Source: a bacterium
Lineage (GTDB): Bacteria; Actinomycetota; Acidimicrobiia; Spongiisociales; UBA5794
Length of the DNA stretch: 32,945 nucleotides
Direction: 5' to 3'
Assembly (NCBI GenBank): GCA_024228555.1
Contig: JAAETI010000856.1
Span: 1 to 32,945 of the forward strand
Part shown: positions 1 to 32,945 of the stretch, in pieces
How positions within the stretch are numbered: the stretch's first letter is position 1
Layout of the letters: every line of letters starts with the position of its first letter
Made by a program: the position numbers and the translations under genes
Notes under the pieces: model-generated
What the model was told of the DNA's origin: nothing
Database searches by the model: none
The model's input: the letters and a program-made list of their open reading frames with translations, nothing else

Positions 1-1095
1 ATCGGCGCCGTATTGACGACGCTGGTGTTGCTGTGGGCCCTGAACCAGGCTCGCGGCATCGTTTCGATGGTGGCGATCTCCTTCTTTTTCAGCTTGGCTC
101 TGGAACCTGCGGTGCGAAAGCTGACGGCGCGATTTGGCTGGAGGCGGGGGGCAGCCGTGGGTGCTGTGTATCTCGGCGGGGCGTTGTTCTCCGTTCTGCT
201 GATTGTCGTCCTGATTCCGACGATTACCGAACTCGCAACGACCGTTGGCGAAAGCGGCGCCGAATGGATCAAGAACCTTTCCGACTTTGCCAATGACAAT
301 CTCGGTTTCGACATCACCGGAGTCGAAACCGCCAGCGATTTGGCTGAGAACACCGACATCGTGCTGACAGACTGGGCCGATGAGCTGTTCGGGACGGTCC
401 TCGGTCTGGCGACCTCCGGCATCGGTTTGATCTTCAACCTGGCGACTATTGCCATGTTCACGTTCTATCTGAGCGCCGACGCCCCTCGGGTCCAGCAGGC
501 GATCATGCGGCTCTTCAGCGCCGAAACCCAGCAGCGGGTCGGTTGGACCTGGGACCAGGCAATCGATCAGACCGGCGGCTACTTCTACTCGCGACTGATC
601 CTCATGATCATCAACGGTTTCGGCTTCTTCTTCACGATGGTGGCCGTCGGTGTTCCGACGGCCATCGCGGCGTCTCTGTCGTTGTTCGGCGGCTTTGTCT
701 CTGTGTTTATCCCGGCGATTGGGACCTACATCGGTGGCGCAATTCCAGTCCTCATCACCTGGGCACTGCAAGGCCTGACAAGTGGCCTGATCGTGCTCGG
801 ATACGTGCTCGTGTATCAGCAGATCGAGAACTACTGGCTCAGCCCCAAGATCAGTTCCGAGACCATGACTCTCAACGGTGGCGTTGCGTTTGGCGCCGCG
901 CTCGCAGGCGGAGCCATCGCAGGTCCAATGGGTGCTTTCACTGCGCTGCCGGTCGCAGCCCTAATCAGCTCGTTCATAGCGAATTATTACGCCTCGAACG
1001 AAGTCGTCTACCACTCAGAATCGGAAGACATCGAGAGACAGGCCGAAGCCTTACGGCGGCAGAAGAAGAACAAGAAGACGCCCGACAAGGACTAG
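1..1095 (+). CDS. AI-2E/PerM family permease (5' end outside the window)
   Basis: The frame is open from base 1 to a TAG at 1093-1095, so this is the C-terminal 364 residues of a longer protein. A TTG at 13 could serve as a start but lies inside the first membrane segment, so truncation by the window edge is more likely. The sequence has the layout of the AI-2E transporter family (PF01594, former DUF20): paired N-terminal hydrophobic segments, a soluble stretch rich in acidic residues (about residues 80-130), then a block of hydrophobic helices with GTYIGGAIPVL, and the family-typical QQIENYWLSPKI near residue 275. The tail is charged and lysine-rich. Members are polytopic inner-membrane proteins proposed to export signals or ions; the substrate cannot be read from sequence. 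The next gene follows on the same strand. Confidence 0.88.
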   Translation: MGAVLTTLVLLWALNQARGIVSMVAISFFFSLALEPAVRKLTARFGWRRGAAVGAVYLGGALFSVLLIVVLIPTITELATTVGESGAEWIKNLSDFANDNLGFDITGVETASDLAENTDIVLTDWADELFGTVLGLATSGIGLIFNLATIAMFTFYLSADAPRVQQAIMRLFSAETQQRVGWTWDQAIDQTGGYFYSRLILMIINGFGFFFTMVAVGVPTAIAASLSLFGGFVSVFIPAIGTYIGGAIPVLITWALQGLTSGLIVLGYVLVYQQIENYWLSPKISSETMTLNGGVAFGAALAGGAIAGPMGAFTALPVAALISSFIANYYASNEVVYHSESEDIERQAEALRRQKKNKKTPDKD

Positions 1096-1251
1096 TGCCA
1101 CTGCAAGCGAGTGCGGCGAGCTTCGCTGAGCTATGCATGCAACGAGCGTGCAGCGGCCGGCTCGAACATCCAGAGCGGAGGCCGAGGCTCCCCGAGCCGG
1201 CGGCGTGGACATATGATTACCGATGCATCAGACGACCCGGAGGTGCGACAC

Positions 1252-3306
1252 ATGGTGTTGCCAGAGGAAAGCTTGAACGTAGTGCAGACGGCGGTAGCCA
1301 CGGCCTCTGACCGTGCTGCGTGGGTTAACGGGATCCTGCGATTTGGGGCTTGGCTGAATCCCATCACGAGCACGCCATCGGCTCCTCTGAAGGCATCTGC
1401 CTTTATCGACTCCTACGGGCCGTCGCTGATGCCGCGAACCTCTGCCCATCAAGGTGTTGTCACCGGTCTCAATGTGCTCGCCGCTCAGGCGGTGCAGACC
1501 GCCGTCGAGGTGGTGAACGCTCGAGTGCTACCACCAGGGGCAGCGCTACCAGCAAAACTGGCCGTTCGGGCAGCTACCGGAGTTGCCGGGATGAAACTCG
1601 CCGCCATCAAGGAAGAGCCCGAAGAATCGCTGTACGTTGCCGGTGCTCGTTCCACCGGTCGACTGCTGCGAGGAGCCGCCCTCGGCGGTGCGATGTACGA
1701 CGTTGGCAGGAAGCTGCAGGACAGGTACCCGCCCGGTAGTCCGATGCGTCCGATGCTCGTATCGGCGTTGGGTGTTGCCGCGGTCGCTTACTGGGCTACA
1801 CAGCGGTTGGCAACGCGTAGGGAAGAGATCCAACAGTGGCCGGTCCCGCAGGTCAACAAGCTGCCGCAGTCGATTGTCGTGGCAAATGTTGTGGTCGGCG
1901 TCGGTCGCGGTGGCGCCAAGGCCTTCACCGCAAGCCGTCGTGGTCTTATCAACTGGGCCGGTCCCGGGCTGGTGAAGAATGTCGCGGCACGCGCTGCCAA
2001 CACGGCTCTGTGGGGAGCCGGATTGAGTGCCCTCTACAACGCTGGGGTGGGATACATCGGCCGATCCAACGAGAAGGTCGACCCGGGATATGCAACCCCA
2101 CCGTCTAGCCCGCTTATGTCCGGCAGCGAGGAAAGCCTGCTTCCATTCGAGGACTTGGGACAACAGGGCCGAAGGTATGTCAACGATGTAGCGACGCCAG
2201 AATTGATAGAGGAAGTCCTCGGCGAACCCGCAGTAGCCCAACCGATTCGTGTCTACGTCGGCTACAACACGGAGCCCATCTACCCGACCGGTCGCGCCGA
2301 GTTAGCGCTGGCCGAGCTCGACCGGGTCAATGCGTTCGATCGGTCCTATCTCCTACTGGTAGCGCCAACCGGAACCGGTTGGGTAGACCACACGATGATT
2401 GAGTCGGCAGAGCTCTTGACGCGCGGCGACATCGCCACCTGCTGTGTCCAGTACGGCAAGTTCCCTTCCTTCCTGTCTCTGCAGAAAGTGGCGCTGGGTA
2501 GATCGCAATTCCGGCTCCTGCTGTGGGGTATCAGAGAACGCCTCCGCGACCGAGCCCCAGAAGACCGGCCCAAGGTACTGATCTTCGGCGAGAGTCTCGG
2601 TGCCTGGGCTTCGTCGGACGTCGTCATGTACCAGGGAATCGCCGGTTTCGACCATTACGGCGTTGATCGAGCCCTCTGGTTCGGGCTGCCCGGTCTCGCC
2701 AAGTGGTCTCGCAACGGTATGGCCCGAGGTTCCAGTGAGCTGGTTCCCGAGGGAACCGTGGGTGTGTTCGATCACCCAGATCAGCTTGCAGCGCTATCCG
2801 ACGAGGAGCGCGATCAGCTCCGAGCGGTGATCCTGTCACATGACAATGACCCGATCGCTCAGCTTGTGCCCGATATTGCGATCAAGCAGCCCTCCTGGAT
2901 CAGTGACGGAGAACGGGGCCGCAACGTGAGTCCCTCGATGGTGTGGATCCCGATTGTGACGATGACCCATACCATGCTGGACGCCGCCAACGCGATGGTG
3001 ACCGTGCCGGGGCAGTTCCTCTCATATGGACACGACTATCGGGCCGATACGGCGGCGCTAGTTCGCGATGCGTTCCACCTGCCAGGTGTGACCGAAGAGC
3101 AGATGACAAGGATCGAGAGCTCGTTGCGAGAACTCGAGGTAGAGCGATCGGCTCGGATCAAGGCCGACAAAGCGGAAGAGGCACCTCCGGCGCCGTCGCA
3201 GCAGACGCCCGATGCCCGCCTACTTGCCGGTGTTCCACTGCAAAGCCCCCGGACCCAAGGTGCGCTGAGGCGAGCATTGACACGTCGCTCGGGGACTATC
3301 CAGTAG
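1252..3306 (+). CDS. Abhydrolase_9 family membrane-associated serine hydrolase
   Basis: This predicted alpha/beta-hydrolase of 684 residues belongs to the actinobacterial Abhydrolase_9 family (PF10081, with the N-terminal partner domain PF15420). I chose ATG 1252 because GGAGG at 1239-1243 sits 8 bases upstream; the frame is open back to GTG 1111 and also has ATG 1213, but neither has as good a ribosome site. The N-terminal half contains the PSLMPR..QG motif and several hydrophobic segments. The C-terminal half carries RVYVGYNTEP, LLVAPTGTGWVD, the nucleophile elbow GESLG with Ser448, ILSHDNDPIAQ and a late SYGHDYRAD that probably supplies the acid and histidine. Natural substrates of the family are not established; a lipid or ester is an inference. 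It lies 156 bases after the AI-2E gene and may share its transcript. Confidence 0.85.
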   Translation: MVLPEESLNVVQTAVATASDRAAWVNGILRFGAWLNPITSTPSAPLKASAFIDSYGPSLMPRTSAHQGVVTGLNVLAAQAVQTAVEVVNARVLPPGAALPAKLAVRAATGVAGMKLAAIKEEPEESLYVAGARSTGRLLRGAALGGAMYDVGRKLQDRYPPGSPMRPMLVSALGVAAVAYWATQRLATRREEIQQWPVPQVNKLPQSIVVANVVVGVGRGGAKAFTASRRGLINWAGPGLVKNVAARAANTALWGAGLSALYNAGVGYIGRSNEKVDPGYATPPSSPLMSGSEESLLPFEDLGQQGRRYVNDVATPELIEEVLGEPAVAQPIRVYVGYNTEPIYPTGRAELALAELDRVNAFDRSYLLLVAPTGTGWVDHTMIESAELLTRGDIATCCVQYGKFPSFLSLQKVALGRSQFRLLLWGIRERLRDRAPEDRPKVLIFGESLGAWASSDVVMYQGIAGFDHYGVDRALWFGLPGLAKWSRNGMARGSSELVPEGTVGVFDHPDQLAALSDEERDQLRAVILSHDNDPIAQLVPDIAIKQPSWISDGERGRNVSPSMVWIPIVTMTHTMLDAANAMVTVPGQFLSYGHDYRADTAALVRDAFHLPGVTEEQMTRIESSLRELEVERSARIKADKAEEAPPAPSQQTPDARLLAGVPLQSPRTQGALRRALTRRSGTIQ

Positions 3307-3323
3307 CGGCCTCGCTCTTGGTG

Positions 3324-4010
3324 CTACGAGTCGCTGCCGATGGCTCTTCGGGAGCTTCCCAGCATCCCTACGAGGTATGCCACAAGCACGATCAGGAAGA
3401 TCTGACCGAGCAATGTCTCGACGATAACCAAGGATCGGCCGATGTCGGTCGCGGGCGACAGATCCCCGTACCCAAGGGTTGTCATCGTGACGACCGAGAA
3501 GTAGAAGAAGTCGGATGCCTGGCCGGCAATGCCATTGTTGAAGAAGTCGCCTTCGGAGAGCGCCGCAGTTGCGGAGAAGACAAACCCGAATGCAAGACCG
3601 ATCTGGATGTAGGCCGCCAAAGCTGCAACAACCTCAGCAATACGGATCCTGTCCTTCTCGAATACCCGCCTGAGCAGCATCAGCACCGAGACGACCAAAG
3701 CCGCTGCGATGGCGAACCCAATGGTGGCAATAACCTCGGCGGCATCCGTATAGCCACCGGAGACCACCAGAACCGCGAGCGCTCCAACCACGAACCACGT
3801 GTTGCACATCGTTCGCGGCGTGACGCCTGTCGCCTTGAGGGTCAACAGCACCACCAGAATGACCCCAAGGCCGACGAGTACCCGCGCCCAGCGTGATTCT
3901 TCGATAAACATCACGAAGAACAGGACGACCACCAGCATGAGAAATACGCGGCCGTATCGCTCGGTGGCGCGCTCGGCACCTGGTCGGGTCGGTTGATCGG
4001 CTGACACCAT
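3324..4010 (-). CDS. Potassium channel family protein (two-TM pore type)
   Basis: A 228-residue membrane protein with about four hydrophobic segments in residues 22-112, then a pore module in the last third. The pore region contains TLGYGD at 178-183, the potassium selectivity filter, flanked by helices at about 127-150 and 193-217, which matches Ion_trans_2 (PF07885). The short hydrophilic C-terminus has no RCK or cyclic-nucleotide domain, so gating is probably not ligand-controlled through a cytosolic domain. ATG 4008-4010 is used; no strong Shine-Dalgarno is visible. It is 64 bases downstream of the L,D-transpeptidase on the same strand and ends 17 bases from the convergent Abhydrolase_9 gene. 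Confidence 0.88.
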   Translation of the reverse strand: MVSADQPTRPGAERATERYGRVFLMLVVVLFFVMFIEESRWARVLVGLGVILVVLLTLKATGVTPRTMCNTWFVVGALAVLVVSGGYTDAAEVIATIGFAIAAALVVSVLMLLRRVFEKDRIRIAEVVAALAAYIQIGLAFGFVFSATAALSEGDFFNNGIAGQASDFFYFSVVTMTTLGYGDLSPATDIGRSLVIVETLLGQIFLIVLVAYLVGMLGSSRRAIGSDS

Positions 4011-4074
4011 GAATCGAGCGTACCGCAGGGGTGGCCGTGGCTCGTGTCAATCCAGACGTCGAAACGGCCGTTGT

Positions 4075-4938
4075 CTAGCCCACAACCGCGACTGGGGCGC
4101 CGGCGGGCAGCGTGTCGAACACCACCTTGGCGTCAGCGTCGGCCACTCGAATGCACCCTGCGCTCACCGGGGCGACCCCGAGCGGGGTGTCCAGCTCGGA
4201 GCCGTTCTTGACTGGGATCCCGTGGAAGCCAATCCCGCCGTTGAAGCGTGTCATCCACAGCATCGTGATTTCCGGATAATCCGACGAGGAGTATGCAACG
4301 TCAGATTTGCTCTGCACATTGAAGGTACCGATCGGAGTGAGCCCGTCGTGACCCGACGAGATCGGGAATTCATGGAGCACCGCACTGTTTGCGTCCAACA
4401 GTTCCATCTGCTGGGTCGAGAGATGAACGACTGCACTGACTCCACCTTGTCCGGGATTCGGCGTGGTGACGCCTTCGGTGCTCTCGCTGGGGGCGGAGAC
4501 GGGCAGAGGCAGGCCCAGGTCGGACAACATCTGCCGAGCGTCAGAGGGAGAGTCGATCGCGACGGTGGCGATCTCTACCAGCGTTAACGCATCAACGTCG
4601 TCGGGTAGCTCCTGCGGGTTTGCGATTGCCTCCCACGTGTTGGGGCCGACAACTCCGTCGGGCACTAGGCCCTGGCTGTACTGGAGGGCGAGGATGATGG
4701 CAAGGGTCTCGTCGTCGTAGACTCCCGATACTTCGACCGGGAGCCCGGCATCGGCAGCCAGCTGCTGCAACTCGGCAACGGCCGGGTCAACGTCCCATGG
4801 CGATAGGTAGGGTCGCCCCTCATCGTCGAGTTGCTCGATGGCTCGTACGGGTTCGAGGTCTGCGAATGGGTCTGAACCTCCACAGGCGGCAGCGACAAGG
4901 ATGAGGCCGAGGGCGAGCAGAAGCAGTTTCCTTCTCAT
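4075..4938 (-). CDS. Lipoprotein L,D-transpeptidase with peptidoglycan-binding domain
   Basis: A 287-residue lipoprotein that should form 3-3 cross-links in peptidoglycan or attach protein to it. Residues 1-18 are a lipoprotein signal and Cys19 follows VAAA, with Ala rather than Leu/Val at -3, slightly off the consensus lipobox. A PG_binding_1 repeat spans about 55-105 (VSGVYDDETL, DGVVGPNTWEAI). The YkuD catalytic domain spans about 168-287, with His239 in GFHGIPV and nucleophile Cys262 in SAGCIRV. The classical motif is SHGC; the His before Gly is Ala here. The protein is divergent from the DUF2252 gene and is followed by the potassium channel. Confidence 0.9.
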   Translation of the reverse strand: MRRKLLLLALGLILVAAACGGSDPFADLEPVRAIEQLDDEGRPYLSPWDVDPAVAELQQLAADAGLPVEVSGVYDDETLAIILALQYSQGLVPDGVVGPNTWEAIANPQELPDDVDALTLVEIATVAIDSPSDARQMLSDLGLPLPVSAPSESTEGVTTPNPGQGGVSAVVHLSTQQMELLDANSAVLHEFPISSGHDGLTPIGTFNVQSKSDVAYSSSDYPEITMLWMTRFNGGIGFHGIPVKNGSELDTPLGVAPVSAGCIRVADADAKVVFDTLPAGAPVAVVG

Positions 4939-4965
4939 ATTGAGGTGGCTCCGTGGGTTCAGGGG

Positions 4966-5018
4966 CGAGTGAGGATATCAGGCTGACGGGACAGCGGAAA
5001 TGACCCGCGGCTCACTCG
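4966..5018. repeat. Spaced 8-bp inverted repeat between divergent genes
   Basis: CGAGTGAG at 4966-4973 is exactly repeated in inverted form as CTCACTCG at 5011-5018, in the 163-base gap between the L,D-transpeptidase (-) and the DUF2252 gene (+). The 37-base spacing could suit a looped or paired-dimer operator, but 8-bp repeats also arise by chance in GC-rich DNA. No promoter hexamers were convincing nearby. Confidence 0.3.
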
Positions 5019-5054
5019 AATCCGAGGCCAGCCAGGCATCGGGTTTGGTCCTCT

Positions 5055-5085
5055 CGGTAGAGTGCTGAACGTCGACGCACTACCG
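5055..5085 (+). promoter_or_regulatory. Interrupted palindrome upstream of the DUF2252 gene
   Basis: CGGTAG at 5055-5060 pairs with CTACCG at 5080-5085, and GTGC at 5062-5065 can pair with GCAC at 5077-5080 in a shifted register, leaving a two-base bulge. The element ends 16 bases before the ATG of the DUF2252 gene, so it could be an operator or a 5'-leader hairpin. Assignment rests only on symmetry and position. Confidence 0.3.
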
Positions 5086-5101
5086 ACACCGGGGACGCAC
5101 A

Positions 5102-6490
5102 ATGTCTGAAAGTCAGAACGCTGAGCACCGAGACCGAGGCAAGTCGCTCCGTCAGACCAACCCGAGATCCGGTCACGCCGATTGGTCACCGAAGCCGGAT
5201 CGCGCCGACCCCGTTGCGCTGATCGAGGGACAGAACGAGGATCGGGTGCCCTGGTTGGTGCCGATCCGACGTGCTCGTATGGTTGCCACCCCGTTCACTT
5301 TTTTCCGTGGCGCGGCCCGCATCATGGCCGGCGATCTCGACAGTGTCTCTAGTCCCGAGCTAGAAGTGCAGTTGTGTGGCGATGCTCATCTGTCGAATTT
5401 CGGTGTCTACGCATCACCGGAACGACGGCTGGTGTTCGATCTGAACGACTTTGACGAGACTCTCCCCGGGCCGTTCGAGTGGGATGTCAAACGGCTTGCC
5501 GCAAGCTTCGCCATAGCGGCCGAAGATCGAGGGTGGGACGACGGTCAAGGTCGCAAGCTGGCAATGGAGGCAACCCGCTCCTACCGCGCCAGCACGACAC
5601 GCTTTGCAGCGCAGCGTTGGATCGACACGTGGTACAACCAGATCCCATTTGAAGACTTGATCGAGTTGGCACGCACGGAGGGAGCTTCGAAGAAGCAAGT
5701 CAAGAGAGGCAAACGGTTCGCACGGAAGGCGAAATCGAAGGATCATCTTCAAGCTGCTCGCAAGTTGGTCGAGCAGGAAGGAGGCCACTATCGGTTGAAG
5801 AGCGCGCCTCCGCTGCTGGTCCCGTTGCGCGATGTGCCGACCGAAGTTCAGCCGGACGAAATTCGCCGTATCGTTGACGCCGCCTTTGAGAACTATCGCA
5901 CCTCCATCGGTGACCATGTCAACCACCTGCTCGGTCGCTACCAACTGGTTGACGTGGCCATGAAGGTCGTCGGTGTTGGCAGCGTCGGCACTCGTTGCAT
6001 GGTTGGCCTGTTTATCGGAAGAGGAGCGTCCGACGTCATGCTGCTGCAGATCAAGGAGGCGTCGAAGTCGGTGCTCGAGGATCATCTGCCTCCGAGTCGC
6101 TACGGCCACAGCGGGAGACGGGTAGTGGAGGGCCAGCGATTACTCCAAGCGACCAGCGACATCTTCCTCGGGTGGAGCGAATCCGCGGTATCCAGGCGCT
6201 ATTTCTACTGGAGGCAGCTCAAAGACTGGAAGGGGTCGGTAGATGTCGAGGCGTTGTCACCGGGCGCCTTGCGACGATACGCCAAGCTTTGCGGGCTGAT
6301 CCTGGCGCGAGCCCACGCAGTATCCGGAGACCCTGCCGCGATCAGCGGTTATCTCGGGAAAGGCACAGTATTTGACGAAGCGATAGGCGAGTTCTCTATT
6401 GCCTACGCCCGCCAGAATCGAGCCGATCATGCGGCCTTCGCTGCCGCGATCCGCGACGGTCACCTCGAGGCCGCCGACATGGAAGAGTAG
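5102..6490 (+). CDS. DUF2252 domain protein
   Basis: A 462-residue cytosolic protein with the hallmarks of DUF2252 (PF10009). FFRGAARIM is at about 67-75, CGDAHLSNFGVY at 92-103, FDLNDFDET at 112-120, FEWDVKRLAASF at 126-137 and YWRQLKDWKGSV in the last third. The GDAHxxN and DFD pair resembles the catalytic loop and metal-binding motif of aminoglycoside/choline-kinase folds, so a phosphotransferase-like activity is a reasonable inference, but the family has no established biochemical function. ATG 5102 has only a weak GGGGA upstream. The gene is followed after 82 bases by the ABC exporter pair. Confidence 0.85.
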   Translation: MSESQNAEHRDRGKSLRQTNPRSGHADWSPKPDRADPVALIEGQNEDRVPWLVPIRRARMVATPFTFFRGAARIMAGDLDSVSSPELEVQLCGDAHLSNFGVYASPERRLVFDLNDFDETLPGPFEWDVKRLAASFAIAAEDRGWDDGQGRKLAMEATRSYRASTTRFAAQRWIDTWYNQIPFEDLIELARTEGASKKQVKRGKRFARKAKSKDHLQAARKLVEQEGGHYRLKSAPPLLVPLRDVPTEVQPDEIRRIVDAAFENYRTSIGDHVNHLLGRYQLVDVAMKVVGVGSVGTRCMVGLFIGRGASDVMLLQIKEASKSVLEDHLPPSRYGHSGRRVVEGQRLLQATSDIFLGWSESAVSRRYFYWRQLKDWKGSVDVEALSPGALRRYAKLCGLILARAHAVSGDPAAISGYLGKGTVFDEAIGEFSIAYARQNRADHAAFAAAIRDGHLEAADMEE

Positions 6491-6572
6491 AGGTTCGCGC
6501 GAGAGATCCGGCCCTCCTCTGGCTCGATTGTGCCGGCCTGTCGAGCGGTCTTGCGATGCTAGGGTGCCCGAC

Positions 6573-8357
6573 ATGCCGACCGATTTTCTGAGGATCTTTC
6601 GCATTGTCCGTACGCGGCCAGGGCGTTTTATTGCCTCCCAGGTTGCAATGTTCATCGCCGCAGTCTGTGCGGTGTTGTTCTCGACCCTGATCGCTCCATT
6701 GGTCAACGAGGGAATGGTTGCGGGCGATCCGCGGGCTGCCATAGACATCGGTATACAGATGTTTGTACTAGCCGCGATTGTTGGAGTCTGTATGGCTGTG
6801 GCCGGGACTCAGGCGGTCTACTTCTCGCAAGCCGCCGGCTATGTCGTACGGCAGCGGCTGTACCAACGCCTGCAGGAGTACTCGTTCGAGAACTACGACA
6901 ATCGCAACACAGGCGACCTAATGGTCCGGCTCAACTCGGATGTCGTGAATATCCAGAACGCAACGATGTACGCAATCATGCTGGGCTCGTATGGGCCGTT
7001 CATGTTGGTGACCACTTTGGTCCTGGCGCTCATAACGATCCCGAGTCTGGTTCCGGTGCTGCTGGCCGTCGTGGTCCTCGTGCTCATTGTGATGGCGATG
7101 CTGATTCCGGCGATCGACCGCGCCTACAAGTTGCGTCAAGAGCGCCTCGATGACATGTCCAACACGCTGCAGGAGAACCTGATCGGGATCAGCGTGGTGA
7201 AGGCCTTCGTCCGGGAGGCGTACGAGGTCCAGAAGTTCCGTGCCAGGGCGAAGGCGCTGCAAGCGCCGGCGTTCGACGCAGCATGGCGGGTTGCCTTCCT
7301 GGCGCCACTGCTCACGGGCCTGTCGCAGTTCGCAATAATCGTTGCTACGTGGTCCGGTGGCCGGCAGGTCCTCACCGGTGGCGATATGACTGTGGGTGAA
7401 GTGTCGACGTTCGCTTCGTATATGTCACTGATCGTTGCCCCCTTGGCACTTCTCAGCATCGTGGTGCCGTTGGTCCTGCGAGGGAACGTGTCGGCGAAGC
7501 GGATCCTCGAGGCGTACGGCGTGGAGCCGACCATCGCCGACCCCGAGGAGCCGGTGGCCATCGACCCGGACGCTGTCGAGGGACGAGTGGCATTCGAGAA
7601 CGTAACGTTTGCCTTCCGCAAGGCGGACGGAACCTACGACACCCCGGTCTTGGATGACGTGAGTTTGACGATCGAACCAGGGTCTCGGGTTGGGTTTCTC
7701 GGGGCGACGGGCTCGGGGAAATCTGCTCTCGTGAATCTGATACCCCGTTTCTACGACGTGACCGGGGGGACCATCACGATCGACGGGATCGATGTCCGCA
7801 CCTTTGCCGTCGACGATCTGCGCTCGATCGTAGGGATTGCGCTGCAGGAGGCCGTCCTCTTCCAAGGGGAGTTGCGGGAGAACCTGAAATTCGGGGCCCC
7901 CGACGCAGAGGATGAGACGATGTTTGGTGCGGCCAGAGCAGCAGATGCCTGGGGTTTCGTGAGCCGACTCCCAGACAGCTGGGATGCCACCGTCGCCAGA
8001 CGTGGGTATAACTTCTCGGGGGGCCAGCGGCAGCGCTTGTCGATTACCCGAGCCTTGACCCCGAGGCCGAGGATCGTGATCCTCGATGACTCGACCAGCG
8101 CCCTCGATGCATCGACCGAGGGCCGTGTTCAGGACGCGATACCGGGATTCGTGGGTGGGGCGACGACAATCTACGTCGCCCAGCGCATCTCAGCGGTGAT
8201 CGACCTCGACGAGATCTTCTTGTTGGACCGGGGCAGGATTGTCGCCCGCGGCACCCACGAGGAGTTGCTCGCCGGCAACGAGCTCTACGAACAGATTTAC
8301 GAGTCGCAGCTCGGTAGCGCGGTCACCATCGGTATCGAGGAGGGGGAAGCACCGTGA
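6573..8357 (+). CDS. Heterodimeric ABC exporter, half-transporter 1 (degenerate ATP-site subunit)
   Basis: A 594-residue half-transporter: an ABC_membrane domain with six helices (about 15-310) and an ATPase domain (about 345-580). ATG 6573 starts the natural N-terminus; the frame is open further upstream but that stretch overlaps the DUF2252 gene. Motifs are Walker A GATGSGKS (377-384), signature NFSGGQ (480-485), Walker B IVILDD (501-506) and D-loop SALD. The catalytic Glu after Walker B is Asp506 and the switch-loop His is Gln537 (VAQRIS). Both changes are characteristic of the subunit carrying the non-hydrolysing site in TM287/288-type heterodimers. It overlaps its partner by 4 bp, so the two are translationally coupled. 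The substrate is unknown: drug or lipid export is typical of the family. Confidence 0.92.
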   Translation: MPTDFLRIFRIVRTRPGRFIASQVAMFIAAVCAVLFSTLIAPLVNEGMVAGDPRAAIDIGIQMFVLAAIVGVCMAVAGTQAVYFSQAAGYVVRQRLYQRLQEYSFENYDNRNTGDLMVRLNSDVVNIQNATMYAIMLGSYGPFMLVTTLVLALITIPSLVPVLLAVVVLVLIVMAMLIPAIDRAYKLRQERLDDMSNTLQENLIGISVVKAFVREAYEVQKFRARAKALQAPAFDAAWRVAFLAPLLTGLSQFAIIVATWSGGRQVLTGGDMTVGEVSTFASYMSLIVAPLALLSIVVPLVLRGNVSAKRILEAYGVEPTIADPEEPVAIDPDAVEGRVAFENVTFAFRKADGTYDTPVLDDVSLTIEPGSRVGFLGATGSGKSALVNLIPRFYDVTGGTITIDGIDVRTFAVDDLRSIVGIALQEAVLFQGELRENLKFGAPDAEDETMFGAARAADAWGFVSRLPDSWDATVARRGYNFSGGQRQRLSITRALTPRPRIVILDDSTSALDASTEGRVQDAIPGFVGGATTIYVAQRISAVIDLDEIFLLDRGRIVARGTHEELLAGNELYEQIYESQLGSAVTIGIEEGEAP

Positions 8358-10171
8358 GCGAATCTTCGACTCCCCCCGAACTGGAGTACGAGCAGAACAC
8401 GCTCAAACGACTTCTCGGGTTCATGATCGGTGGCCCCAATCGGTCAAAGTTCGCTATGGGCGTACTCCTCCGCGTTGTGGCGCTAGCCGGGCTGACCGTG
8501 ATCCCGTGGACAACAGGCAGAGCGATGAACGTGATCACCGAGTTCGGGGGAACCGACGAGCTGCGGTCGTGGGCGCTGATCGGGCTGGTGGCCGGCGCCA
8601 TCTACCTGGTCTTCAGCTTCGTGTCGGACCGGATGTTCTCCAAGATGGCCGTCGATGGACTCTACGGCGTGCAGACGGCCCTATTCGAGAACGTGCAGAG
8701 CTTGTCGATGGGGTTCTTCTTCAAGAATCCGCCGGGACGCCTATCGAGCAATATCACAAACGATGCAGAGGTCGTTTCCCTGTTCTACACCTCGGCGGTG
8801 AGTCAGATGATTCGGTCCGCGATTCAGGTCGTCATGGTCCTTGTCGTGATGCTGCTCATCGATTGGCGACTCACAGTGATTTCGCTTGTCACGATCCCGT
8901 TCCTGCTTGGTGCCGTATATGTCATCACAAGGGTTGCATCCCCGGCATTTCGACGCTTGCAGCAAGCGTTGGGAGACGCCTCAGGTTTCCAAGAGGAAAC
9001 GCTATCGGGACACAAGCTCATCATCTCGAAGGGTCGGGGTGACTGGGCGGTCGACACCCATGACGTGTTGATCCGCGATGTCCACAAGGAAGGATCGCGG
9101 GCGTTCTTGGCGTCGCTAATGCAGTTTCCGATTACTCAAACCCTCACCTTGTTCCAAAACGTCCTGGTCATGCTCGGCGGTACGTTCCTCGTGATCGCAG
9201 GGCACACGACCGTCGGAATTGTGATGTCGTTCTCCGGCTACGCCGCATTGCTCGCATCGCCGCTGGCGCAGATCTCGAATCTGATCACCAATGCCCTGAA
9301 CGCGTCGGCAGGTGGCAAGCGAGTGTTTGAGATCGTCGATGCCGAGCCAGACGTGAGCGATGCCCCTGATGCTGTCGACTACGAGTTCAAGGGTGGCCGG
9401 ATCACCTTCGAGCACGTCGATTTTGGCTATCGGCCCGGAACTCTCGTCCTTAGAGACAACACCTTCGATATCGCTCCAGGCGAGACCATAGGAATCTGCG
9501 GCCCGACCGGTGCCGGCAAGTCCACGCTGATCAACATCCTGACCCGTTACTACGAGATCACAGGTGGTCGGATTCTGATCGACGGCCAAGACCTCTCGAA
9601 GCTGACCCAGGAGAGTCTGCGTAGTCAGGTCGGGGCGGTGTTGCAGGAGGCGTTTCTATTCTCGGACACCGTGATGAGCAATCTGCTCTACGCCCGGCAC
9701 GATGCGACCGAGGACGACGCAATCGACGCCGCAAAGAAGGCGAACGCCCATGAGTTCATCATGGATCTCCCCCAGGGCTATGACACCGTTCTGGCGGCGC
9801 GGGGCGCCAATCTGTCGCAAGGACAGCGGCAGATGATCACGATTGCACGGGCGATGGTCGCTGACCCGAAGATAATGATTCTCGACGAGGCCACTTCGAA
9901 TGTCGACACTCGCACTGAGAAGTTGATTCAGGATGGGATTCGGCAGCTCATGGCCGACAAGACCAGCTTTTCGATCGCACATCGGCTGGCGACCATCAGG
10001 GATTCGGACCGGATCATGGTCCTTAACGGTGGCGAGATCGTGGAGCTCGACTCCCATGACACTCTGATGCGCAATAGGGGTTTCTACTACGCCCTCTACA
10101 TGAGCCAGTTCAAGGGCAAGGGACCAGAAGGGTCCCCCGAGGAGTTTGCGCTTGATTTCGTCTCTACCTGA
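8354..10171 (+). CDS. Heterodimeric ABC exporter, half-transporter 2 (canonical catalytic Glu and His)
   Basis: A 605-residue partner of the preceding half-transporter. GTG 8354 overlaps the upstream stop as GTGA, and GAGGAGGGG at 8337-8345 serves as ribosome site. Residues about 20-330 form the six-helix membrane domain and about 365-590 the ATPase. Walker A is GPTGAGKS (383-390), Walker B IMILDE with catalytic Glu512, and the switch loop IAHR with His543. The signature is NLSQGQ (486-491) rather than LSGGQ. ATSNVDTRTEK and the GFYYALYMSQ tail closely resemble the TM288-type subunit as I remember it. The altered signature faces Asp506/Gln537 of the partner, while this Glu512/His543 pairs with the partner's intact SGGQ, giving one active and one degenerate site. 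Confidence 0.93.
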   Translation: MSESSTPPELEYEQNTLKRLLGFMIGGPNRSKFAMGVLLRVVALAGLTVIPWTTGRAMNVITEFGGTDELRSWALIGLVAGAIYLVFSFVSDRMFSKMAVDGLYGVQTALFENVQSLSMGFFFKNPPGRLSSNITNDAEVVSLFYTSAVSQMIRSAIQVVMVLVVMLLIDWRLTVISLVTIPFLLGAVYVITRVASPAFRRLQQALGDASGFQEETLSGHKLIISKGRGDWAVDTHDVLIRDVHKEGSRAFLASLMQFPITQTLTLFQNVLVMLGGTFLVIAGHTTVGIVMSFSGYAALLASPLAQISNLITNALNASAGGKRVFEIVDAEPDVSDAPDAVDYEFKGGRITFEHVDFGYRPGTLVLRDNTFDIAPGETIGICGPTGAGKSTLINILTRYYEITGGRILIDGQDLSKLTQESLRSQVGAVLQEAFLFSDTVMSNLLYARHDATEDDAIDAAKKANAHEFIMDLPQGYDTVLAARGANLSQGQRQMITIARAMVADPKIMILDEATSNVDTRTEKLIQDGIRQLMADKTSFSIAHRLATIRDSDRIMVLNGGEIVELDSHDTLMRNRGFYYALYMSQFKGKGPEGSPEEFALDFVST

Positions 10172-10365
10172 TAGGTTGCGGCCACGGCGCTGCAGCCAGG
10201 TCATCCGCTAGTCCCATATCGTGAGTTCAACACAGTTGTGAGCCTCGACCTTGGTCAAGAGGTTCGCGACGTGAGCTTCCTGTGCTCATCGTTCCTGGGC
10301 GTTCTGGCTTTGACACCGGCTCGAGACGTGGCGAGCATCGCGGCAACGCGGACGAGAGGATCAGA

Positions 10366-11964
10366 ATGGCAGGGCAGGACACACGTGCCTGGAATCACGA
10401 CATTCCAGAAGGGCCGTGGGATTACATCGTCATTGGGACCGGTATCGGTGGGATGGCGGCTGCCGCGGTCCTCTCCAAGATCGGGAAGCGGGTCCTGGTT
10501 CTCGAACAGCACAACATTCCAGGAGGCTTCACCCAGACATTCAAACGGCCGGGCTACCGCTGGGATGTCGGCGTCCACCTGATTGGTGAGATGACCGAAC
10601 GTAACTATCCGGGGCGGCTCATGAAGAGCCTCACCAACGGTCAGCTGGAATGGGAACCAGTCGGAGAGATCTACGACGAGTTCAACTTCCCCGACGGATT
10701 CACAATCCAGTTCCCCAACTCGAGGGAGGCGTTCCGCGAGACGCTGGTCGACCACTTTCCAGAGGAACGCCAAGCGATCGATTCGTACCTGGCTCTCGTC
10801 AAGGCTGCAGCGCTCTCCGCTGCGAAACTTCTACAGACACGAGCCATGCCGAAGTTGCTGCCATCTGGTTCAAAGAAGAAGGTCGAGCGGGCGGCAGCCC
10901 CACACGTCGCGGCCACGACCGATGAGGTTCTTCGATCGCTCACCGACGACGCTCATCTCCGCAGTGTTCTTGCGGCTCAATGGGGCTACTACGGAGTGAC
11001 ACCGGTACGGTCATCATTCGCCATGCACGCCTTGATGGTCCAACACTTCATGCATGGTGCCTACTACCCGGTGGGCACGGCTGCTTCGATCGCACCGGCA
11101 ATGCTCGACACTGTCACAGAGGCAGGCGGCTGGACAGCCGTACGCCGCAGTGTTGGGAGAATCATCATGCGCAGCGGGCGTGTCGCCGGCGTGCGATTGG
11201 ATGACGGTACGGAGATCGGATCGAAGCGGGTGATCAGCACGGCGGGTGCCCTGCCGACCAGCGCGATGCTAGAAGACGGCTTGCCAGGAGCAGACAAGAG
11301 CGACTGGGAGGCGGGGCCGGCGCATCTCAGTCTCTATCTTGGGTTCAAGGGAGACGTCGCCGCCAACGGCGCAAAGCGCTATTGCCAGTGGTTCTACGAG
11401 TCGTGGGACATGGAACGATCGCACTGGGCGATTTCGCCCGATGAAGAACCGGGACGTGCCGATGTGCTGTTCTGCAGCTTCCCCTCCATCAAGGACCCGG
11501 CGCACGATCCTGGCGTCGACAGCAAGCACACCGGCGAGATCGTCACGTTCGTTCCATGGGAGGTGTTCGGCCGCTGGGAGGGCAGTAAGTGGAAGAAGCG
11601 GGGAGCCGACTACGACGCATTCAAGCGGACCCTGGCCGAGCGCATGCTCGATCAATACGGGGAGCACTATCCCGGCTTGATCGGCATGGTCGATCATGCC
11701 GAACTGTCGACTCCACTATCGACGAACCACTTCGCAAGATCACCGCGAGGGAGTATCTACGGGCTGGAGCCCACGCCAGGACGATTCCAGGATACGTCGC
11801 TCGGGCCCAGGACCTCGGTCAAGGGCCTGTACCTCGGGGGGGTCGATGTCTCGACGCCTGGCGTCACCGGTGGTTTGATCGGGGGAGTGTTGGCCGCGAT
11901 GGCGGCCGAACCGGTACGAGTGGCTCGCTTCTTACAGCCCATCATGAAGCGACCAACGATGTAG
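10366..11964 (+). CDS. FAD-dependent oxidoreductase of the phytoene desaturase/retinol saturase type
   Basis: A 532-residue flavoprotein. ATG 10366 is preceded by GAGAGGA at 10354-10360; the frame extends back to 10282 without a supported start. The N-terminal Rossmann motif is IVIGTGIGGMAAA with GxGxxG at 24-29 and Glu47 for the ribose, followed by IPGGFTQTF. A C-terminal FAD motif is GLYLGGVDVSTPGVTGG. The architecture is that of CrtI-like carotenoid desaturases/isomerases and all-trans-retinol 13,14-reductase-like proteins. No carotenoid synthesis genes are nearby, so the substrate (an isoprenoid or other hydrophobic polyene) is inference. It stands 194 bases after the ABC exporter; that gap shows no gene. 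Confidence 0.87.
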   Translation: MAGQDTRAWNHDIPEGPWDYIVIGTGIGGMAAAAVLSKIGKRVLVLEQHNIPGGFTQTFKRPGYRWDVGVHLIGEMTERNYPGRLMKSLTNGQLEWEPVGEIYDEFNFPDGFTIQFPNSREAFRETLVDHFPEERQAIDSYLALVKAAALSAAKLLQTRAMPKLLPSGSKKKVERAAAPHVAATTDEVLRSLTDDAHLRSVLAAQWGYYGVTPVRSSFAMHALMVQHFMHGAYYPVGTAASIAPAMLDTVTEAGGWTAVRRSVGRIIMRSGRVAGVRLDDGTEIGSKRVISTAGALPTSAMLEDGLPGADKSDWEAGPAHLSLYLGFKGDVAANGAKRYCQWFYESWDMERSHWAISPDEEPGRADVLFCSFPSIKDPAHDPGVDSKHTGEIVTFVPWEVFGRWEGSKWKKRGADYDAFKRTLAERMLDQYGEHYPGLIGMVDHAELSTPLSTNHFARSPRGSIYGLEPTPGRFQDTSLGPRTSVKGLYLGGVDVSTPGVTGGLIGGVLAAMAAEPVRVARFLQPIMKRPTM

Positions 11965-12039
11965 CTGGCTCCCGGCCGCGACCGGCACAAGAATCAGCCG
12001 GAATGCTAGGTTCGATTGCACCTACTGAGAGGAGCAGTT

Positions 12040-12399
12040 GTGCCCCGCGGATCTGACTATCCGGGACCTTCCGATGCCCTGGAGCGATATGCCGCCGCTG
12101 TCGAGGAGTCGGGTGAGATGGTGAAGGGTGCGAAGAATCCATACACGTCACGCAACGGACACATGTTCAGCTTCCTCGCCGCCGACGGAACGACGGCGAT
12201 CCGTCTCTCCGATGAACTGGCTGATGAATTCCTCTCTGCGTACGAGAGTGGCCCTGTGATTCAATACGGAAGTGTGATGAGAGGATATGTCTCTGTCCCT
12301 GACGATCTCCTGAGAAGCACGACCGAGATCGGCTCGTGGTTCAAGAGGTCATACGATTGGATCGGAACGCTCGAGCCCAAGGCGACAAAGAAGAAGTAG
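12040..12399 (+). CDS. Small TfoX/Sxy N-terminal-like protein
   Basis: A 119-residue protein. GTG 12040 is chosen because GAGAGGAG (12027-12034) lies 5 bases upstream; a start at 12016 would place this ribosome site inside the gene. The pattern HMFSFLAADGTTAIRLSD, then GSVMRGYVSVPDDLL, then a late W and a lysine-rich tail, resembles the TfoX N-terminal domain family (PF04993), whose members typically read GRPMxEYVxVP in the middle. In gammaproteobacteria TfoX controls competence, but free-standing actinobacterial members have no known role. It follows the FAD oxidoreductase by 75 bases. The family assignment is by pattern only. Confidence 0.65.
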   Translation: MPRGSDYPGPSDALERYAAAVEESGEMVKGAKNPYTSRNGHMFSFLAADGTTAIRLSDELADEFLSAYESGPVIQYGSVMRGYVSVPDDLLRSTTEIGSWFKRSYDWIGTLEPKATKKK

Positions 12400-12757
12400 C
12401 CTGGGTTAGCTTGCCGATGCGGGCGTAGCGGTTCGCGAGTGGCCAACTTACTATCGGCGACGCCACGGGCAGTCGGCACCATCGCTGCAGCGGGCGGATC
12501 CGGCAATGACTGCGTACGTATGCAGTGACTCCGTCGAAGTCTTTGATCATGCTCGGGCCCACCGATGCCGAAAGCATCCAACGAGAGGATCCGCGGCTTC
12601 GCTCCCGAAGGTCCAGGCAACAGCCAATGGATCAGATCAAACGGCGCTGCTTCGGCAGGCAGGATTGGGTCGCGACAACCCCGCACGGAAATAGTCACCT
12701 GAACGGCAACTTCGCCTACTACGATCCGTTCAGACTGGGATTGAAGGGAGTGCTCGG
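12400..12757. other. 358-base intergenic region without a supported gene
   Basis: No convincing gene is seen. An open frame from 12525 runs to a TGA at 12759-12761 that overlaps the next GTG start, but its product is low-complexity and Arg-rich, unlike any family I know, and it has no ribosome site. The region holds the near-palindrome at 12509-12526 and ends in GAAGGGAG (12745-12752), the ribosome site of the next gene. It probably carries the promoter of the secreted/two-TM pair. Confidence 0.6.
12509..12526. promoter_or_regulatory. 18-bp near-perfect palindrome, possible operator
   Basis: ACTGCGTACGTATGCAGT is symmetric at 16 of 18 positions, with only positions 6 and 13 mismatched (G versus T). 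Length and symmetry suit a dimeric repressor such as a TetR-family protein. It lies about 230 bases upstream of the secreted/two-TM pair. No regulator gene is intact nearby, although a TetR relic lies at 13772-13918. Confidence 0.4.
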
Positions 12758-13339
12758 GTGAAACGGACCAGAGCGATAGCGATAGTCGGGCTGATGCTCG
12801 GTGTGATCTTCATCACGGCGATACCAGCCGGTGCGGAAATAAGTGGTCCCTGCGATGGAACGGCGGAGTGGCTCAACTCCTCGCCGCCACTGAAGGTGGT
12901 TGCCAGCGAACTTCCAGAGGATGTCGTGATTATCCCTCTGGAGGGCGACGTCGAGTGGATCGGCGATGTCTTCATTGATCCGCCGCCGACGGAGGCACGA
13001 GAGACCAGCGGAAACGTCAAGGTCAAGGTTCCGTTCCCAGTAGGCACGGTTCAAGTCGGAGTCTGGTCAAGTACTGGTACGTCAACCGGTAACTCCGGCA
13101 CCTACGAGTACGAGTTCCCCTCGCTCCTGTCAGGCTTCAAGGTCACGGTTACCGGCCAGCATTGGGAGGGAAACCTCGACCAATCTGGAGCGCCAACCTG
13201 TGAGGGTGAGGTCCAGCTGGCGCTTGAGGGAACCAACCCACTCGGATTCATCGGTGCCGGGTTATCCGTCGTGAGTCTCATGGGTGCGTCGCTGGCTGTT
13301 CGAGTCAAAGGACCATCGGCCGGAGGGACAAGAGTATGA
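12758..13339 (+). CDS. Secreted protein with C-terminal membrane anchor, unrecognised family
   Basis: A 193-residue protein I do not recognise. GTG 12758 has GAAGGGAG 5 bases upstream. Residues 1-26 form a signal peptide ending PAGA. The mature part is rich in Val, Thr, Ser and Gly with alternating hydrophobic residues, suggesting a beta-sandwich. It contains only two cysteines, Cys32 (GPCDGTAEW) and one near 147 (APTCEGEV), which could form a disulfide. Residues about 166-183 are hydrophobic and followed by Arg/Lys, giving an extracellular domain with a C-terminal membrane anchor. The stop overlaps the next ATG as ATGA, so it is coupled to the two-TM protein and the two probably act together. 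Confidence 0.75.
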   Translation: MKRTRAIAIVGLMLGVIFITAIPAGAEISGPCDGTAEWLNSSPPLKVVASELPEDVVIIPLEGDVEWIGDVFIDPPPTEARETSGNVKVKVPFPVGTVQVGVWSSTGTSTGNSGTYEYEFPSLLSGFKVTVTGQHWEGNLDQSGAPTCEGEVQLALEGTNPLGFIGAGLSVVSLMGASLAVRVKGPSAGGTRV

Positions 13340-13563
13340 GCAAGCGTCGCGGTCGCCCCATCATGGCGGCCATCTTCGGTTTTCTCACAGGTCTTTTCGC
13401 AGCCGTTTCGCTACTTGCGTTTGGAGTGATTCCGATCGAGAGCATCTTGGTCACCATTCTGCCCATTGCCGGATTGGTCATAGCGTTCTCGGTGGCGATG
13501 TGGGCCCCGATCGGTAGTCGCGATATGCCGGTGCGGATCCCGGATGGGCCGCCGGGCCCCTAG
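13336..13563 (+). CDS. Small two-TM membrane protein coupled to the secreted protein
   Basis: A 75-residue protein with two hydrophobic helices at about 9-28 and 33-54, an SKRRGR N-terminus and a proline/glycine-rich end. By the positive-inside rule the N-terminus is cytoplasmic. ATG 13336 overlaps the preceding stop by 4 bp, and GGAGGG at 13321-13326 is an adequate ribosome site. No known family is recognised. The tight coupling suggests a membrane partner of the upstream anchored protein. Confidence 0.72.
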   Translation: MSKRRGRPIMAAIFGFLTGLFAAVSLLAFGVIPIESILVTILPIAGLVIAFSVAMWAPIGSRDMPVRIPDGPPGP

Positions 13564-13635
13564 CGGGGTCGCTCCGATTTGGCGCCATTCGAGGCTCTAG
13601 CTTTGGGTCCTGCCGCGCTCCTCATCGCGCAATAG

Positions 13636-13728
13636 TCACCGCAGGATCTTGCCCGATGCCGACTTGGGAATCTCAGCGACAAATCCCAGAGTGCGGACAC
13701 GCTTGTAATGGGCGACATGTTCGGTCCA
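13636..13728 (-). pseudogene. Relic of an acyl-CoA synthetase (AMP-binding) C-terminus
   Basis: In the minus-strand frame ending at the stop 13636-13638, the last 30 codons read EHVAHYKRVRTLGFV followed by EIPKSASGKILR. This is the textbook end of AMP-binding acyl-CoA ligases, including the catalytic Lys of the SGK motif. Upstream in this frame similarity fades after about 13 more residues, and none of the several hundred residues of the ATP-binding domain is present. It is therefore a truncated relic. A TetR helix-turn-helix relic lies immediately 5' in another frame, so a deletion has probably joined two genes. Confidence 0.7.
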
Positions 13729-13771
13729 CGTGGTCCGTGACACTTTGTGCTTCGGGGTGATGGCCAGGTCC

Positions 13772-13918
13772 CGACGGTGCCGCGGCGAGGCGATCCGAGA
13801 GCATTGCGGTGGTCTGGTATTGGTACCGCTCGACGCACTGCATGAAGAGCTGGTGCTTGCTCCCAAAGCCTCGACAGAAGCTGCTCTTGGGACCAATCGA
13901 TCCAGCATCGCCAGTGAA
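13772..13918 (-). pseudogene. Relic of a TetR-family helix-turn-helix region
   Basis: The minus-strand frame contains IGPKSSFCRGFGSKHQLFM followed by CVERYQ and LSDRLAA. This matches the second half of a TetR helix-turn-helix and the start of helix 4 (typically GxSKSSFYxHFGSKxxLF). The preceding helices are not recognisable, and the reading frame runs on into unrelated sequence, so no functional regulator remains. TetR genes often sit beside acyl-CoA metabolism genes, consistent with the acyl-CoA synthetase relic directly downstream on the same strand. Confidence 0.6.
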
Positions 13919-14006
13919 CGCCAAGACGCCGTCAGTTGGCATCTGGTTCTTGGTCTTGCCGGGTCCTGGCGGTACTGTCGATCCGAAGCAAGAAAGGCGA
14001 TCACTG

Positions 14007-15266
14007 GTGGGGTCCAATTCGGGAAGTTGGTGGCGCTGCGTCGCCATGGCGTTGATTGTGTCGGCGCTTGGCCTTGGGGCGCCTGCCCTGGCTGATGAGC
14101 TGCCGACGTTCACCGACGACGAGTTCAATGATCTCTTCACCAACGCCACTCTCGAGAACCTGGCACCTCTCGAAGTACCGCCCGCGATCACTGGGAACGC
14201 ATCGGTTGATCAGCGAATCCGAGAGATCGGTGAGGCCAAAGGATACGTGCGGAGGCCCCTGCCGGCCGGGCAATTGACCAGCGTCAGCGGATACCCCATG
14301 CAACCGTCGGCGGTTGTAGCGTGGAAGGAGCTGAAGGCGGCGGCAAGCCAAGCGGGTCATACGCTGCTCCTCCGCTCTGCATATCGGAGCCACGGTACTC
14401 AGGTTCACATTCTGCTCCGGCGACTGACGTCCTATACGGACGCCGCTATCGAATACCGGCTCCGCGCGGTTGCCGTTCCCGGGTACTCCAAGCATCACAC
14501 GGGTTATGCCATCGACATCACGCAGCCCGGCTACGCGTTTACAAGCTTCAAGAATTCGCCCGCGTACAGCTGGCTGGTGGCCGACAACTACGCAAACGCC
14601 AAGCGCTACGGATGGATCCCCAGCTATCCGCCGAACGCGACTTTGCAAGGGCCGCTACCGGAGGCTTGGGAGCTCACCTATGTCGGCATGGACAACATCT
14701 GGTGCTACGGGTTCGAGGCATCTTCGGAGAACTCATTCTGTGACGACCGGAATTCGGTTTTTGAAGCCGATATTGAATGGATGGTGGGTGCCGGTCTCAC
14801 GACCGGCTGCAACCAACCTCTCGGTGATCGGTTCTGTCCGGAGGACCTAGTTACGCGGGGCGAACTTGCGGCGTTCCTCAATCGTGCCCTGGGAGACTCG
14901 TTGTCGTTGGTTGGTGAACCGATCACCTTTGCCGATACGGTGGATTCAGTATTCGCCGAGGACATTGCCTGGCTCTCTGCCACCGGGATCACCAACGGAT
15001 GTGGTGAGGACAGCTTCTGTCCCACCGATCCGGTAACTCGTGGCCAACTGGCTGCATTCCTAGTGCGAGCATATTCCTATGACGATGCGGGCCAAGGCGA
15101 CTTGTTCATTGACGATGACGACTCGATATTCGAGGACCAAATCGAAAGACTGGCGACAGCCGGGGTCACGACAGGCTGCAACCCGCCGGAGAGCAACCGC
15201 TATTGCCCGCAGGATCGTGTGACGAGGAGTCAGCTGGCGGCCTTTCTCCGGCGGAGTATCGAATAG
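14007..15266 (+). CDS. Secreted VanY/M15-like D,D-carboxypeptidase with three SLH-like repeats
   Basis: A 419-residue secreted protein. GTG 14007 is preferred: AAAGG at 13993-13997 is 9 bases upstream and it opens a signal peptide ending GAPALA at residue 29; ATG 14046 would shorten the signal. The peptidase M15 domain spans about 75-230, with YRSHGTQ, then SKHHTGYAID (161-170) fitting SxHxxGxAxD. The usual ExxH ending reads E-A-W-E (219-222): the catalytic Glu is kept but the third zinc ligand is Glu instead of His. Residues 250-296, 314-357 and 373-419 are three SLH-like repeats, each with a GC...(F/Y)CP cysteine pair and VTR(G/S)xLAAFL. The protein probably trims peptidoglycan stem peptides or binds the wall. 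Confidence 0.85.
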   Translation: MGSNSGSWWRCVAMALIVSALGLGAPALADELPTFTDDEFNDLFTNATLENLAPLEVPPAITGNASVDQRIREIGEAKGYVRRPLPAGQLTSVSGYPMQPSAVVAWKELKAAASQAGHTLLLRSAYRSHGTQVHILLRRLTSYTDAAIEYRLRAVAVPGYSKHHTGYAIDITQPGYAFTSFKNSPAYSWLVADNYANAKRYGWIPSYPPNATLQGPLPEAWELTYVGMDNIWCYGFEASSENSFCDDRNSVFEADIEWMVGAGLTTGCNQPLGDRFCPEDLVTRGELAAFLNRALGDSLSLVGEPITFADTVDSVFAEDIAWLSATGITNGCGEDSFCPTDPVTRGQLAAFLVRAYSYDDAGQGDLFIDDDDSIFEDQIERLATAGVTTGCNPPESNRYCPQDRVTRSQLAAFLRRSIE

Positions 15267-15338
15267 CCGTCGGCGTGGTATTTCTGCTCTGCTAGCGCAG
15301 TCGAGGAGAAGGATGATGCCCGAAAGGATCGCCGCAAG

Positions 15339-15634
15339 ATGCGTCTGCAATGGTAGATACACAGATTCATTTGGAGGATCTTTGGGGGCAAACTGGGACG
15401 TTGCGCCATCGGGATGCCAGTCTCGGAGCTCGAAACCATTGGATGGAAGTCCGGACAACAACGCCGGATACTGATCACCTACGTAGATAGTGGTGGTGCG
15501 CCGGCGATCGTCGGAACCAACGCCGGTCGCGACGTAGATCCGGCTTGGGAATCAGCGGTGACCGCCAATGGCGGCTATGCCGAATATCCAGAGACGCTGA
15601 CACGTTCTGTCCCGATGATCCGTTTGGAAGTGCA
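15339..15634 (+). pseudogene. Broken deazaflavin-dependent nitroreductase (Ddn-like) gene
   Basis: From ATG 15339 the frame reads MRLQW, a TAG stop at 15354-15356, then IHRFIWRIFGGKLG, IGMPVSELETIGWKSGQ, TNAGRDVDPAW and finally YPETLTRSVPMIRLE. This follows the PF04075 (F420H2-dependent nitroreductase) order with the LxTxGxKSG signature. The middle between DPAW and the C-terminal block is missing compared with the usual 130-150 residues, suggesting an internal deletion. A nonsense codon plus a deletion argue for a pseudogene. A short product from ATG 15414 is possible but would lack most of the fold. Its end abuts the convergent alpha/beta hydrolase stop at 15635. Confidence 0.62.
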
Positions 15635-16852
15635 TCAGTCGGCCAGCCAGCCCCGAATGTGGTCGTGCACCTCAGGATCTGAGGGGAGGTCGAAGTGCCG
15701 TTGTCTGCCCACCACGAGGACATCGGATGCCGCGACGCTACGGTTTCTTCCAATGCCGGTGGCGCTGCCAACCCGCACCACTAGGTCTCCGACCAAGGCA
15801 CCGACAGGATGTGCCGCGTCCGCGGTGACCACCCCGGCGATGAAGTGCTGGGCGACCCCAGCGGGAGGGGCTACGTCCTCGGCGACCTTTTCGACCAGAT
15901 CGTCCTCGTCGACTTGATGTGTACCGGCAGTGGTCCCAAACCGAAGATCCTTGATGCCGGCGCTCCTGCCGCGCAGAAAATCACCAAGGGGCCGACTCTC
16001 TGGGGCAATGTTGAGCCCCCAGGCGATAACGTTGGCCCCTTTCTCCAATGGCGATCCGAGGTGCGGAGTTCCAAGCGTGATCAGATGATCGACACTCTCT
16101 GCCCACATCTGATCCGTAGCGAGTGCGAAGTCGAGAGCACTTCTGGCAACCAGCCCACCCATTGAATGACCAACGAAGGAGATGCTGGTGATTGGCGCCG
16201 GCCAACGGTCGACCAGGCCATCGATGATGGTCGCAAGCAGCTCACCGTTGTCGGGGATACGCCGTCCGGTGTTGTACCGCACGAAGATGGGCACCATTCC
16301 GTCGTCGGCTATCTGATCAGCCAGTGGGGTTGCAGCGGCGGGTGTCCGCTGCCAGCGCCGTTCGGTCTCTCCGAGACCGTGAAGCATGATGACCAGCCGC
16401 CCGCCCGGATTCTTGAAGTTTGCTGCTGGGTCCGCTGCGGCGACAGGCTTGCCATCGCGATCATGGAAGGCCATGGCAATCGCAAGCCGACTATTGCGGG
16501 CGTCCAGTTCGTCACCCCAGAGCGCGTTGGCCGTGGCTTGGAGTCCGCTGCCGAGGCGAGAGTTTCCCGAGTGGGGATTGTTGCCCTTGGTGAGAACGGC
16601 CGCAGCAGGAGCCAGCGCACCCAGCGCTCTAGCGCTGAGCCGTACCCCGCCGTAGATTGCTTTGGTCGCGCTGTCGTAGCCGCGGCCGACCCGTTCGCCG
16701 GGTTTGCCTGCCAACCGCAGCCATCTGGCGGCGATGGCCCGATGCATGCCTTCCACCGGGGTCACGACCTGATCGACCGTCAGAGAGAAGAGCTCACCCA
16801 TTGCCCACCAGTCGTCGCCAGCCGATGGGTTTGGCTTGGAATTGCGTTGCAC
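15635..16852 (-). CDS. Alpha/beta hydrolase (lipase/PGAP1-like)
   Basis: A 405-residue hydrolase. GTG 16850-16852 has GCGAGG a few bases upstream on the minus strand. The N-terminal 130 residues are helical and unassigned. The hydrolase core begins near 150 with LVIMLHGLGETERRW (oxyanion HG) and continues to GHSMGGLVAR, the nucleophile elbow, then LITLGTPHLGSPLEKGA, as in PGAP1-like and triacylglycerol lipases (PF07819/DUF676 type). A late acidic stretch and VGRQRHFDL probably supply the acid and histidine. There is no signal peptide, so it should be cytosolic or peripheral. It faces the Ddn relic tail-to-tail. Confidence 0.83.
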   Translation of the reverse strand: MQRNSKPNPSAGDDWWAMGELFSLTVDQVVTPVEGMHRAIAARWLRLAGKPGERVGRGYDSATKAIYGGVRLSARALGALAPAAAVLTKGNNPHSGNSRLGSGLQATANALWGDELDARNSRLAIAMAFHDRDGKPVAAADPAANFKNPGGRLVIMLHGLGETERRWQRTPAAATPLADQIADDGMVPIFVRYNTGRRIPDNGELLATIIDGLVDRWPAPITSISFVGHSMGGLVARSALDFALATDQMWAESVDHLITLGTPHLGSPLEKGANVIAWGLNIAPESRPLGDFLRGRSAGIKDLRFGTTAGTHQVDEDDLVEKVAEDVAPPAGVAQHFIAGVVTADAAHPVGALVGDLVVRVGSATGIGRNRSVAASDVLVVGRQRHFDLPSDPEVHDHIRGWLAD

Positions 16853-16901
16853 TTGGCCTCGCTTGTGCAGTTGTCAGCCGATGATAGAACCGGGATCGAA
16901 A

Positions 16902-16935
16902 CAGAGAGGCCCCCGCGGTGGCGGGGGCCTCTCTG
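16902..16935 (-). terminator. Perfect 15-bp hairpin, terminator of the RRM/Cys-rich operon
   Basis: Bases 16902-16916 and 16921-16935 are exact reverse complements (15 bp, GC-rich core) around a GGTG loop. Read on the minus strand the hairpin begins 11 bases after the stop of the 54-residue Cys-rich gene and is followed by TGTTTCG, a weak U-tract. On the plus strand no T-run follows. It also separates this unit from the alpha/beta hydrolase gene starting at 16852. Confidence 0.8.
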
Positions 16936-16946
16936 CAGTCACGAAC

Positions 16947-17111
16947 CTAAGTCCGCTTCTTTTCCGGTATTTCGTCCGGCAGTAGGTATTCAGCGCAGGG
17001 ACACCTGGGTACGGTGCACCCGATGTCGCTGCGGTGCTCTACTTTGGGGTGACCACAGCCGACACATCTTTGTCGTCCGCCGTCAACCGGTCTCGGTCGA
17101 GCTGTGCTCAA
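16947..17111 (-). CDS. 54-residue Cys-rich (putative zinc-binding) protein, TTG start
   Basis: This short gene follows the RRM gene. TTG 17109-17111 overlaps the RRM stop as TTGA, implying translational coupling, and the stop TAG is at 16947-16949 just before a strong hairpin. The product has an Arg-rich start, then CVGCGHPKVEH, then GCTVPRCPC, ending in a charged tail PEKKRT. The CxxCGHxxxxH...C....CxC layout resembles small actinobacterial proteins of unknown function and is compatible with one zinc site. Overlap, cysteine spacing and the terminator placement support it as real; no family name is claimed. It may act with the RNA-binding protein or simply share its transcript. Confidence 0.68.
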   Translation of the reverse strand: MSTARPRPVDGGRQRCVGCGHPKVEHRSDIGCTVPRCPCAEYLLPDEIPEKKRT

Positions 17112-17362
17112 CGGGAGCGTTCTTTGGCCTGGTTCACGGTGAGGTCACGGCCGTCGATGTTCTTGCCGTTGAGCTCTTCCATAGCTGTTGCGGCGGCATC
17201 GGCGGACGCCATCTCGACAAAGCCGAAACCGCGGGAGCGGCCGGTGTCCCGGTCGGAAATGACCTGAGCCTTCACAACCTCGCCGTACTCCTCAAAGAGG
17301 GCCTGGAGGTCAGAGGATGAGGTAGCGAAGGTGAGGTTGCCTACGTAGATGTTTGTGGACAT
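17108..17362 (-). CDS. RRM-domain RNA-binding protein
   Basis: An 84-residue single RNA-recognition motif protein. RNP2 is IYVGNL (5-10), RNP1 is RGFGFVEM (44-51), and the fold ends with GRDLTVNQAKERSR. ATG 17360-17362 is supported by AAAAGGAG 8 bases upstream; a longer frame exists upstream but lacks support. The size and lack of a glycine-rich tail match the small bacterial Rbp family, which binds RNA and in cyanobacteria responds to cold; that role here is inference. It is translationally coupled to the Cys-rich 54-residue protein. The leader contains a GC-rich hairpin (17397-17410). Confidence 0.92.
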   Translation of the reverse strand: MSTNIYVGNLTFATSSSDLQALFEEYGEVVKAQVISDRDTGRSRGFGFVEMASADAAATAMEELNGKNIDGRDLTVNQAKERSR

Positions 17363-17396
17363 GTTTTGTGCTCCTTTTGAAGCGTTGGACCGTCGG

Positions 17397-17410
17397 GGGG
17401 CAGACGCCCC
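17397..17410 (-). promoter_or_regulatory. Short GC hairpin in the RRM gene leader
   Basis: GGGGC at 17397-17401 and GCCCC at 17406-17410 pair around a 4-base loop, about 35 bases upstream of the RRM start codon and 20 bases before its ribosome site. It could influence translation or RNA stability, possibly through autoregulation by the RRM protein, but only the symmetry is seen. Confidence 0.3.
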
Positions 17411-17504
17411 GCCTGGTTGCATTCAAAGGCTCACAAACACGTGAACTCGGCCTGCAGACTCTGCGGTACTCCCTCAGACGGACTGTAGCGTGGGAGCTGG
17501 CGTT

Positions 17505-17521
17505 GTGCGCTGGATGCGCAC
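17505..17521. repeat. 6-bp inverted repeat between the LLM oxidoreductase and RRM genes
   Basis: GTGCGC at 17505-17510 and GCGCAC at 17516-17521 flank a 5-base loop, about 60 bases beyond the LLM oxidoreductase stop on the minus strand. It could be a weak terminator stem, though no T-run follows, or an operator for the RRM gene. Confidence 0.3.
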
Positions 17522-17582
17522 GCTTGACCCGAGTGTAGCTGGGATCGGGACACGTCCGGCTGGGACCTAGGCTGCGGGTTGC

Positions 17583-18494
17583 TCAGCCGGCGTCGAGTAT
17601 CGCCAGGATTTGGGCAGTCCACTCAATGGACTCGGTGGTAATGGGGTCTAGAACCAATTGCGCATGGTCGATCCCAGTGCTTGCAAATGTCATGAGCCGA
17701 TCCGCGATTTCGGCGGGCGAACCCGCGATAGCGTTGGAGCCTTCGTGCTCGGAGTCTCCGTAGATCCTGCCGGTACCGCCCGGGGTCCGGATCATGATCG
17801 CGACCGTCCGCGCTACCTCTGAAGGATCGCGGCCGACTTCCTCACAAGCCGCATCCAGCTTGGTGAGGAGCGTCGTCAGGCCAGACGGCGTGTTGCCGTA
17901 CCAGGCGTGCCAGGCGTTCCACATGTCGACGTGGGGGAGCGTCGCCCGCAGTACCCGCGGCCCTTGCGACCCGATCATCAGGGGAGGCCCTCCGGGACGA
18001 GGTCGCGGCACGAGCTCACAATCTCGAGCTGTGTAGTACTTGCCTGCGAAGTCAATTGAACCGTCACGCAGGAGCGTCCTGATGACTGTGAACGCCTCTT
18101 CGAAGCGACTGGCCCGATGATCGAAGGGAAAGCCGAAAGCTTCGTACTCGGTTTGGTTCCAGCCGGCGCCAAGGCCAACGATCAAGCGTCCGTTCGAGAT
18201 TTCGTCGACGGTAGCTGCCTTCTTTGCGAGCATCGTTGGGCTGTGGAAAGAGGTGGCGGCGACCAATGGGCCAATCTGCACGTGTTCGGTCACCGCACCG
18301 ATCGCGGCGAGGAGCGACCACGCTTCCCAGGGGCCACGGGCGCCTTCGGGGGTCTGGTAGAGCAGGTGGTCGCCCACCCAGACAGAATCGAAACCGACTG
18401 CTTCCGCGGTGATCGCCATCTTGCGGAGCTCAGGCCACCGCACTTCGCGCTCCACCTCGGGCAGCTGGACACCAATTGCGAATGGACGGCTCAT
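17583..18494 (-). CDS. LLM-class (F420-dependent) oxidoreductase
   Basis: A 303-residue luciferase-like monooxygenase-fold enzyme. ATG 18492-18494 is the natural start (MSRPFAIGVQLPE); the upstream open frame overlaps the divergent intergenic region. Motifs include FDSVWVGDHLLY, the TIM-barrel strand QIGPLVAATSFHSPTMLAKK, SNGRLIVGLGAGWNQTEYEA and LMIGSQGPRVLRAT, all typical of the F420-using subfamily in actinobacteria. The hydride carrier is presumed to be F420H2; the substrate is not evident. It is divergent from the VOC gene with a 100-base shared promoter region. Confidence 0.88.
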   Translation of the reverse strand: MSRPFAIGVQLPEVEREVRWPELRKMAITAEAVGFDSVWVGDHLLYQTPEGARGPWEAWSLLAAIGAVTEHVQIGPLVAATSFHSPTMLAKKAATVDEISNGRLIVGLGAGWNQTEYEAFGFPFDHRASRFEEAFTVIRTLLRDGSIDFAGKYYTARDCELVPRPRPGGPPLMIGSQGPRVLRATLPHVDMWNAWHAWYGNTPSGLTTLLTKLDAACEEVGRDPSEVARTVAIMIRTPGGTGRIYGDSEHEGSNAIAGSPAEIADRLMTFASTGIDHAQLVLDPITTESIEWTAQILAILDAG

Positions 18495-18526
18495 CTGCGA
18501 AACCCTAGACGAAGTGTCGAATACAC

Positions 18527-18554
18527 TTGAAGCTGATCGTCGTACCCATATAGA
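18527..18554 (+). promoter_or_regulatory. Possible sigma-70-like promoter of the VOC gene
   Basis: TTGAAG (18527-18532) and TATAGA (18549-18554) are spaced by 16 bases, placing a transcription start about 35 bases before the VOC ATG. Each hexamer matches the consensus at four of six positions, so support is modest. Confidence 0.35.
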
Positions 18555-18594
18555 GACACTCTCGAGTGCGGGTGTCGGGCGAGAGGAGAGGTAA

Positions 18595-18966
18595 ATGGCT
18601 GACCACAAGATCGTGCATTGGGAACTGATGGGTCCGGAGGCCGGCAAGCTGGCGGCGTTCTACGGCAGTCTGTTTGGCTGGGACCTGCAGGCGTACCCAG
18701 GTATGGACGACTACCACCTGGTTGACGAGAAGCAGAGCGGTGTCGGCGGTGCGATTGGTGCTGGGAACGAGCACATGCCCAACTACCAGACGATGTATGT
18801 CGAGGTCGGCAGCGTCGACGAGCATCTCGGCAAGGCAGAGGCCAATGGTGGAACCACCGTTGTGCCACGGACGGTTGTACCTGGCACTGTGACATTTGGG
18901 CTCTTCAAGGACCCTGCCGGCAATCTGGTCGGCGTAGTCGAGGCTGAGACTCCACCCGCCGAGTGA
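18595..18966 (+). CDS. VOC (glyoxalase/bleomycin-resistance fold) protein
   Basis: A 123-residue protein of the vicinal oxygen chelate superfamily. ATG 18595 has an excellent GAGAGGAGAGG site. The single-module pattern includes VHWELMGPEAGKLAAFY near the N-terminus (His at about 8 as a potential metal ligand), FGWDLQ, and the C-terminal FGLFKDPAGNLVGVVE with a Glu ligand. This form resembles the small VOC proteins of unknown substrate that are common in actinobacteria, sometimes acting in detoxification. The gene is divergent from the LLM oxidoreductase and ends at a bidirectional hairpin. Confidence 0.88.
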   Translation: MADHKIVHWELMGPEAGKLAAFYGSLFGWDLQAYPGMDDYHLVDEKQSGVGGAIGAGNEHMPNYQTMYVEVGSVDEHLGKAEANGGTTVVPRTVVPGTVTFGLFKDPAGNLVGVVEAETPPAE

Positions 18967-18980
18967 CAACCCGATAGTGG

Positions 18981-19008
18981 GGGAGTGGCGCCAGACGGCG
19001 CCGCTCCC
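18981..19008. terminator. Bidirectional hairpin terminator between convergent genes
   Basis: GGGAGTGGCGCC (18981-18992) pairs with GGCGCCGCTCCC (18997-19008) around an AGAC loop, with a single G-U wobble. It sits between the stops of the VOC gene (+) and the acyltransferase gene (-) and can fold in both directions. No long T-run follows on either side. Confidence 0.72.
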
Positions 19009-19012
19009 TCGG

Positions 19013-20122
19013 CTAAGTCGCCAACTCGTCGGCACCGACTGGTTCGTGACCTGGTCCGCTGATCTTGGCAAACAAGACCAAGAAGGGGTAGGTGGCCAGC
19101 GCTGGTCCAAGGAACCACAGCGGTCGTGAGATCCACCACTCGATCGTCGGATCCGACGGTGGTAGGTAGTCAAACATGACGAAGAGCAAGGCGATGGTGA
19201 TGGCCATTCCTGTGGTGTGGAGCAGATACAGCGGCAGTGAGTTTGTGTTGACCCACCCGAACATGCTTTGCCATCCCGGGCTGGTATCGAGGCGGTGTTG
19301 GACCCAGTCGCGCACCAATAGGACCAGTCCAATCTGTAGAAACGTCAGGGCAACGATGGCGAGGGTTGGTGGGCCCATATTGGAGAACCGTTCACCGGGA
19401 ACCCCAACGACGGACCGCGGATAGAAACCCATATTGGTGAGCGCGATCAATGCGAATAGCCCCGACCACGTGAGCATCCATGCCACTCGTCTCGGTGCGG
19501 CCACTAGGCGGTCGTAGAAGAACCCAAGTTGGTGGGCGAGCCCCCAGATGATTATGAAGTTGAGCCACGCGGCCCAGCCCTGGAGATGATGGAACCGCAG
19601 CACATCGAGGACGGCTGCCATACCCACCAGCCACACGAGCACAAGCTCCCCCCATCGCCAATGCGCCCGAATGGCCAGCGGGGCGACGGCGACCAGCAGC
19701 AGATAGACCACTAGAAACCAGAGCGGCGAGAGGACGAGGATCACGGCAGGCCAAGCCCAGGCGGCGTCCAGGGTTGCGTCGATGATAAAGCCAAGACCAA
19801 TCCAGATCGCGACCAGAGATAGCGCCGGCACGAGAAGGCGTCTCGATCGGCGCTTCAAGAAACGTCGCGATGTTCCCTTTTCGTAGTTGTCGAACGCCAG
19901 GCGGTGGGTGAAGCCGCCGACAAAGAAGAAGACCGGCATCACTTGAAGAACCCATGTGATGGCCCACATACCCCTGGTGAATCCAATGGGGTTGGAGGGC
20001 GAGACGGTCTCTGGAGTTAGCTCCAAGATCGTGAAGACCCAGTGCCAGATGACAACGATGACCAGCGAGAACGCACGCAGGAAATCGACATAGATGTCAC
20101 GCTTTTTGGTCGTGGTGGTCAC
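19013..20122 (-). CDS. Acyltransferase 3 family membrane protein
   Basis: A 369-residue polytopic membrane protein with about ten hydrophobic helices, fitting acyltransferase family 3 (PF01757). The N-terminus reads YVDFLRAFSLVIVVIWHW, with the conserved Arg and His of the family, and MPVFFFVGGFTHRLAF follows. Members transfer acetyl or other acyl groups to sugars, lipids or cell-wall glycans at the membrane. GTG 20120-20122 is used without a strong ribosome site. It begins 41 bases after the xylulokinase stop on the same strand, so it may be the third gene of that operon. Confidence 0.87.
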   Translation of the reverse strand: MTTTTKKRDIYVDFLRAFSLVIVVIWHWVFTILELTPETVSPSNPIGFTRGMWAITWVLQVMPVFFFVGGFTHRLAFDNYEKGTSRRFLKRRSRRLLVPALSLVAIWIGLGFIIDATLDAAWAWPAVILVLSPLWFLVVYLLLVAVAPLAIRAHWRWGELVLVWLVGMAAVLDVLRFHHLQGWAAWLNFIIIWGLAHQLGFFYDRLVAAPRRVAWMLTWSGLFALIALTNMGFYPRSVVGVPGERFSNMGPPTLAIVALTFLQIGLVLLVRDWVQHRLDTSPGWQSMFGWVNTNSLPLYLLHTTGMAITIALLFVMFDYLPPSDPTIEWWISRPLWFLGPALATYPFLVLFAKISGPGHEPVGADELAT

Positions 20123-20163
20123 GAGCGGACGTTAGTTAGAGGGCTGCCCCGGTTGCTTGATTG

Positions 20164-21657
20164 TCATGTCCGGCTCAACCGATGCATCGTCGGCGCCAAA
20201 GCCGGATAGAGGTCCCGATAACTCTCATAGATGTCGCTGTATCTCCCGGTGTCTGCGCTCGGCGTGGTGGGTTGGTCGAGGCGTAGCCAAGCGGCCGAGG
20301 CCTCCTGGGCGTCTTCAAACCAACCCGCACCCACCGCAGCCAAGACGGCTGCCCCTTGCGCTGCTCCTTCCGCGGTGGCCACGGTGCGAACCTCGGCACC
20401 CAGGACATCGGCCAGGATCTGTCTCCACAAAGGACTACGTGTTCCGCCTCCCGAAGCGCGGACCTCGGTTAGATCGGCGTTGCCGGTGGCTCGGATGAGT
20501 TCAAAACTGTCGAGCAGTCCGAACGCCACCCCTTCCATGACCGACCGAGTCATGTGGTTGCGGTCGTGACGCACCGTCAGGCCGACAAATGCTCCGCGTG
20601 CCAACGGGTCAGGGTGCGGGGTTCTTTCTCCAGTCAGGTACGGGAGAAAGAGCAAACCCTCGCTTCCGGCAGGTACTGCTGCGGCGGATTGCGAAAGCTC
20701 GGCGAAGTCGGTCTCGGGGGCCAAGGTGTCACGGAACCAACGAAGGCTACCGGCCGCTGACAGCATCACCCCCATGAAGTGCCATCGCTCTGCCACGCCG
20801 TGGCAGAAAGCATGGAGACGTCCTTCTGCTTCTACCGCTGGCCGGTCTGTCGCGGTGAACACAACGCCAGAGGTGCCGAGCGACAAGCCAACAACACCAG
20901 GATCAATCGCACCCACAGCGACGCCGTTTGCTGCCTGATCGCCAGCACCAGCCACCACCGGCGTTCCGGCCACGAGTCCGGTTACCTCGGCTGCCTCCCT
21001 GGTCACCGTTCCCGTTATGTCGTGACCCTCAAAGGTTCCGGGGAACAAGGTACGGTCGAGATCGAGGTCGGCCAGGACGTCATCCGACCAGGTTCTCGTC
21101 TTCAGGTCGAACAGGATCGTGCCCGCTCCGCCTGCGCGATCACTTGCATATTCACCGGTCAACCGGAGCCGCACAAAGTCCTTGGGCAGCAGGACATGGC
21201 GAGCCTTCGCAAACACCTCCGGCTCGTTGTTGCGAACCCATAGGATCTTCGGAGCGGTGAACCCCGTCAAAGCGTCGTTCCCCGTGATGCTGATCAATCG
21301 GGCCTTGCCAACACGGTCGCGAATCTCGTCGCATTCGGCCGCCGTGCGTTGGTCGTTCCATAGGATTGAAGGGCGTAACGACACACCTTTATCGTCCAAC
21401 AAGACCAGTCCGTGCATTTGCCCGGTGAGGCCGACGGCAACGACCTCGTTGCCGGTAACCCCAGCAGCTGCCAATACCTCAGAGACAGCGGCCTTGGTCG
21501 CGGTCCACCACAACTCGGGGTCCTGTTCGCTCCACAGGTCAAAGGGTGTGGCATAGCTGTATTCGCTGGAAGCAATTGCAATCACATTGCCCGCAGTGTC
21601 GACAAGCTGGGCTTTTGTTGCTGTCGTTGACGAATCGATTCCGATCACATAGGTCAT
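20164..21657 (-). CDS. xylB: Xylulokinase (FGGY family)
   Basis: A 497-residue FGGY carbohydrate kinase that should phosphorylate D-xylulose to xylulose 5-phosphate for the pentose phosphate pathway. It has the phosphate-1 loop IGIDSSTTATKA with Asp8, the xylulokinase hallmark GQMHG (79-83), WNDQRT (100-105), catalytic Asp240 in GAGDQAANGV, and a late ASGGGTRSPLWRQILADV. Length is standard for XylB. The ATG overlaps the stop of the upstream DUF4380-like gene as ATGA. No xylose isomerase or transporter lies nearby, so the physiological source of xylulose is unknown. Confidence 0.93.
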   Translation of the reverse strand: MTYVIGIDSSTTATKAQLVDTAGNVIAIASSEYSYATPFDLWSEQDPELWWTATKAAVSEVLAAAGVTGNEVVAVGLTGQMHGLVLLDDKGVSLRPSILWNDQRTAAECDEIRDRVGKARLISITGNDALTGFTAPKILWVRNNEPEVFAKARHVLLPKDFVRLRLTGEYASDRAGGAGTILFDLKTRTWSDDVLADLDLDRTLFPGTFEGHDITGTVTREAAEVTGLVAGTPVVAGAGDQAANGVAVGAIDPGVVGLSLGTSGVVFTATDRPAVEAEGRLHAFCHGVAERWHFMGVMLSAAGSLRWFRDTLAPETDFAELSQSAAAVPAGSEGLLFLPYLTGERTPHPDPLARGAFVGLTVRHDRNHMTRSVMEGVAFGLLDSFELIRATGNADLTEVRASGGGTRSPLWRQILADVLGAEVRTVATAEGAAQGAAVLAAVGAGWFEDAQEASAAWLRLDQPTTPSADTGRYSDIYESYRDLYPALAPTMHRLSRT

Positions 21658-22541
21658 TGTCCGGTTCCTCCGTCAAGGTCTAGCAAGTGGGGAATCTCGC
21701 TCGGTGGGACGGTTGGTGGGACCTGGTGGAGTTCCCAGATCTCGTTATGGGAGACAGATTCGTCCTGCTCCAAGGTCACCAACTCGCCAAGGGTCTCGAG
21801 CTCGATGAAGTGCTGGTTGCAGTAGCACTGTGCGGAAGCACCGAGATCCAGGTATCGGCCACCGGCGATGAGCTGCGACCTCTTGACGAAGACGAGCCCA
21901 TTGCGAACGTAGGCCAGCCAACCTCTGTCCAGTGAGGTCCCCACCTTGGTGGGGCTGGTGCGGTTGGCGTCGACGAGCAGAAGCCGATCCTGGAGGGCGA
22001 AACCGCTATCAGCTGAACCGGTGTAGGGCCACAACGTGATGTTGGCATTGGGCTGGTGGCCGTTGGGGTCCGCTGGCTGGTGACGCAGCGGGACAATTCC
22101 GGTCCCGCCTACGGCAAGTTGTGTGATTGCCCACGGCGCCAGTCGGAGTGGCTTGCCGCCACGGTTCGTCATCGTGTGTGAGACGATGGCTCGGTGCTCG
22201 ACAAGAGCGACTGTGATGCTCTTCTCGACAGCCACATGCTGCGGTGCAGGTTGGGTCAGATGGACACCCGTGGACGTTTCCTCGAGAACCGGAGGGTCAT
22301 TGTCGGGTTCGTAGGTGATTGCAGGAACCTCGGGAGCGGCCCATAGCCGGTGCCCGCCGCGGAGTCGGTAGGTTCGGCCATCTGGAAGGTCGATGCTCAG
22401 ATCGCCCAGCTCGGCGAAGATGTTGTCACCACCGTTGCGAAGAGAGAACGCCGTGATCCTGGGGCCGTAGTTCGTCGCAGCTTCGAGCCGGAGGTGTCTA
22501 TTCACCAGCCTGATGCTGTCGGACCCCTGTACGGTTTCCAC
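21654..22541 (-). CDS. DUF4380/aldose-epimerase-like carbohydrate protein
   Basis: A 295-residue protein, probably a galactose-mutarotase-like beta-sandwich. The pattern NYGPRITAFSL near the N-terminus, then GGHRLWAAPE and YEPDNDPP, then LAPWAITQL and a late YLDLGASAQCYCNQHFIE, matches proteins annotated DUF4380 as I remember them. A sugar-binding or epimerase role is inferred from the fold and from coupling to xylulokinase. GTG 22539-22541 is preceded by AAGGGGC. It shares a 4-bp overlap with xylB and lies 62 bases after the HtrA-like protease on the same strand. Confidence 0.72.
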   Translation of the reverse strand: METVQGSDSIRLVNRHLRLEAATNYGPRITAFSLRNGGDNIFAELGDLSIDLPDGRTYRLRGGHRLWAAPEVPAITYEPDNDPPVLEETSTGVHLTQPAPQHVAVEKSITVALVEHRAIVSHTMTNRGGKPLRLAPWAITQLAVGGTGIVPLRHQPADPNGHQPNANITLWPYTGSADSGFALQDRLLLVDANRTSPTKVGTSLDRGWLAYVRNGLVFVKRSQLIAGGRYLDLGASAQCYCNQHFIELETLGELVTLEQDESVSHNEIWELHQVPPTVPPSEIPHLLDLDGGTGQ

Positions 22542-22603
22542 TGCGCCCCTTGATATTCGACGGTGCAGAGTACCAAGAGTGCGGTGGGTCTCGGGTTCGG
22601 TCG

Positions 22604-23872
22604 CTAGACGCCGGGTCTCTGGCCCAGGGTCACCTTGATCACTGAGCCGCCTTCGAGAGACACCTCGATGGTGTCGCCGGCGCCGTAGCGCCGGAGTTGT
22701 GCCACCAGTTCATTCATGGTTTCGATTGTGGCACCGTTGATGGCGGAGATGATGTCGCCCTCGGCGAGTCCTGCCAGAGCGGCCGCTGTCTCCGGCTCGA
22801 CACTCTCAATCAGAACACCGATCGGGGCGCTACCACCATCGTTGGTGTCGGAGAACCCGGTTTCTCCGCGAATTCCGATGTAGGGCGAAGAAGCCCCACC
22901 GTCGGCAATGATCTCGTCGGCTACTCGCGTCACGACCTCGACCGGGGTGGCGAAACCGATGCCTTCGATGCCAACGTCACTGACTCCAACGGCCGTCGTT
23001 ATACCAACGAGGCGGCCCGCTCCATCAACCAATGCTCCTCCGCTCGATCCCGATGTGATCGGTGCATCGGTCTGCAGCATTCCGAAGAGATTGGTTGTCT
23101 CATCAGTCTGCACCAGCCGCCCGAATGCCGAGATGACTCCTACAGTCAGCGATGGTCCACCGTCGAGACCGAGTGGGCTGCCTATGGCAACGGCAGGATC
23201 TCCGACGGTGAGAGCGTCGGAATCACCAAGGGAGACCGCTTCTAGATCCTGTGCGGTAACGAAGAGAACGGCCAGGTCGGTGGTGGGGTCGGTGCCGACC
23301 AACTCAGCGGGATATACCCGACCATCAGACAAGACAATCTCGAAGTTGCTCCCGGCCTCGACAACGTGGTTGTTGGTAATGATGTGCCCTTGGTTGTCGT
23401 ATACGACGCCGGAGCCTGATCCAAGTCTGCCCTCTTCGCCGTTGAAGGCTGTGCTGCTGATCTGAACGGTGACGACCGAAGGGATGACCTCTGAACCTAC
23501 GAGAGATGCGTCGAGAAGAAGCGTCGATAGTCGATCGGTCGCTACCGACGGCAGCGGTGTTGCTGTGGTGGGGGGAGTGGTCGGTGTGACCCGCCGCGCA
23601 GGCGACTCGATGGCATCGGTGGATTCAGTGATTGCGATGGCCGGGGTCGCACTGGCATTGGAATCGCTTGGTATTGCGAATGCCGCACCAACCGCAACAG
23701 CCAGAGCGAGAAGAACCGCGGCGAAATACCAGCGCCAATACCCCTTCCCCGTGGCACTGTCTACCGGATCCATAGCCGGTGCAGGTGCGGGTGGTTGGGG
23801 TGGTGCTGGCGGAAGATTCGGCCGCAGCGTGGGCTCGCTGAGGTTGAATGGTTGATCGTCGCGGGTTTCCAT
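22604..23872 (-). CDS. HtrA/DegP-like membrane-anchored serine protease with PDZ domain
   Basis: A 422-residue S1C protease acting in the cell envelope. ATG 23870-23872 has AGGA 6 bases upstream; an alternative start 18 codons earlier is unsupported. The proline-rich cytoplasmic N-terminus is followed by one membrane helix (about 45-68), a low-complexity Thr/Pro linker, the trypsin-like domain (about 130-310) and a PDZ domain (about 322-422). The catalytic triad is His169 in TNNHVV, Asp199 in TTDLAVL and Ser277 in GSSGGA. Members degrade or refold misfolded envelope proteins under stress. It follows the SDR gene by 166 bases. Confidence 0.92.
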   Translation of the reverse strand: METRDDQPFNLSEPTLRPNLPPAPPQPPAPAPAMDPVDSATGKGYWRWYFAAVLLALAVAVGAAFAIPSDSNASATPAIAITESTDAIESPARRVTPTTPPTTATPLPSVATDRLSTLLLDASLVGSEVIPSVVTVQISSTAFNGEEGRLGSGSGVVYDNQGHIITNNHVVEAGSNFEIVLSDGRVYPAELVGTDPTTDLAVLFVTAQDLEAVSLGDSDALTVGDPAVAIGSPLGLDGGPSLTVGVISAFGRLVQTDETTNLFGMLQTDAPITSGSSGGALVDGAGRLVGITTAVGVSDVGIEGIGFATPVEVVTRVADEIIADGGASSPYIGIRGETGFSDTNDGGSAPIGVLIESVEPETAAALAGLAEGDIISAINGATIETMNELVAQLRRYGAGDTIEVSLEGGSVIKVTLGQRPGV

Positions 23873-24038
23873 CGTGCGTCCTAACCGCAATGGGCGTCTG
23901 TACTCGTTGTCCGTTCCTGGGCTCAAGTTTGGATTTGCAGCTTAAGAAACAGGTGAAGATTCCGTTGCAGGAGTCTGAATACTGGCAACCGCCTTTGATC
24001 AATCGGTATTCCAGGGCCATTCATTGTGTGCGGGGAGA

Positions 24039-24830
24039 TCACTGCTCCGGCCCTGCTGCGAGCTGCGAGTTGAGGTTTCTCATCGCACCCAACCACTTCT
24101 CAGGATCGGTGGACTTCAGCGCGAGATAATCGGCGACCTCGGGGTGTGGGAGGATGTGGAACTGCTCCGCCTCGAGTCCAGCTACTACTTCATCAGCCAA
24201 CTCATGAGGAGCAATGGTCATGGAGTCAACAAAGGTTGCGTACGCATCGCTGACCTCGGTGACAACGTCCAACATGTCGGTGTCGACGTACTGGGGGCTG
24301 AGGCACGAAACCTTGATGCCGGCTTTGCCGTAGGTGATCGAGAGCCACTCAGCCAGCGCAACGACAGCATGTTTGGTTACCGCATAGGGGGCGGCCGCGA
24401 TACTGGAGAGGAGTCCTGCGGCTGAAGCAGTGTGAAGCAGGTACCCGGTCTTCCGCTCGAGCATCTGGGGTAGAACCGCACGGGCACCGTAGACGTGGGA
24501 CATGACATTGACCTCCCAGGTCCGTTGCCAGAGCTCGTTCGATGTCTCGACACCACCTGGGGTTGCGATTCCGGCATTCAGGCACATGAGATCGATCGGG
24601 CCGAAGTGAGAGTTGGCAATGGCAACCAATCCTCGAATCGTTGTCTCGTCGGCGACGTCAGCCGGGACGGCGATGCCTCCGACTTCCTCGGCTACTTGGT
24701 CGGCTGCATGAGCGTCGACGTCGGAAACGACAATGCCTGCTGGGGACTCGCTGCTGAATCGTCTTGCGAGGGCGGCGCCGATTCCACTGGCGGCACCCGT
24801 GATCACGATGGTCTTGCCGCGGAGTCTCAT
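24039..24830 (-). CDS. Short-chain dehydrogenase/reductase (SDR)
   Basis: A 263-residue classical SDR. The cofactor motif is TGAASGIG (11-18), the NAG motif LNAGIA is at 84-89, catalytic Ser lies in TASAAG (about 136) and YAVTK gives Tyr149 and Lys153. VVSDVDA after the second strand favours NAD over NADP. Homologues act on hydroxy-acids, steroids and acyl alcohols, so the substrate cannot be set. ATG 24828-24830 has AGGGTG upstream. Confidence 0.9.
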   Translation of the reverse strand: MRLRGKTIVITGAASGIGAALARRFSSESPAGIVVSDVDAHAADQVAEEVGGIAVPADVADETTIRGLVAIANSHFGPIDLMCLNAGIATPGGVETSNELWQRTWEVNVMSHVYGARAVLPQMLERKTGYLLHTASAAGLLSSIAAAPYAVTKHAVVALAEWLSITYGKAGIKVSCLSPQYVDTDMLDVVTEVSDAYATFVDSMTIAPHELADEVVAGLEAEQFHILPHPEVADYLALKSTDPEKWLGAMRNLNSQLAAGPEQ

Positions 24831-24914
24831 CAGGGCACCCTACCGGGCGGGTGACAGAGCCAAGCAGATGGTTGTCACTGGTGGACCGTCACGCAGAGTG
24901 ACGGACCCTTTGCC

Positions 24915-25097
24915 TTACGGCATAGTGGCGGCGATCTCGCTGTACTCCGAGGAGAGGGCTCCGCCGAAAGAAGCAACGGCCACCAAGGCCACGGCCGCGA
25001 TGAGTGAGATCAGCAGCGCATACTCGACAAGGCTGGCACCGGCGTCTTCGTCGGTTATGCGAGTAAGCAAGTTTCTCACAGTAACAAGCATGCTCAT
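24915..25097 (-). CDS. Flp-type (type IVb) pilin
   Basis: A 60-residue prepilin. After a positively charged leader, DAG-ASLVEYALLI has the prepilin peptidase signature: cleavage after Gly20 with Glu at +5 and Tyr at +6, then the hydrophobic core LLISLIAAVALVAVA. Such pilins build Tad/Flp pili for adhesion. ATG 25095-25097 has AGGACAGGACA upstream; a second ATG lies two codons in. No prepilin peptidase, ATPase or other tad gene is present in this window. Confidence 0.9.
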   Translation of the reverse strand: MSMLVTVRNLLTRITDEDAGASLVEYALLISLIAAVALVAVASFGGALSSEYSEIAATMP

Positions 25098-25238
25098 TGT
25101 GTCCTGTCCTTATCTTCGCGTTGCGTGCTTCTACGACTGCTCTAAGTAGTTCTCCTCAACTAAACACCGATATTGCCGAAGCGTCTAGGGGTCGAGCGAC
25201 CTATTCCAATACACGGCCCGCAGCACAAATCTAGACCG

Positions 25239-25244
25239 TAGAAT
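25239..25244 (+). promoter_or_regulatory. Possible -10 element of the DivIVA-like gene
   Basis: TAGAAT, one mismatch from TATAAT, lies 26 bases before the GTG start in the 173-base gap shared by the divergent pilin and DivIVA-like genes. No clear -35 is seen, so support is weak. Confidence 0.3.
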
Positions 25245-25270
25245 CAATCAAGCTCATTCAGAGGGACCAC

Positions 25271-26242
25271 GTGGACCTATCACACAACAGCATCACTGGC
25301 CGTGAGTTCGAGTTGAATCGACGCGGGTACGATCCGGGCACAGTCAACGCCCATCTCAAGGAAGTCGCCGACGCCGTCGCCGCTCAAACCAATCGTATGG
25401 CCGAGATGGAAACGGTCATCGCCTCGCTGCAGGCCAAGGTCCAAGACGCCAACGAGTCAGAAGAGGCACTGCGGCTCACTCTGAAAGCAGCTGCCCATGC
25501 GAAGGAAGAGCTGTTGGCGGGCGCTCGAGCCCAGGCCAAGACGATGGAGGACGAGGCCGCCACCAAAGCAGCGTCTTTGGTCGGCGAGGCCGAAGCGAAG
25601 GCCAAGGAACTCAAGGTTGGTGCCGAGGAGCAAGCAGCTGCGATCACCCAAGGGGCGAGCACCCAAGCCCGTGACGTCGCCAAGGCGGCTCTGGCGGAGT
25701 CCGAGCTCCTTGTAGCTCGGATTGAGTCTCTGCGGCTCCAACTCACCGCAGCCGAAGATGCTCTGAGCACACTGAGCGCGGAAGCATCGCCCAACATCAA
25801 ATCGGCACGGAAAGCCCTAGATCACGCCTTGGAGCAGGCCAGGGAAACGGTGGCGAATCCGGCCTTGCTGGAATCTGCGACCGTCGCGGAGCCGCAGCCG
25901 GAACAGACCGTGGCTGAGGGCGCAGCCGTTCCCGAGACCACGGACGAACCTGCTGCTCCGGAAGAGGCAGAGCCAGTGCACGAAGTGGCCGAGGAACCAG
26001 CCCCGACTCCCGAAGCCGAGGTCAAGGCTGAGCCAAAGCACATCGAGGAACCCGACGAGCCCGCAGAACCCGACGAGCCCGCAGAACCCGACGTAGTTGC
26101 CGAGCCCGCCGCAGCCGACGAACCGGCCGCAGCTGCTGAGGAAGACGCTCCTCACCTGGAGGTCGTCGCCACTGCCGAGTCAGCCGCAGAGATCAGTGAC
26201 AAGGTAGATCGGCTGCTCGAGGAACTGCGCGAAGTCACCTGA
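25271..26242 (+). CDS. DivIVA-like coiled-coil protein with acidic Pro-rich tail
   Basis: A 323-residue protein. GTG 25271 has AGAGGGA upstream. Residues about 1-35 (ITGREFELNRRGYDPGTV) match the N-terminal DivIVA region, which places such proteins at curved membrane or poles. Residues about 35-185 form a long Ala/Glu/Lys coiled coil. Residues about 200-300 are a low-complexity Glu/Pro/Ala linker containing a short tandem repeat, and the end forms an amphipathic helix (KVDRLLEELREV). A role in cell shape, division or polar recruitment is inferred. It is divergent from the pilin and ends exactly against the patatin stop. Confidence 0.8.
   Translation: MDLSHNSITGREFELNRRGYDPGTVNAHLKEVADAVAAQTNRMAEMETVIASLQAKVQDANESEEALRLTLKAAAHAKEELLAGARAQAKTMEDEAATKAASLVGEAEAKAKELKVGAEEQAAAITQGASTQARDVAKAALAESELLVARIESLRLQLTAAEDALSTLSAEASPNIKSARKALDHALEQARETVANPALLESATVAEPQPEQTVAEGAAVPETTDEPAAPEEAEPVHEVAEEPAPTPEAEVKAEPKHIEEPDEPAEPDEPAEPDVVAEPAAADEPAAAAEEDAPHLEVVATAESAAEISDKVDRLLEELREVT
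26048..26092 (+). repeat. 18-bp tandem repeat inside the DivIVA-like gene
   Basis: GAACCCGACGAGCCCGCA occurs twice in a row at 26048-26065 and 26066-26083, followed by half a copy to 26092. It encodes EPDEPA repeats in the acidic linker and can change length by slippage without breaking the frame. Confidence 0.85.
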
Positions 26243-27211
26243 TCAGACGGTGCGCTCGGACGCCACCACCAAATGTCGGCTCAACATCTCCCACGTCTGT
26301 GGTGCCGCCAGTTCATGCTTCATCGACCTGATCGTTCGTAGGAAGGCCGGCATTGCCGCCTCCGCCGACATCGGGTTGGGTCGAGCCACAGCCAGGACAC
26401 GGTGATCGGGCCGCAATACGAGAAACTCAGTTTGTGGCCAATGCTCCTTGACGAGTGCTATCTCAGCCTCGAGGGCAGTGCGTCCAAACCGGTCAAAAAT
26501 GTCCTCATAGAACCGGCCGCCCGGCCGTCGCTCGGCCGCAGCCAGAGGTGCGACGACGATTACGAAGTCGAGCGGTTCCTCGGAACCGAGCAGCAGGTCA
26601 ACCGAGGTCCCGGTGGCGATTCCCCCATCTGCGTACCATCGGTCCCGGATTCGAATCGGCTGGAAGATGCCGGGCACAGCTGCCGACGCCGCGACGGCGT
26701 TGCGCAATTGGGCCGGGGGAGCAGCGTCGGTTCCGAACGGGGTGCGCTCCCGATTCTCCAAGTCATAAGCAACGATCACGGTTGGGTGGTCCGGCCAGGT
26801 CCGCGCTTCGTCTCCGAGTGCGTCGTCAACCCAGCCGGCAAGCCCTTCCGTTGAGTAGATCGCAGGACTCCCCAGAACGATATTGAGATCGGGGCGGCGC
26901 AGCCCAGGGAGTACACCACGGCGCATCCATCGCATGACGCCGGTGGGCCGACTTCTGCTGAAAACCCTTTGCCGCAGGGTGTCTGTGACATCCTCACGTG
27001 ACTCTGCATCACCAACGAACGTATGAAGGTTCAGTTGGTTGCCTCTCACCATGGCTCCGGTCAGGGCGCCGCACGAGGTCCCAATCACAACGTCTGCGGA
27101 GTTGGGGTTCCAGTCGGTGGCGAGTTGCAGCGTCAACAGCGCCCCAAACTGGAACGCGGCTCCGGTGATTCCGCCACCACCTAAGACCAATCCGACTCTG
27201 CTCATCGGCAT
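26243..27211 (-). CDS. Patatin-like phospholipase
   Basis: A 322-residue acyl hydrolase of the patatin family. Start ATG 27209-27211 (or 27203-27205) is the natural N-terminus; no clear ribosome site is seen and a leaderless start is possible. GLVLGGGGITGAAF (7-20) forms the oxyanion hole, Ser46 is the nucleophile in GTSCG, and Asp195 in DGG completes the Ser-Asp dyad. It should release fatty acids from phospholipids or other esters, in the cytosol or at the membrane. It is divergent from mycothiol synthase, and its stop abuts the DivIVA-like gene stop with no gap. Confidence 0.87.
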   Translation of the reverse strand: MPMSRVGLVLGGGGITGAAFQFGALLTLQLATDWNPNSADVVIGTSCGALTGAMVRGNQLNLHTFVGDAESREDVTDTLRQRVFSRSRPTGVMRWMRRGVLPGLRRPDLNIVLGSPAIYSTEGLAGWVDDALGDEARTWPDHPTVIVAYDLENRERTPFGTDAAPPAQLRNAVAASAAVPGIFQPIRIRDRWYADGGIATGTSVDLLLGSEEPLDFVIVVAPLAAAERRPGGRFYEDIFDRFGRTALEAEIALVKEHWPQTEFLVLRPDHRVLAVARPNPMSAEAAMPAFLRTIRSMKHELAAPQTWEMLSRHLVVASERTV

Positions 27212-27283
27212 AGGATACGGGCTAACGACTTGCCAAGAACGGATCACGTGCCGATGGTGAGTACATCATGTGACGGAGGCCAC

Positions 27284-28177
27284 GTGGAAATTGAGACGTC
27301 GCGGCTTCATCCCGATGACCGCGGTGATGTGCAGGAGTTGATCAAGTCCGTTGAGCAATACGACAACGCGCCCCCGCTCTCGGAGGACAAGACCATGCGT
27401 CTGGACGGTGGCCTCGAGGTGCGCGAGCGGGTCGCTCGTACCGCAGACGGTTCGCTCATCGGCTATGGCCAAGCCGTGTGGCACCGCGGTGAGCGGGAGG
27501 GGTCTGGGCATTGGGCGCTCGAGGTCGTTATTCGCCCCGAGGCCCGGCACACAAGCGCACCAGAGTTGTTGATCGACATGCTCCGTGGCGATGTTGGAGA
27601 GGGAAGCCCGCTGCTCTGGGCGAGGAGTCAATACGTTGCGGCGGCCGCGGCCCAGTCGGGCTGGATAGTGGAAAGGACGCTCCTGGAGATGAGGCGGGCG
27701 CTTCCGATCGAGGAGACCAGCGACGAACTTGCCGGTTTCGAGCTGCGCACGTTCCGCATGGGTGTTGACGAGAGGGCCTGGCTTGACGCCAACAACGCTG
27801 CTTTCGCCGGTCACCCCGAGAATGGTCGGATGCGTCGACGTGATCTCGAGAGTCGCATGGCCCGGTCCTGGTTCGACCCACGTGGCTTCTTCCTGGCCTG
27901 GGAGAACGATCGTCTTGCCGGCAGCTGTTGGACAAAGATCCACGACGACGGTCTCGGCGAGATCTACATCATCGGTGTTGTGCCCGGTTGGGAAGGGCGC
28001 GGGTTGGGCAAGGGCCTGGTCCTGCATGGCCTGAACTACCTAGGCAACACGCGGCACCTCGCAAGGGCAATGTTGTTTGTGGAATCAGCAAACGATCGAG
28101 CACTAGGCCTCTACCGAGAACTTGGGTTCGAGGCTGAGCGAACCGTCGCCGCCTACCGTTATGCGCCGAACGCCTGA
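27284..28177 (+). CDS. mshD: Mycothiol synthase (MshD)
   Basis: A 297-residue double-GNAT enzyme that should acetylate Cys-GlcN-Ins to form mycothiol, the thiol buffer of actinobacteria. GTG 27284 follows GGAGG at 27275-27279 with a short 4-base gap; ATG 27254 and TTG 27230 remain possible. The C-terminal GNAT carries the MshD pattern WLDANNAAFAGHPENG, SWFDPRGFFLAW, CWTKIH, GEIYIIGV, the acetyl-CoA loop EGRGLGKGL and a late YRELGF. The N-terminal GNAT half is diverged, as usual. No other msh gene is nearby. Its 3' end overlaps the convergent zinc-ribbon gene by 19 bases. Confidence 0.9.
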   Translation: MEIETSRLHPDDRGDVQELIKSVEQYDNAPPLSEDKTMRLDGGLEVRERVARTADGSLIGYGQAVWHRGEREGSGHWALEVVIRPEARHTSAPELLIDMLRGDVGEGSPLLWARSQYVAAAAAQSGWIVERTLLEMRRALPIEETSDELAGFELRTFRMGVDERAWLDANNAAFAGHPENGRMRRRDLESRMARSWFDPRGFFLAWENDRLAGSCWTKIHDDGLGEIYIIGVVPGWEGRGLGKGLVLHGLNYLGNTRHLARAMLFVESANDRALGLYRELGFEAERTVAAYRYAPNA

Positions 28178-28350
28178 CCGCACGAAGGGCATGCAGTATC
28201 GGTTTCGCTAGTCGCAGCTTTGCACCAGGGGCATGGCAGGTCCTCCGATAGAGGGCCAGCTGTGTCTGTTGCGGCATCGCTCGAAAGCAATCGACCAGTT
28301 ACAAAAAGGCCCGATAGAACGGCTGCCAGGAGAAGTATGCCGATAGTCAT
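28159..28350 (-). CDS. Small membrane protein with C-terminal zinc ribbon
   Basis: A 63-residue protein with one N-terminal membrane helix (about 3-22) and a C-terminal zinc-ribbon knuckle pair, CPWC and CPSC, separated by 11 residues. The fold suggests a membrane-tethered cytoplasmic metal-binding tail. ATG 28348-28350 lacks a strong ribosome site. It overlaps the 3' end of mycothiol synthase on the opposite strand and lies 46 bases after the kinase-fold gene. No precise family is recognised. Confidence 0.68.
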   Translation of the reverse strand: MTIGILLLAAVLSGLFVTGRLLSSDAATDTAGPLSEDLPCPWCKAATSETDTACPSCGQAFGA

Positions 28351-28396
28351 GCGGCGAGTCTATCGACCACAATGACGTTTTTCGCGGTTTTGGGTA

Positions 28397-29263
28397 TCAG
28401 TCGTCGCTCAGCGTCGACGCCGCAACCGCTCTTCTGAATTCAGAGAGATACAGTTCGTGGGTGCCGATTGCTGCATCCATTGAACGCTCGACTCTGAATA
28501 CCAGTGTCATTGCCGAGTGATACACAACCCAGCGATCGAGCTGGTACTGGTCAAGGCTGCGACCGTAGCCCTCTTGGAACGCGGTGGCGGCCAACGGGCC
28601 AGCATGTAGGCCGAGAAGCCACGACGCTTTCGAAAGGTCCCATTCCATTGGGGCGACTGTTGCCCATTCCCAAGTGATCAGAGTGATATTGCCCGCATCG
28701 TCCACGACGAAGTTGTCGGGAGCCGGATTGGTATGGGCGCTCCGTGGATCGGATGCGAATGGGGGACGAACATCGTTGGCATTGGCAAGCAACTCACCCG
28801 ACAGCTCGAGACGACGTCGATATCGTCCCAACCGGCGCAGTGTCGATAGGAAGTCGACTGCGATCCACTCCTGATCCATACCCCTACTGAGGTTGGTGAT
28901 CTTGTCGGAGTCGGTCTCGTGCACCGAACGGAGGATCTCACCAGCTTTGCGGGCCAGACCAGGATTCTCAGGGAGGGTTCCGAGGTTCCATCTTCCGGCA
29001 TCCTCGAAGATCGCCCAGTGCGTTTCACCCTCGAGGCCGCGATCAACCAACTGCGGGGTCCCGTCCAGGGCTCCGAGCGCTTCCAGGGCATGAGACTCGC
29101 GTCGTTCCCGCGCCGGGGTGCCATAGATCTTGACGATGCGGGTGCTCTCGCCTACCCAGATGCGGTACACACGGTTCGATGCTTGCCCGCGTTCCATTCC
29201 GGTCAGCTCGTGAACCCGGCCGCCTCCAGCCAGTTTCTGTGCAACTTCGATTGGCTTCACCAC
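28397..29263 (-). CDS. Aminoglycoside-phosphotransferase-fold protein, predicted pseudokinase
   Basis: A 288-residue protein of the APH/choline kinase fold. Start GTG 29261-29263 or the adjacent GTG 29258-29260, with AAGGG just upstream. Lys45 in RIVKIYG keeps the ATP-binding lysine and GEILRSVH is the usual helix. The catalytic loop reads HTNPAPDN (177-184): the final Asn is kept but the catalytic Asp of HxDxxxxN is Asn179. The metal-binding Asp of the usual I-D-W/F-E motif is Thr197 (LITWEW). Both changes predict loss of phosphotransfer, hence a pseudokinase or a diverged nucleotide-binding protein. The remaining APH tail (MEWDLSKASW) is normal. Confidence 0.78.
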   Translation of the reverse strand: MVKPIEVAQKLAGGGRVHELTGMERGQASNRVYRIWVGESTRIVKIYGTPARERRESHALEALGALDGTPQLVDRGLEGETHWAIFEDAGRWNLGTLPENPGLARKAGEILRSVHETDSDKITNLSRGMDQEWIAVDFLSTLRRLGRYRRRLELSGELLANANDVRPPFASDPRSAHTNPAPDNFVVDDAGNITLITWEWATVAPMEWDLSKASWLLGLHAGPLAATAFQEGYGRSLDQYQLDRWVVYHSAMTLVFRVERSMDAAIGTHELYLSEFRRAVAASTLSDD

Positions 29264-29358
29264 ATGCCCTTCTTGAGGTTGCCCCTATTCTCTCACGCGG
29301 AGACTGAACTTGCATTGCATTGGGTTACCCTTACCGGCCAAACGTTGAAAGGTTGACC

Positions 29359-31290
29359 GTGGCACTGACAATCACCTTCCCTGATGGGACCGAGCGTGAA
29401 TACGACTCGGGGGTCACCGGTGCCCAGATTGCAGCAAGTATTGGCCCGCGCTTGGCCAAAGCTGCCGTAGCGGTGAAGCTCGACGGCGAAGCCATCGACC
29501 TGGTGCGCCCTATAACCCAAGATGGGACAGTCGAAGTCATCACCGCAGCGTCGGACGAGGGTCGCTACATCATGCGCCACTCCGCTGCTCACGTCATGGC
29601 TCAGGCTGTGCTCGATCTGTATCCGGGTTCCAAGTTCGCCATCGGGCCACCGATCACCGATGGTTTCTACTACGACTTCGAGGTCGATACCCCATTTACC
29701 CCCGAGGACCTTGAGCGAATCGAGCAGCGGATGGCTGCAATTATCGCCGAAGACCAGGCGTTTGAACGCGAAGAGATGTCAGTGGCGACCGCCCTGGATG
29801 TCTTTGCCGACCAACCGTTCAAGACCGAGATCATCGAATCTGTCGACGAAGAAGAGGGAGCCGGTGGAGCCGAGGTCTCCGTATACCGCAATCAGTCATT
29901 TGTTGACCTATGTCGGGGACCCCACGTTCCATCGACCAAACGGTTGAAAGCGGTAAAGCTGATGCGGTCGGCAGGTGCCTACTGGCGGGGTGACGAGAAC
30001 AAGCAACAGCTGCAACGGATCTACGGGACCGCCTGGGAGAGCAAGAAGGAACTCGACGCATACCTGCATCGGCTGGAAGAAGCGGAGCGGCGCGATCACC
30101 GCAAACTGGGTCAGGAACTCGAGCTGTTCTCCTTCCCGCAGGCATTAGGGAGCGGACTCGCCGTCTGGCACCCCAAGGGTGGCTTGATGCGGATGATCAT
30201 TGAGGACTACAGCCGTCGCACCCATCTCGACCACGACTACGAGATTGTGGCAACACCACATGTCGCCAAGGCCGACTTGTGGCAGACCTCAGGCCACCTC
30301 GACTTCTACGCCGAAGGTATGTACCCGGGCATGGTGCTCGACGACACCACCGAGTATCGGATGAAGCCGATGAACTGCCCGTTCCACATCTTGATCTTCG
30401 GGAGCAGGGGCCGGAGCTATCGAGAGCTGCCGCTGCGATTGTTCGAGCTCGGCACCGTCTACCGCTACGAGCGATCCGGGGTGGTGCACGGCTTGATGCG
30501 AGCCAGGGGATTCACCCAGGATGACAGTCACATCTTCATCGAGGAAAAGGACATCGCAGCCGAGCTGCAGAACCTTCTCGACTTCACTTTGATGGTCTTG
30601 CGCGACTTTGGATTCACCGACTTTGAGGCCGATCTGTCAACTCGAGATCCAGAGAAATCGATTGGCAGTGACGAGCTGTGGGACAAGGCCGAAGATGCTC
30701 TTCGCCTTGCGCTCGAGACCGCTGAGCTTCCCTACACAGTGGCCGAGGGTGAGGGGGCATTCTACGGGCCGAAGATCGACGTACACATCCGCGATGCAAT
30801 CGGTCGCCGGTGGCAGCTGTCGACACTCCAAGTCGACTTTGCGCAGCCTGAGAACTTCGACCTTCTCTATGCGACCGATCACAACAACCGGGAACGTCCG
30901 GTCATGATTCATCGGGCGCTGATGGGTTCGATCGAGCGCTTTGTTGGCATTCTGATCGAGCACTATGCCGGGGCATTGCCGGGATGGCTGTCACCGGTCC
31001 AGGCCACCATCATCTCAGTTGCCGATCGGCATCTTGACTACGCCCACAGCGTCGCCGAGAAGCTCCGCGAGGTCGGCCTCCGCATCGAGGTCGATGGTGC
31101 AGACGACACCGTCGGTGAGAAGATTCGTCGTGCAGTGACGCAAAAACACCCTGCCGTCCTGGTGGTCGGTGACACCGATGTCGCCGACGGTACCGCCGGT
31201 CTCCGGCTCCGCCATGAGGAGGAGCGGCGCGGCGTGAGCCTTGAGGAGATCAGCAGAACGTTGTTGGAGATCTGCCGTCCTCCGCGATGA
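29359..31290 (+). CDS. thrS: Threonyl-tRNA synthetase
   Basis: A 643-residue class II synthetase that charges tRNA-Thr. GTG 29359 is chosen with GAAAGG at 29347-29352, 6 bases upstream; the frame is open to 29320. The order is the TGS domain (ITFPDGTEREYDSG), the editing domain (HSAAHVMAQAV and later YRNQSFVDLCRGPHV), the catalytic core (MKPMNCPFHI with the zinc Cys, RYERSGVVHGL, GFTQDDSHIF with zinc His, MIHRALMGSIERFVGI with zinc His) and the anticodon domain at the end. The 95-base upstream gap is too short for a T-box leader. It is divergent from the pseudokinase gene. Confidence 0.97.
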   Translation: MALTITFPDGTEREYDSGVTGAQIAASIGPRLAKAAVAVKLDGEAIDLVRPITQDGTVEVITAASDEGRYIMRHSAAHVMAQAVLDLYPGSKFAIGPPITDGFYYDFEVDTPFTPEDLERIEQRMAAIIAEDQAFEREEMSVATALDVFADQPFKTEIIESVDEEEGAGGAEVSVYRNQSFVDLCRGPHVPSTKRLKAVKLMRSAGAYWRGDENKQQLQRIYGTAWESKKELDAYLHRLEEAERRDHRKLGQELELFSFPQALGSGLAVWHPKGGLMRMIIEDYSRRTHLDHDYEIVATPHVAKADLWQTSGHLDFYAEGMYPGMVLDDTTEYRMKPMNCPFHILIFGSRGRSYRELPLRLFELGTVYRYERSGVVHGLMRARGFTQDDSHIFIEEKDIAAELQNLLDFTLMVLRDFGFTDFEADLSTRDPEKSIGSDELWDKAEDALRLALETAELPYTVAEGEGAFYGPKIDVHIRDAIGRRWQLSTLQVDFAQPENFDLLYATDHNNRERPVMIHRALMGSIERFVGILIEHYAGALPGWLSPVQATIISVADRHLDYAHSVAEKLREVGLRIEVDGADDTVGEKIRRAVTQKHPAVLVVGDTDVADGTAGLRLRHEEERRGVSLEEISRTLLEICRPPR

Positions 31291-31392
31291 CGTTGATGAG
31301 TCTGATCTGAGGCTATCCTCGGTCTTCGCTCATGGCCGTCGGCCGGGCGCCCTACAACACTTCTTACTCAATCCTTCGAAGGGATACCCAAC

Positions 31393-32945
31393 GTGAAACC
31401 ATTTGTTCGCCTGCTCGCGGGGATGGTTCGGAAATCTCCCTGGGGGATCATCGCAGGGACCGTTGCATTAACGCTCGTTTTCGGGTTCTTCCTGCCGCAG
31501 CAGGAACAGGCTTCCGGCAATGAAGGGTTCTCCCCCGATTCCCCAGAGTTCCTCGCACAGGACGTGATTGCCGAGCACTTCCAGGACAATTCGGAAGAGC
31601 CGGTCCAGATCCTCGTCTCGGCGTCCGCGGGCGCCGATCTACTGACCGCTGATGGTTTGCGTGACTACGTGGCAATAAGGCAGGCGATCGAGACATCACG
31701 AGCTCAAGAGCTATTCAGGCAGCGGCCGGGTGGCGATGTGGTTGGCTACTTCGATGGGTTGCTGATGGGTCTCACCGCACAGGCGGAGGAGGTGGGTGTT
31801 CCTCTTGAAACGCTTCTCGCCAACATCACCGATGAAGAGGTCAAGCAAGGCTTGGTGCAGAGTCTGGATCAGACTCCACCGGAGCTGCGTGGTCTGTTCG
31901 AGGGCCTATTCGGAGCCAGCTCGGATCTGAGCGTTCCGGAGGCACAAACGGGCCTCATGGTTGTGTTCCTCAATGTATCCGACCTTGACGATCCCGACCT
32001 CACCGAGTTGACCGCAATCGAGCTCGACATGAAGGACGCCATCGAGAGCACACCGACCACCGTGGCCACCGGCCAGGCGTTCAGCTTTGCGTTGCTGTTC
32101 TCTGACACCGACGAGTTTGCCGCCGAGATCGGTCGACTCTTTGGGATGGCCTTCCTGATCATCGTGTTGATCTTGATGTTCGTTTTCTGGATTCATCCGA
32201 AGGGCAAGCTGACCAGGGGTAGGGCGCTACGCCGTTCCCTTGCAGACATGGGTCTGACGATGCTCGTCATCATGTTGTCGATTGTTTGGATGAACGGCGC
32301 CGGCGTCATTCTCGGGCCCAAGTATCTGAACATCATTGGGAACTTCAATGAGGTTCTGCAGATTCTCCCCATCCTGCTCATTGGTTTGGGTGTCGATTAT
32401 GCGATCCACATGAACAGCCGGTACCGCGAGGAACTCGGTGCTGGGGCATCAGTGGAAGATGCGGCAACCAACGCCACCAAGACAGTTGGCATCGCGCTGA
32501 TTCTGGCAACGGCAACGACGTCCGTCGGCTTCCTCACCAATGTCATCAACCCTGTCACCGCGCTGCGCGACTTCGGAATCCTGGCTGCGGTCGGGATCAC
32601 ATCGGCCTTCGTGCTGATGCTCACGGTTGTGCCCGCAATCCGCGTGTTGTTGGACAAGAGAGGCGAAGCGTCCGATCATCTGGACCGAGAGGCCTTCGGA
32701 CACCAGAGCGAACGCATGCTGCCGCGCCTCATGGGCGGGACTGCGGTTCTGGCCGAGAAGTATGCAGTGGCCACGTTGATCGTCGCCTTGGCCCTCGGCG
32801 TATTGGGTTTCGTTGGTTTGACCAATTTGAGCACAACGTTCAGTTTCACGGATTTTCTGCCTGAGGGGAATCCAATGCTGGACACGTTCGATGTCATCAC
32901 CGAGGAGTTCGCCGGCGGCTTCGGCGAAGAGACTGAGGTCATCAT
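31393..32945 (+). CDS. MMPL/RND superfamily exporter (3' end outside the window)
   Basis: The frame from GTG 31393 is open to the last base (517 codons). GAAGGGA at 31378-31384 lies 8 bases upstream. The first membrane helix is at about 18-36, followed by a large extracytoplasmic loop to about 250 (NEGFSPDSPEFLAQ near its start), then a cluster of helices containing LPILLIGLGVDYAIHMNSRY (about 323-342), the RND/MMPL signature. A second membrane-loop half begins before the edge. The pattern fits COG1033-type exporters of lipids or hopanoids; the substrate is unknown. It starts 102 bases after thrS with no clear terminator between. Confidence 0.9.
   Translation, partial: MKPFVRLLAGMVRKSPWGIIAGTVALTLVFGFFLPQQEQASGNEGFSPDSPEFLAQDVIAEHFQDNSEEPVQILVSASAGADLLTADGLRDYVAIRQAIETSRAQELFRQRPGGDVVGYFDGLLMGLTAQAEEVGVPLETLLANITDEEVKQGLVQSLDQTPPELRGLFEGLFGASSDLSVPEAQTGLMVVFLNVSDLDDPDLTELTAIELDMKDAIESTPTTVATGQAFSFALLFSDTDEFAAEIGRLFGMAFLIIVLILMFVFWIHPKGKLTRGRALRRSLADMGLTMLVIMLSIVWMNGAGVILGPKYLNIIGNFNEVLQILPILLIGLGVDYAIHMNSRYREELGAGASVEDAATNATKTVGIALILATATTSVGFLTNVINPVTALRDFGILAAVGITSAFVLMLTVVPAIRVLLDKRGEASDHLDREAFGHQSERMLPRLMGGTAVLAEKYAVATLIVALALGVLGFVGLTNLSTTFSFTDFLPEGNPMLDTFDVITEEFAGGFGEETEVI

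Follow-up and report, generated by a model that had tools for sequence, protein, structure and literature searches.

On the minus strand of the window (the whole 32,945-nt stretch of DNA analysed here), the gene for a small RRM protein ends in a stop codon that overlaps the start of a short, cysteine-rich (Cys-rich) open reading frame, and a hairpin follows. This layout raises the questions of whether the short frame is a gene, how it would be translated, and whether its product works together with the RRM protein.

An RRM gene overlapped by a Cys-rich frame

The stop/start overlap, the Cys-rich frame and the spacing of the hairpin were all confirmed on the minus strand as an earlier, sequence-only reading of the window had described them (Table 1). 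The upstream product is a clear RRM protein: it matches Pfam RRM_1 with an E value of 6e-24 and 84.1 bits, against a gathering threshold of 20.7, contains both RNP motifs (RGFGFVEM and IYVGNL), and has close relatives at 68–80% identity. Its TGA stop has two bases in common with the TTG that opens the Cys-rich frame, and from the preceding in-frame stop to the first cysteine no other ATG, GTG, TTG or CTG codon occurs. The resulting 54-residue product is MSTARPRPVDGGRQRCVGCGHPKVEHRSDIGCTVPRCPCAEYLLPDEIPEKKRT, and the hairpin begins 11 nt after its stop codon.

Table 1. Features of the RRM/Cys-rich locus, in window coordinates.
Feature	Position	Strand	Details
Shine-Dalgarno AAAGGAG of RRM gene	17371..17377	-	8 nt 5' of the ATG; direct reading
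RRM protein gene	17108..17362	-	84 aa; ATG start 17362; TGA stop 17110-17108
SD-like AAAGAA	17120..17125	-	last RRM codons Lys80-Glu81, 8 nt before TTG
TTGA overlap, 4 nt	17108..17111	-	RRM stop TGA and Cys-rich start TTG; direct reading
Cys-rich protein gene	16947..17111	-	54 aa; TTG start 17111-17109; TAG stop 16949-16947
Cys/His motif RCVGCGHPKVEH...CTVPRCPC	17011..17066	-	13 invariant columns in 17 relatives; putative metal site
Perfect hairpin	16902..16935	-	arms 16902-16916/16921-16935; 15 bp, 100% complementary; loop 4

The Cys-rich frame is conserved as a coding sequence

We found the Cys-rich frame at the 3' end of an RRM gene in 21 distinct loci from 20 genomes, always in the -1 frame relative to the RRM gene. 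The motif C-x2-C-G-H-P-x2-E-H-x(4-6)-C-x4-C-x-C is nearly invariant among these relatives, and 13 columns (R15, C16, C19, G20, H21, P22, E25, H26, C32, V34, P35, C37 and C39) do not vary in the 17 members aligned; in L053, which lies beyond these 17, Q replaces E25. The invariant positions include five Cys and two His, where zinc-finger micro-proteins are recognised by at least four potential ligands, and these seven conserved residues suggest a putative metal site.

Substitutions among the 21 pair loci also follow the reading frame. The pN/pS ratio of the Cys-rich frame is 0.52, as compared with 1.24 and 1.25 for the two shifted frames, and mean pS/pN is 0.68/0.36 in frame but 0.37/0.45 and 0.36/0.45 once the frame is shifted; dN/dS among close Cys-rich pairs ranges from 0.08 to 0.31. 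Because both the frame and its cysteines are conserved in relatives and are under purifying selection, the observation in the window is more than a product of chance. Examination of the relatives revealed neither a lack of conservation nor stop codons in the frame, and the synonymous bias anticipated by the sequence-only reading is present. From these sequence comparisons, it is well supported that the short frame is a real, conserved protein-coding gene.

Distribution of the Cys-rich gene

Tblastn searches with the Cys-rich protein (E ≤ 0.01) retrieved matches from 16 of 50 genomes of the sampled GTDB family, two of them weak, and a scan of genome contigs of the same family identified eight Cys-rich loci. 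In a profile search of 395 genomes of the class, matches with E values below 1e-8 came only from the window's own order, and genomes outside that order gave only chance-level scores. Confident matches fall in families f1 to f5 and f8, across which the frame and the motif are kept, with the exception of the overlap details in f2 and f3. In a phylum-wide sample, the Cys-rich protein was retrieved only from the window genome and from one genome of the same order, and the RRM type, sought in twelve genomes, was present only in those of the same order. Comparisons with Pfam and NCBIfam yielded no match above the cut-off for the Cys-rich protein of the window, and only chance-level matches for the other members. 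The Cys-rich gene is thus an order-restricted small-protein gene and gives a little-studied order of bacteria a further conserved family of small proteins, apparently one without a name.

Linkage of the RRM and Cys-rich genes

The RRM gene is by far the commonest upstream neighbour of the Cys-rich gene, which it precedes in 25 of about 38 distinct loci; in three of these the two genes are set apart. In L017, L058 and L059, the Cys-rich gene lies 170–480 nt downstream of the RRM gene and has its own ATG, and in L061 (genome G309) the two genes adjoin in the other frame and the junction lacks an NTG; candidate starts for the Cys-rich gene of L061 are a TTG 19 nt upstream or an ATT. The genes that flank the pair are not in common between loci, save for a hydrolase at L017 and L048, indicating that the two genes stay together even though their surroundings differ. 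The persistence of the overlap among changing flanking genes supports the functional unit that the sequence-only reading had proposed.

Within the GTDB family, the Cys-rich gene occurs in 10 of the 14 genomes containing this RRM type versus 6 of the 36 that lack it (Fisher p 4e-4, a value that ignores shared ancestry and genome incompleteness). Linkage is not strict, since in at least 13 loci no RRM gene was detected close to the Cys-rich gene, and four close relatives of the RRM gene (L063–L066) have no Cys-rich gene, with a hairpin closely after the RRM stop in at least those inspected; neither gene, therefore, requires the other. A literature search covering few subscription journals, and some sources only in part, returned no paper on the RRM/Cys-rich pair.

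Several loci show other arrangements. In L071, L072 and L073 (about positions 1450–1530, in gene orientation), the Cys-rich gene overlaps by TAGTG a conserved membrane-type ORF of ~127 aa, and a SufB-like gene lies downstream in two of them; in L020, it follows a short charged ORF with an ATGA overlap. In L015/L031 and L052, it follows closely on the 3' side of a small Lys-rich ORF (MANKDKGGRRSKK... and MGSKDKGGKHVK...), and a similar Lys-rich stretch separates the RRM and Cys-rich genes in L017. L019 (the same as L049) contains, before an intact Cys-rich frame, a shrunken RRM-like ORF with an internal gap of 26 residues (E 0.24), which still ends in KERSQ with a GTGA overlap and is possibly a relic.

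A candidate two-gene unit

We consider it probable that both genes form a unit in which translation reinitiates at the overlap, a metal-folded Cys-rich protein acts with the RRM protein, and the hairpin ends the transcript. The ribosome would end the RRM protein at UGA and re-initiate on the overlapping NUG (UUG in the window), which would yield the 54-residue Cys/His protein, and the hairpin would then terminate the RRM/Cys-rich transcript. The Cys-rich protein would most likely fold around a metal ion, probably zinc, and could act with the RRM protein, for instance as an extra RNA- or protein-contacting module supplied in a fixed ratio.

Comparisons of the Cys-rich protein with known structures gave limited guidance. 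A PDB search retrieved no relative; its AlphaFold model is of modest confidence (mean pLDDT 70.5), with a core that is predicted more confidently (block means of 74–85 over residues 11–40), and fold searches with this model gave no significant match. The mycobacteriophage protein M4WA09 (46 aa) was rejected as a fold relative, having a probability of 0.90 but an E value of 0.12. The nearest relative is the actinophage family phrog_6114, to which 16 of 17 members give a match at E ≤ 1, the best with an E value of 7.9e-6; the window member alone matches it with an E value of 0.025, a remote similarity. One protein of this family, gp67 of Gordonia phage Affeca (39 aa; MIRQPCAGCGHDRVLHHTDGPCVVRHCPCRHHHETETRT), shows the same C-x2-C-G-H-x4-H-x4-6-C-x4-C-x-C spacing but, unlike the Cys-rich genes paired with RRM genes, is encoded in an early-type phage cluster near a RuvC-like gene and with no RRM. 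The same 39-aa Cys/His ORF is present, without a gene call, in Gordonia phage Geodirt (L084, positions 1495–1611). A scan of viral contigs produced 47 pattern matches, none of which was confirmed as a relative of the Cys-rich protein.

As described in PMC10716476, the Haloferax micro-proteins HVO_0758 and HVO_2753 are also charged, single-domain proteins of about 55 aa with a CxxCG motif, although in this comparison by motif and size the window family has H-x4-H plus C-x4-C-x-C in place of their second C(P)XCG; the same paper reports that some such zinc-finger micro-proteins bind no zinc. On the side of the RRM protein, the cyanobacterial Rbp1-3 and the Bacteroides RbpB are likewise compact proteins with a single RRM (Pfam RRM_1), but the titles and abstracts of PMC9333190 and PMC11697453 report no overlapping Cys-rich gene.

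From sequence, the likeliest function of the Cys-rich protein is that of a metal-binding partner of the RNA-binding protein, where we infer the binding of metal, RNA and partner; with it, a bacterial single-RRM protein of the window's order would for the first time have a candidate partner. This role is likeliest rather than established because the structural model is modest, the nearest relatives are phage proteins, and copies for which no RRM gene was detected occur behind other ORFs. Its main rival is a freely associating, independent small protein, perhaps phage-derived, which would lodge downstream of strongly expressed genes and profit from their translation, with the RRM gene as a convenient host and not a functional partner. 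Copies behind other ORFs (L071–L073 with TAGTG, L020 with ATGA), the small actinophage proteins as remote relatives (phrog_6114, Affeca gp67) and the occurrence of RRM genes without the Cys-rich gene all agree with such a protein; however, the predominance of RRM genes upstream (25 of about 38 loci) and the persistence of the NTGA overlap across several families make it unlikely.

Probable translation at the overlap

Among the 21 same-frame loci, the overlap takes the form NTGA in 20 and TAATG in L010, whose RRM gene ends in TAA with an ATG directly on that stop. The overlap codon is CTG in nine loci, TTG in seven, ATG in three (including that of L010) and GTG in two; it begins with the wobble base of the last RRM codon, which usually encodes Arg. 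The loci constitute a natural NTGA series, with the start codon set by the preceding Arg wobble base, on which the tolerance of reinitiation for CUG could be probed. In the CTG loci L011, L012, L013, L016, L018, L024 and L053, the stretch from the preceding in-frame stop to the first cysteine contains no ATG, GTG or TTG; that of L018 and L024 also lacks AUU, AUC and AUA. CUG is a poor start codon and yet is the commonest overlap codon here, so the output of Cys-rich protein may be low. In many relatives, AAAGAA, AAAGAG or AAGGAG is found 8 nt before the overlap; this SD-like motif may be a by-product of conserved Lys-Glu codons. Because its codons specify the Lys-Glu conserved in the RRM protein, and because RRM-only relatives have it as well, it constitutes weak evidence.

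In the -1 frame every TGA stop yields an NTG, so that NTGA alone cannot separate reinitiation from programmed -1 frameshifting near the RRM stop, which would produce an RRM-Cys fusion and leave NTGA as a mere by-product of TGA. The constant -1 register in the 21 pairs is compatible with frameshifting, under which the frequent CTG would need no explanation. Against this, the last 90 nt of all 21 RRM genes contain no X-XXY-YYZ slippery heptamer, the TAA stop of L010 bears an ATG, the detached copies start at an ATG of their own, and in-frame RRM-Cys fusions were not observed; we therefore regard frameshifting as very unlikely. The L010 junction, the detached copies and the missing heptamer favour reinitiation, and the Cys-rich protein is probably translated, to judge from these sequences, by termination-reinitiation at the RRM stop.

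The RRM/Cys-rich pairs resemble the reinitiation-coupled overlapping pairs of Huber et al. (2019, 2023) in their 4-nt or 1-nt overlaps and in the SD-like motif inside the upstream gene, but differ from them in that many start with CTG, which is not among the codons ATG, GTG and TTG. According to PMC6728339 and PMC10666635, short gene overlaps are tightly coupled in translation and are generally enriched for subunits of heteromeric complexes.

The sequence-only reading had also supposed that gene callers miss the Cys-rich gene for its shortness. The gene is likely often overlooked, as supposed, but gene callers usually apply a minimum of 30 codons, which its 54 codons exceed. The cause would probably be less its length than its non-ATG start, which is TTG in the window and CTG at nine of the 21 loci, and CTG-start genes of the NTGA kind would escape annotation systematically. 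We also entertain a bolder proposal, which we rate as unlikely, that the RRM and Cys-rich proteins are a two-chain bacterial counterpart of the eukaryotic RRM plus zinc-knuckle proteins, whose ratio depends on reinitiation at a start codon that is kept weak on purpose and dictated by the wobble base (CUG, UUG, GUG or AUG), and that gene callers refuse when it is CTG.

The hairpin as a likely terminator

The hairpin is far more stable than shuffled sequence, with a folding z-score of -6.0; its T tract is short (TTTCG), and a scan for consensus terminators did not call it. Among 19 relatives tested, 13 have a hairpin of at least 10 bp that starts 8–55 nt past the stop of the Cys-rich gene; these hairpins are unrelated in sequence, and the median hairpin score across relatives is matched by 2.8% of random windows. 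Downstream hairpins recurring with unrelated sequences fit a terminator, and the hairpin is likely the transcription terminator of the RRM/Cys-rich pair. That the Cys-rich ORF is untranslated and its conservation reflects an RNA element or an overlapping regulatory function is hardly credible, even with a strong hairpin ending the region, since changes concentrate at synonymous sites only in the Cys-rich frame, the other frames contain stops, and the hairpin sequence is not conserved.

Other genes in the window

An alpha/beta hydrolase gene (PGAP1/DUF676-like; 15635-16852) follows the hairpin on the same strand at a distance of 50 nt. Beyond it, the stretch 13809-15263 encodes a D-Ala-D-Ala carboxypeptidase domain of the VanY type and, after it, S-layer-homology-like repeats in which cysteines are conserved (TTGC..FCP). 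In L017 and L048, a homologue of the window's alpha/beta hydrolase is located directly upstream of the RRM gene.
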